The position numbers and the translations under genes were made by a program. The notes under the pieces were generated by a model. It saw nothing but the letters and a program-made list of their open reading frames with translations, did not search any database and was not told the origin of the DNA. Shown here in pieces: positions 1 to 45,266 of a stretch of DNA of 45,266 nt. The DNA is from Planctomycetota bacterium (GTDB taxonomy: Bacteria; Planctomycetota; UBA1135; GCA-002686595), in the NCBI GenBank assembly GCA_016220035.1, contig JACRIO010000187.1, forward strand, positions 1-45,266. Direction: 5' to 3'. How positions within the stretch are numbered: the stretch's first letter is position 1; every line of letters starts with the position of its first letter.

Positions 1-335
1 CGACTGCACGGCGTCACGCCGGCAAGCTCGAGCGCCTCGAAGCGCCCGCCGAACTGCTCGGGCGAGTTCAGCTCGAGCTCGAACGACCTGTCGCCGCGGA
101 GGAGCACCGGCGCGAGCGCTCGCAGGCGCTGCGCTGGTCGATCGTCGGGCTCGTCGCCGTCCTCGGCATCGCGCTCGGCCTGCGTTTCGGCCTGCGCGAA
201 GTGAACGCGGCGCCCACGCTCACCTTCCAGATCCAGCGTGTCCAGAACGCGAGCGAGCTCGACGGGCTCGCGCGCGACCTCGCTGGTGGGCTCACGGGCG
301 GCTGGAGCGAAGTCACGTGGGGAGAACCGCGATGA
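1..335 (+). CDS. C-terminal part of a single-TM protein, possibly an anti-sigma factor (RseA-like); truncated by the window edge
   Basis: Frame 3 is open from the window start and ends at TGA 333-335. It contains a hydrophobic segment (ALRWSIVGLVAVLGIALGLRFGL) and overlaps the next ATG (332) in an ATGA junction. The anti-sigma idea rests only on the following RseB-like gene. Confidence 0.45.
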   Translation, partial: TARRHAGKLERLEAPAELLGRVQLELERPVAAEEHRRERSQALRWSIVGLVAVLGIALGLRFGLREVNAAPTLTFQIQRVQNASELDGLARDLAGGLTGGWSEVTWGEPR

Positions 336-1342
336 AGTGCATCGCACTCGCGTTCCTCTCGACTGCGGCGCTCCTCGCCTTCGGCGCGGGTTGCTCGCGC
401 CAAGGCGCGGCGGACGCGACGTCCGGTCCCGCGGTGCTCCACGCCCAGTCCGACCCGGGCCTGCTCGCGCGCATGCACGATGCACCCGCTCAGACGCGCT
501 TCTCGGGCCACCGCCAGGTGTGGATGCGCATCAATGGGCGCGTCCTCGCCTACGACGAGACGATCTACGCGGACGGTCTCGGCGGGTTCACGATCGAACC
601 CGGCACGGTCGCGCAGCCGAACCTGTTGAGCGGTCAGCGAGATCTCTTCGAGATCCTGCAGCGCACGCGCGAGGGTTTCCTCTTCCGCTACCGCGACTTC
701 GGCATCCGCGACGTCGGGCTCCTCGCGCAGAATTACTCCGTTCAAGACACGGGCGCGGTGGTCACGGTGGCCGGCCGGACGTGTGACGAGTTGCGGTTCG
801 AGCGCCTGCTCGCGCCGCACCGCAGCTACGTCGTCGCGGTCGACCGGCTCACGAGCCTCGCGCTGCGCTGGGAAGAGCTCGACGCCGCGCGCGCCCCCGT
901 GATGCGGATGGAGTACACGAGCTTCGATCCCGCGCCGAACCTGACGGGGATCACGATGCACGTGGACCTGCCCGCGCAGAGCATCGACCCGGCCGTGGAC
1001 AACCGGGCGCTCCTCGGTTTCTCGGCACGGCTGCCGCAGATCCTGCACGGGTTCCAGCTCGTGAACGCCGAGCAGATCACGTACGACAGCCGCAATTGGG
1101 TGCGCGTGCAGTACCAGGACGGCGTCGAGCCGCTGCTCTACCTTCACAGCAGCCGTACTGCGATCCCAACCGGCACCGTGGTGCTGACGAGCAGCGACCT
1201 GGGTGGTGCGCCGCTCGTCCGCGTGTTCGCCGCCGGGGAATGGACCATCGCGCAGTGCAAGCACGCCGGCTCCGAGTTCATCGTCGCCGGAAAGCTCGAC
1301 GAGCCGCGCTTGCTCGAGACGCTGCGTTCCGCGATGCAGTGA
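332..1342 (+). CDS. Putative lipoprotein, MucB/RseB- or LolA-like
   Basis: Lipobox-type signal MKCIALAFLSTAALLAFGAGC, then a lipoprotein-sorting-like fold pattern (VWMRINGRVLAYDETIY, SYVVAVDRLTSLALRWEELD). The ATG at 332 is preferred over the ORF-track start at 317. Confidence 0.5.
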   Translation: MKCIALAFLSTAALLAFGAGCSRQGAADATSGPAVLHAQSDPGLLARMHDAPAQTRFSGHRQVWMRINGRVLAYDETIYADGLGGFTIEPGTVAQPNLLSGQRDLFEILQRTREGFLFRYRDFGIRDVGLLAQNYSVQDTGAVVTVAGRTCDELRFERLLAPHRSYVVAVDRLTSLALRWEELDAARAPVMRMEYTSFDPAPNLTGITMHVDLPAQSIDPAVDNRALLGFSARLPQILHGFQLVNAEQITYDSRNWVRVQYQDGVEPLLYLHSSRTAIPTGTVVLTSSDLGGAPLVRVFAAGEWTIAQCKHAGSEFIVAGKLDEPRLLETLRSAMQ

Positions 1343-1568
1343 CGCGCCGGGACGCGGACGCACCCGGTAAGGGAGCGCGCGTGTTCCCAGGGTTGCCTCT
1401 GCCCCTGACCGGAATTCCTTTCCACGTGCGAAGGAGCTGAACTCTCCGTGCCGCGGCGCCGTCCATAGCAGCTCACGGGCGATCGCTTTCTCCGGCCGGT
1501 CTTTCACTCGCGGGGTAGTCTCAGGTGTCGAGCCCGCTGCGCGCGGCCGACGCCAACGAAGCATCACC

Positions 1569-2036
1569 ATGAGCAGCCAAAACCCTCAGGAAGAACCCTT
1601 CTCCGAAGCCAATTTGGAGTCGCCGGAGTACCGCGAACGCCTGATGCGCAAGCTGAACTGCCTGATCGCCGTGCTCGAAGTCGCGACGGCCAAGGTGAAG
1701 AAGAGCCTCGACGGTCCCGCGGCGGATGTCGAACGCCTCGCGCGCATCCGCACGAACCTCCAGAGCACCCTCGACGTGTGCCTCCGCGCTCGCGCCGCGC
1801 TCGAACGCCGCGAAGCGCTGCCGCGCGACCTGCCCGAGAACCTCACGCGCGTGATGCAGGAGACGCAGAGCGCCGTCGCACCCGACGCCCGCCAGCCCAA
1901 GAACCTCCCGCGCGGCGCGCGCATCGAACTGCGCTCGGTGGAGGAGCGACGCCGATTCCAACGCATGGGTTCGATCGACCGCCGCACGATCGCGCTGGTC
2001 GACTTCGAGGACCTGTCGCGCAGACTCCAGAGCTGA
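1569..2036 (+). CDS. Hypothetical protein
   Basis: 155-aa ORF with normal composition, ATG start, followed by a terminator-like hairpin. Confidence 0.6.
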   Translation: MSSQNPQEEPFSEANLESPEYRERLMRKLNCLIAVLEVATAKVKKSLDGPAADVERLARIRTNLQSTLDVCLRARAALERREALPRDLPENLTRVMQETQSAVAPDARQPKNLPRGARIELRSVEERRRFQRMGSIDRRTIALVDFEDLSRRLQS

Positions 2037-2060
2037 CCGTCGAGCACCGCAGCTCCCCAG

Positions 2061-2097
2061 ATCGCGTTCCGCGGCTTAGCGGAACGCGATTTTCATT
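2061..2097 (+). terminator. Rho-independent terminator-like hairpin
   Basis: Perfect 12-bp stem ATCGCGTTCCGC / GCGGAACGCGAT, 6-nt loop GGCTTA, followed by TTTTCATTT. Confidence 0.75.
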
Positions 2098-2170
2098 TCG
2101 GGGGAGGGGGCCGCGCGGATGAACGACCGGCATCCACACGGAGGGCACCAGGTTCGCGTCGCGCCCAGCG

Positions 2171-3040
2171 TCACTCGAAGACGAACTTCACCTTGTGCCG
2201 CAGCCTCGAGGCCACCGCCACGCCGTGTTCGAGCGCGGGCTGGAAGCGCCACCGCTTCAGTCCGTCGACGGCGGCGCGATCGAGACGCTTGAAGCCGCAC
2301 GAAGAGACGATCTCGACGCTCGAGACCTTGCCGTCCGCGGCGATGTGCAACAGACACACGACCTCGCCGTGCTCACCGCGGAGCTCGGAGTCGCACGGGT
2401 AGTCGGGCCGCGGGTTCTCGATCACGACCGCGGCGCGTGTCGCGCCGACCGAGGGAGTGACAGCACTCGTCGCGGCGGCGATCACCGTCGCGCCGGCCTT
2501 GTCCGTCGCGGCGCGATCCGACGGCGCCATTGCGACGGACTCCATCGGCCGCGGCGCGAGCGCGGCTTCGGGGGAGGACTCCGTCACGGGCTGAAACACG
2601 GCCTGCGTGACGACGGCCTCCGCGGCGAGTTCGTTCGCAGGCGATCCGGCGTCGGGCTGCGTGAGCGCGTCGAGTTCCGGAGCGACGACCAGCGCCTCCG
2701 CGAGTTCGATGACGGGCGGCGACGTCTGGACTGGCGACGCCTCGACCGGCTGGGTCGGCGCCGGCGGGAGCGCCTCCAGGGGCTCAGTGAGCGCCGCGAG
2801 CTCCGCGACGCGCGGCTCGAGCACGGTGGAGCTCGGGTCGTCGGGACGAACGCTCAGTCGAAGCTCGAACACGCTCTCGTCGCTCCCGCTTGCGCTTCCA
2901 GCTCCGCCCGCGTCGGCGAACGGCAGGCTGCCGCACACCACGAGCACGGAGGCGTGCAGGACGCACGAAAGGGAGCACGCGACGACCCAGGCTGATCGTG
3001 GGGTTCGGTGGTCGTGCTCGGTCGGCGGCATGGCGGGCAA
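2171..3040 (-). CDS. TonB-family protein (energy-transducer-like C-terminal domain)
   Basis: N-terminal hydrophobic anchor, Pro/Ala-rich middle, and C-terminal PRPDYPCDSELRGEHGEVVCLLHIAADGKVSSVEIVSSCGFKRLDRAAVDGLKRWRFQPA, typical of the TonB C-terminal domain. Confidence 0.8.
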   Translation of the reverse strand: MPAMPPTEHDHRTPRSAWVVACSLSCVLHASVLVVCGSLPFADAGGAGSASGSDESVFELRLSVRPDDPSSTVLEPRVAELAALTEPLEALPPAPTQPVEASPVQTSPPVIELAEALVVAPELDALTQPDAGSPANELAAEAVVTQAVFQPVTESSPEAALAPRPMESVAMAPSDRAATDKAGATVIAAATSAVTPSVGATRAAVVIENPRPDYPCDSELRGEHGEVVCLLHIAADGKVSSVEIVSSCGFKRLDRAAVDGLKRWRFQPALEHGVAVASRLRHKVKFVFE

Positions 3041-3091
3041 AGAAGGGTACTCGCGGTGGTTCCTAACCGGGCCGCGGCGCTCGGCACCGCT

Positions 3092-4210
3092 TCACGCAGG
3101 GGGGAAGGAGGAGCGCGGAACGACGGGCATTCCCGCCGTCGTTCCGCGCTCCAAAACGAGCTCCGAGGCCGCGTGAGGCACGCCCCCCGGCCGCCCAGGC
3201 GCGGCCCAGAACTCGTACCCGATGACCAGGAAACCCTGGGCCGCGGGCGAATCGACGCCGATCCCCACCAAGGTCGCGACGTCGATGTGCATGCGCGCGG
3301 TAGGCCGGTACTGGAGGCTCGGTCCGACGAGCAGCTCCTCCTCGAACTCGCTGCGATCCGCGTGCGGGTTGATGAGCGCGGTCTTCAGCTCGGCGCCGAG
3401 CGACAGCCGCTGATCGTCGAGCGTGTGGCTCACGCCGATCGTGAGCTCGTGCGCGTTTTCGAGCGCGCCACCCATCTCGTGTTCGAACACGAGGTTCGCG
3501 CCCCGATGCCAGCTCGGCGAGAATTCGTCACCGAGCAGGAGCTTCGCCTCGATCGAATCGGGCGCGGAGTCCTCGTTCGCGAGCTCGAGGTACAGCGTCG
3601 GATTCCAGGGGATTGCATCCCAATCCGCGAGCGCCCAGCGCGCTTCGAGCTTCTGTTCGTCGACGTCCGCGGGGCCGTCGTTGCCTGCTTGATTGCGGAC
3701 GAGGTAGAGGTCGAGTTGGAACCGGCCGGGCAGCCCGAACTCGATCTCGTACTGGTTCTGGAGCTGCACCGGCCCGTGGCACGGAAGGGTGGGACGCATC
3801 CACCACTCGACGCCGATGTGGCCGGGCGGTTGGACGTACACGCGCGTCGAGGGGAACCGTCGGAACTTGGTCCACTCGGGCTGCCGGTACGGGCCGACCC
3901 GATCTTCCTCGCGGTACTCGGAGACCTGGAGGCGCTGGCCCGTCACGAAGGTCGAGTCGGTCTCCTGCGCCGGGTCGACCGCTTGCTGTTTGTCGGCGGG
4001 GTTGACGATCTGGGCGTGCGTGAAGAGCGAAAGGCTCGCGGCGACGAGGCTCGTCGCGGCGAGCCGAGAAAGCGCCGGGATCATCGAGGAGTGCATGAGG
4101 GGGAGGGGGATCGCGGTACGCGGCGTGGTTCGGACGACTGGGACGGCTCCCATCGCGAGCGGGGACAGATACCCGGACCGCGGTTCTCGGGTGGGCAAGA
4201 AAACAGGCAT
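3092..4210 (-). CDS. Putative secreted/outer-membrane protein, function unknown
   Basis: 372-aa ORF with an N-terminal hydrophobic region (LSRLAATSLVAASLSLFTHAQ) and a beta-rich body with many aromatic and acidic residues. Confidence 0.55.
   Translation of the reverse strand: MPVFLPTREPRSGYLSPLAMGAVPVVRTTPRTAIPLPLMHSSMIPALSRLAATSLVAASLSLFTHAQIVNPADKQQAVDPAQETDSTFVTGQRLQVSEYREEDRVGPYRQPEWTKFRRFPSTRVYVQPPGHIGVEWWMRPTLPCHGPVQLQNQYEIEFGLPGRFQLDLYLVRNQAGNDGPADVDEQKLEARWALADWDAIPWNPTLYLELANEDSAPDSIEAKLLLGDEFSPSWHRGANLVFEHEMGGALENAHELTIGVSHTLDDQRLSLGAELKTALINPHADRSEFEEELLVGPSLQYRPTARMHIDVATLVGIGVDSPAAQGFLVIGYEFWAAPGRPGGVPHAASELVLERGTTAGMPVVPRSSFPPA
3110..3152. other. Strong inverted repeat at the 3' end of the 3092-4210 gene
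   Basis: Perfect 17-bp arms GGAGCGCGGAACGACGG (3110-3126) and CCGTCGTTCCGCGCTCC (3136-3152), 9-nt loop. Confidence 0.7.
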
Positions 4211-4436
4211 TTTCAGCTCGGTTTTAGGCCTTTTCGGGCGCCGCAGGATCGCGCCGGAAACTCCTGCGCATCGCAGGCCGAGCGCCGCTCTTCTCGACGC
4301 CGCCCGGAGCGGTCGCGGCGACCGAGTTCGCCGCAGGTCCGTCGGCGTGACCGTCCCGAGCGGAGAGTCGACCGAGGCCGGCCCACCTTCGACTTCACAC
4401 GGCGCGGTCGCGCGGCGACCCCACGGGCGATCCGCA

Positions 4437-5015
4437 TCAGCCCATGTGCGCTGCGAGCTCGGCGAGGATGATGGACAGGCGCCAGCGCACCGTCGACTCC
4501 GGGATGCCGAGCTGCGCGGCGATCTCGCGCGTCGGCATGTCGAACACCTTGCGCATCGCGAGGATCTGCCGGTCGTCCTCGGAGAGCGTGTCGAAGGCAG
4601 CGCGCAGGCGTGCGAGATCGTCGCGCTGCTCCGCGTGCGCGCTCGGCGAGCGCGAGGGCCGGCTTCCGCCGGGCTGCGGGAGGTCCCAGAGGGCTTCGGA
4701 CAGCGGCTCCTCGCGCTCGGGGCTCCTGCGCTGGGCCTGGTGGTGGCGGCTCTTGTCGATGATCTTGTGCGTGGCCACCGTGTAGAGATAGCGGCGAAAC
4801 GCGGCCTCGTTCTCGTAGTGGACGGCGGCGCGCCGTTCGTAGAGCTCGCGCACCGTCGACTGCACGACGTCGTCGATCGACTCGCGCGCGCGCAGCGCCG
4901 GACCCGAGCGCAAGCGGACGTAGTAGCGGAGCACGTCGAGGTGGCGTTCGACGAGCGCGTCCAGTTCGACGCGCGTCAACGCGCGCGAGTTGGACTTGGG
5001 ATCGGTTTCGGCCAT
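4437..5015 (-). CDS. RNA polymerase ECF-family sigma factor
   Basis: MAETDPKSNSRALTRVELDALVERHLDVLRYYVRLRSG...DVVQSTVRELYERR (region 2) and LSEDDRQILAMRKVFDMPTREIAAQLGIPESTVRWRLS (region 4 HTH). Start at the CAT complement, 5013-5015. Confidence 0.85.
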   Translation of the reverse strand: MAETDPKSNSRALTRVELDALVERHLDVLRYYVRLRSGPALRARESIDDVVQSTVRELYERRAAVHYENEAAFRRYLYTVATHKIIDKSRHHQAQRRSPEREEPLSEALWDLPQPGGSRPSRSPSAHAEQRDDLARLRAAFDTLSEDDRQILAMRKVFDMPTREIAAQLGIPESTVRWRLSIILAELAAHMG

Positions 5016-5139
5016 GCGGCGTCGATCGCGCTCCTGCACGACCACGCTTCGATTCCAACGCGACGGAGGCGAACGGACAAGGGCCGCGCTGTCGTGAGCG
5101 TGCTCGACGCGCTCGGGAGCTCGTAGACTGGCGCGCCGG

Positions 5140-7788
5140 ATGGCGGAGCACGACGAACGGGCTTCAGCGAGCGCGAAGGAGCTCTTCGCGCTCCTCGTCG
5201 AACGCCATGACCGCGGGGAGCGCGTCGACTGGGACGCGGAGTTGGCAAGGCACCCCGAGCGGGTCGTGGAACTCCGCAAGCTCCACTCGAGCTGGATGCG
5301 CGTCGAGAGCCTGCTCGCGGGGCTCACGGCGGAGCCCGAGTCGCTCGCCTCGGCCGCACGCGAGGCGCTCGCGGCGATCCACCCGCTCGACGAGACTTCG
5401 CGCGAGCTGCTCGCGAACCTCTCGGATCCGCAGCGTCGCCTGCAACGCTATCGAGAGATCGAACTCATCGCTCGCGGCGGCATGGGCGAGGTCTCCCGCG
5501 TGTTCGACCGCGAACTCGAGCGCGAGCTCGCATTGAAGAGCCTGCACCGCGCGAGCGAAGTGGACGGAGCGCTCGACGGACGCGCGCTGCGCCGTTTCCT
5601 CATGGAAGCACGCATCGCGGCGCGTCTCGAGCATCCAGGCATCCTTCCGGTGCACGATCTCGGCGTCGACGCGGAGGGCCGACCGTACTTCACGATGCCG
5701 CTCGTCCGCGGAAAGAGCCTCGCCCAGGTGCTCGAGCTCGTGCGTGAAGGCCGTGAAGGCTGGGGCCTCGCGAGCGTGCTCGAGGTGATCCTCAAGGTGT
5801 GCGATGCGCTCGCCTACGCGCACGAGCAAGGCGTCGTGCATCGCGATCTCAAGCCCGCGAACATCCTCGTGGGCCGCTTCGGCGAGACCTACGTCATGGA
5901 TTGGGGCCTCGCGCGCGCGTCCGCGGACAGCGGAGCGGAGGCGCCGTCCGGGGCAATGAAAGAGCACGGCATCGAGCGCGCGACGAACACGGCGAGCGGG
6001 CCCGCGACGGCGCACGGTGCGGTGCTCGGCACCGTGCAGTACATGTCCCCCGAGCAGGCGCGCGGCGAACTCGACCGAATCGGCCCGCGCTCGGACGTGT
6101 ATGCGATCGGCGCGATCCTGCACCACGCGCTGAGCGGGCGCATGCCGTTCCACGGCGTGAGCGAGGAGGCTGCGCTCACGGCCCTGCGCCGCGGACCGCC
6201 GCGCTCGCTCGAGTTCCTCGCGCCGAGTGCGCCGCGCGAGCTCGTGTCCATCTGCGAAAAGGCGATGGCGCGCGAAGCAGAGGGTCGCTATCGCGGCTGT
6301 GCGGAGCTGGCCGCCGACCTGCGCGCGTACATGGAGGGGCGCGTCGTCGCGGCGCACGAAGCGGGCGCTCTGGCCGAGCTGCGCAAGTGGGTCGTGCGAA
6401 AGCGTCTCGTGCTCGTGCTCGGCCTCGTCGTGGTCGTGATCGCCGTCTCCGCCCTGTACGCGAACCGCTGGATCGAGCTCGAGCGGCGCAGCGAGAACGC
6501 GCTGCTCGCGGAAGGGAACGCGCTCGACGAGCTCCTGGAGCGCGCGCCGACGCTCTGGCCCGCCGTGCCCGAGGCGCGCGGGGCCTTCACGCGGTGGATC
6601 ACGGACGCGGAGGCGCTCGTGGCGCGGCTCCCCGAACACGAGCACGAACTCGCGCGGCTTCGTTCGTCCTCGCAAGGCCACGCGTCGGGCCAGCGACATC
6701 GATTCGAGGATCCAGGCGCTCAGTGGAGGCACGACACGCTCGCGCGGCTCGTGAAGGGGCTCCAGGTGCTCTCGGGCGGCGATCCAGCCACGAGTGCGCT
6801 CGCCGACGCGCGATCCGGGCTCGCCTTCGCGAGTTCGGTCGAGGAACGCTCGCTCGTCGCCGCGCGCGAGGCTTGGACCCGTGCGATCGCGGATGCCGCC
6901 AGCGCTCCCGTGTACGGCGGTCTGCGGCTCGTGCCCCAAGTCGGACTCGTTCCGCTCGGCCCCGACCCGGCGAGCGGACTGCAGGAGTTCGCGGAGCTAT
7001 CCACCGGCCTCCCGCCGAGCCGCGATCGCGAAGGACGGCTCCAACTCCGCCCCGAGAGCGCGGTCGTGCTCGTGCTCGGTCCCGCCGCGCGCGTCACGAT
7101 GGGTTCGGTCGTTCCGGGCGACTCGGCGAGCGGCGCCCACGAGGGCGAGGCCGATCTCCTCGCGCGCGCCGACGAAACGCCGTGCGTCGCGATCGAACTC
7201 GAACCGTTCTTGCTCGCGCGACACGAGCTCACGCGTGAACAGTGGGACCGCATCGCGCCGGCGCATGCGAACGCGCCGTCGGCCCGCGCGCTGCTGCCCG
7301 TCGACACGGTTTCCTGGCACGAAGCGCGCGCGGCACTGGCGCGCGTCGGGCTCGTGCTGCCCACGGAAGCCCAGTGGGAGTGCGCCGCGCGCGGCGGCGG
7401 GAACGCGCGCTTCTGGTGTGGACGCGAGGTCGCGTGCCTCGTGGGCCGCGTTCAAGCCGGCTGGCTGCCGGACGGCCGCGCGTTGCACGGGACGACGGAG
7501 CTCGCGTCCGTTCCCGTGAGTCCCGCGATCGCGAACGCGTGGGGCTTCGAGCATGTCGCGGGCAACGTCGCCGAGTGGGTGCAGGACGCGTACGTGCCCA
7601 CGCTCGCAGGGGTTCGACGGCCCGGCGACGGGCTCGCGATCGCGATGGAGTCCGCTTCACGGGTCGTCCGCGGCGGCTCGTTCCTCGCTGCACCAGCCGA
7701 TCTCCGTTGTGCGGCGCGGAACGCACTCGCGCCGGAGACGCGCAGCGCGGAGGTCGGCGTGCGGCCCGCGCGCGCGTTGCGGCGATGA
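5140..7788 (+). CDS. Serine/threonine protein kinase, TM segment, and C-terminal formylglycine-generating-enzyme (FGE-sulfatase)-like domain
   Basis: Kinase motifs ARGGMGEV, VVHRDLKPANIL, DWGLA, YMSPEQA; TM LVLVLGLVVVVIAVSALYA; FGE motifs VTMGSV, LPTEAQWECAARGG, WGFEHVAGNVAEWVQD, RVVRGGSF. Confidence 0.92.
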   Translation: MAEHDERASASAKELFALLVERHDRGERVDWDAELARHPERVVELRKLHSSWMRVESLLAGLTAEPESLASAAREALAAIHPLDETSRELLANLSDPQRRLQRYREIELIARGGMGEVSRVFDRELERELALKSLHRASEVDGALDGRALRRFLMEARIAARLEHPGILPVHDLGVDAEGRPYFTMPLVRGKSLAQVLELVREGREGWGLASVLEVILKVCDALAYAHEQGVVHRDLKPANILVGRFGETYVMDWGLARASADSGAEAPSGAMKEHGIERATNTASGPATAHGAVLGTVQYMSPEQARGELDRIGPRSDVYAIGAILHHALSGRMPFHGVSEEAALTALRRGPPRSLEFLAPSAPRELVSICEKAMAREAEGRYRGCAELAADLRAYMEGRVVAAHEAGALAELRKWVVRKRLVLVLGLVVVVIAVSALYANRWIELERRSENALLAEGNALDELLERAPTLWPAVPEARGAFTRWITDAEALVARLPEHEHELARLRSSSQGHASGQRHRFEDPGAQWRHDTLARLVKGLQVLSGGDPATSALADARSGLAFASSVEERSLVAAREAWTRAIADAASAPVYGGLRLVPQVGLVPLGPDPASGLQEFAELSTGLPPSRDREGRLQLRPESAVVLVLGPAARVTMGSVVPGDSASGAHEGEADLLARADETPCVAIELEPFLLARHELTREQWDRIAPAHANAPSARALLPVDTVSWHEARAALARVGLVLPTEAQWECAARGGGNARFWCGREVACLVGRVQAGWLPDGRALHGTTELASVPVSPAIANAWGFEHVAGNVAEWVQDAYVPTLAGVRRPGDGLAIAMESASRVVRGGSFLAAPADLRCAARNALAPETRSAEVGVRPARALRR

Positions 7789-7842
7789 GTGTTCGACGCG
7801 CCTTGACCGCCCTGAAGATCGGTGGGAGAGTCTCTGCCCTTC

Positions 7843-8709
7843 ATGACGAACGAGCTGGACGTCCGCGCGCTCGCGCGCCGCGTGATTGGGCGCGTGCTGG
7901 CCGAACGCGGCCGCGCGGAGCTCGCGACCACGGAACCCCGTGTCGCGGGCGTCTCGCGTCCGACCGGCGTCCACGTCGTCGTCGAGCCCGGCGGAGTTCC
8001 CGCGCGTCCCGCTCCGTCACAGCCGAGCGCGCCCAGGAATTCGGGCTCGGGGCTCGTCACCGCCGACGATCTGCGCTCGACGCCCGACGGAGGGCATTTC
8101 GCGGTGTCGCGCGGGACGATCGTGACCGAGCTCGCGCGCGAGGAGGCTTGGCGTCGGCGCATCGCGCTGACCGACGGATCCGAGACCCCCGAAGCCGCGC
8201 GGCGGAGCGACGCACGCTTGCGCATCGCCGTGGGTGCCGATCACGGCGGCTTCGAGCTCAAACAGGAACTCGCCGAGTGGCTGCGTGAAGCCGGGCACGT
8301 GCTCCTCGACCACGGGACCTTCGATGCGAACACGGTGGACTATCCCGACTTCGCGCGCGCCGTGGCCGAAGCGGTGGCCGACGGCCGCGCCGACGTCGGC
8401 CTCTGCGTCGATGGAGCGGGCATCGGCTCGGCCATGGCCGCGAACAAGGTGCCCGGCGTGCGCGCCGCGAACGGCTTCGACGTCGCGAGCGCGAAGAACG
8501 CGCGTGAACACAACTTCGCGAACGTGCTCACGCTCGGCGGGAAGCGTCTCACCCGGCAGGCAGCGCGCGAGATCGTCGAGGCGTTCCTGACGACCCCCTG
8601 GGGCGAAGAACGGCATGCACGGCGCATCGACAAGATCGATGCGATCGAGCGGCAGTACTCGAAAGCTCCCGCGGCACACCGTCCCAACGACCGAGGAAGA
8701 ACCCGATGA
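7843..8709 (+). CDS. rpiB: RpiB/LacA/LacB-family sugar-phosphate isomerase with about 120-aa N-terminal extension (BMC cargo-like)
   Basis: RpiB core RIAVGADHGGFELKQELAEWL...DYPDFARAVAEAVADGRADVGLC...AMAANKVPGVRAANGFDVASAKNAREHNFANVLTLGG. N-terminus DVRALARRVIGRVLAERG plus a low-complexity linker resembles a microcompartment encapsulation peptide. Confidence 0.85.
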   Translation: MTNELDVRALARRVIGRVLAERGRAELATTEPRVAGVSRPTGVHVVVEPGGVPARPAPSQPSAPRNSGSGLVTADDLRSTPDGGHFAVSRGTIVTELAREEAWRRRIALTDGSETPEAARRSDARLRIAVGADHGGFELKQELAEWLREAGHVLLDHGTFDANTVDYPDFARAVAEAVADGRADVGLCVDGAGIGSAMAANKVPGVRAANGFDVASAKNAREHNFANVLTLGGKRLTRQAAREIVEAFLTTPWGEERHARRIDKIDAIERQYSKAPAAHRPNDRGRTR

Positions 8710-9584
8710 GCGAGCAGATCGATCCGGCGCGGCTCGAGGAGCTCCTGGCGGAGATCGCGCGGCAGATCCTCGACCACGGGCTCACCTCCATCGGCGGGTT
8801 CGGCCAGTGGGGCTGCACCTCCGTGTGCATCGACCTCAGTCCGGAGCACGTCGGGGAGGTGCTCTCGGCCGGCGCGTGCCGCATCGGCGTGGCGGCTCCC
8901 GATCCGAGCCGCGTCGGAACGCTGTCGAAGCACATCGATCACACGCTCCTCAAGCCCGAAGCGACGCGCGCGGAGGTCGACAAGCTCTGCGACGAGGCCC
9001 GCTAGCACGGGTTCGCGTCGGTCTGCGTGAACGGAACGTGGGTCCGGCGCTGCCGCGAGATCCTGCAGGGGAGCGACGTGCTCGTCTGCGCGGTCGTGGG
9101 TTTCCCGCTCGGCGCGATGGTCCCCGAAGCGAAGTCCTTCGAGGCCCGACGCGCCATCGAAGACGGAGCTTCCGAGATCGACATGGTCATGAACGTCGGC
9201 GCCCTGAAATCCGGCGACCACGAGTACGTCCGGCGCGACATCGAGGCCGTCGCCCAGACGTGCCACGCGCTCGGGGCGCGGCTCAAGGTGATCCTCGAGA
9301 CGGCCCTCCTCACCGATCCCGAGAAGGAGGCCGCGTGCCAGCTCGCCAAGGCCGCGGGCGCCGACTACGTGAAGACGTCGACCGGGTTCAGCAAGGGCGG
9401 CGCGACGGCGGCCGACGTCGCGCTCATGCGGCGGGTCGTGGGGCCCGCGATGGGGGTCAAGGCGTCCGGGGGCGTGCGCGACCTCGATGGCGCGCGCACG
9501 ATGATCGCGGCCGGAGCGACGCGCCTCGGCGCCTCGGCCTCCGTCCAGATCGTCCAGGGCGGCAAGGGCGGCAGCGGCTACTGA
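8706..9584 (+). pseudogene. deoC: Deoxyribose-phosphate aldolase-like gene interrupted by in-frame TAG at 9003-9005
   Basis: 8706-9005 gives ...IDHTLLKPEATRAEVDKLCDEAR*. The same frame continues [70 protein letters not shown]...[12 protein letters not shown]...[10 protein letters not shown], i.e. DeoC catalytic motifs. Overlaps the rpiB stop (ATGA). Confidence 0.85.
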
Positions 9585-9585
9585 A

Positions 9586-9607
9586 TCGACCCGCGGAAGT
9601 GGGTCGA
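9586..9607 (+). terminator. Weak hairpin after deoC-like gene
   Basis: 7-bp stem TCGACCC / GGGTCGA, 8-nt loop, directly after the stop; no clear T-tract. Confidence 0.3.
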
Positions 9608-9644
9608 GCCCGTTGATGATTCGCTTCGCGCGGATCCAGAAGGG

Positions 9645-10178
9645 TCAGGCGCGCCGGGCGTCGGGGAGGGCCGACCCGCCTTCGAGCTCCGGCAGCGGCG
9701 TCTCGTTCGTCAGGAGCTGCGACGCGATCAGGAATTCGTCGCGGTCGTCGGCAGCGCTCACGAAGCGGACCTGCTCGACCAGACGCTCCTCTTTTTGAGC
9801 CGCGACCTGGCACATGCGGAGCAGGTCGAGCACTCGGTCCTCGAGGCGCCGTCCAGCCGGGAACTGCAGGACGAACTCCGTCTCGCCGGGCTGGATCGAG
9901 CGCGGGTCGATGGCGGGCGCATCACAGGGCCCGACGATCCGGATGCGGGCGGGTCCCTCGAGGGTCCCGAGGCGGCTGCGGGCGCGGAGGCCGAACAGGC
10001 GGATCCCGTCGTGCGTCCGGATCCGGAATTCGTCGACTTCGAGGGTCCCCGTCGAAAGCTCTGGACGCGGAATCAAGAGGAGGGAAGGTCTGGCCAACCG
10101 CAGGACTTGCAAGCGGTTACGCCAGTAGCTTCGCTCGAAGAGCAGCGGATGCAGGCTGCGCGAACGAGGTCCAGGCAT
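9645..10178 (-). CDS. Hypothetical protein, possibly PilZ-like
   Basis: From MPGPRSRSLHPLLFERSYWRNRL...; contains ARIRIVGPCDAPAIDPRSIQPGETEFVLQFPAGRRLEDRVLDLLRMC. Family assignment is tentative. Confidence 0.5.
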   Translation of the reverse strand: MPGPRSRSLHPLLFERSYWRNRLQVLRLARPSLLLIPRPELSTGTLEVDEFRIRTHDGIRLFGLRARSRLGTLEGPARIRIVGPCDAPAIDPRSIQPGETEFVLQFPAGRRLEDRVLDLLRMCQVAAQKEERLVEQVRFVSAADDRDEFLIASQLLTNETPLPELEGGSALPDARRA

Positions 10179-10505
10179 GAGGGCGCTCAGCCATGAAGTC
10201 GCGGGAGAACGAACGTGAGCCTTGGTGGAAGTCGCAAAGGAGCTGGGACGACGTTGACCTGAACACACCTCCCGGCCCTCGCCCTGCGCGCGCGGACGGA
10301 CTGCGAACCCGGCTGGGTAATCCGACCGTAAGTGTGCCTCCGCTATGGATTTCCGGAGGATGCCGCTGGCGCGTATCGCGGCCTCGTGCATAGGATGCCG
10401 CTCCTTCGTGGACCGGAGAGAAGGCCGGTTCCGGAGTCTTGCCCTCGTTCGCCTGGAAAAAGGTGCCGGGTGAGAACGTCCCAGTGTTTTCGGAGGAGTT
10501 CGAGG

Positions 10506-11966
10506 ATGCGATCCCCCCTGCATCGGATGGCCCTGCTTTCAGCCTGGGTCTTCGCGCCATCCATGGCCCTCGCCAACCCGACCCCGAGGATCGGGGAAGA
10601 GAGCGGCAAGGGCTCCGAGGCGCTGTTCGTCCGGGCCCAGAAGGTGCTCGTTCGTCCGGGTGTCGTCCTCGAGGACTCGGCCGTCCTGGTGACGAACGGG
10701 AAGATCACGGCGATCGGGAAGGACCTCGCGAAGCCCGAGGGCGCGCGGGAGCTCACCGCCAAGGTCCTCTGCGCCGGCTTCATCGATGCCTGGGGTGCGC
10801 TCGGCCTCGGTGTCGACAGTCTGCGCGACGGCGGCACGGGAGCGGCGACCCGCGCGGCCGATGGGGTCGACGCGTATTCCGACGAACACCTGCGTCGGGA
10901 GACGCTCCGCGCCGGCGTCACGAGCGTGCGCGTCCAGAGTGGAACGACCTCGCGGGTGAGCGGGATCGGTGCGCTCGTGCGCGTCGCTCCGGGCCTCTCC
11001 GTCGAGCGTTCGATCGTGCTGCCCGAGGCGGCGCTGGCCATGAGCATCGGGCTCTCCGCGAACGCATCGAATCAGGGGCCGACCTTCGAGGTCGTCGACG
11101 GACAGGTCGTCCAGCGCGCGAGCTCGATGCGCGGCATGGATCCGTTCGATCGGCTGGCCGACGTCGATCGCGTGACCGCGGCCATCGAGAGCGGTCGCAG
11201 CTACCTCGTCTCGAAGAACGAGTACAAGCACGAGCTCGAGGACTGGCAGAAGAAGATCGCCGAGAAGGAGACCGAGCTCGACAAGGAGTTCAAGAAGGCC
11301 AAGAAGGACCGCGAGAAGGAAGAGAAGGACGCCAAGGAGAAGGGCAAGAAGTTCGAGGAGAAGAAGTACAAGGAAGACAAGAAGCCCACGGCGCCGCGGT
11401 TCGACGACGATTCCGAAACGCTCGCTCGCGTGGCCAATGGCGACCTCCCGCTCGTGGTGCTGGTGCATCGGCACGCGGAACTCCGCGGGCTCTTGAGTGG
11501 GACGGAGAAGCAAGACCGCCTGCGGCTCGTCCTCGAAGGCGCGAGCGAAGCGCTCGCTTTCGCGGAGCAGCTCTCCGCGCGCAACGTGCCCGTGATCCTG
11601 GCGCCGGCCTTGAACGGCAAGGGCGCCGCGGACGAGCTCGAGGGTTCCGACCTGGAGCTCCCGGCCCGGCTGCAGCGCGCCGGCGTTTCGGTGCTGTTCG
11701 GCTCCGGCGGACAGGATCCGGCGGCGAGCCGCGACCTGCCGCTCCTCGTCCAGATGTCGATCGGCCACGGGTTCGAGCGCGAAGCTGCTTTCGACGCGCT
11801 CACCCTCGGCGCTGCGCGCGTGCTCGACGCGGCCGATCGGATCGGCAGCATCGAGCGCGGCAAGGACGCCGACCTGCTGCTCCTCGACGGCGATCCGCTG
11901 ACGAGCGAGGGCCGCGTGCGCTTCGTGATTTCCGCTGGCCGGCTCGTGCTGACTCCGGAGGGTTGA
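10506..11966 (+). CDS. Amidohydrolase-family protein 1 (degenerate; HxH absent), exported
   Basis: RBS-like GGAGGAGTTCGAGG, start MRSPLHRMALLSAWVFAPSMALA; first-strand motif region KVLCAGFIDAWGALGLG; K/E-rich insert; C-terminal DRIGSIERGKDADLLLLDGDPL. Confidence 0.85.
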   Translation: MRSPLHRMALLSAWVFAPSMALANPTPRIGEESGKGSEALFVRAQKVLVRPGVVLEDSAVLVTNGKITAIGKDLAKPEGARELTAKVLCAGFIDAWGALGLGVDSLRDGGTGAATRAADGVDAYSDEHLRRETLRAGVTSVRVQSGTTSRVSGIGALVRVAPGLSVERSIVLPEAALAMSIGLSANASNQGPTFEVVDGQVVQRASSMRGMDPFDRLADVDRVTAAIESGRSYLVSKNEYKHELEDWQKKIAEKETELDKEFKKAKKDREKEEKDAKEKGKKFEEKKYKEDKKPTAPRFDDDSETLARVANGDLPLVVLVHRHAELRGLLSGTEKQDRLRLVLEGASEALAFAEQLSARNVPVILAPALNGKGAADELEGSDLELPARLQRAGVSVLFGSGGQDPAASRDLPLLVQMSIGHGFEREAAFDALTLGAARVLDAADRIGSIERGKDADLLLLDGDPLTSEGRVRFVISAGRLVLTPEG

Positions 11967-11967
11967 G

Positions 11968-13056
11968 ATGAGTTCGTTCGCGCTGTTCCTGTCGCTCCTC
12001 CCCGGAGTCGCCGATCGTCCGCTCGCCATCCGGGCCGAGCACGTCCTGCTCGGCGACGGTCGCACGCTCGAACCGGGCGTCGTGGTGATCGAGGGCGGAA
12101 AACTCCAGCACGTGGGCGCCGAGAAGGACGTCGACGTGCCCGCCGGCGCCGGGCGCATCGACCACAAGGGTTGGCTGAGCGCGGGGCTGATCGGCCTGCA
12201 CGGCTACTCCACCGCGACGGGCGAGCTGCGCGACACGACGCGCACGACGCTGCCCGAGGCGCGCGTCGCATGGGCCTTCGACGCGCGGCATCCGGAATTG
12301 CGCGACCTCCTCGCCGAAGGCGTCACGAGCTTCGTCCTCACGCCCTCGCCGTCGAGCCTCTCGGGCGGGGCGAGCGCCTTCGTGAAGTGCGCGGGCGGGA
12401 AGATCGTCACGCGCGAGGCCCAGTTGTCACTCGGCTTCTCTGATCAGAACCTGTCGTTCAACCGCTTTCCGACGAGCCATGGTGGAGCGCTCGCGGAGCT
12501 CGAGCGCCTGTTCGCGAAGCCGACGGGGACGATCGAGAAGTGCGCGCAGGGCGAGCTTTCCGCGCTCTTCGAGGTCGAAACACCGAGCGACGTCCACCGC
12601 GCGATCGATTTCGCGAAGCGGCACAAGCTCGTCGGCGCGCTCTCGGGCGCGGACTGGACGGGTGAAGTCGCGAAGGACGTCAAGGCGTCGGGACTTTCCG
12701 TCGTCGCGTCGACCCTACGCGTCGGCGAGGACCGGCGGACGCTGCGCGCGATGGTCGCGCTCGGCGCGGCGGACGTGCCCTTCGGATTCGGTCTCGACGC
12801 GCCGTTCAGCCACCCCGCGACGCTGCGGCTGTCGGCCGCGTTGTGCATTCGCGAAGGTCTCGCGCGCGACAAGGCCTGGCGCGGTCTCACCGCGGAGTCC
12901 GCGCGCATCGCGGGTGTCGAGAAGCGCGTGGGCAACCTCGCCGAAGGGCTCGACGCCGACCTCGTGCTCTGGAGCGGTGACCCGTTGGAGCTTTCGAGCT
13001 CGGTCGTCGCGGTCTACGTCGATGGCGAGCGTGCGTTCGCCGCGGAGGAACGATGA
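11968..13056 (+). CDS. Amidohydrolase-family protein 2 (degenerate)
   Basis: RAEHVLLGDGRTLEPGVVVIEGGKLQHVG, then GLIGLHGYSTATG where HxH is expected; C-terminal KRVGNLAEGLDADLVLWSGDPLE. Confidence 0.85.
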   Translation: MSSFALFLSLLPGVADRPLAIRAEHVLLGDGRTLEPGVVVIEGGKLQHVGAEKDVDVPAGAGRIDHKGWLSAGLIGLHGYSTATGELRDTTRTTLPEARVAWAFDARHPELRDLLAEGVTSFVLTPSPSSLSGGASAFVKCAGGKIVTREAQLSLGFSDQNLSFNRFPTSHGGALAELERLFAKPTGTIEKCAQGELSALFEVETPSDVHRAIDFAKRHKLVGALSGADWTGEVAKDVKASGLSVVASTLRVGEDRRTLRAMVALGAADVPFGFGLDAPFSHPATLRLSAALCIREGLARDKAWRGLTAESARIAGVEKRVGNLAEGLDADLVLWSGDPLELSSSVVAVYVDGERAFAAEER

Positions 13057-14303
13057 AGCTCACCTGGATGCTCGGCGGTCTCGCATGCGTCGCTTCGAAC
13101 GCGCACGCGCTCCTACGTCCCGCGGCCGACGACAAGGACGAACGCAAGGCGTGGACGGTGCGCGCGACGAAGATCTACACGTCGACCGGCCGCACCATCG
13201 ACAAGGGCGTGGTCATCGTCAACAACGGGAAGATCAGCGCGGTCACGCCCGGCAGCGACGAGGGCGACGCCTCCACCGAGCTGCGCGTGTACGCGGTGAC
13301 GGCGGGGCTCATCGACGCGAGCGCGCGCATCGGCGTCTCGATGGACGCCGTCGAGCAGTCGCGCGAGGTGGCTCCCGAGGTGCGCGTCGCGAGCGCCGTC
13401 GACCTCTTCTCGCCCGCGTGGGAGCGCCAGGTCGAGTGCGGCGTCACGACCGTGCTCGTGAACCCGCCGGACCGAGACGTGATCGGCGGCCTCGGCGTCG
13501 TGCTCAAGACCGCGGGCGACAACGCGATCGCGAAGCGCACGTTGAAGCCAGACGCCGTGCTGCGCGGCGCGATGGGCAGCGACCCGAGCCAGGGCAACCA
13601 CCCCGCGTTCGGCCGACCGACCGACTTCTACTCGCGCCGTCCGACGACGCGCATGGGTGTCGAATGGGAATGGCGCAAGGCGTTCTTCGACACCGCGCAG
13701 AGCAAGCAGGACGCGTCGAAGAAGTTCCCGGGCGTCGAGCGCCTCGAGGAAGTGCTCGCGGGCAAGCTCACGCTCTCGATCCAGGCGTGGACGACGCAGG
13801 ACATCCGCACCGCCGTCTTCTTGAAGGAGGAGATCGAGCGCGAAGGCTTCGGCAAGCCGCGCCTCTTCATCGACGCCGCAGCGGAAGCGTGGAAGGAACC
13901 GCAACTCCTCGCCCGCTCGAAGACGCCGGTCGTCCTCCCGCCGTTCCCGGTCGGCGGGCGAACGGACGACGGAGCATTCATGGCCTGGAACGTCGCGCAG
14001 CTCCTGCAGGAGCAGGGCATCGTCGTCGCGCTCAGCGCGCACGGCAATTCCGAGCTCGACGGACGCCTCGCGATGCAGGCGGGCTACGCGATGCGCGGAG
14101 GCCTGAGCTTCGACGAGGCACTCGCCGCCGTGACGATCAACCCCGCGCGGCTCCTCGGCGTCGAGGACCGCGTCGGCTCGCTCGAAGTCGGCAAGGACGC
14201 CGACCTCGTGCTCTGGAACGGTGAGCCGTTCGAGCCCACCGCGCGCGTCGTCGGCGTGATCGTCGACGGCGTGTTGCGCGTCGACCCGCGGCCCAAGCAG
14301 TGA
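13053..14303 (+). CDS. Amidohydrolase-family protein 3 (degenerate)
   Basis: ATKIYTSTGRTIDKGVVIVNNGKISAV, TAGLIDASARIGVSMD (no HxH), DRVGSLEVGKDADLVLWNGEP; ATGA overlap with the previous gene. Confidence 0.88.
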   Translation: MKLTWMLGGLACVASNAHALLRPAADDKDERKAWTVRATKIYTSTGRTIDKGVVIVNNGKISAVTPGSDEGDASTELRVYAVTAGLIDASARIGVSMDAVEQSREVAPEVRVASAVDLFSPAWERQVECGVTTVLVNPPDRDVIGGLGVVLKTAGDNAIAKRTLKPDAVLRGAMGSDPSQGNHPAFGRPTDFYSRRPTTRMGVEWEWRKAFFDTAQSKQDASKKFPGVERLEEVLAGKLTLSIQAWTTQDIRTAVFLKEEIEREGFGKPRLFIDAAAEAWKEPQLLARSKTPVVLPPFPVGGRTDDGAFMAWNVAQLLQEQGIVVALSAHGNSELDGRLAMQAGYAMRGGLSFDEALAAVTINPARLLGVEDRVGSLEVGKDADLVLWNGEPFEPTARVVGVIVDGVLRVDPRPKQ

Positions 14304-14404
14304 ACCGCGCACGCGTCGCCTCCAGCCACCTCGCGCAGCCCTGAACGCCGCGCACCCTCCACGAACACACGCAGCTTCGATCCCCGAGACACGCGGAATC
14401 CCCC

Positions 14405-15913
14405 ATGTCGCACCTCATCTCCCGCACGTTCGTCTCCACGGCCCTCTCCCTCGGCCTCCTCGCTCTCGCGCCCGACGCGCACGCCGGCAACGGCAAGATC
14501 GCGATCAAGGCCGGGCGCGTGATCACCATGGTCGGCCCCGACATCGTCAACGGCGTCATCACGATCGAGGACGGCCGCATCACCGGTGTGTCGGCCGACG
14601 CGAAGGCCGCGTGGGATGCCGAAGTGCTCGACCACCCCGAGCTCGTCGCGTTCCCCGGTTGGGTCGAAGCGCACTCGAACCGCGGCATGGACCGCCCGAA
14701 CGAGAACGTCCCGGTCGCGCCGTTCCTCGACGTGCGCGACTCGATCGATCCGATCAGCTTCTACTTCGAGGACTCGCTGCGCGCCGGCGTGCTCACGATC
14801 AACGTGCAGCAGGGCAACGCGTGCGTGATCGGCGGCCAGGGCATGGTCGTGAAGCCGTTCGGACTGACGATCGAGCAGATGCTCGTGAAGCAAGGCTCGG
14901 GCCTGAAGCTCGTCGCCGGCGCGCGCCCGGGTCGCTCGCGCGCGACGCAGGCGCAGGAGCTCCGCAAGGCCTTCCTCGACCTGCGCCAGTACCTCGACAA
15001 GCTCGTGCAGGACAAACAGGACGGCAAGGACTACGCGCGCCGCGAAGCGCTCTTCCAGGGCAAGGACCTCGAGAAGGAAGAGAACAAGAAGGGCCGCGCG
15101 TTCGAGGGCACCGCGAACTGGAAGGTGCCTGGACTCGAGGCGATCCCGCGCGGCGAGATCGACGATCAGAAGGAGCCCCTCTTGCGCCTCGTCGAGGGCA
15201 AGCTGCCCGCGTTCATGTACTGCGATTCGGGTTCCTCGGTGCAACTGGCGCTCGACGTCGCGCGCGCGAACGGGTTCCTCGCGAACACGGTACTCGTGCT
15301 CGAAGGCGACTCCTGGAAGGCCGCCGACGCGATCCTCGAAGCGGGCGTGCCCGTCGTGCTCTCGCCCAACCTGATGTACGTCGAGCGCGATCCGCTCACC
15401 GGCAAGGAGACCGAGACCTTCGTCCCGAAGGTCTTCAGCGAGAAGAAGATCCGGTTCGCGCTCCAGTCGCTGAACCCGAGCGCGCAGTCCTTGTGGTTCC
15501 AGGCGGCGCAGTGCGTCGCCAACGGCCTCGACCGCACCGCGGCGCTCGAAGCGGCGACGCGCACGCCCGCGGACATCCTCCGCCTCGGGAAGCGCGTCGG
15601 TTCGCTCGAGCAAGGCAAGGACGGCAACGTCGTGCTCCTCTCCGGTGATCCGCTCAGCGTGCGAAGCACGGTCCAGTACGTCGTGATCGGCGGCAACCTC
15701 GTCTACGACCGTTCGAAGGACGTGCGCATGAAGCACCTGATGAACGGCGTCGAGCCGAACAACACGGCGCCCGGCGGCGTGATGCTCGATGCGAGCGGCC
15801 ATCCCTGCAACGACGCGCCCACCGTCGACGAGAAGTCGAAGACGGACAAGGGCGAGAAACCGCCCGAGGAGAAGCCGCACGACGATCACAAGGACGAGCC
15901 CAAGAAGGACTGA
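14405..15913 (+). CDS. Amidohydrolase-family protein 4 (degenerate), exported
   Basis: Signal peptide LSLGLLALAPDAHA; VAFPGWVEAHSNRG replaces HxH; KRVGSLEQGKDGNVVLLSGDPL; charged C-terminal tail DEKSKTDKGEKPPEEKPHDDHKDEPKKD. Confidence 0.88.
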   Translation: MSHLISRTFVSTALSLGLLALAPDAHAGNGKIAIKAGRVITMVGPDIVNGVITIEDGRITGVSADAKAAWDAEVLDHPELVAFPGWVEAHSNRGMDRPNENVPVAPFLDVRDSIDPISFYFEDSLRAGVLTINVQQGNACVIGGQGMVVKPFGLTIEQMLVKQGSGLKLVAGARPGRSRATQAQELRKAFLDLRQYLDKLVQDKQDGKDYARREALFQGKDLEKEENKKGRAFEGTANWKVPGLEAIPRGEIDDQKEPLLRLVEGKLPAFMYCDSGSSVQLALDVARANGFLANTVLVLEGDSWKAADAILEAGVPVVLSPNLMYVERDPLTGKETETFVPKVFSEKKIRFALQSLNPSAQSLWFQAAQCVANGLDRTAALEAATRTPADILRLGKRVGSLEQGKDGNVVLLSGDPLSVRSTVQYVVIGGNLVYDRSKDVRMKHLMNGVEPNNTAPGGVMLDASGHPCNDAPTVDEKSKTDKGEKPPEEKPHDDHKDEPKKD

Positions 15914-15916
15914 GCG

Positions 15917-18823
15917 ATGAACGGGAAGCAGTTCCTCCTTCCGGGCCTCGTCGCCGGGGGCGTCGCGCTGACGCTCTTCGCCGGACCCGCGCCGCGCGCG
16001 GGCGCGACGCTCCGCGGAACCGCGGAATGGACCAAGCACGGCGTGGTCGTCGTGCAAGCGGGCACGATCCTGCCCGTCTCGGGCGAGCCGATCCGCGGCG
16101 GAGCGCTCGTGCTCGACGGCCAGCGCATCGTCGCCGTCGGCAAGGACCTTCCGGTCCCGTCAGGCGCGCGCGTCGTCGACTACGGCGCGGACGCGGTCCT
16201 GGTGCCGGGGCTCGTCGCGGCCGACAGCACCTACGGAATCCCGCGTCCGAGCGAGCGCACCGCCGATCCGACACTGCTCGCGATCGACGCCTTCGATCCC
16301 TACGCGAACTTCGTGTTCGCGCTGCAGGAGGGCGTCACCACCGCCTACCTGCCGCCCGCGCGCGGCCGGTTGATCGCGGGGCTCGGTGCGGTCGTGAAGC
16401 TCGGCGGGACCGACGAAGCGCACCGCGTGCTCAGCAGCGCGAACCACATCCACGGCGCGATCAGCACCGAAGCGCGCAACACACCGGGCTACTGGAAGCC
16501 GCCGATTCCCGCGACGGTCGACGTCGGCATGGGTGTGGAGCAGGCGCAGCTCCCGCGTTCGCTCATGGGCGCGATCGTCGCGCTGCAGGAGCTCGTCTCG
16601 ATCGCGCGCGGCGGTGCGGACGACGGTGAATACGGCCCGGACACGGGCCCCGCGCTGCGCGAGCTCGTCGGGAAGCGCATGCCGTGGCGCATGGGTGCCG
16701 CGAGCCCCGAGGAAGTGCGCGCGCTCCTCTCCTTCTTCGACGAAGCGAAGCTCCCGCTCGTGATCGACGGCGCGAACGGCGCCGGAGTCGCGGCCGAGGA
16801 GATCAAGAAGTCGGGCGCGAGCGTCATCGTCGAGGCGCCGTTCACGCCGAACTCGCCCGGGCGCGCGCTCGGCAAGGACCGCGACTCGAAGTGGCCCGAG
16901 TACGACACCGCGTCGAAGCTCGCGGCCGCGGGCGTGCGCTTCGCGATCACGCCGTCGAACAACACGCCGGCGAACGACCTGCGCTTCGCCGCGGGTCTGA
17001 TGTCGCGCGGCGGGCTCGACCGTGACGCGGCGCTGCGCGCGATCACGCTGTCCGCGGCCGAGATCCTCGGCGTCGCCGACCGCGTCGGCAGTCTCGAACC
17101 CGGCAAGGATGCCGACTTCGTCGTGTTCAACGGGCACCCGCTCGACCTCGGCAGCGCCGTGGTGACGACGTGGGTCGACGGCGAGCTCGCGTTCGAGGCC
17201 TACGAGTCCTCCGCGGTCGTGCTCGAGGTCGACGAGCTCCACGTCGGCGACGGCGAGGTGCTGTCGCCGGGCCAGGTGCTGCTCGTCGACGGAAAAATCG
17301 CCGAGGTCGGGCGCAAGGTCGGCCATCCGTCGGGTGCGCGCACGGTGCGCGGCAAAGCCGCGATGCCGGGCATGATCGACGCGCTCGGCCACCTCGGCCT
17401 CGAAGGATCGTCGCGCGTTCCGCCGACGCGCTTTGAGCTCGACCGGCTGGTCGAGCCCGGCGATCGCACCGATCAGCGCGTCGCGAAGAGCGGCGTCACG
17501 ACCGTCGTGCTCTCCCCGCGCGGCCCGAGCCGCAGCGGCGCGCCGATGATGGCGTACAAGCCCGCGGGCGAGGACGTCGAGAAGATGGTCGTCGCCGATC
17601 CCGTCGGCCTGCGCTTCAACTGGACCGAGCGCAACCGCGCGCAGTCGGGTCAGGCGCTGCGCGAGACGCTCGCGAAGGCCGTCGAGTACGACAAGAAGTG
17701 GCGCGAGTACGAGAAGAAGAAGGCCGAGTGGACGCCGCCCAAGGACGAACCCGCCGCCCCGAAGGACGCCGAGAAGAAGGACGGCGAAGCCAAGAAGGAA
17801 GGCGAGGGCGAGAAGAAGGACGACGCCAAGAAGGAAGACGGCGAGAAGAAGGAAGAGGAGAAGGGCGGCAAGAAGAAGAAGGGCGAGGAGAAGCCCAAGC
17901 CCGTCACCGGCGAGTGGGTGACGAAGATCACGCTGCCGCCGCACCCCGAAGCGCGTCTCCGCCTCTACGTGAAGGAGGAGGAAGACGGCTCGATCCACGG
18001 TCTGCTGCGCTGCGCGGTGCTCTCCGACGAGCTCGTGCAGGTCACGGGGAAGCGCGTCGAGAAGAAGGTCACGCTCCAGGGCGACGGCACGAAGGGCGCG
18101 ATTACGCTCGAAGCGGACGAGGTCGACGGCAAGCTCAAGGGCAAGCTGTCGCTCGCGGGCACGAAGCTCGACGTCGAAATCCCACAGACCGCGACCGAGT
18201 ACGAGACCGCGGCACGGCCCGAGAAGCGCAAGACGAAGGAAGAGCCCAAGAAGGAGATCAAGGGCGAACCCAAGTCGCCCGGCGTCGACCCTGAGCTGGA
18301 ACCGTTCCGCCGCGCGATGCACGGCGACGCCGGCATCGTCGTGCAGGCTGAGCGCGACGACGAGATCCGCGCGTGCGTCGACGCCTTCGCGCAGGCCGGT
18401 ATCAAGCCGATCCTCTACGGCGCGAGCGACGCATGGAAGGTGATCGACGCGCTCCAAGGTCGCGTCGCCGGCGTGCTGTTCACGCAGCGCGTGACCGAAG
18501 TCGATCCCGAGCAGGGCGCGAAGAAGCGCAACCGCTACCAGGAGCTCGTCAACGCCGGCATCCCCGTCGCGTTCCACAGCGCGGCGGAGGAGGGCGCGGC
18601 CGACCTGCCGCTGATGGCCGTGTACGCGGTGTCGCAGGGCATGAGCCCCGAGGCCGCGCTGCGCGCGCTCACGAGCGACGCCGCGAGCATGTTCGGCATC
18701 GCCGATCGCGTGGGCCTGCTCGTGCCCGGCTTGGACGCGGACGTGGTGCTCCTCGACGGCAGCCCGCTCGATCCCGCGAGCAGCGTGCTGCGCGTGTTCG
18801 TGCAGGGACACGAGGTGCGCTGA
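15917..18823 (+). CDS. Tandem two-domain amidohydrolase-family protein 5 (both domains degenerate) with K/E-rich linker and a small inserted beta-rich domain
   Basis: 968 aa. Domain 1 VLVPGLVAADSTYG...DRVGSLEPGKDADFVVFNGHPL; domain 2 AAMPGMIDALGHLGLEG...DRVGLLVPGLDADVVLLDGSPL; linker EKKDGEAKKEGEGEKKDDAKKEDGEKKEEEKGGKKKKGEEK. Confidence 0.88.
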   Translation: MNGKQFLLPGLVAGGVALTLFAGPAPRAGATLRGTAEWTKHGVVVVQAGTILPVSGEPIRGGALVLDGQRIVAVGKDLPVPSGARVVDYGADAVLVPGLVAADSTYGIPRPSERTADPTLLAIDAFDPYANFVFALQEGVTTAYLPPARGRLIAGLGAVVKLGGTDEAHRVLSSANHIHGAISTEARNTPGYWKPPIPATVDVGMGVEQAQLPRSLMGAIVALQELVSIARGGADDGEYGPDTGPALRELVGKRMPWRMGAASPEEVRALLSFFDEAKLPLVIDGANGAGVAAEEIKKSGASVIVEAPFTPNSPGRALGKDRDSKWPEYDTASKLAAAGVRFAITPSNNTPANDLRFAAGLMSRGGLDRDAALRAITLSAAEILGVADRVGSLEPGKDADFVVFNGHPLDLGSAVVTTWVDGELAFEAYESSAVVLEVDELHVGDGEVLSPGQVLLVDGKIAEVGRKVGHPSGARTVRGKAAMPGMIDALGHLGLEGSSRVPPTRFELDRLVEPGDRTDQRVAKSGVTTVVLSPRGPSRSGAPMMAYKPAGEDVEKMVVADPVGLRFNWTERNRAQSGQALRETLAKAVEYDKKWREYEKKKAEWTPPKDEPAAPKDAEKKDGEAKKEGEGEKKDDAKKEDGEKKEEEKGGKKKKGEEKPKPVTGEWVTKITLPPHPEARLRLYVKEEEDGSIHGLLRCAVLSDELVQVTGKRVEKKVTLQGDGTKGAITLEADEVDGKLKGKLSLAGTKLDVEIPQTATEYETAARPEKRKTKEEPKKEIKGEPKSPGVDPELEPFRRAMHGDAGIVVQAERDDEIRACVDAFAQAGIKPILYGASDAWKVIDALQGRVAGVLFTQRVTEVDPEQGAKKRNRYQELVNAGIPVAFHSAAEEGAADLPLMAVYAVSQGMSPEAALRALTSDAASMFGIADRVGLLVPGLDADVVLLDGSPLDPASSVLRVFVQGHEVR

Positions 18824-18888
18824 GCGATGCGGACCCCGACCTTCGATGCGAGCTCTGACGCGCGCCTCCGTGCGCGCGGGGAGGCCGC

Positions 18889-20262
18889 TTGACGTCGAAG
18901 GCGCTGTTCGTCGGCTTCGCGAGCGCCGGCATCGTCGGCGTGTGCGCCTTCGGCGCGCTGTCGATGAGCGCGCCCACGGCCGCGCCGGTGACACGGTCGT
19001 GGTGGGACGCTCGCGCGGATTCCGCGCAGGACGCCCCGACGGCTTCGAAGGCGGCGGCCGCGGGTGAACGCACCGCCTCGCGCGGGCTCGCGCTGTTCGC
19101 GCGCAAGGCCGCGGTCGTCGGCCCCGAGGGGCGCGACGTCATCGACGACCCCGTCGTGCTCGTGAAGGACGGAAAGATCGAAGCGATCGGCCCGCGCGCG
19201 ACGATCGCGATCCCCGACGGCTACGAACGCGTCGACCGCGGCGACAAGTGGATCACGCCGGGCCTCGTCGACCTGCACTGCCACATCGCTGGCAAGAGCT
19301 TCCTGGTCAACGACATCAACGACATGGTCTACCTGACCAACCCGGAGCTGCGCGCGAGCTCCGCGGTCGAACCCGGGAACCCGAACCTGAAGCGCGCGGT
19401 CGCCGGCGGCGTCACGAGCGTGCTCTTCATCCCCGGCTCCGGGACGAACATGGGTGGGCAGGGGATCCTGCTGAAGACCGGGCTCGCGCGCTTCGAGGAG
19501 ATGCGCATCCGCGACCCGGGCTCGCTCAAGCTCGCTCAAGCGGGCAACCCCGAGCGCTGGGCCATCAATCCCGGCCGCTCGTTCATGAACTGGAACACGC
19601 GGAGCACGTTCACGCGCGGCCTCACGCACGCGAAGCTCCGCAAGCTGGACCCGACGCTCGCGCGCAACATCCAGTGGGACGCGTTCGGCCCGCTCGCCGA
19701 CCACACGACGCAGGTCTCGACGCACACGCAGATCTTCCAGGTCGTGCTCACGACGCTGACCATGGTGCGGCAAGGCTTCGGGCTCGACGTGTACATCGAC
19801 CACGGCGAGTGGTTCGGGAGCAAGCTCGCGGCGATGGCGAACGAAATCGGCGTGAACGCGATCATCGGCCCGCGCGAGATCGACCGCTTCACGCCCGGCT
19901 TCTCGATCGACACCGACGGCCAGATCCAGGGCATCGCCGCGCAGTACCAGAAGAACGGGCACCAACACATCGGCTTCAACACGGACTCCCCGGTCGTGCC
20001 CGAGGAGGAGCTCCAGGTCCAAGCCGCGACCGCTTGCCGCTACGGCTTCGATGGGACGCGCATGGACGCGCTGCGCGGACTCACGATCGTCCCGGCGCAG
20101 ACGGCGGGCATCGCCGCGCGCGTCGGCAGCCTCGCGCCGGGCAAGGACGCCGACCTGCTCGTGTGCGACGGCGATCCGGTCGACCCGCGCACGACGGTCG
20201 AGAGCGTCTTCATCGAGGGCCGGATCGTCTACGACATGCGCACGGAGGAACGCCGATGGTGA
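18889..20262 (+). CDS. Amidohydrolase (imidazolonepropionase-like), metal-ligand motifs intact
   Basis: WITPGLVDLHCHIAG (HxH), QVSTHTQ, VYIDHGEW, GFNTDSPVVPEEEL, ARVGSLAPGKDADLLVCDGDPV. The track start is TTG at 18889; the exact start is uncertain. Confidence 0.9.
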   Translation: MTSKALFVGFASAGIVGVCAFGALSMSAPTAAPVTRSWWDARADSAQDAPTASKAAAAGERTASRGLALFARKAAVVGPEGRDVIDDPVVLVKDGKIEAIGPRATIAIPDGYERVDRGDKWITPGLVDLHCHIAGKSFLVNDINDMVYLTNPELRASSAVEPGNPNLKRAVAGGVTSVLFIPGSGTNMGGQGILLKTGLARFEEMRIRDPGSLKLAQAGNPERWAINPGRSFMNWNTRSTFTRGLTHAKLRKLDPTLARNIQWDAFGPLADHTTQVSTHTQIFQVVLTTLTMVRQGFGLDVYIDHGEWFGSKLAAMANEIGVNAIIGPREIDRFTPGFSIDTDGQIQGIAAQYQKNGHQHIGFNTDSPVVPEEELQVQAATACRYGFDGTRMDALRGLTIVPAQTAGIAARVGSLAPGKDADLLVCDGDPVDPRTTVESVFIEGRIVYDMRTEERRW

Positions 20263-21611
20263 TGCGAGAGGGGAACCGGACACGGTCGACGGCGGCGCTC
20301 GCGAGCGTGCTCCTCGGCCTCGCGCTCACCGCTCCGGCGCACGCACAGCGCTCCATCGACGCGCAGAACCGCGTCGTCGAGGTGAAGCAGCCGCCCGCGG
20401 CCGGCGAGAAGGGCGGGCCGGGCCTCGCGATCAGGGCGAAGAAGATCCTGACCGTGCCCTACGAGGGCGAACAGTTCGTCGACAACGGCGTCCTGATCGT
20501 CAAGGACGGCAAGATCGAAGCCGTCGGGCCCGCGCGCACGACGCCGATCCCGGCCGACTACCAGGTGCTCGACGTCGGCGACAAGTGGCTCATGCCGGGC
20601 TTCATCGACCTGCACAGCCACATCGCCGGCACGTTCGACATCAACGACATGGTCTACCTGACCAACCCGGGCCTGCGCGTGCATTGTTCGGTGATCCCGA
20701 ACAACGAGGCGTTCAAGGTCGCGGTCGCGAGCGGCGTCACGGCGGTGCTCTACATCCCCGGCTCCGGCGTGAACAGCAGCGGCCAGGGCATCCTCGTGAA
20801 GACGGGCCACGAGCACTACGAGGACGCGGTCGTGCGCGATCCGGGCTCGCTGAAGATCGCGCAAGCGGGCAACCCCGAGAGCTGGGTCATGGGTGTGGGC
20901 CGTTCGTTCATGAACTGGAACACGCGCGACATGCTGAAGCGCGGCAAGACCTACGCGCTGCGCTGGAAGGCTTTCGAGGAGGGCAAGGGCCCGAAGCCCG
21001 AGCGCGACTTGGAGCACGACGTCTTCCGCGAGCTCGAAGCGCACCGCACGCAGATCTCGACGCACACGCAGATGTACCAGGTCGTCATGACGACGATCAC
21101 GATGCTCTCACGCGAGTTCGGGTTCACCGCGTACATCGACCACGGCGAGATGGCCGGCTACAAGGCGGCCGAGCTCGCGCAGGAGAACGGCGTGCGCGCC
21201 ATCATCGGCCCGCGCGAGATCGAGATCCCGACGCGCCAGTTCATCCAATGGACCGGCTCGAACCCCGAGGCAATCCTCGGCATCGCGGCCGAATACCACA
21301 AGCGCGGCGTCAAGGACATCGGCTTCAACACCGACGCGCCCGTGGTGCCGGAGGAGGAGCTGCTCGTGCAGGCGACGACGGCGGCGCGCTACGGGTTTCC
21401 GACGCGCGACCTCGAAGCCGTGCGCGGTCTGACGATCGTCCCCGCCGTGACGGCGGGCATCGCGAACAAGGTCGGCTGCCTGCAACCGGGACGCGACGCG
21501 GACGTGCTCGTGATCGGCGGCGATCCGGCCGATCCGCGGTGCGCGGTCGAGTCGGTCTTGATCGACGGCAAGCGCGTGTACGACGCGGCGACGGAGCGGA
21601 GGCGCTGGTGA
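20256..21611 (+). CDS. Amidohydrolase (imidazolonepropionase-like), metal-ligand motifs intact, exported
   Basis: Signal peptide LASVLLGLALTAPAHAQ; WLMPGFIDLHSHIAG, QISTHTQ, AYIDHGEM, GFNTDAPVVPEEEL. The N-terminal part of ORF 19248-21611 is an off-frame reading of the previous gene. Confidence 0.9.
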   Translation: MVMREGNRTRSTAALASVLLGLALTAPAHAQRSIDAQNRVVEVKQPPAAGEKGGPGLAIRAKKILTVPYEGEQFVDNGVLIVKDGKIEAVGPARTTPIPADYQVLDVGDKWLMPGFIDLHSHIAGTFDINDMVYLTNPGLRVHCSVIPNNEAFKVAVASGVTAVLYIPGSGVNSSGQGILVKTGHEHYEDAVVRDPGSLKIAQAGNPESWVMGVGRSFMNWNTRDMLKRGKTYALRWKAFEEGKGPKPERDLEHDVFRELEAHRTQISTHTQMYQVVMTTITMLSREFGFTAYIDHGEMAGYKAAELAQENGVRAIIGPREIEIPTRQFIQWTGSNPEAILGIAAEYHKRGVKDIGFNTDAPVVPEEELLVQATTAARYGFPTRDLEAVRGLTIVPAVTAGIANKVGCLQPGRDADVLVIGGDPADPRCAVESVLIDGKRVYDAATERRRW

Positions 21612-21628
21612 TCCGACGCGGGAAGGGC

Positions 21629-22915
21629 ATGCATGCGATCGGGGAGCACGCGCGAACGTCGCGAGCTCGACTCGTCGCATCGCTGTTCGTCCTCGCGCTC
21701 GCCGCGTGCTCCGCGACGCGCCACGCGAGGCCCGAGGTCGGCGATCGCCCCGATCTCTCGCCGCTGCGCCCGGGCGAGCGCGGTTTCGCGCTCCTCTGCG
21801 GCAAGGTGATCACCGCCGACGACGAGGGCCGCATGTTCCCGCGCGGGCTGATCCTCGTCCGCAACGGCCGGATCGCATACGTCGGCGAGCGCCGCGACGT
21901 GCCCGCGGGCTACGCGGTCGTCGACTGCGGCGAGCAGTGGGCGATGCCCGGCATGGTCGACCTGCACTCGCACGTACACAGCGGCGGCTTCGGCGACGTG
22001 AACGACATGGTGATCCCGGTGAACCCGGAGTTGCGCGTCGCGCCCGCCGTCGTTCCCGGCAACCCGCTGATCAAGCTCGCGTGCGCGAGCGGCATCACGA
22101 CGCTCTTCGGCATCCCCGGCAGCGGCACGAGCCACTCGGGCTTCGGCATCGTCTACAAGACGAAGGTGCACGCGACGTTCGACGACTGCGTCGTGCGCAA
22201 CCCCGGCGGCATGAAGGTCGCGCAGGCGTACAACCCCGAGCGCCGTGCCGGCGACTTCGGAGCGACGCGCGCGGGTCTCGCGTACATCCTCGAGGACATC
22301 AACGACAAGGCGGTCGGCGCGAACCGCGCGGGGCGGCGCGACATCGCGCTCGAGAACCTGCAGAAGGTCCACAGGCGCGAGCTCCCGGTGCTCATCCACT
22401 CCGCGGGCAGCGACTCGTGGGCCGCCGCCGCGCGCATGTGGCACAACACGTATCACACCGATTGCGTGCTGTCGCACGGCTGCTTCGACGCGCACCTGAC
22501 CGCGCCGTGGATCGCCGAGCAGGGCGTCAAGGTCAACGCCGGGCCGCGCACGATGGACTACCTCGTCACGCGTGACGGCGCGATCACCGGCACGGCCGCG
22601 AAGTACATCGCCGCCGGCGTGAAGAGCGTCTCCGTGAACACCGACGCGCCGGTCATGCCCCAGGAGGAGCTCTTCCTCCAAGGCACGCTGTCCGCGCGCC
22701 TGGGCGCCGACACCTACCTCATGCTGCGGGCCGTGACGATCGAGCCCGCGAAACAGTTCAACCTCGCGCATCGCCTGGGCAGCCTCGAGGTCGGCAAGGA
22801 CGCCGACATCGTGCTGCGCGTGGGCGATCTGCTCGATCCGCGCGGGCGGGTCGAGCGCGTCTGGATCGACGGCGAGATCGAGTACGACCGCGCGCGCGAC
22901 GGACAGTGGTTCTGA
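21629..22915 (+). CDS. Amidohydrolase (imidazolonepropionase-like) lipoprotein, metal-ligand motifs intact
   Basis: Lipobox LVASLFVLALAAC; WAMPGMVDLHSHVHSG, LPVLIHSAG, DCVLSHGCFDAH, VSVNTDAPVMPQEEL, HRLGSLEVGKDADIVLRVGD. An alternative GTG start at 21608 overlaps the previous stop. Confidence 0.9.
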   Translation: MHAIGEHARTSRARLVASLFVLALAACSATRHARPEVGDRPDLSPLRPGERGFALLCGKVITADDEGRMFPRGLILVRNGRIAYVGERRDVPAGYAVVDCGEQWAMPGMVDLHSHVHSGGFGDVNDMVIPVNPELRVAPAVVPGNPLIKLACASGITTLFGIPGSGTSHSGFGIVYKTKVHATFDDCVVRNPGGMKVAQAYNPERRAGDFGATRAGLAYILEDINDKAVGANRAGRRDIALENLQKVHRRELPVLIHSAGSDSWAAAARMWHNTYHTDCVLSHGCFDAHLTAPWIAEQGVKVNAGPRTMDYLVTRDGAITGTAAKYIAAGVKSVSVNTDAPVMPQEELFLQGTLSARLGADTYLMLRAVTIEPAKQFNLAHRLGSLEVGKDADIVLRVGDLLDPRGRVERVWIDGEIEYDRARDGQWF

Positions 22916-22934
22916 GCGCGCGGAGGAAATCCCC

Positions 22935-24263
22935 ATGATGCTGGCCTCACTCCTGATCCCCCTGCTCCCTCTGCCCCTTGGCGGCGACACCAAGCCGGGC
23001 CCGACGCCGAACCTGCTCGCGATACGCGTGGGCAAGGCGGAGACGATCGCGAAGGGCACGATCGAACACGCCGTGATCCTCGTCGAAAACGGCAAGATCG
23101 TGACCATCGGCGAAGACCTCCCGATCGAGCGCGGCATCCCCGTCCTCGACCGGCCGAGCTGGGTCGTCATGCCCGGTCTCGTGAACGCGTACTCGCGCAT
23201 CGGCCTCGACAGCGAAGGCGGCGACGACAGCGCGGCGGAGGTGAAGGCCTCGGCGGAGCTCTACGCGCAGGCGAAGGATTTCCAGGAGATCGTCAAGTAC
23301 GGCGTCACGACGCTCGGGCTCTACCCCGCTGGAAACGGCGTGCCGGGGCAAGCGTGCGCGGTCCGCCCGCTCGGCAAGACGAAGGAGGAGATGCTCCTCG
23401 CCGACGCCTGCTACCTGAAGATCATCGCGCGCGCGTCGCCGAGCGCGAAGAAGCTCATCCAAGACGGCTTCAAGAAGGCGGACGAGTACGCGGAGAAGGA
23501 GAAGAAGGCGCGCGAGAAGTTCGACAAGGACAAGAAGGGCAAGAAGGAAGACAAGAAGGAAGAGAAGAAGGAGGAGCCCAAGCCCGCGCCCGGCGCCGCG
23601 CAGGAACCGGCCGCGGCGGAGGACCCGAAGCCCGAGGAGAAGAAGGACGACGGCTTCGTGCCGCCGGAGCCCGAACCGAAGGCGAAGCCGTGGGTCGACC
23701 TGCGCGCGGGACGCTTGCGCGGGCTCGTCAGCATCAACAGCGCGGCCGAGTTCCTGCACTACGTCGATGCGATCGGCAAGGAGACGTTCTCCTGGGACGT
23801 GCGTCTCGTCGTGCAGCGCGAGAGCGACGTGTTCTACGTGCTCGACAAGAAGACGTACGACCTCGACTTCGACGGCATCGGCGACAAGAAATGCCGCGTC
23901 GTGATGGAGCCCGTGCTGAGCGTCACGCCCGGCACGATGCGCAACCGCAACCTCGCCATGGAGCTCGCGAAGGCCGGCGCGAAGATCGTCTTCATCCCGC
24001 GCAACGACACGCTGATGGACGCGAAGGCGTGGCTCGCCAACGTCGGCGAGATCGTCGGCGCGAACCTCGATCGCAGCATCGCGCTGCGGGCGGTGACGCT
24101 CGAGCCCGCGGAACTGCTCGGCGTCGAGAAGCGCGTTGGCAGCCTGGAAAAAGGCAAGGACGCGAACCTGATCTTCTTCAGCGGCGACCCACTCGAGCCG
24201 ACGAGCAAGCTGGAGGCCGTCATGCTCGACGGCCGGTTCGTGCACGGGGAGGTGAAGCTGTGA
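22935..24263 (+). CDS. Amidohydrolase-family protein (degenerate), exported
   Basis: MLASLLIPLLPLPLGG; WVVMPGLVNAYSRIGLD (no HxH); K/E-rich insert; KRVGSLEKGKDANLIFFSGDPLE. Confidence 0.88.
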   Translation: MMLASLLIPLLPLPLGGDTKPGPTPNLLAIRVGKAETIAKGTIEHAVILVENGKIVTIGEDLPIERGIPVLDRPSWVVMPGLVNAYSRIGLDSEGGDDSAAEVKASAELYAQAKDFQEIVKYGVTTLGLYPAGNGVPGQACAVRPLGKTKEEMLLADACYLKIIARASPSAKKLIQDGFKKADEYAEKEKKAREKFDKDKKGKKEDKKEEKKEEPKPAPGAAQEPAAAEDPKPEEKKDDGFVPPEPEPKAKPWVDLRAGRLRGLVSINSAAEFLHYVDAIGKETFSWDVRLVVQRESDVFYVLDKKTYDLDFDGIGDKKCRVVMEPVLSVTPGTMRNRNLAMELAKAGAKIVFIPRNDTLMDAKAWLANVGEIVGANLDRSIALRAVTLEPAELLGVEKRVGSLEKGKDANLIFFSGDPLEPTSKLEAVMLDGRFVHGEVKL

Positions 24264-25696
24264 TCTCGAAGCGGAACAACATCGAAAGCCTGGTCGCGAG
24301 CTTCGCGCTCGTCTTCGTCACGATCCCCGCGACCGCGTTCGCGTGGCAGGACGCGGGCGGCGACGAGAAGAAGGACGAGAGCGCCGAGAAGAAGAAGGAG
24401 GAGCCCGACAAGTGGTTCGTCGTGAAGAACGCCGAGATCCACACGGGCACCGGAGCCGTGTTGCGCGACGCGATGCTCGTCGCGAAGAACGGCAAGATCG
24501 ACGACATCGGGCACGACCTCGAGATCCCGCCGGATGCGAAGGTGCTCGACGCGCAGGGAATGCGCGTGTATCCGGGCCTCGTCGCCATCTCCTCCTCGGG
24601 CCTGCTCGGGCCCACGACGAGCGACTTCGGCGACACGGTCAATCCGTTCAACTCGAACATGATCCTCGGGCTCGCGACCGGGATCACGACGACGGGCTCG
24701 GGCAACGCGGCGGTGAAGCTCAAGCGCTTCTCGATCAAGGACCTCGTCGTGCGCGAGAAGATCTTTGCCGTCTTCTCGTGGAGCGCGCGCAACCCGTCGG
24801 GCAAGCGCAGCCTGCGCGAGAAGTTCGTCTCGGCCGCGGCCTACTTGCGCGAGTTCCGCGATTGGGAGGACAAGGTCAAGAAGGACAAGGAGCTCAAGGA
24901 GCCGCAGAAGAAGAACGTCGACACGACGGTGCTCGCCGTGCTGAAGGGCGAAACGACGGCGAAGTTCAACGCGAACGATCGCGACGACTTGCTCGGCATC
25001 GCGCACCTCGCGCAGGAGTTCGGCTTCCGGCCCGTCATCGAGGGTTGTGTCGAGGGCTGGACCGTGGCCGACGAGCTCGGCCGCGCCGGCGCGATGGCGA
25101 TCGTGACCGCGCGCGACCGGCGGCCGAAGGACGAAGCGCTCGTGCGCGACGGCGGCTCGAGCATCGAGAACGCGGCCATCCTGCACCGTTCGGGCGTCGC
25201 GGTCGCCGTCGTGTCCGGCACGGAAAGCGTGGACCTCGGCGGCATCGTCGGTCGGGACATCATGGCGCTGCCGATCGAGGCCGACTTCGCGATCCGCGGC
25301 GGTCTCCCGGAGGACGCCGCGCTCGCGTCGATCACGACCACGTCCGCGCGCATCCTCGGCGTGCAGCACCGCGTCGGCTCGCTCGAGGTCGGCAAGGACT
25401 GCGACCTGATCGTCGTCGACAAGGACCTGCTCCACTACGAAGCGTTCGTGCAGTGGACCGTCGTCGACGGGAAGATCGTCTACGACAAGCAGAAGGAGCT
25501 CTACTTCGCGCACATCCGCCCGCGCCCCGACGCGCCGGCCGAGCCGAAGAAGCTCGACAAGGGCGAGACCGAGCCCAAGCCCGACGCCGACAAGCCCAAG
25601 GAAGGTCCCGAAGAAGGCGGCAAGAAGGGCGATGGCGAGAAGAAGAACGGCGACGGCGAGAAGAAGGGCGGCGACGAGGAGAAGAAGGGCGGCTGA
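24260..25696 (+). CDS. Amidohydrolase-family protein (degenerate), exported, charged C-terminal tail
   Basis: GTG start overlapping the previous stop; VASFALVFVTIPATAFA; VYPGLVAISSSGLLG (no HxH); HRVGSLEVGKDCDLIVVD; tail GKKGDGEKKNGDGEKKGGDEEKKGG. Confidence 0.88.
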   Translation: MISKRNNIESLVASFALVFVTIPATAFAWQDAGGDEKKDESAEKKKEEPDKWFVVKNAEIHTGTGAVLRDAMLVAKNGKIDDIGHDLEIPPDAKVLDAQGMRVYPGLVAISSSGLLGPTTSDFGDTVNPFNSNMILGLATGITTTGSGNAAVKLKRFSIKDLVVREKIFAVFSWSARNPSGKRSLREKFVSAAAYLREFRDWEDKVKKDKELKEPQKKNVDTTVLAVLKGETTAKFNANDRDDLLGIAHLAQEFGFRPVIEGCVEGWTVADELGRAGAMAIVTARDRRPKDEALVRDGGSSIENAAILHRSGVAVAVVSGTESVDLGGIVGRDIMALPIEADFAIRGGLPEDAALASITTTSARILGVQHRVGSLEVGKDCDLIVVDKDLLHYEAFVQWTVVDGKIVYDKQKELYFAHIRPRPDAPAEPKKLDKGETEPKPDADKPKEGPEEGGKKGDGEKKNGDGEKKGGDEEKKGG

Positions 25697-25725
25697 GCCA
25701 GCGCTCCGGTCGATCCTGGGCAACC

Positions 25726-25756
25726 GCGGCCCGTGAGGAGCTCCCTCGCGGGCCGC
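25726..25756. terminator. Bidirectional terminator-like hairpin between convergent genes
   Basis: GCGGCCCGTGAGG - AGCT - CCCTCGCGGGCCGC, one mismatch/GU, between the stops at 25696 (+) and 25775 (-). Confidence 0.6.
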
Positions 25757-25774
25757 GCCGATTCCGGGCGACCT

Positions 25775-26773
25775 TCAGCGGCGCGGATCGAGGACCTCGA
25801 CGAGCGCGGGCTCGAGCGCTCGGACCACGAGCTCGTGGCCGCGCGCCTTCCAGTGACCGTCGAGCGGGACCGACGCGCTTCCCGCGCCTGCACCGAGCAC
25901 GGGCCGCAGGTCGAGGTGGCGCACGCCGGGCGATCCCTTCGCGAAGCGCGCGAGGCGGTCCTCGCTCGACACGATGACGAGCGGCACGTTCGCGCGACGA
26001 ACGTCGGTCGTGGCGGAGCCCGCGAGCTCGTCCGTGAACTTCGCGAAGAGCGCGAGCACGAGCCGCCACTCGCCCTCGAGATCGCGCGGCCGCGCGTTCT
26101 CCGCTCGCTCCCAACGCGACTTCTTCCATGCACGCCACAGAGCGCTCGTCTGCTCGAGCCAAGGGTTCGGGACGGGCGCGCCCACGAGCTCGAGCTCAAC
26201 TCCGCTCTCGACGAAGCGCGGCTTCGACTTGCCGTAGACCACGTCCGAGCTCGCCTCCGCGAGATCGTTGGCGCAGAAGACGCACACGACGACGTCGGGA
26301 TCGACACGCGCGCGCATCCGGCGCAGGAGCAGGAGCTCCTGGTCCGTCGCATACCCCGACACCGCGGCGTCGAGGACCTCCCACTCCGGATGCGCGCTCT
26401 GCAGCCGCGCCGCGAACGTGTCCTCGAAGCGCACGCCCCAGCCGAAGGCGTACGAGTCGCCGAGCACGAGCACGCGCTTCCCGCGCTTCCCGCTCTTCTC
26501 CGGCGGCCACTCGGGGCCGCGAAAGCCGTCCGAATTGATCGCGATCTCGACGTCGAACTCGGCGCTCGTATGGCGCTCGCGCGCGTTCGGCTCGTAGCGC
26601 CAGCCGAGCTCGTCGTCGTGCACGACGTAGCGCGGGTTCGTCGTCGGCGAGAGCGTCGAAGCGCGCGTGACGCGGTACGCGAGCTCCGCGGCGAGCGGCG
26701 CGAACAAGAAGCCGAGCACGATGGCCGTGATCCGGCGCCGGAGGCGACTCGAGCGCTCGTCGTTCGTGCTCAT
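25775..26773 (-). CDS. SGNH/GDSL-type hydrolase-like membrane-anchored protein
   Basis: N-terminal TM (ITAIVLGFLFAPLAAELAYRV), VLVLGDSYAFGWGV (GDS block), VCVFCANDLAE (block III N-D), LDGHWKARGHELV (C-terminal DxxH). Confidence 0.85.
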   Translation of the reverse strand: MSTNDERSSRLRRRITAIVLGFLFAPLAAELAYRVTRASTLSPTTNPRYVVHDDELGWRYEPNARERHTSAEFDVEIAINSDGFRGPEWPPEKSGKRGKRVLVLGDSYAFGWGVRFEDTFAARLQSAHPEWEVLDAAVSGYATDQELLLLRRMRARVDPDVVVCVFCANDLAEASSDVVYGKSKPRFVESGVELELVGAPVPNPWLEQTSALWRAWKKSRWERAENARPRDLEGEWRLVLALFAKFTDELAGSATTDVRRANVPLVIVSSEDRLARFAKGSPGVRHLDLRPVLGAGAGSASVPLDGHWKARGHELVVRALEPALVEVLDPRR

Positions 26774-27020
26774 CGCGGGGTAGGAGGGCGGCTCGAAGGC
26801 CTCGGGATCGGTCCCGACCTCACGCCGACGTCCAAGTCGCAGAGGATGCCGAGCGCTCGGTCCGATGCGAAGCTCACGCGAGAAAACGATGGGTGAACGG
26901 AGCTCGACCGGCGCATTGTGAGCTCCGCGCGCCACGGCTATGCTGAGCCCGCCCTCCGGTCCGCTGGAGCAATTGGATCCAACGCGCTCGATCGCTCCCG
27001 CCCCGTCCTCGCCCCCCACG

Positions 27021-28088
27021 ATGATCCTCCGCCACCTGATGCGCGTCCTAGGCCAGGGCGTCAAAGACGGACGCAGCCTGACGTACGACGAGGCGTACCG
27101 CGCGTTCCAGGAAGTACTGTCGGGCGAGGAGAGCGAGATCCTCGTCGGTGCGTTCCTCGTGATGATGCGCATCAAGGGCGTCACGGTGCAGGAGCTCACC
27201 GCGTTCGCTCGCGCCGCGCGCGAGAAGGCGCGCATCCCGTGCCTCGACATGCCCGGCCTCGTATGCATCTGCCCGCCGCACGACGGGATGGACCGCGTGC
27301 CGCCGCTCGAGGTCGCTTCGGGCCTGATCGCCGCGGGAGCAGGCGTGCGCGTGCTCATCCTGTCCGATCGTTGCGTGCCGCCGAAGCGCGGATTGACGAC
27401 GGCGAGCGTCTTGGATGCGCTCGGCATCGGCATGACGTGGGATCCGAACGAGGCGGAGGAGTGGGTCGCCAAGGCGCGCTTCGGCGCGGTCGCGGTGACG
27501 GGCATGCTGCCCTCGTTGATGCACCTGCGGCGCGTGCGCGGCGACGTGACCATCCGCACGCCGCTCGCGACGGTCGAGAAACTGCTCGCGCCGACGAACG
27601 CCGCCGTCGTGCTCGGCGCGCAAGGCGGGCCCGTGCTCGGCGGCGCGGTCGAGGTGATCCAAAGCCTCGGTCATCCGCGCGGCATCGCGATCCAAGGCCC
27701 CGAGGGCGGCGTCATCCCGTCGGTGAGGAAGCGCACGCGCGGCATCGAGCTCGCGGAGAAGCACCTCGTGCCGCTGAACGTCGAGCCGCCCGATTTCGGT
27801 CTCGAGTGCGCGAGCGAGCCGGAGCTCCCGCTCTTCAGCCCGCCGCCCGAGGACCAGGGCACGGGGGATTGCGCCGAACTCGTGAAGTGCGTCGGCGACA
27901 TCACGCACGCGGTGCTCGCGGGCGAGCACGGTCCCGCGCGCAACGCTGCCTTGCTCGGAGCGGCGCTCATCCTGAAGGCCTCGGGCAAGGCGATGACGCT
28001 CGCGGAAGGCGTCGATGCGGCGTCGAGCTCGCTCGACAGCGGCGCGGCGCGCGAGGTGCTCGCGCGCTTGCGTGAAGCCGCGAAGTAG
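27021..28088 (+). CDS. Anthranilate phosphoribosyltransferase-like (glycosyl transferase family 3; TrpD2/YbiB-type)
   Basis: LMRVLGQGVKDGRSLTYDEAYRAFQEVLSGEESEILVGAFLVMMRIKGVTVQELTAF, ...LDALGIGMTWDPNEA..., HPRGIAIQGPEGGVIPSVRKRT. The canonical TrpD GTGGD loop is replaced by CPPHDGMDRVPP. Confidence 0.8.
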   Translation: MILRHLMRVLGQGVKDGRSLTYDEAYRAFQEVLSGEESEILVGAFLVMMRIKGVTVQELTAFARAAREKARIPCLDMPGLVCICPPHDGMDRVPPLEVASGLIAAGAGVRVLILSDRCVPPKRGLTTASVLDALGIGMTWDPNEAEEWVAKARFGAVAVTGMLPSLMHLRRVRGDVTIRTPLATVEKLLAPTNAAVVLGAQGGPVLGGAVEVIQSLGHPRGIAIQGPEGGVIPSVRKRTRGIELAEKHLVPLNVEPPDFGLECASEPELPLFSPPPEDQGTGDCAELVKCVGDITHAVLAGEHGPARNAALLGAALILKASGKAMTLAEGVDAASSSLDSGAAREVLARLREAAK

Positions 28089-28166
28089 AGCGCGCTCGGC
28101 GACAAGGCGTCGAACTCGAAGCCCGTGCTTGGCGGCGAGCACGCGCGTCACGCACAATCGACCGCG

Positions 28167-28706
28167 ATGGACCTCTCGTTCCGCTTCGACTGGTGGTTGT
28201 CGCGCATCGCGCGCTCGCCGAAGGACGCCGGACGGGTCGAGCTCTGCGTCCTGCGGCCCGCGCGCGGCGAACGGCGCATCGTCGAGACCCTCGCGCTCAC
28301 GCCCGAGCGCGGCATCGAGGGCGATCGCTGGCTCGTCGATCCGCACCGTCGTGAGGGGAACCAAGTAAGCCTGATGAACGCGCACGTCTTGCGCGCGATC
28401 GCGGGCGACGATGCGGAGCGCATGGCGCTCGCGGGCGACAACCTCGTCGTCGATCTCGACCTCACCGAGGCCAACTTGCCGCCGGGGACCGTGCTCGCCG
28501 TGGGCGAGTGCGAGCTCGAGATCACGCCCGAGCCGCACCGTCCGTGTCGCCTGTTCGAGAAGCGCTACGGCGTCACGGCCGTGAAGCGCGTGAAGCGCGG
28601 CAACGCGACCGGTCGGCGAACGCGCGGCGTGCTCGCGCGCTGCGTGCGCGGCGGGGCGATCTGCACGGGCGATGCGATCGTCGTGAAGCGCGGAGCGCGC
28701 GCATGA
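28167..28706 (+). CDS. MOSC-domain protein
   Basis: ALTPERGIEGDRW...QVSLMNAHVLRAI...LAGDNLVVDLDLTEANLPPGTVLAVGECELEITPEPHRPCRLFEKRYG; C-terminal ARCVRGGAICTGDAIVV. Confidence 0.85.
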   Translation: MDLSFRFDWWLSRIARSPKDAGRVELCVLRPARGERRIVETLALTPERGIEGDRWLVDPHRREGNQVSLMNAHVLRAIAGDDAERMALAGDNLVVDLDLTEANLPPGTVLAVGECELEITPEPHRPCRLFEKRYGVTAVKRVKRGNATGRRTRGVLARCVRGGAICTGDAIVVKRGARA

Positions 28707-29908
28707 GCCGTTTCCGTTTCGAGCTCCCTCACCTGCCGACGCTGCGTCGGCGCGAGCCGTTCGCCCACGGCGACCTCGGCTACGTGCCGCGGCGCGAGCG
28801 CCTACGGCCGTACAACCACGTCGAACCGCTCATCGGCGGCCGCGAGGCCTTTCCCGCGATGCTCGACGCGATCCGCACGGCGCGGCGGCGCGTGCACCTC
28901 GAGATGTACATCTTCGAGGACGATCGGACGGGCCGCGAGTTCCAGCAGGCGTTCATCGAGCGCGCGAAGGCGGGCGTCGAGGTGCGCGTGCTCGTCGACG
29001 GGCTCGGCTCGTTCGCGCTCTCCGCGCGCTTTTTCGACGAGCTCCGCGCGGCCGGCGTCGAGGTGTGCGTGTTCCATCCCGTGGCGCCGTGGCGTCGTCG
29101 GTGGGGGATCAACAAGCGCGACCACCAGAAGCTCCTGATCGTCGACGACGAGCTCGCGTTCTGCGGCGGGATCAACCTCGCCGACGACTACCAACCGATC
29201 GAGCGCGGCGGCGGCGGTTGGCACGACATGCACGCGCGCCTCGAAGGGCCGGCGGTGTTCGACCTCGGCATGCTCTTTCGCGAGACGTGGGTGGAGGTCG
29301 GCGGCGCGCCGTTCCCCGAGCCCGAGCTCCCCGCGCCGCGGCCGGACCTGCCCGCGCACAAGGCGCAGGTCGAGGTGATCAGCAACGAACGGCTGCGCGC
29401 GCGCTCGCGGATGCGCTCGGCGTACCTGCACGCGATCCGCCGCGCGGAAAGCACGATCAGCATCATGAACGCGTACTTCATCCCCGATATCGGGCTGCGG
29501 CGCGCGTTCGGGCTCGCGGTGAAGCGCGGCGTCGACGTGCGCGTGATCGTGCCGTCGGCGTCCGACGTCGCGGCGGTGTACTACGCGAGTCGCCACTTGT
29601 ACGGGCGTCTGCTCAAGCGCGGCGTGCGCATCTTCGAGTGGCCCGAGCGGATGATGCACGCGAAGTGCGGCGTCATCGACGGCGTGTGGTCGACGATCGG
29701 GAGCTACAACCTCGACCGCCGGAGCTTCCTGCACAACCTCGAGGCGGGGCTGGTCACGATCGACCGCGACCTCGGCGACCGGATGCAGGAACGGTTCGAG
29801 CACGATCTCGCTGCGTGCAGGGAGGTGACGTTGGAGGAGTGGAACCGGCACTCGACGTGGCAGCAGTGTCTCGAGCTCTTCTTCTATGCGTTTCGCTATT
29901 GGCTCTGA
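28703..29908 (+). CDS. Phospholipase D-like / cardiolipin synthase-like protein
   Basis: Two HKD-type motifs: RDHQKLLIVDDELAFCGGINL and MMHAKCGVIDGVWSTIGSYNLD. ATGA overlap with the MOSC gene. Confidence 0.9.
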   Translation: MSRFRFELPHLPTLRRREPFAHGDLGYVPRRERLRPYNHVEPLIGGREAFPAMLDAIRTARRRVHLEMYIFEDDRTGREFQQAFIERAKAGVEVRVLVDGLGSFALSARFFDELRAAGVEVCVFHPVAPWRRRWGINKRDHQKLLIVDDELAFCGGINLADDYQPIERGGGGWHDMHARLEGPAVFDLGMLFRETWVEVGGAPFPEPELPAPRPDLPAHKAQVEVISNERLRARSRMRSAYLHAIRRAESTISIMNAYFIPDIGLRRAFGLAVKRGVDVRVIVPSASDVAAVYYASRHLYGRLLKRGVRIFEWPERMMHAKCGVIDGVWSTIGSYNLDRRSFLHNLEAGLVTIDRDLGDRMQERFEHDLAACREVTLEEWNRHSTWQQCLELFFYAFRYWL

Positions 29909-29935
29909 GGGAAGCGCCGTCCATCCGACAAGGTC

Positions 29936-30625
29936 CTACGGCACCACGACCCGCACGAGCCCGCCCTCGTCGCGCGCCTTCCCCTGAGCGTCCACGCCGC
30001 GCACGTGGTAGCGGAGCACGACGCGGTCGCCGTCGTTCCACGTGCTCTGGTTCAGCGTGACTTCGCACGCGAGCTCGCTCCACGCCTTGGGCGGCTCGTT
30101 GCTCAGCACGTCCCACACGCCGGCTTCGACGCGCGGCGATCCGTTCGCTGCGGGCCACATGCGCAACTCGATCTGGAGGTCGTGCTCCCCGTTCGTCGAG
30201 CCGTCGATCACGCGCAGGCTCTGGTCGTCGACGTGGGCCACGCTCCCGATCGGCGCGTCCGCCGCGCCGGGGTCGCTGTCGAGCCGCAGTTCGGGCGGCG
30301 GCGGGATGGGGCGCGCGAGGAGCGAGTGGCCGAGCTCCTCCTCGAGCTTCACGCTCGCCGGTTGGCGCGCCAACGTCCACGCGGCCTCGGGGATCGGCGT
30401 CCCCGGATCGGCCAGCCGCGCCACGGAACGCATCGAGGACACGACCACGCTGCTCGGAGTCTTGCTCGGGGACGCCGCGCGGGCCGTGTTCGTGCCCGTC
30501 TCGAGGAAGTCCGCGCCCGCGGGCCGGCCGATGAGCCAAGCGGCTACGCCGAGGCTGGCCAGGGCGAGCGCCACTCCGATGGTGGCGCGAACGCGACCGA
30601 GACGCGCATCGACGGCGGTGGACAT
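29936..30625 (-). CDS. Hypothetical single-TM protein
   Basis: TM ATIGVALALASLGVAAWLIG, then a beta-rich ectodomain. Confidence 0.65.
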   Translation of the reverse strand: MSTAVDARLGRVRATIGVALALASLGVAAWLIGRPAGADFLETGTNTARAASPSKTPSSVVVSSMRSVARLADPGTPIPEAAWTLARQPASVKLEEELGHSLLARPIPPPPELRLDSDPGAADAPIGSVAHVDDQSLRVIDGSTNGEHDLQIELRMWPAANGSPRVEAGVWDVLSNEPPKAWSELACEVTLNQSTWNDGDRVVLRYHVRGVDAQGKARDEGGLVRVVVP

Positions 30626-30728
30626 CGTGCGCAAGGTATCCCGCACGCACGGCGCGGTTGCATGAACGGCTCGCGGACCCGCGCCGATTCCCGCCGAACT
30701 CCAGAGACGCTTCAGCGGCTTCAGATTC

Positions 30729-31187
30729 TCAGCGGCGCGAAAGTTCCGCCTCGTCGCGGAACAAAAACTGGATCACGCGCGCGCCCGAGCTCGCGACCAC
30801 TTCGATGCGGGCGACGAGCTCGACGCCGGTCGCCGGCGGGGACACGCGTACGTCTTCGAAGAGCACCTTGACACCCGCCTGCGCATTCGAACGCATCGAC
30901 ACGGCCTCGTCCGGATCGAGCTGGTGATCGCGGTCGTCGTCGCGGTAGATCACGAGCTCGCACCGCGCGACCTCGCCTTCGACTCCGACCGGGATGCGCG
31001 CGCCGATCCACGGGAGGAGGAGCTCGCCCGTACGCTCGTCGACGCGAACGTAGGCGCGGCGGATCTGCAGCTCGCCCGACTCGTGGAGCTCGCGGAACGA
31101 TCCCTTGCCCCAACCCGCGCGGGTGGTGCCGCAGCCGGCGACGATCGCCGCGAACGGGAGGCCGAGGAGGAGGTGCAGGCGCGCCAC
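30729..31187 (-). CDS. Hypothetical lipoprotein
   Basis: Lipobox LLLGLPFAAIVAGC. Confidence 0.7.
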   Translation of the reverse strand: MARLHLLLGLPFAAIVAGCGTTRAGWGKGSFRELHESGELQIRRAYVRVDERTGELLLPWIGARIPVGVEGEVARCELVIYRDDDRDHQLDPDEAVSMRSNAQAGVKVLFEDVRVSPPATGVELVARIEVVASSGARVIQFLFRDEAELSRR

Positions 31188-31264
31188 GACCTCATGCTGA
31201 CCGCGCGCGGAGGGGAATCAAGGGCGCGGAGGTCGACGCGCGGGCTGGGAGCGCGAACGCGCGT

Positions 31265-32659
31265 TCACTTGCGCGCCTTCGGACCCTCCCACGTCCTCCA
31301 CACGTTCTCGTACTGCTTCAACCCGTCCTTCCAGCCCTTCGACCACGCGTCGAACGCGTCGAAGCCGAGCTTGCCAGGGAGCTCGACCTTGCGCAGGCCC
31401 TCCATGCGCTCGCCGAACTCGGAGGGGAAACCGTCGAGGAGGAAGCCCTTGGGGAGTCCCTCGAGCACGGCCTCCGCGACCTTCGCCTCGCTCTTCTCGT
31501 TCCACCACGCCTCCCACATCGCCTTCGAGGCCTTCGCGTGCGCCTTCACCTTCTCGTCGAACTTCAGAACGTCGAGGAACGCCTCCACCGCGTCGACGCC
31601 GCGGAAGTTCTCGCGCAGCGGGATCAAGTGACCGAGCCACGGCTTGCCGTCGAGCACGAGCGCCTTCTTCAGCAGCGTCTTCTCGAGCTCCTTCACGTGC
31701 GCCGCGCCGTGCTTCTCGATCGCGGCGATCCACGTCTTCGCCTCGCTCGCGACCTTCGCGTCGACGCTCTTGAACGGCACCGGCCCCTTGCCCTCGAGGC
31801 GGCGGAGCACGTCGCGCGCGCCCGAGAAGTCGACCAGCGTCTCCCACTGGTACTCGTCCGCCGGCTTCACCGTCAGGATGCGCTTCGCGCAGTCGAGCGC
31901 CTCCTCCGGCGTCTTCGCGGTCATCCCCTGGCACCAGTCGAGCGTCTCGGTCGCGCGGATCGCGTTGGGCCAGTGGTTGTAGCGATCGAGGCGGTTCAGG
32001 TGGACGAGCTCGAAACCCTTCTCGACGTACGTGTCGCGCGCGCCCGGACTCTGGCCGTACGGCACGACGGGATCGCCGGTGCCGTGCATGAACGCGAGCG
32101 CGACCTTCTTCAGCCCCGGCGCGAACTTCGCCCACGTCCACGAGCCCGAGGCGTGCGCGACGACGCCTGCGACCGCGTTCGGGTACTCGCCCGCGAAGTA
32201 GGTGACGAAGAAACCGCCCTGGCTGTGGCCGTAGAGGTAGATGCGATCGACCGCGAACGTCGCGCGCAGCTCCTCGAGGAACTCCGCGAACGCGCTCGCG
32301 TCCTTCGGCTCGCCGAGGAAGAGCCGCGTGTCCCCTTGACCCTCGGAAGTGCCGTCGACGGAGACGACGACGTCGTTCGGGCGGAACACACCGACCTTGT
32401 TGTTCCAGTGGCCCCAGCGGTAATCGAGGCCGGTGCCGTGCAGGATCACGGTGAGATTGCGCGGCGTCTTCGCGTCGTAGCCGGGCGGCAGCGTCCACGT
32501 GTAGCGCAGGCCCTTCTTCGAGGTCCACGCGAAGACCTTCGAATCGGGTGCGGAAGCCGCGGGCGCGCGGCGCTCGGGGTCGTCGACGGGCCGCGCGAAC
32601 GCGCTGGCGAAAAGGACGAAGAGCGCGACGAGGAAGGCGATCGGCGTTCGAGCGTGCAT
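31265..32659 (-). CDS. Secreted alpha/beta hydrolase, esterase/PHB depolymerase-like
   Basis: Signal peptide FLVALFVLFASAFA; LTVILHGTG; nucleophile elbow LYGHSQGGFF; AFMHGTGDPVVPY. Confidence 0.85.
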   Translation of the reverse strand: MHARTPIAFLVALFVLFASAFARPVDDPERRAPAASAPDSKVFAWTSKKGLRYTWTLPPGYDAKTPRNLTVILHGTGLDYRWGHWNNKVGVFRPNDVVVSVDGTSEGQGDTRLFLGEPKDASAFAEFLEELRATFAVDRIYLYGHSQGGFFVTYFAGEYPNAVAGVVAHASGSWTWAKFAPGLKKVALAFMHGTGDPVVPYGQSPGARDTYVEKGFELVHLNRLDRYNHWPNAIRATETLDWCQGMTAKTPEEALDCAKRILTVKPADEYQWETLVDFSGARDVLRRLEGKGPVPFKSVDAKVASEAKTWIAAIEKHGAAHVKELEKTLLKKALVLDGKPWLGHLIPLRENFRGVDAVEAFLDVLKFDEKVKAHAKASKAMWEAWWNEKSEAKVAEAVLEGLPKGFLLDGFPSEFGERMEGLRKVELPGKLGFDAFDAWSKGWKDGLKQYENVWRTWEGPKARK

Positions 32660-32789
32660 GCGGACACCTCTCTGGAGACGGGTGCATGTCGCCATGCATG
32701 CATGGGATTGCGGAACTTCCAAGTCGTCGGCGACTCCTCCCCGGTACGGCCGCGCGACGTTGCGTGTTGGCTTCGCGCGGCGAGGATCC

Positions 32790-33698
32790 TCACTGCGGCA
32801 GCTTCGATCGATAGCTCTGCGGATCGGCCCAGAACTTCGTTGGGCAGTTCGGGCAGCAGAAGCCGATCACGCGGCCCTCGAAGACGATCGTGTAGGCGGG
32901 GTTCACCGGCGTGCCGCTCACGGGGCACGTCGCGTTGATCGGCTTCAGCGCGGAGGCGGCTGCCGGCGCTGCACTCGGCGCAGCGGGCGCGGCGCGGCCG
33001 GAGACGAGCTGGACGACAGGCTCCTCCTCGACGGGTTTCGCGGGCCCGGTGTCGCCGGCGTCGACGCGCAGCGCGGGACGGAGCACGCGCAGGCGTTCGA
33101 TCGCCTGCGCGTCGAGCCCCGAGCGCCACACGTGCAGCTCGACGAGCGCGGGCAGCTTCACGAGCACGTCGACCCCGCGCGCGTCGAGCTTCGTCTGCTC
33201 GACGACGAGCGTCGCGAGCTTCGCGTGCGCGCCGAGACGCGCGAGCGCCGCGTCGTCGACCGCGGTCGCGCGCAGGTCGAGGCGTTCGAGGTTCGGCATC
33301 GTTGCGACGACGGCGAGTGTCGCTCCGCCCGCCCTCGTGCGCGCGAGACCGAGGTGCGCGACGCTATCCTTCACGGGAACGAGGAGCTCCGCGAGCGCGC
33401 CGTCCTCGAGCTGCGTCGCGGCGGCGCAGTCGATCCAAAGGGTCCCGCGCGCCGGATCGAAGGTCTGCACGTGCACGAAGGCCGCGCGCAGTCGGTCGAG
33501 CGCGCTCGCGGCGACAGGGACGGCCGCGACGAGCGCGGTGGCGGCCGGTGGTTCCTTCGGCGCGGCCGACGGGAGTTTCGGCGCAAGCGTTTCCTCCGCC
33601 GCGAGCGTCGCCTTCGGTGCGGGCGTTTCCTCCGGCGCGGGCCGCGAAGCACACGCCGCCGCGGCGAGCGCGAGCAGCGCCGTCGCGAGCAGCCTCAC
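32790..33698 (-). CDS. Lipoprotein with leucine-rich-repeat-like region and C-terminal YHS-like Cys domain
   Basis: GTG start overlapping the 33695 stop; lipobox LLATALLALAAAAC; LRR-like MPNLERLDLRATAVDDAALARLGAHAKLATLVVEQTKLDARGVDVL; C-terminal INATCPVSGTPVNPAYTIVFEGRVIGFCCPNCPTKFWADP. Confidence 0.75.
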   Translation of the reverse strand: MRLLATALLALAAAACASRPAPEETPAPKATLAAEETLAPKLPSAAPKEPPAATALVAAVPVAASALDRLRAAFVHVQTFDPARGTLWIDCAAATQLEDGALAELLVPVKDSVAHLGLARTRAGGATLAVVATMPNLERLDLRATAVDDAALARLGAHAKLATLVVEQTKLDARGVDVLVKLPALVELHVWRSGLDAQAIERLRVLRPALRVDAGDTGPAKPVEEEPVVQLVSGRAAPAAPSAAPAAASALKPINATCPVSGTPVNPAYTIVFEGRVIGFCCPNCPTKFWADPQSYRSKLPQ

Positions 33699-35155
33699 GC
33701 GAGCACCTCCTTCACCACGCGCCCCGAGACGTCCGTCAACCGGAAGTCGCGGCCTTGGTGCCGATAGACGAGCCGCTCGTGCTCGAACCCGAGCTGGTCG
33801 AGGAGCGTCGCGTGCAGGTCGTGCACCTCGACGGGGTTCTCGACGATGTTGTAGCCGTAGTCGTCCGTCTTGCCGTGGGTGATGCCGCGCTGGATGCCCG
33901 CGCCCGTCATCCACGTCGTGAAGCAGCGCGGATGGTGGTCGCGGCCGTAATCGGTCTCTGTGAGCGTGCCCTGGCTGTACACCGTGCGTCCGAACTCGCC
34001 CGACCACAGCACGAGCGTGTCGTCGAGCAGCCCGCGCCGCTTCAGGTCGAGGATCAGTGCCGCCTGCGGCTGGTCGACGACCTGGCACTGCTGGCGGATC
34101 TCCTTCGGCAGATTCGCGTGCGCGTCCCAGCCGCGCATGTAGAGCTGCACGAAGCGCACGCCGCGCTCCGCGAGCCGGCGCGCGAGCAGGCAGTTCGCGG
34201 CGAACGAGCCGGGCTTGTGCACGTCGGGGCCGTACAGCGCCAGCGTGTCCGCGTCCTCGTCGGAGAAGTCCGTGAGCTCGGGCACCGACATTTGCATGCG
34301 GTACGCCATCTCGCTCTGCGCGATGCGCGCGCGGATCTCGGGGTCCAGGCTCTTCGCATACTCGCGCTCGTTCAGCTCGCTCACGAGGTCGAGCATCGTG
34401 CGTCGGTCGCCGCGCTCCACGCCGGGCGGATCATTCAAGTAGAGCACCGGCGTCTTGCCCGCGCGCAGTCGGCAACCCTGGTGCTCGCTCGGGAGGAAAC
34501 CACTGCCCCAGAAGCGCGCGGAGAGCGCCTGCATGTTGCCGAGCCCCTGCGTGATGAGCACGACGAACGACGGCAGGTTCTCGTTCGCGCTGCCGAGGCC
34601 GTAACTCACCCACGCGCCGAACGACGGCCGCCCCGGCTGCTGATTGCCGGTCTGGAAGAACGTGATGCCGGGCTCGTGGTTGATCGCGTCCGTCCGCATC
34701 GAGTGGACGAAGCAGAGCTCGCTCGCGATCGCCGCGGTGTGCGGGATGAGCTCGCTCAGCCACACGCCGTCCTGTTGGTTCGCGTAGCGGCTGAAGCGGA
34801 ACATCGACGGCGCGACGGGAAAGCGCGTCTGGCCGCTGGTCATGCCGGTGAGGCGCTGGCCCTGGCGAATCGAGTCGGGCAGATCCTCGTCGAAGCGCGT
34901 GCGCAGTCCCGGCTTGTAGTCGTAGAGGTCGAGCTGGCTCGGCGCGCCCTCCATGTGCATGTAGATGACGCGCTTCGCGCGCGGCGCGAAGTGCGGACCG
35001 CGCGACGAGGCGCTCTTGCGGTCGTCCGCGCGCGCATCGCGGCCGAGGATCGAGGACAACGCCGCGATGCCGAGCCCGGCGCCGAGGCCCTTTGCGGCGC
35101 TCGAGAAGAAACGTCGGCGCGTGAGGCCGAGATGATGCTCTTCGATCGGGTGCAT
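33695..35155 (-). CDS. DUF1501 protein (sulfatase-like fold), Tat-type signal
   Basis: TRRRFFSSAAKGLGAGLGIAAL; RAKRVIYMHMEGAPSQLDLYDYKPGL; DTLVLWSGEFGRTVYSQGTLTETDYGRDHHPRCFTTWMTGAGI. Confidence 0.92.
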   Translation of the reverse strand: MHPIEEHHLGLTRRRFFSSAAKGLGAGLGIAALSSILGRDARADDRKSASSRGPHFAPRAKRVIYMHMEGAPSQLDLYDYKPGLRTRFDEDLPDSIRQGQRLTGMTSGQTRFPVAPSMFRFSRYANQQDGVWLSELIPHTAAIASELCFVHSMRTDAINHEPGITFFQTGNQQPGRPSFGAWVSYGLGSANENLPSFVVLITQGLGNMQALSARFWGSGFLPSEHQGCRLRAGKTPVLYLNDPPGVERGDRRTMLDLVSELNEREYAKSLDPEIRARIAQSEMAYRMQMSVPELTDFSDEDADTLALYGPDVHKPGSFAANCLLARRLAERGVRFVQLYMRGWDAHANLPKEIRQQCQVVDQPQAALILDLKRRGLLDDTLVLWSGEFGRTVYSQGTLTETDYGRDHHPRCFTTWMTGAGIQRGITHGKTDDYGYNIVENPVEVHDLHATLLDQLGFEHERLVYRHQGRDFRLTDVSGRVVKEVLA

Positions 35156-35159
35156 GCGG

Positions 35160-38100
35160 TCAGTTCCTCGAAATCGTCGCGTCGAGTGCGAGCACCGAGT
35201 TCGCGATCATCGTCCACGCGGCGAGCTCGCTCGCGTCGAGTTCCATCGCGCGCGGCGCCTGTCCGACCGCCAGCAGCTTCGTCGCGTCGTCCTTCTTCGC
35301 TCGGTAGCGGTCGCGGAAGCGTGCGAGCGCCTTCTCGAGCGCCGCCGACTCCTCCGCGTCCGGCGCTCGGCCCGCGCAATGGCGGAAGAGCGTCGTGAGC
35401 CGTTCGCCGTCGCCGCCCGGCGCGACGAGCGTGCGCTCGGCGAGCTTGCGCGCGGCTTCGACGACCTGGTCGTCGTTCCAGAGCACGAGCGCCTGCAGCG
35501 GCGGGTTCGTGCTGTTGCGGCGGATGACGCACGACTCGCGCGTCGGCGCGTCGAAGGTCGTGAGCGACGGCGGCGGCGAGGCGCGCTTCCAGAACGTGTA
35601 GAGGCTGCGGCGCCAGAGGTCGTCGCCGCTCCCCTGCACATAGGTCCGCGTGTTCGACACGGGCATCGCGACCTCCTCCCACAACCCATCGGGCTGGTAG
35701 GGGCGCACCGACGCGCCGCCGAGCTTCTCGACGAGCAGGCCCGCGACGTAGAGCGCTTGATCGCGGATCGTCTCGGCGCCGAGGCGCTTGCGCGGGAAGT
35801 GCGCGAGCAAACGGCCGTCGGGGTCGAGCTCCGCGAGCTCGGGCCGCGCGCGCGAGCTCTGGCGGTACGCACTGCTCGTGACGAGCAGCTTCAACAGCGC
35901 GCGCGTGTCCCAGCCTTTCTCGCGGTACTCGAGCGCGAGCCAGTCGAGCAGCTCGGGATGGCTCGGCCACTCGCCCTGCATGCCGAAGTCCTCGCTCGTG
36001 CGCACGATGCCGACGCCGAAGACGAGCTCCCACAGCCGGTTCACGGCGACGCGCGCGACGAGCGGGTTCTCCGGCGCGAGCAGCCACTGCGCGAGACCGC
36101 GTCGGTCCGCGGGCGCTCCTTCGGGGAGCTTCCCGAGCGCCGCCGGCACCGCGCGCTTCACGGGTCGCGCCTTGTCGGCCTTGTCGTACTCGCCGCGCTG
36201 CAGCACGAACACGTCGCGCGGCTTGTCGAGCTCCTTCATCACCATCGTGCGCGGGATCTTGCCGTCGAGCTGCGCGAGGCCCGCCTCAGCGGTCGCGATC
36301 GCGTCCTTCAATCGCCGGTACTCCGCGGAGAAGAGCGCGCGCCACCCGCTCTGCCAGCGCGCCTCGAGCTCGGTGCCGCGCACGCGCGGCGGCAGCAGCG
36401 ACGCGACGAGATCGCCGTAGAGCTCGTCCGCGCGGGCCGCCGGCTTGAAGTAGAAGCCCGCCTGGCCCGCGGTGTTCACGATCTTCATCACGAGCACGTT
36501 GCGGCCGCGGTGGAGCTGGACCTTCGTCCGATCCTGGTCCGGCGCGAGACCGCGATCGACCTCGCGGCGGAAGACCTCTCGTCCGTCGAGGTAGAGCACG
36601 AGCCCGTCGTCGCTGCCGAGCGCGAGCTCGAGCTCGCGCTCCGAGGGAGCGTACAGATCGCGCGCGACGAAGATCGCCCCCGCCGTCGCGGGCAACTCGT
36701 TCGCGCGCCCGTCGACGAACGTGGGGACGTCGCGCCAATACTGGTTGCCGAAACCGAAGTTGCGCTCGTGGTCGATGAGCGTGTCGGTCTCGGGGCCGTA
36801 GAGACGCGTGTACGGCTCGTTGCGCGACTCCGCGGGCAAGGGGCCGAGCTGGTACCAGGTGCTCATCGCGGTCGGCAGCCGCGCGATGCCCGCGGCGTCG
36901 AGCGCGCCGAGCGTCACGCGCGGACGGCGCAAGACGTGCTGCGCGTACTGCGAGCGGTGCAGGAGCCGCACGGTGACGAGCGTGCCGCCGGGGAAACCGA
37001 ACGGACGCTCCGCGAGCAAGAGCAGCGCGCGGTTGCCGCCCTTTTCGTGTCCGTCGAGGGCCCAACCGAGCCGGTCGTTCGCGTCGAGGACGTTCACCGC
37101 GCGGTAGTCGCCGTTGGGCTGCTCGAAATCGGCCCACGCCCACTCGAGCGGCACGCGCTCCTTCTTCTCGGGCTCGTCGACCGGCGCGATCTCGAGCTGC
37201 ACGCCGCTGAGCACGACGTTGCCGTTGTCGAAACGGCCGAGCAGCGCCTTGTCCCCCGGCTTCAACGCATCGGCGAGCGCTTCGACGAGCACGACGCGCT
37301 GGTTCGTCGCTTCGGTGCGCAGCGTGAGCACGAAGTCGTCGACGTCGGGGTTCTTGCCGCTCGCGCGCACGGAGCCGTCGTCGAGCACCTCCATCGTCGC
37401 TCCGCCGGTCGATTGAGCGCTCACGACCTGCGTTTCCGCCCACGCGAGCCCCGACGTGCGCGCTAGCTCGTCCAGGAAGAGCTTCTGCTTCGCCGTCTCG
37501 TCGGGCGCGGGCCGATCGAGCTCGACCTTCAGCTCGCCGAGACGCGTGTCGAGCTTCAATCGCTCCGCCCGCTGCTCGTCCGAAGGCACCGTCATGAACG
37601 GCTCGAACGCGCGCGTCGGATCCGTGCGCTGGTCGTAGAGCCCGGGTTCCTCGTTCGAAGCGAAGAAGGCGTAGAGCGCGTAGAAGTCGTCCTGTCTTAT
37701 CGGATCGTACTTATGGTCGTGGCAGCGCGCGCAGCCGAGCGTGAGCCCGAGGAACACCGAGCCCGTCGTCGCGGCGCGGTCGACCGCGTACTCGACCAGG
37801 TACTCCGCGGGGATCGCGCCGCCTTCGTCGGTCGTCACGTGGTTGCGGTGGAAGCCGCTCGCGACCTTCTGGTCCTGCGTCGCGTTCGGGAAGAGGTCGC
37901 CCGCGAGCTGCTCCGTCACGAAGCGGTCGAACGGCATGCCGTCGCGGAACGCGCGCAGCACCCAGTCGCGCCACGGCCAGATCGAACGTCCGGCGTCGGT
38001 GTGGATGCCGCACGTGTCCGCGTAGCGCGCCGCGTCGAGCCACGGAACGGCCAAGCGCTCGGCGTGGCGCGTTCGATACGGCTCCTCACCGAGCAGTCGG

Positions 38101-38720
38101 TCGACGAGCCGTTCGTACGCATCGGGACGCGCGTCGGCGAGGAAGCGGTCGAGCTCCTCCGGCGTCGGCGGCAGACCGGTGAGATCGAGGAACACGCGGC
38201 GCGCGAGCACGTCGCGCTCGGCGGGCGGGTTCGGCGCGACGCCGAGCTCCTCCAGACGCGCGAGCACGAAGCGGTCGACCGCGTTCTCGCACCAGGGCGC
38301 GTCGCGGGGAGTCGGCACGGCGGGACGCTCGGGCGCCGTGAACGACCAATGCGGCTCGTACTCCGCGCCCTGCTCGATCCAGAGGCGCAGCGTTTCGATC
38401 TCGACCGCCGAGAGCGCGCGCTTGTTGCTCGACGCGGGCGGCATGTGCTCGTCCTGCTCCGTCGAAGCGACGCGGCGGAGGAGCTCGCTCTCGCCCGCGT
38501 TCCCGGGCACGATCGCCGCGTAACCGCCGCGGTCGAGGAGCGCGGTGTCGCGCTCGTCGAGCCGCAACTTCGCCTGCCGCTTGTTCGCGTCGGAGCCGTG
38601 GCACGTGAAGCAACGGTCCGCGAGGATCGGCCGCACGTCGCGGTCGTAGCGCACCGCGCGCGCGCGGCCCCTCGTTCGTCGGCGATGCGAACGAAGCAGC
38701 GAGCAGCGTGAACCCGACAC
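35160..38720 (-). CDS. Planctomycete cytochrome c (PSCyt1) + DUF1549 + DUF1553 (PSD1) protein; N-terminus probably frameshifted relative to its signal peptide (see finding)
   Basis: RDVRPILADRCFTCHGSDANKRQAKLRLDERD (PSCyt1 CxxCH), DAPWCENAVDRFVLARLEELG...DLTGLPPTPEELDRFL (DUF1549), PLVARVAVNRLWELVFGVGIVRTSEDFG...SSAYRQSSRARPE (DUF1553). Confidence 0.92.
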   Translation of the reverse strand: MSGSRCSLLRSHRRRTRGRARAVRYDRDVRPILADRCFTCHGSDANKRQAKLRLDERDTALLDRGGYAAIVPGNAGESELLRRVASTEQDEHMPPASSNKRALSAVEIETLRLWIEQGAEYEPHWSFTAPERPAVPTPRDAPWCENAVDRFVLARLEELGVAPNPPAERDVLARRVFLDLTGLPPTPEELDRFLADARPDAYERLVDRLLGEEPYRTRHAERLAVPWLDAARYADTCGIHTDAGRSIWPWRDWVLRAFRDGMPFDRFVTEQLAGDLFPNATQDQKVASGFHRNHVTTDEGGAIPAEYLVEYAVDRAATTGSVFLGLTLGCARCHDHKYDPIRQDDFYALYAFFASNEEPGLYDQRTDPTRAFEPFMTVPSDEQRAERLKLDTRLGELKVELDRPAPDETAKQKLFLDELARTSGLAWAETQVVSAQSTGGATMEVLDDGSVRASGKNPDVDDFVLTLRTEATNQRVVLVEALADALKPGDKALLGRFDNGNVVLSGVQLEIAPVDEPEKKERVPLEWAWADFEQPNGDYRAVNVLDANDRLGWALDGHEKGGNRALLLLAERPFGFPGGTLVTVRLLHRSQYAQHVLRRPRVTLGALDAAGIARLPTAMSTWYQLGPLPAESRNEPYTRLYGPETDTLIDHERNFGFGNQYWRDVPTFVDGRANELPATAGAIFVARDLYAPSERELELALGSDDGLVLYLDGREVFRREVDRGLAPDQDRTKVQLHRGRNVLVMKIVNTAGQAGFYFKPAARADELYGDLVASLLPPRVRGTELEARWQSGWRALFSAEYRRLKDAIATAEAGLAQLDGKIPRTMVMKELDKPRDVFVLQRGEYDKADKARPVKRAVPAALGKLPEGAPADRRGLAQWLLAPENPLVARVAVNRLWELVFGVGIVRTSEDFGMQGEWPSHPELLDWLALEYREKGWDTRALLKLLVTSSAYRQSSRARPELAELDPDGRLLAHFPRKRLGAETIRDQALYVAGLLVEKLGGASVRPYQPDGLWEEVAMPVSNTRTYVQGSGDDLWRRSLYTFWKRASPPPSLTTFDAPTRESCVIRRNSTNPPLQALVLWNDDQVVEAARKLAERTLVAPGGDGERLTTLFRHCAGRAPDAEESAALEKALARFRDRYRAKKDDATKLLAVGQAPRAMELDASELAAWTMIANSVLALDATISRN
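38655..38666. repeat. (CG)6 dinucleotide tract at the PSCyt1 signal-peptide junction
   Basis: CGCGCGCGCGCG at 38655-38666 by direct reading. Confidence 0.9.
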
Positions 38721-38947
38721 CGAAACGGAGCAGCATGCGCGTGGGGGGAGTGAGGTCCGGGGGCGCGAGAACCCAGCTCGCGACCGCGCGCGGGTCGCGC
38801 GGCGGCCTCAGGATACTCGTGGCGCGACGGGAGTGTGCCGGTGCCGCGCTCTCGAACCCCAATCAGGCCAGTGGTCTGGATTCGGCCCCGAAAACGACGG
38901 CGCGAGGGCGGGGACCCGCCCGGCCCCGCGCGTCTTCGATCCAGCGA

Positions 38948-40741
38948 TCAGTCTTCCGTGCCCGGTGCGGCGTGACAGAGCGTGCAGCTGATGGCCGTGC
39001 CCTTCGTCACGCTCACCGTGTGGCCGTCGACGTTCCAGGTGCGATCCGCCGCCGCGCGCGACAGCACCGTGCCGGTCAGGTTCGCGCCGTGGCAGGCTTG
39101 GCAAGTCGCGCCTTGGGTTTCCCACAGCTCGTGGTGGTCGTGGATGAAGCTCGCGCTGTTCACCTGGTGCATGCCGTGCGGACCCTGCAGCGTCAGCGTC
39201 GGCAGCGTGTTCGGCGCATGGCAGCCCGCGCACTCGATCAACGTCCCCGTGTGACCCTGCACCTGATTCGCGATCACGTTGTCGTTCGCGCCCGCGGGCG
39301 CGACGGGCCACTCGGCGTGCGTGCTGCCGTGACACGCCTCGCACGCGATGGCGCCGTGGCCCTTGCTGTAGCGGTAGAGCTTGTCCGGGTTCTCGGCGAA
39401 GCGCGAGTTCGGCGCTGCGATGGGTGACGCCGACGTGTCGCCGACGCGCCACGCCTGGCGCAAACGGATCCCGTCGGACGACGTCACCAGGTTCGGGCCC
39501 GTCAAGTGGTTCACCGCGTCACCGGTATGGCACGACTGGCAGCGCGGGAGGTCCTTCCACGGCCGCCGCGCGTGGCCGTCGTTGGCGCCATCGACGCTGC
39601 CGCCCGACACGAGCGGGAATGCGCCGCCGACCGCGAGCATGTCGCCGTGGCACGAGTAGCAATCCATGCCGCCGTTCTTCATCGCTCCACGGAGGCACTC
39701 CGTCTGCGCGCCCGGGTGGCACTGGTAACACGTCGACTGGATCGAACCGTTCGGCGGGAACACGGGCTGCCCCTGCGCATCGAGCTGCATCCCGTGGAAG
39801 GAATGCATGACGCGCGACATGAAGTGCGGGACGACCGAGAAGTCGCGCGGTCGCGCGGGCGGCAGCGGGCCGCTGGCGAAGCCGGAGGAGTGCGGCGGCG
39901 GGCCGCTGCCCGCGAGGTCGAGCGGCGGCGAGTAGTGACACGACGCGCAGAGGACCGGCTGATGACCGACGAGGTCCGTGCCCTGGTTCAGGTCGTGGAG
40001 GATGAGCACGTTCAGCTTCGACTGCACCTCAGGATCGGCCGCGTTCGACCACGCGACACCGGGCTCGTTCGCCGCGAGCTGCCCGGTCAAGTGGCAGTTG
40101 CGGCAATCGGTCTCGCTCGCGACGGGCACGACGACGTCGCTCGACGCGAGCACCTGGCCGGTAGCTGGATTGCGGGCCTGGATGCGCAGGAGCGGATAAG
40201 GGTTCGTGCCGCCGGCGTCGTCGACCGGCGTGATCGGGATGCCGAAGGCGCGGAAAAGCTGATCACCGTCGTTCCACGCGAGCGACTGCGGTCCCGGCGT
40301 CGGCGCGTCGGCCGGCATGTAGAGACCGGTGACGCCCTGTCCGGGAGCGAGCGTGACGCCGAAGAGCCCGCCGGCGTGCGCCCAGAAATCGCTCTTGCCC
40401 GAGCTGCGCGAGTTGATCGACCCCTGCGCGTCGGCGACCGGCGCGTAGGTCAGCTCGACCTGGCCCGGAAGCAGCACCTGCGGAGGTCCGTTCGTCACGC
40501 GCCGCACGACCTGCGCGTTGACGACGTTGAACGGCGGGAGGATCGAGAACACCGAGAACTCGCGGTCCATGCAGTGCATGCCGAGATCGTTGTTCGCGAG
40601 CACGCGGTACTCGCCCGGCGGAACGGCGACCGTCGAAGGAGCGTCGCTCGGCGGCGCGGCGGTGGAGGAGCTTCCGCCACAGCTCGACACGAACGACGCG
40701 AGGGTGAGAAGGAGACAAGAGCCGACGTGAGAATGCTTCAT
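38948..40741 (-). CDS. Nine-CxxCH multiheme cytochrome c lipoprotein
   Basis: Lipobox LLLTLASFVSSC; CRNCH, CASCH, CYQCH, CYSCH, CQSCH, CEACH, CAGCH, CQACH, CTLCH. Confidence 0.9.
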   Translation of the reverse strand: MKHSHVGSCLLLTLASFVSSCGGSSSTAAPPSDAPSTVAVPPGEYRVLANNDLGMHCMDREFSVFSILPPFNVVNAQVVRRVTNGPPQVLLPGQVELTYAPVADAQGSINSRSSGKSDFWAHAGGLFGVTLAPGQGVTGLYMPADAPTPGPQSLAWNDGDQLFRAFGIPITPVDDAGGTNPYPLLRIQARNPATGQVLASSDVVVPVASETDCRNCHLTGQLAANEPGVAWSNAADPEVQSKLNVLILHDLNQGTDLVGHQPVLCASCHYSPPLDLAGSGPPPHSSGFASGPLPPARPRDFSVVPHFMSRVMHSFHGMQLDAQGQPVFPPNGSIQSTCYQCHPGAQTECLRGAMKNGGMDCYSCHGDMLAVGGAFPLVSGGSVDGANDGHARRPWKDLPRCQSCHTGDAVNHLTGPNLVTSSDGIRLRQAWRVGDTSASPIAAPNSRFAENPDKLYRYSKGHGAIACEACHGSTHAEWPVAPAGANDNVIANQVQGHTGTLIECAGCHAPNTLPTLTLQGPHGMHQVNSASFIHDHHELWETQGATCQACHGANLTGTVLSRAAADRTWNVDGHTVSVTKGTAISCTLCHAAPGTED

Positions 40742-40939
40742 GTGTTTCGTCCAACAACCCCGGACGCACTCATCACAACGGACGCGCGCGAAAAGCGCGA
40801 CGGGTTCGAGGGCGCAGACGATCGGCGCGACACACGAACACATGCGCAGGATTGAATGTCGGCGCGTTCAGACAACGACGAAAACACGCGCGTGGATGAG
40901 CGCGCCGTCATGCTCGCGCGCGAACGTGAACGATCGTTC

Positions 40940-41068
40940 GCTTCGCGAGCACACTCGCGCGCGTGTCGCGACGACGTGCCGCGCAACCAACCGGTGCTTC
41001 GCGAGCACACTCGCGCGCGTGTCGCGACGAGACGCGCTCGCTCAGTACGACGTGCCGCGCAACCAACC
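40940..41068. repeat. Imperfect tandem repeat: two 35-bp copies interleaved with two 22-bp copies
   Basis: GCTTCGCGAGCACACTCGCGCGCGTGTCGCGACGA at 40940-40974 and 40996-41030; ACGACGTGCCGCGCAACCAACC at 40971-40992 and 41047-41068. Confidence 0.85.
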
Positions 41069-41695
41069 CGGCAGCGGTGGTTGCCGGATCGTCTGCCACA
41101 CCGACTCGTAGAAGTTCGTCGCGCCGCGCAGGTCCGCCTGATGGCCGAGGAACCACGGCGGTACGTTGCCGCGCGTCGCCGGGAAACCGAAGAATGGGCG
41201 CATGCTGAACGCTGCTTGACCGCCGACGAAGAGCGAGAGCGCGAGCCACGTCCCGACGAGGAAGCTCGCGCGCGTCCTCGACAGTTCGCGACCGGCGAGG
41301 AGCTCGCTCGCCTGCCGCACGAGCGCGAGCGTTCCCGACGCGGCGACGCACGCCATGTTCAACGCGAGAAACGCGTCGTAGTCGCCGAGCTTCCCGTCGT
41401 CGGTCGCGCGCGCGACCCGCGCGACGAAAAACACGGCGGGCGAGAGGCTCCCGAGCAGGAGGCCGAGGTCCTGGAACAACCTCCACGCGCTCACCTGCAC
41501 TTCACGGAAGCCGAGCGGCGCCCGGAACGCGCGCGCGGCGATCCAGTAGCTCAGCGAGCAAACCGTCGTCGTCACGACGACGAGCAGCGGCAGCTTCACG
41601 ACGTTGCGCAGCGCGTAGAGCTCGCTGTGCGCCGATCCGAGCGCGAAGCCGTACGCGGCCGAGCCCAGCAGGATGCCGAGCAGCGCGCGGCGCAT
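41042..41695 (-). CDS. Multi-TM membrane protein
   Basis: Several hydrophobic segments (LLGILLGSAAYGFALG, LPLLVVVTTTVCSLSYWIAA, LGLLLGSLSPAVFFVA). Confidence 0.7.
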   Translation of the reverse strand: MRRALLGILLGSAAYGFALGSAHSELYALRNVVKLPLLVVVTTTVCSLSYWIAARAFRAPLGFREVQVSAWRLFQDLGLLLGSLSPAVFFVARVARATDDGKLGDYDAFLALNMACVAASGTLALVRQASELLAGRELSRTRASFLVGTWLALSLFVGGQAAFSMRPFFGFPATRGNVPPWFLGHQADLRGATNFYESVWQTIRQPPLPGWLRGTSY

Positions 41696-41696
41696 G

Positions 41697-42380
41697 TCAG
41701 AGCTCGAGCACTCGAAACATGCGCGTGAAGACGTACAGGAACACGCCGTGCCACACGATGAGCACGAGCGCGAGCAGCGCGGGGTTGGTCTTCTGGCGCG
41801 AGCCGAGGAAGCAGCGCCAGAGCTGGATGATGCCCGCGGCCAGCGCGATGCCGAGCAGCACCTTCGAGATCGAGGTCCAACCGATCTCCTTCGAGGCGTC
41901 CGACATCGTGAGCCGCAGGAACTCGAGGATCGGCGCGAAGCCGAGCGTGAACAACGCCGCGGAAGCCGGGATCATCAAGGCGAGCACGACGATCTGCGCG
42001 AGCGTCACGCGCGTGCCCATGTAGCTCGTGAAGACGTAGAGCGACGGCAGGCAGATGAGGGTCGAGCCCAGGTAGAGCGTCGTGACCCGCCACCACGAGT
42101 CGACGCCGAGCACGCACGAGTACGGCACCGCGAACAAGAGCCCGGAAAGGAGGAACACCGCCGCGAGCCGGCCGAGCGCGAGCTCGCCGTCGACGTTCGC
42201 GGCGACGCGCTCCGGCGTCGCGAGCACGACGTCGACGGTGCGCAGCGGCTGCCACAGCGCGAGGTCGACGTCGCTCGAAGCGTGCGGCTCGGCCCGCGGC
42301 TTGGGCGCGGGCGCGGGCCGGTAGTACTGCACGCTGGGATCGGGCGCGTTCGGACCGGTGGGGGGTTGCACGGAGTCCAT
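41697..42380 (-). CDS. Multi-TM membrane protein (possibly Yip1-like)
   Basis: Several hydrophobic segments, Pro-rich N-terminus; one base separates its stop from the next start. Confidence 0.7.
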   Translation of the reverse strand: MDSVQPPTGPNAPDPSVQYYRPAPAPKPRAEPHASSDVDLALWQPLRTVDVVLATPERVAANVDGELALGRLAAVFLLSGLLFAVPYSCVLGVDSWWRVTTLYLGSTLICLPSLYVFTSYMGTRVTLAQIVVLALMIPASAALFTLGFAPILEFLRLTMSDASKEIGWTSISKVLLGIALAAGIIQLWRCFLGSRQKTNPALLALVLIVWHGVFLYVFTRMFRVLEL

Positions 42381-42493
42381 GCGGGCTAGCTTCCGCCGCC
42401 TTCATCGGCGGCGCAAGCTCACGCGGTCGCGCGGGAAGGCCCGGCGCGCCCCCGACCGCGAACTCCGGTTCTCGCGCGCGGGACGGCAGGGCA

Positions 42494-42871
42494 TCAGGAC
42501 GACTTGCGCCGCACTTCGAGGACGTTCAGGTGCTCGGGACCGACCCGGCGCAGCTCGAAGCCGTTCACGGCGAGCAGTTCCCCGAGAAAGGTCTCGAGTT
42601 CGCCGCGCGACAGGCGCGTGTTGCCGAAGACGCGCAACGGTGTGCCGCGGAGGCCCTCGGCGACCTCGCTCGCGTAGGTGAAGTTCAACCCGCTCGCCTG
42701 CGTGCAGTACTTCAGGAACTCCTCGCCGGTCCACGCGCGTCCCGCGCATTCCGCGAGGTCGAGCTTTGCCTCGGTGGCCGCTGCGCTCGGCGCGGTCGGC
42801 GCTTCGGGCGCATGACAAGCGGCGAGGACGAGCAAGGTCGTGAACAGGGAGCGCGCGATCGGGAGCTGCAT
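42494..42871 (-). CDS. Small lipoprotein with secretin/TonB short N-terminal (STN)-like domain
   Basis: Lipobox SLFTTLLVLAAC; YCTQASGLNFTYASEVAEGLRGTPLRVFGNTRLSRGELETFLGELLAVNGFELRRVGPEHLNVLEV. Confidence 0.6.
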   Translation of the reverse strand: MQLPIARSLFTTLLVLAACHAPEAPTAPSAAATEAKLDLAECAGRAWTGEEFLKYCTQASGLNFTYASEVAEGLRGTPLRVFGNTRLSRGELETFLGELLAVNGFELRRVGPEHLNVLEVRRKSS

Positions 42872-42990
42872 CTTTCGACCTCCGATGGGGACCGTGCGCT
42901 GGACGCCTCCCAGTGCTCCGGCTTCCCGGACAGTGGCGGGATTCGAAGCACGAGTCCGGCCGCGCTCCGAGACGGAACGCGGCCCGACCC

Positions 42991-44493
42991 TCAGTAGTTC
43001 TTGGCGAACAGGACGCGCTGCTTGCTCGGCGCACCCGTCTTGATGCACTTGCCCGGTTCGGCGGCGGGGCCTTGGCCCGCGAGCGGGATGCAGCGGACCG
43101 TGGCCTTCGTCGCTTCCTTGATCGCGAGCTCCGTCGCCGTCGTCCCATCCCAGTGCGCGAAGACGAACTTCGATCCCTGGTCGGCGAAGACGTCGGTGAA
43201 GTCCTTCCACGAGTCGACCGTGACCGTGTTCTGCTCGCGGAACGCCTTCGCGCGCTCGAAGAGCATCGTCTGGAACTCGTCGAGCACCTTGCCGAGCGCC
43301 ACGCCGAGGTCCTTCATCGGCAGCGTCTCCTTCTTCGGCTTGCCGTTGGCTTCGATGGGCGCGATGCGGCGCTTGATCATGACGGTCTGCGACTGGAGGT
43401 CGCGCGGGCCGAGCTCGACGCGCACGGGGACGCCCTTGCGCTCCCATTCGTAGTACTTCTCGCCGGGCCGCACGTTCTCGCGGTCGTCGACCTTCACGGC
43501 GAGGCCGTCGTCGCGCAGCTCCTTCGCGATCTTGTTCGCGGCCTCGACCGTCTGCGCCTTCTCGGCGTCCGTCTTGTAGATCGGCACGATCACGACGTGG
43601 ATCGGCGCGAGCTTGGGCGGGAGCACGAGCCCGTCGTCGTCGCTGTGCGCCATGACCACCGCGCCGACGAGGCGCGTCGAGACGCCCCACGACGTCTGCC
43701 ACACGTGCTCGCGCACGCCGGCCGGGTTCTGGAACGTGACGTTGAACGCCTTGCCGAAGTTCTGGCCGAGGTCGTGGCTCGTGCCCGCTTGGAGCGCCTT
43801 GCCGTCCTGCATCATCGCTTCGATGCACTGCGTCTCGACGGCGCCGGCGAAGCGCTCGTTCTCGGTCTTGACGCCCTGGATCACGGGCAGCGCCATGACG
43901 TCCTGCGCGAAGTCGCGGTAGACGTCGAGCATGCGGCTCACTTCCTCCTTCGCTTCTTCGTGGGAGGCGTGCGCGGTGTGGCCTTCCTGCCAGAGGAACT
44001 CGCCGGTGCGCAGGAAGAGGCGCGTGCGCAGCTCCCAACGCATGACGTTCGCCCACTGGTTGATGAGCAGCGGCAGGTCGCGGTACGAGTCGATCCACTT
44101 CGCGAAGAAGTGACCGATGATCGTCTCGGACGTCGGGCGGACGACGTAGGGTTCCTCGAGCTCGTTCTTCACGACGAGCTTGCCGTCGACGGCCTTCAAG
44201 CCCGAGTGCGTGACGACCGCGACCTCCATCGCGAAGCCCTGCACGTGCGCCGCCTCCTTCGCGAGGAAGGAGAGCGGGATGAGCATCGGGAAGTACGCGT
44301 TCTGGTGCCCCGTCGCCTTGAAGCGGCGGTCGAGGTCGGCCTGCATCTTCTCCCAGATCGCGTAGCCGTGCGGCTTGATCACCATGCAGCCGCGTACGAC
44401 CTCCGCCGCTTCGGCGAGACCGGCGTGCTGGATCACGTCCTGGTACCACTGCGAGTAATCCTGGGAGCGGGGAGTGATGCGTGCTTCGGCCAT
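42991..44493 (-). CDS. proS: Proline--tRNA ligase, archaeal/eukaryotic-like type
   Basis: Start [51 protein letters not shown]; motif 2 [26 protein letters not shown]-terminus ends in ...FAKNY. Confidence 0.93.
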
Positions 44494-44626
44494 GGTGAGC
44501 GTGTGCGTCCGTTCGTCGCGTGCGCCGCGCGTCGGTCGGATCCGCGTGGATCCCGCGCGAGGGGCGGAGAGCGTAGAGTAGCGACGTAGCTTCCGCCACA
44601 CGGCCGGCGGAGCGCGAACGCGTGCG

Positions 44627-45266
44627 ATGAAGAAGCGCTCCGACACGGCGGCAGAACTGCACGTTCCGTCCGATTTCGGCCCGCGCGGAGCCATGGAGTG
44701 GTTCCGCGCCGTCCGCGCCGTCGACGAGGCCCCGATCGTGCAGTGGAGCATCGACGAGAGCGTGAGGCTCTCACCGTCCGGACTCGTGCTCCTGTCGGCG
44801 GCGCGAGCGCGCCGAGGCGAGCTGTTGAAGACCACGCGCATCGCGGGCGAACGCGCGACCCTCGCGGCCCTCGTCGAACTCGAGCCGATCCTCGACCTCG
44901 GAACGGCGCGTGAGTTGGCGAGCGCTCTCGGTGCGACGCTCGAGCACGCGCTCGGTGAGGAAGGCACCGCACCGGTGCGCGCGTTGCGCTTCGTGGCTGA
45001 GGAGCTCGGCGCAAATGTCGTTCAGCACTCGCTCCATCCCTCGACGGGTTTCGGTGCGGCGAGCTTCGACCGCGCGACCCGCCGCATCGAGCTCTCGTTC
45101 GCGGATGCCGGCGTCGGCGTGCTCGCGAGTCTCGCGAAGCGCCCCGAGTTCGGTGGATCGTCACGCGCGAAGCCAGAGCGCGCCCGACGCGCTCGCGACG
45201 TTGGCGGCGAGGCTCCACGCGAACGCGCGCGGGACGCGGCCGAGACCGAGCGCGGCCAGGATCCAA
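44627..45266 (+). CDS. GHKL/HATPase_c-like regulatory protein (anti-sigma kinase-like), truncated by the window end
   Basis: ATG 44627; [52 protein letters not shown] (N-box and G1-like). Frame stays open to 45266; not in the supplied track because no stop is reached. Confidence 0.6.

Follow-up and report, generated by a model that had tools for sequence, protein, structure and literature searches.

Gene Organization of the Array

The window, i.e., the whole analyzed stretch of 45,266 nucleotides of planctomycetal DNA, harbors an array of 10 plus-strand genes between positions 10506 and 25696. These genes encode 11 amidohydrolase domains, as g5 contains two of them, and can be divided by ligand state into three intact genes (g6–g8) and seven degenerate genes (eight domains) located on either side. 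A first-pass annotation of the same DNA had arrived at nine genes with ten domains and had classified six of the genes as degenerate, numbers which had to be corrected. Ligand-poor positions are designated P1–P6 and Q1–Q2 and the intact position is designated A:

g1 (P1), 10506..11966, plus strand: predicted exported protein of amidohydrolase fold, ligands lost, Lys/Glu-rich insert; PF01979 with 39 bits; member of the P1 clade
g2 (P2), 11968..13056, plus strand: only first His and final Asp retained; member of the P2 clade (45/46)
g3 (P3), 13053..14303, plus strand: S/R/Q/-/H at the ligand columns
g4 (P4), 14405..15913, plus strand: best-conserved ligand-poor position, first His retained, own pocket
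g5 (P5 and P6 in one chain), 15917..18823, plus strand: both domains ligand-poor, inserted beta domain in P6 (about residues 665–760)
g6 (A, first intact gene), 18889..20262, plus strand: HCH, H, H, D
g7 (A, second intact gene), 20256..21611, plus strand: HSH, H, H, D; phmmer E-value of 1.8e-41 to PDB 3ooq
g8 (A, third intact gene), 21629..22915, plus strand: HSH, H, H, D; lipobox-like signal LALAAC
g9 (Q1), 22935..24263, plus strand: Y/R/S/-/R at the ligand columns
g10 (Q2), 24260..25696, plus strand: S/S/N/-/G at the ligand columns, charged C-terminal tail

The initial reading had noticed overlaps or short gaps at most junctions. Adjacent genes overlap by 4–7 bases or are separated by gaps of 1–101 bases, and a GGAGG-like site is located ahead of the start in most of them. 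A scan of the array for promoter-like and plus-strand terminator-like sites found none, but this type of scan yields no more sites than it does in shuffled sequences. All ten proteins have an export-like hydrophobic N-terminus as read from the sequence, which suggests that they are exported and reside in the periplasm or at the outer face. The genes for a TrpD-like transferase downstream and a PLD protein further on, whose conservation was seen within the window's own family, were considered as a functional clue and judged to be housekeeping. The assembly of the host genome consists of 341 contigs.

Fold Prediction

An assignment of the proteins to Amidohydro_1 had been put forward for checking, and indeed all ten exceed the 25-bit cut-off of PF01979 with 28–83 bits, mostly via the C-terminal half. 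An AlphaFold2 model of the P5–P6 chain, calculated with 17 orthologs (pLDDT 80, pTM 0.60), places most of both ligand-poor domains at a pLDDT of 80–96, and its best match in the PDB is 3ooq with a TM-score of 0.80. The model thus predicts an amidohydrolase fold for both domains of this ligand-poor chain; with a pTM of 0.60 their relative arrangement is not firm. The inserted beta domain of P6 is conserved in relatives. A model of Q2 from seven sequences was too poor (pLDDT 49) to confirm its fold and was not used.

Metal Ligands and Pocket Residues

The ligand columns were set by alignment of g7 to the PDB entry 3ooq, and they can be regarded as fixed since this alignment covers the whole domain (E-value 1.8e-41). 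An alignment of all 11 domains revealed the HxH motif together with two more His and the final Asp in g6, g7 and g8, which confirms the three motif-intact genes of the first-pass annotation, and the motif strings quoted there are all present in the sequence. Each of the eight ligand-poor domains has at most two metal ligands in direct as well as in profile alignments, in line with the early impression that the downstream His, His and Asp are mostly lost. The residual ligands are the first His and the Asp of g2 (whose LDAP had been noted before), the first His of g4 and the second His of g5b (P6), and the profile alignment places no ligand in register in the other ligand-poor domains. The VHRH motif of g1, whose alignment had been unclear, can be placed at the third-His column in the direct alignment of the 11 domains and is one column off in the profile alignment. 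In addition, 108/108 domains of the A clade have a Lys in a column that lies between the second and third His, and this residue is lost in the ligand-poor domains. This Lys probably corresponds to the bridging, carboxylated Lys of the superfamily. With five ligands and this Lys, g6–g8 have the appearance of catalytically competent metal-dependent amidohydrolases, which g1–g5, g9 and g10 appear not to be. In one relative (L037, genome G015), P2 contains HxH, His, His and Asp; it was not accepted as proof of an active P2, as the A-invariant Lys is missing.

The invariant residues of the A clade belong to two sets. One comprises scaffold glycines and the C-terminal signature and is common to the ligand-poor domains, with the scaffold columns G126, G356, T367, A371, G381, G386 and G412 being retained almost everywhere. 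The other comprises pocket residues that are mostly absent from the ligand-poor domains, with H89, H91, K177, H253, N334 and D336 being predominantly lost in the respective clades. The early description of these domains as degenerate is correct as regards the loss of ligands, but some of the degenerate pockets are constrained, as P4 and, in part, P1, P3 and Q1 have retained specific pocket residues. P4 has the first His in 34/46 sequences together with Gly135, Gln180 and Gln348, and P1, P3 and Q1 have new, partly conserved residues at the ligand columns. These four positions could therefore have a ligand or substrate of their own. Furthermore, the overall conservation of P4 and Q2 is equal to that of A. 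Such features would be expected if the ligand-poor proteins were independent exported proteins, each serving for binding or metal-independent turnover of a different substrate, and the operon encoded a pathway. However, most ligand columns of P5, P6 and Q2 fall below the conservation of the median column, which fits scaffolding, and the replacement residues vary among families within one orthologous position. In addition, eight diverged functions that always come in the same combination and order across at least 19 families (see below) are a less economical explanation than subunits. Thus, a pathway of independent proteins seems rather unlikely to us.

Conservation and Co-occurrence in Planctomycetota

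To survey the array, loci of relatives were scanned with a profile built from the 11 domains. The layout P1–P6 (ligand-poor), one to five A (intact) and Q1–Q2 (ligand-poor) is strictly present in 46 distinct genomes from at least 19 Planctomycetota families, counted as family codes; 12 further loci were excluded, either because a gap or frame change interrupted a domain hit or because the stretch was truncated. The number of intact copies per array is one in 15 genomes, two in 9, three in 14, four in 7 and five in a single genome, and in 66 instances among the arrays P5 and P6 are encoded by a single open frame. The genome G163 contains two full arrays. Among the carriers are also two isolates with complete genomes, Pla163 and Pla86, which we take to be Rohdeia mirabilis and Engelhardtia mirabilis, respectively.

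In a FastTree phylogeny of 488 domains, each array position forms a pure or near-pure orthologous clade (A 108/108; P3, P4 and Q1 46/46; Q2 45/45; P5 and P6 46/46 with one stray each; P2 45/46; P1 42/43). A smaller tree based on a mixture model recovered these groups as well, with P1, P2, P3 and P5 being less well supported. We conclude that the array originated from a single assembly and has since been passed on with its order unchanged; only the number of intact genes varies.

Co-occurrence was analyzed in a sample of 294 Planctomycetota genomes, calling the A clade at a best E-value <= 1e-60. A was detected in 73, P4 in 74 and Q2 in 73 of these genomes; all three are present in 69, none in 218 and a partial set in 7. 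Pairwise, A and P4 occur together in 71 genomes (A without P4 in 2, P4 without A in 3), as do A and Q2 (2 cases each of A without Q2 and Q2 without A). Fragmented assemblies or contig ends are involved in several of the seven genomes with a partial set. In the genus g191 (G276 and G249) the array is divided between P6 and A into a P1–P6 locus and an A-Q1-Q2 locus on different contigs. Both parts are retained in the two genomes and in G276 both are located well inside contigs, which indicates that tandem linkage alone is not enough to explain retention.

Selection on the Ligand-Poor Positions

A comparison of the closest genome pair (L035 and L081) revealed dN/dS values of 0.07–0.14 for the ligand-poor and 0.03–0.06 for the intact positions. 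Four further pairs with moderate dS gave 0.13–0.40 and 0.12–0.44, respectively, and the values between the window and L067 are higher (0.32–0.49), for the intact genes too. The ligand-poor positions are under purifying selection, with dN/dS far below 1. The tandem position and the lost catalytic residues could also be taken as signs of decay, with the ligand-poor genes being mere duplicates of the three intact ones, but orthology by position in at least 19 families, the low dN/dS values and the co-occurrence rule this out for all practical purposes, and overall conservation is near the level of the intact genes. The first-pass annotation had listed intact ligands in the flanking genes, lack of the array in relatives and Ka/Ks near 1 as observations speaking against retained partners. 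None of these was found: the alignments revealed no flanking domain with intact ligands, the array recurs with orthology by position in the 46 genomes, and the degenerate copies of the closest pair are far from neutrality.

Pairs, Triples and Fusions in Simpler Relatives

Pairs of an intact and a degenerate domain are present in Planctomycetota without the array and also in the window's own genome. Pairs or triples were found in this phylum at the loci L040, L041, L111–L115, L119, L122–L125 and L127–L132, and outside of it at L133 and L134 (Alphaproteobacteria) and L135 (Bacteroidota), the occurrence outside Planctomycetota being a lower bound as it was taken from plasmid records only. Two Sphingomonadales plasmids carry pairs, with that of Qipengyuania adjoining a peptide transporter, a Hymenobacter plasmid contains an apparent D-A-D triple with broken frames, and Cytobacillus has a lone intact gene. 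In L111, L112, L115 and L040 intact and degenerate domains are part of one polypeptide, and D-A-D triples occur in L122 and, as a single chain of 1270 aa, in L123. The array itself is without an intact-degenerate fusion, as P5–P6 joins two degenerate domains. The simpler systems share with the array an intact gene next to degenerate ones, but their degenerate domains number one or two rather than eight, and their intact member belongs to another clade. In the tree, the intact and degenerate members of the pairs form two clades with matching internal groups. These data suggest a series leading from the single enzyme via pairs and triples to the array, which may have evolved in this direction. 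A single origin of all degenerate domains is present in the best tree; given a support of 77 and long branches, we do not claim it.

The fusions in related systems strengthen the idea of a complex and argue against independent functions in a pathway. They are also relevant for another possibility, in which the ligand-poor proteins would contact A only briefly in the course of export or maturation, serving as chaperones, inhibitors or regulators. Co-occurrence and selection could be accounted for in this way without a stable complex, and the export-like N-termini on all proteins would be in agreement. However, one enzyme with eight separate regulators would be unusual, and a degenerate domain fused to the enzyme makes the association permanent in the simpler relatives, so that we regard transient helpers as improbable.

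A Putative Exported Hetero-Oligomer

Based on the gene data, it is probable in our view that the product of the array is an exported amidohydrolase of hetero-oligomeric type, which comprises A as catalytic component and eight obligatory non-catalytic paralogous domains and has grown by duplication from simpler pairs or triples. The A chain, with one to five paralogs, would carry the metal center, and P1–P4, the P5–P6 chain, Q1 and Q2 would build the assembly as non-catalytic subunits. The P and Q subunits probably shape substrate access, and P4 is a candidate binding subunit that may bind substrate or product. Growth would have started from intact-degenerate pairs or triples like those found today, with the degenerate partners being duplicated. 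The initial proposal, according to which the ligand-poor paralogs have been retained as structural or binding partners of the active exported enzymes, is supported by the gene data; the physical assembly, its stoichiometry and the metal occupancy are inferred. It should be mentioned that vertical inheritance of one operon could alone produce matching trees and co-occurrence. As the isolates Pla163 and Pla86 carry the array, a complex is directly testable.

A more specific and clearly speculative idea is a ring or cage of at least nine kinds of amidohydrolase-fold domains, eight of them dead, around one catalytic type. It would resemble the paralog-built heteromeric rings of the proteasome or CCT type and make the array their bacterial exported counterpart, with a living series leading from single enzyme over fused pair and triple to a nine-part array. 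Enzyme complexes with one inactive paralog are already known. Here, a conserved set of eight distinct inactive paralogous domains accompanies one active type in about one quarter of the sampled Planctomycetota, and together with the two- and three-part intermediates it offers a natural series in which the growth of heteromers by duplication and loss of catalysis could be studied. We found no account of such arrays or pairs in the open-access literature searched.

Comparison with Known Systems

The Thermotoga maritima amidohydrolase 3ooq (TM0814) is a full-length homolog of g7 with the same HxH, Lys, His, His and Asp positions; in contrast to the array, it is a single intact protein, for which the PDB entry states no function and contains no degenerate partners. 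The best NCBIfam match of most array proteins is NF051886, the group of Xaa-Pro dipeptidases and L-Arg/Lys carboxypeptidases, whose member Cc2672 (PDB 3mtw) was also a PDB hit. However, the scores are far below the cut-off of 500 bits (at best 81 bits for g7) and the family definition is without degenerate partners. These distant matches, together with the peptide transporter next to the Qipengyuania pair, hint at peptide-like substrates, and our guess is a peptide-like or amide substrate for the array.

The nearest precedent we found is the ATCase of Pseudomonas, in which an inactive dihydroorotase chain (pDHO) is needed for assembly of the hetero-oligomer and for activity (PMC7053772). Like the ligand-poor chains of the array, pDHO is a chain of the amidohydrolase superfamily that has lost its activity. 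In the array, the apparently inactive homologs are subject to purifying selection and are inherited together with the active chain. The differences are that a single kind of inactive chain supports an unrelated ATCase in pyrimidine synthesis, whereas the exported-looking array combines eight inactive kinds of domains with their own active paralog.

Additional features of the array and related loci

Low-complexity inserts or tails rich in Lys and Glu are present in the ligand-poor proteins g1, g4, g5, g9 and g10 of the array, whereas the three intact proteins are free of them. Furthermore, the P6 part of g5 (window 15917-18823) carries an inserted beta-rich domain at about residues 665-760, which is retained in relatives. 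At the P2 position of L037, the array locus of genome G015 (15427-17292, minus strand), the metal ligands HxH, His, His and Asp are all retained, and the protein lacks the Lys that the intact A proteins carry. In locus L123 (4297-8106), a single open frame of 1270 aa encodes amidohydrolase domains in the order degenerate-intact-degenerate.

The window's own genome, G000, contains all three of the following further arrangements:

L040, contig C304: intact and degenerate pair, fused
L041, contig C293: intact gene adjoining a degenerate one, unfused
L039, contig C103: additional A-type intact copy, standing alone

Elsewhere in the window (5140-7788), an FGE-sulfatase (sulfatase-modifying factor) domain and a protein kinase domain are fused in one protein.
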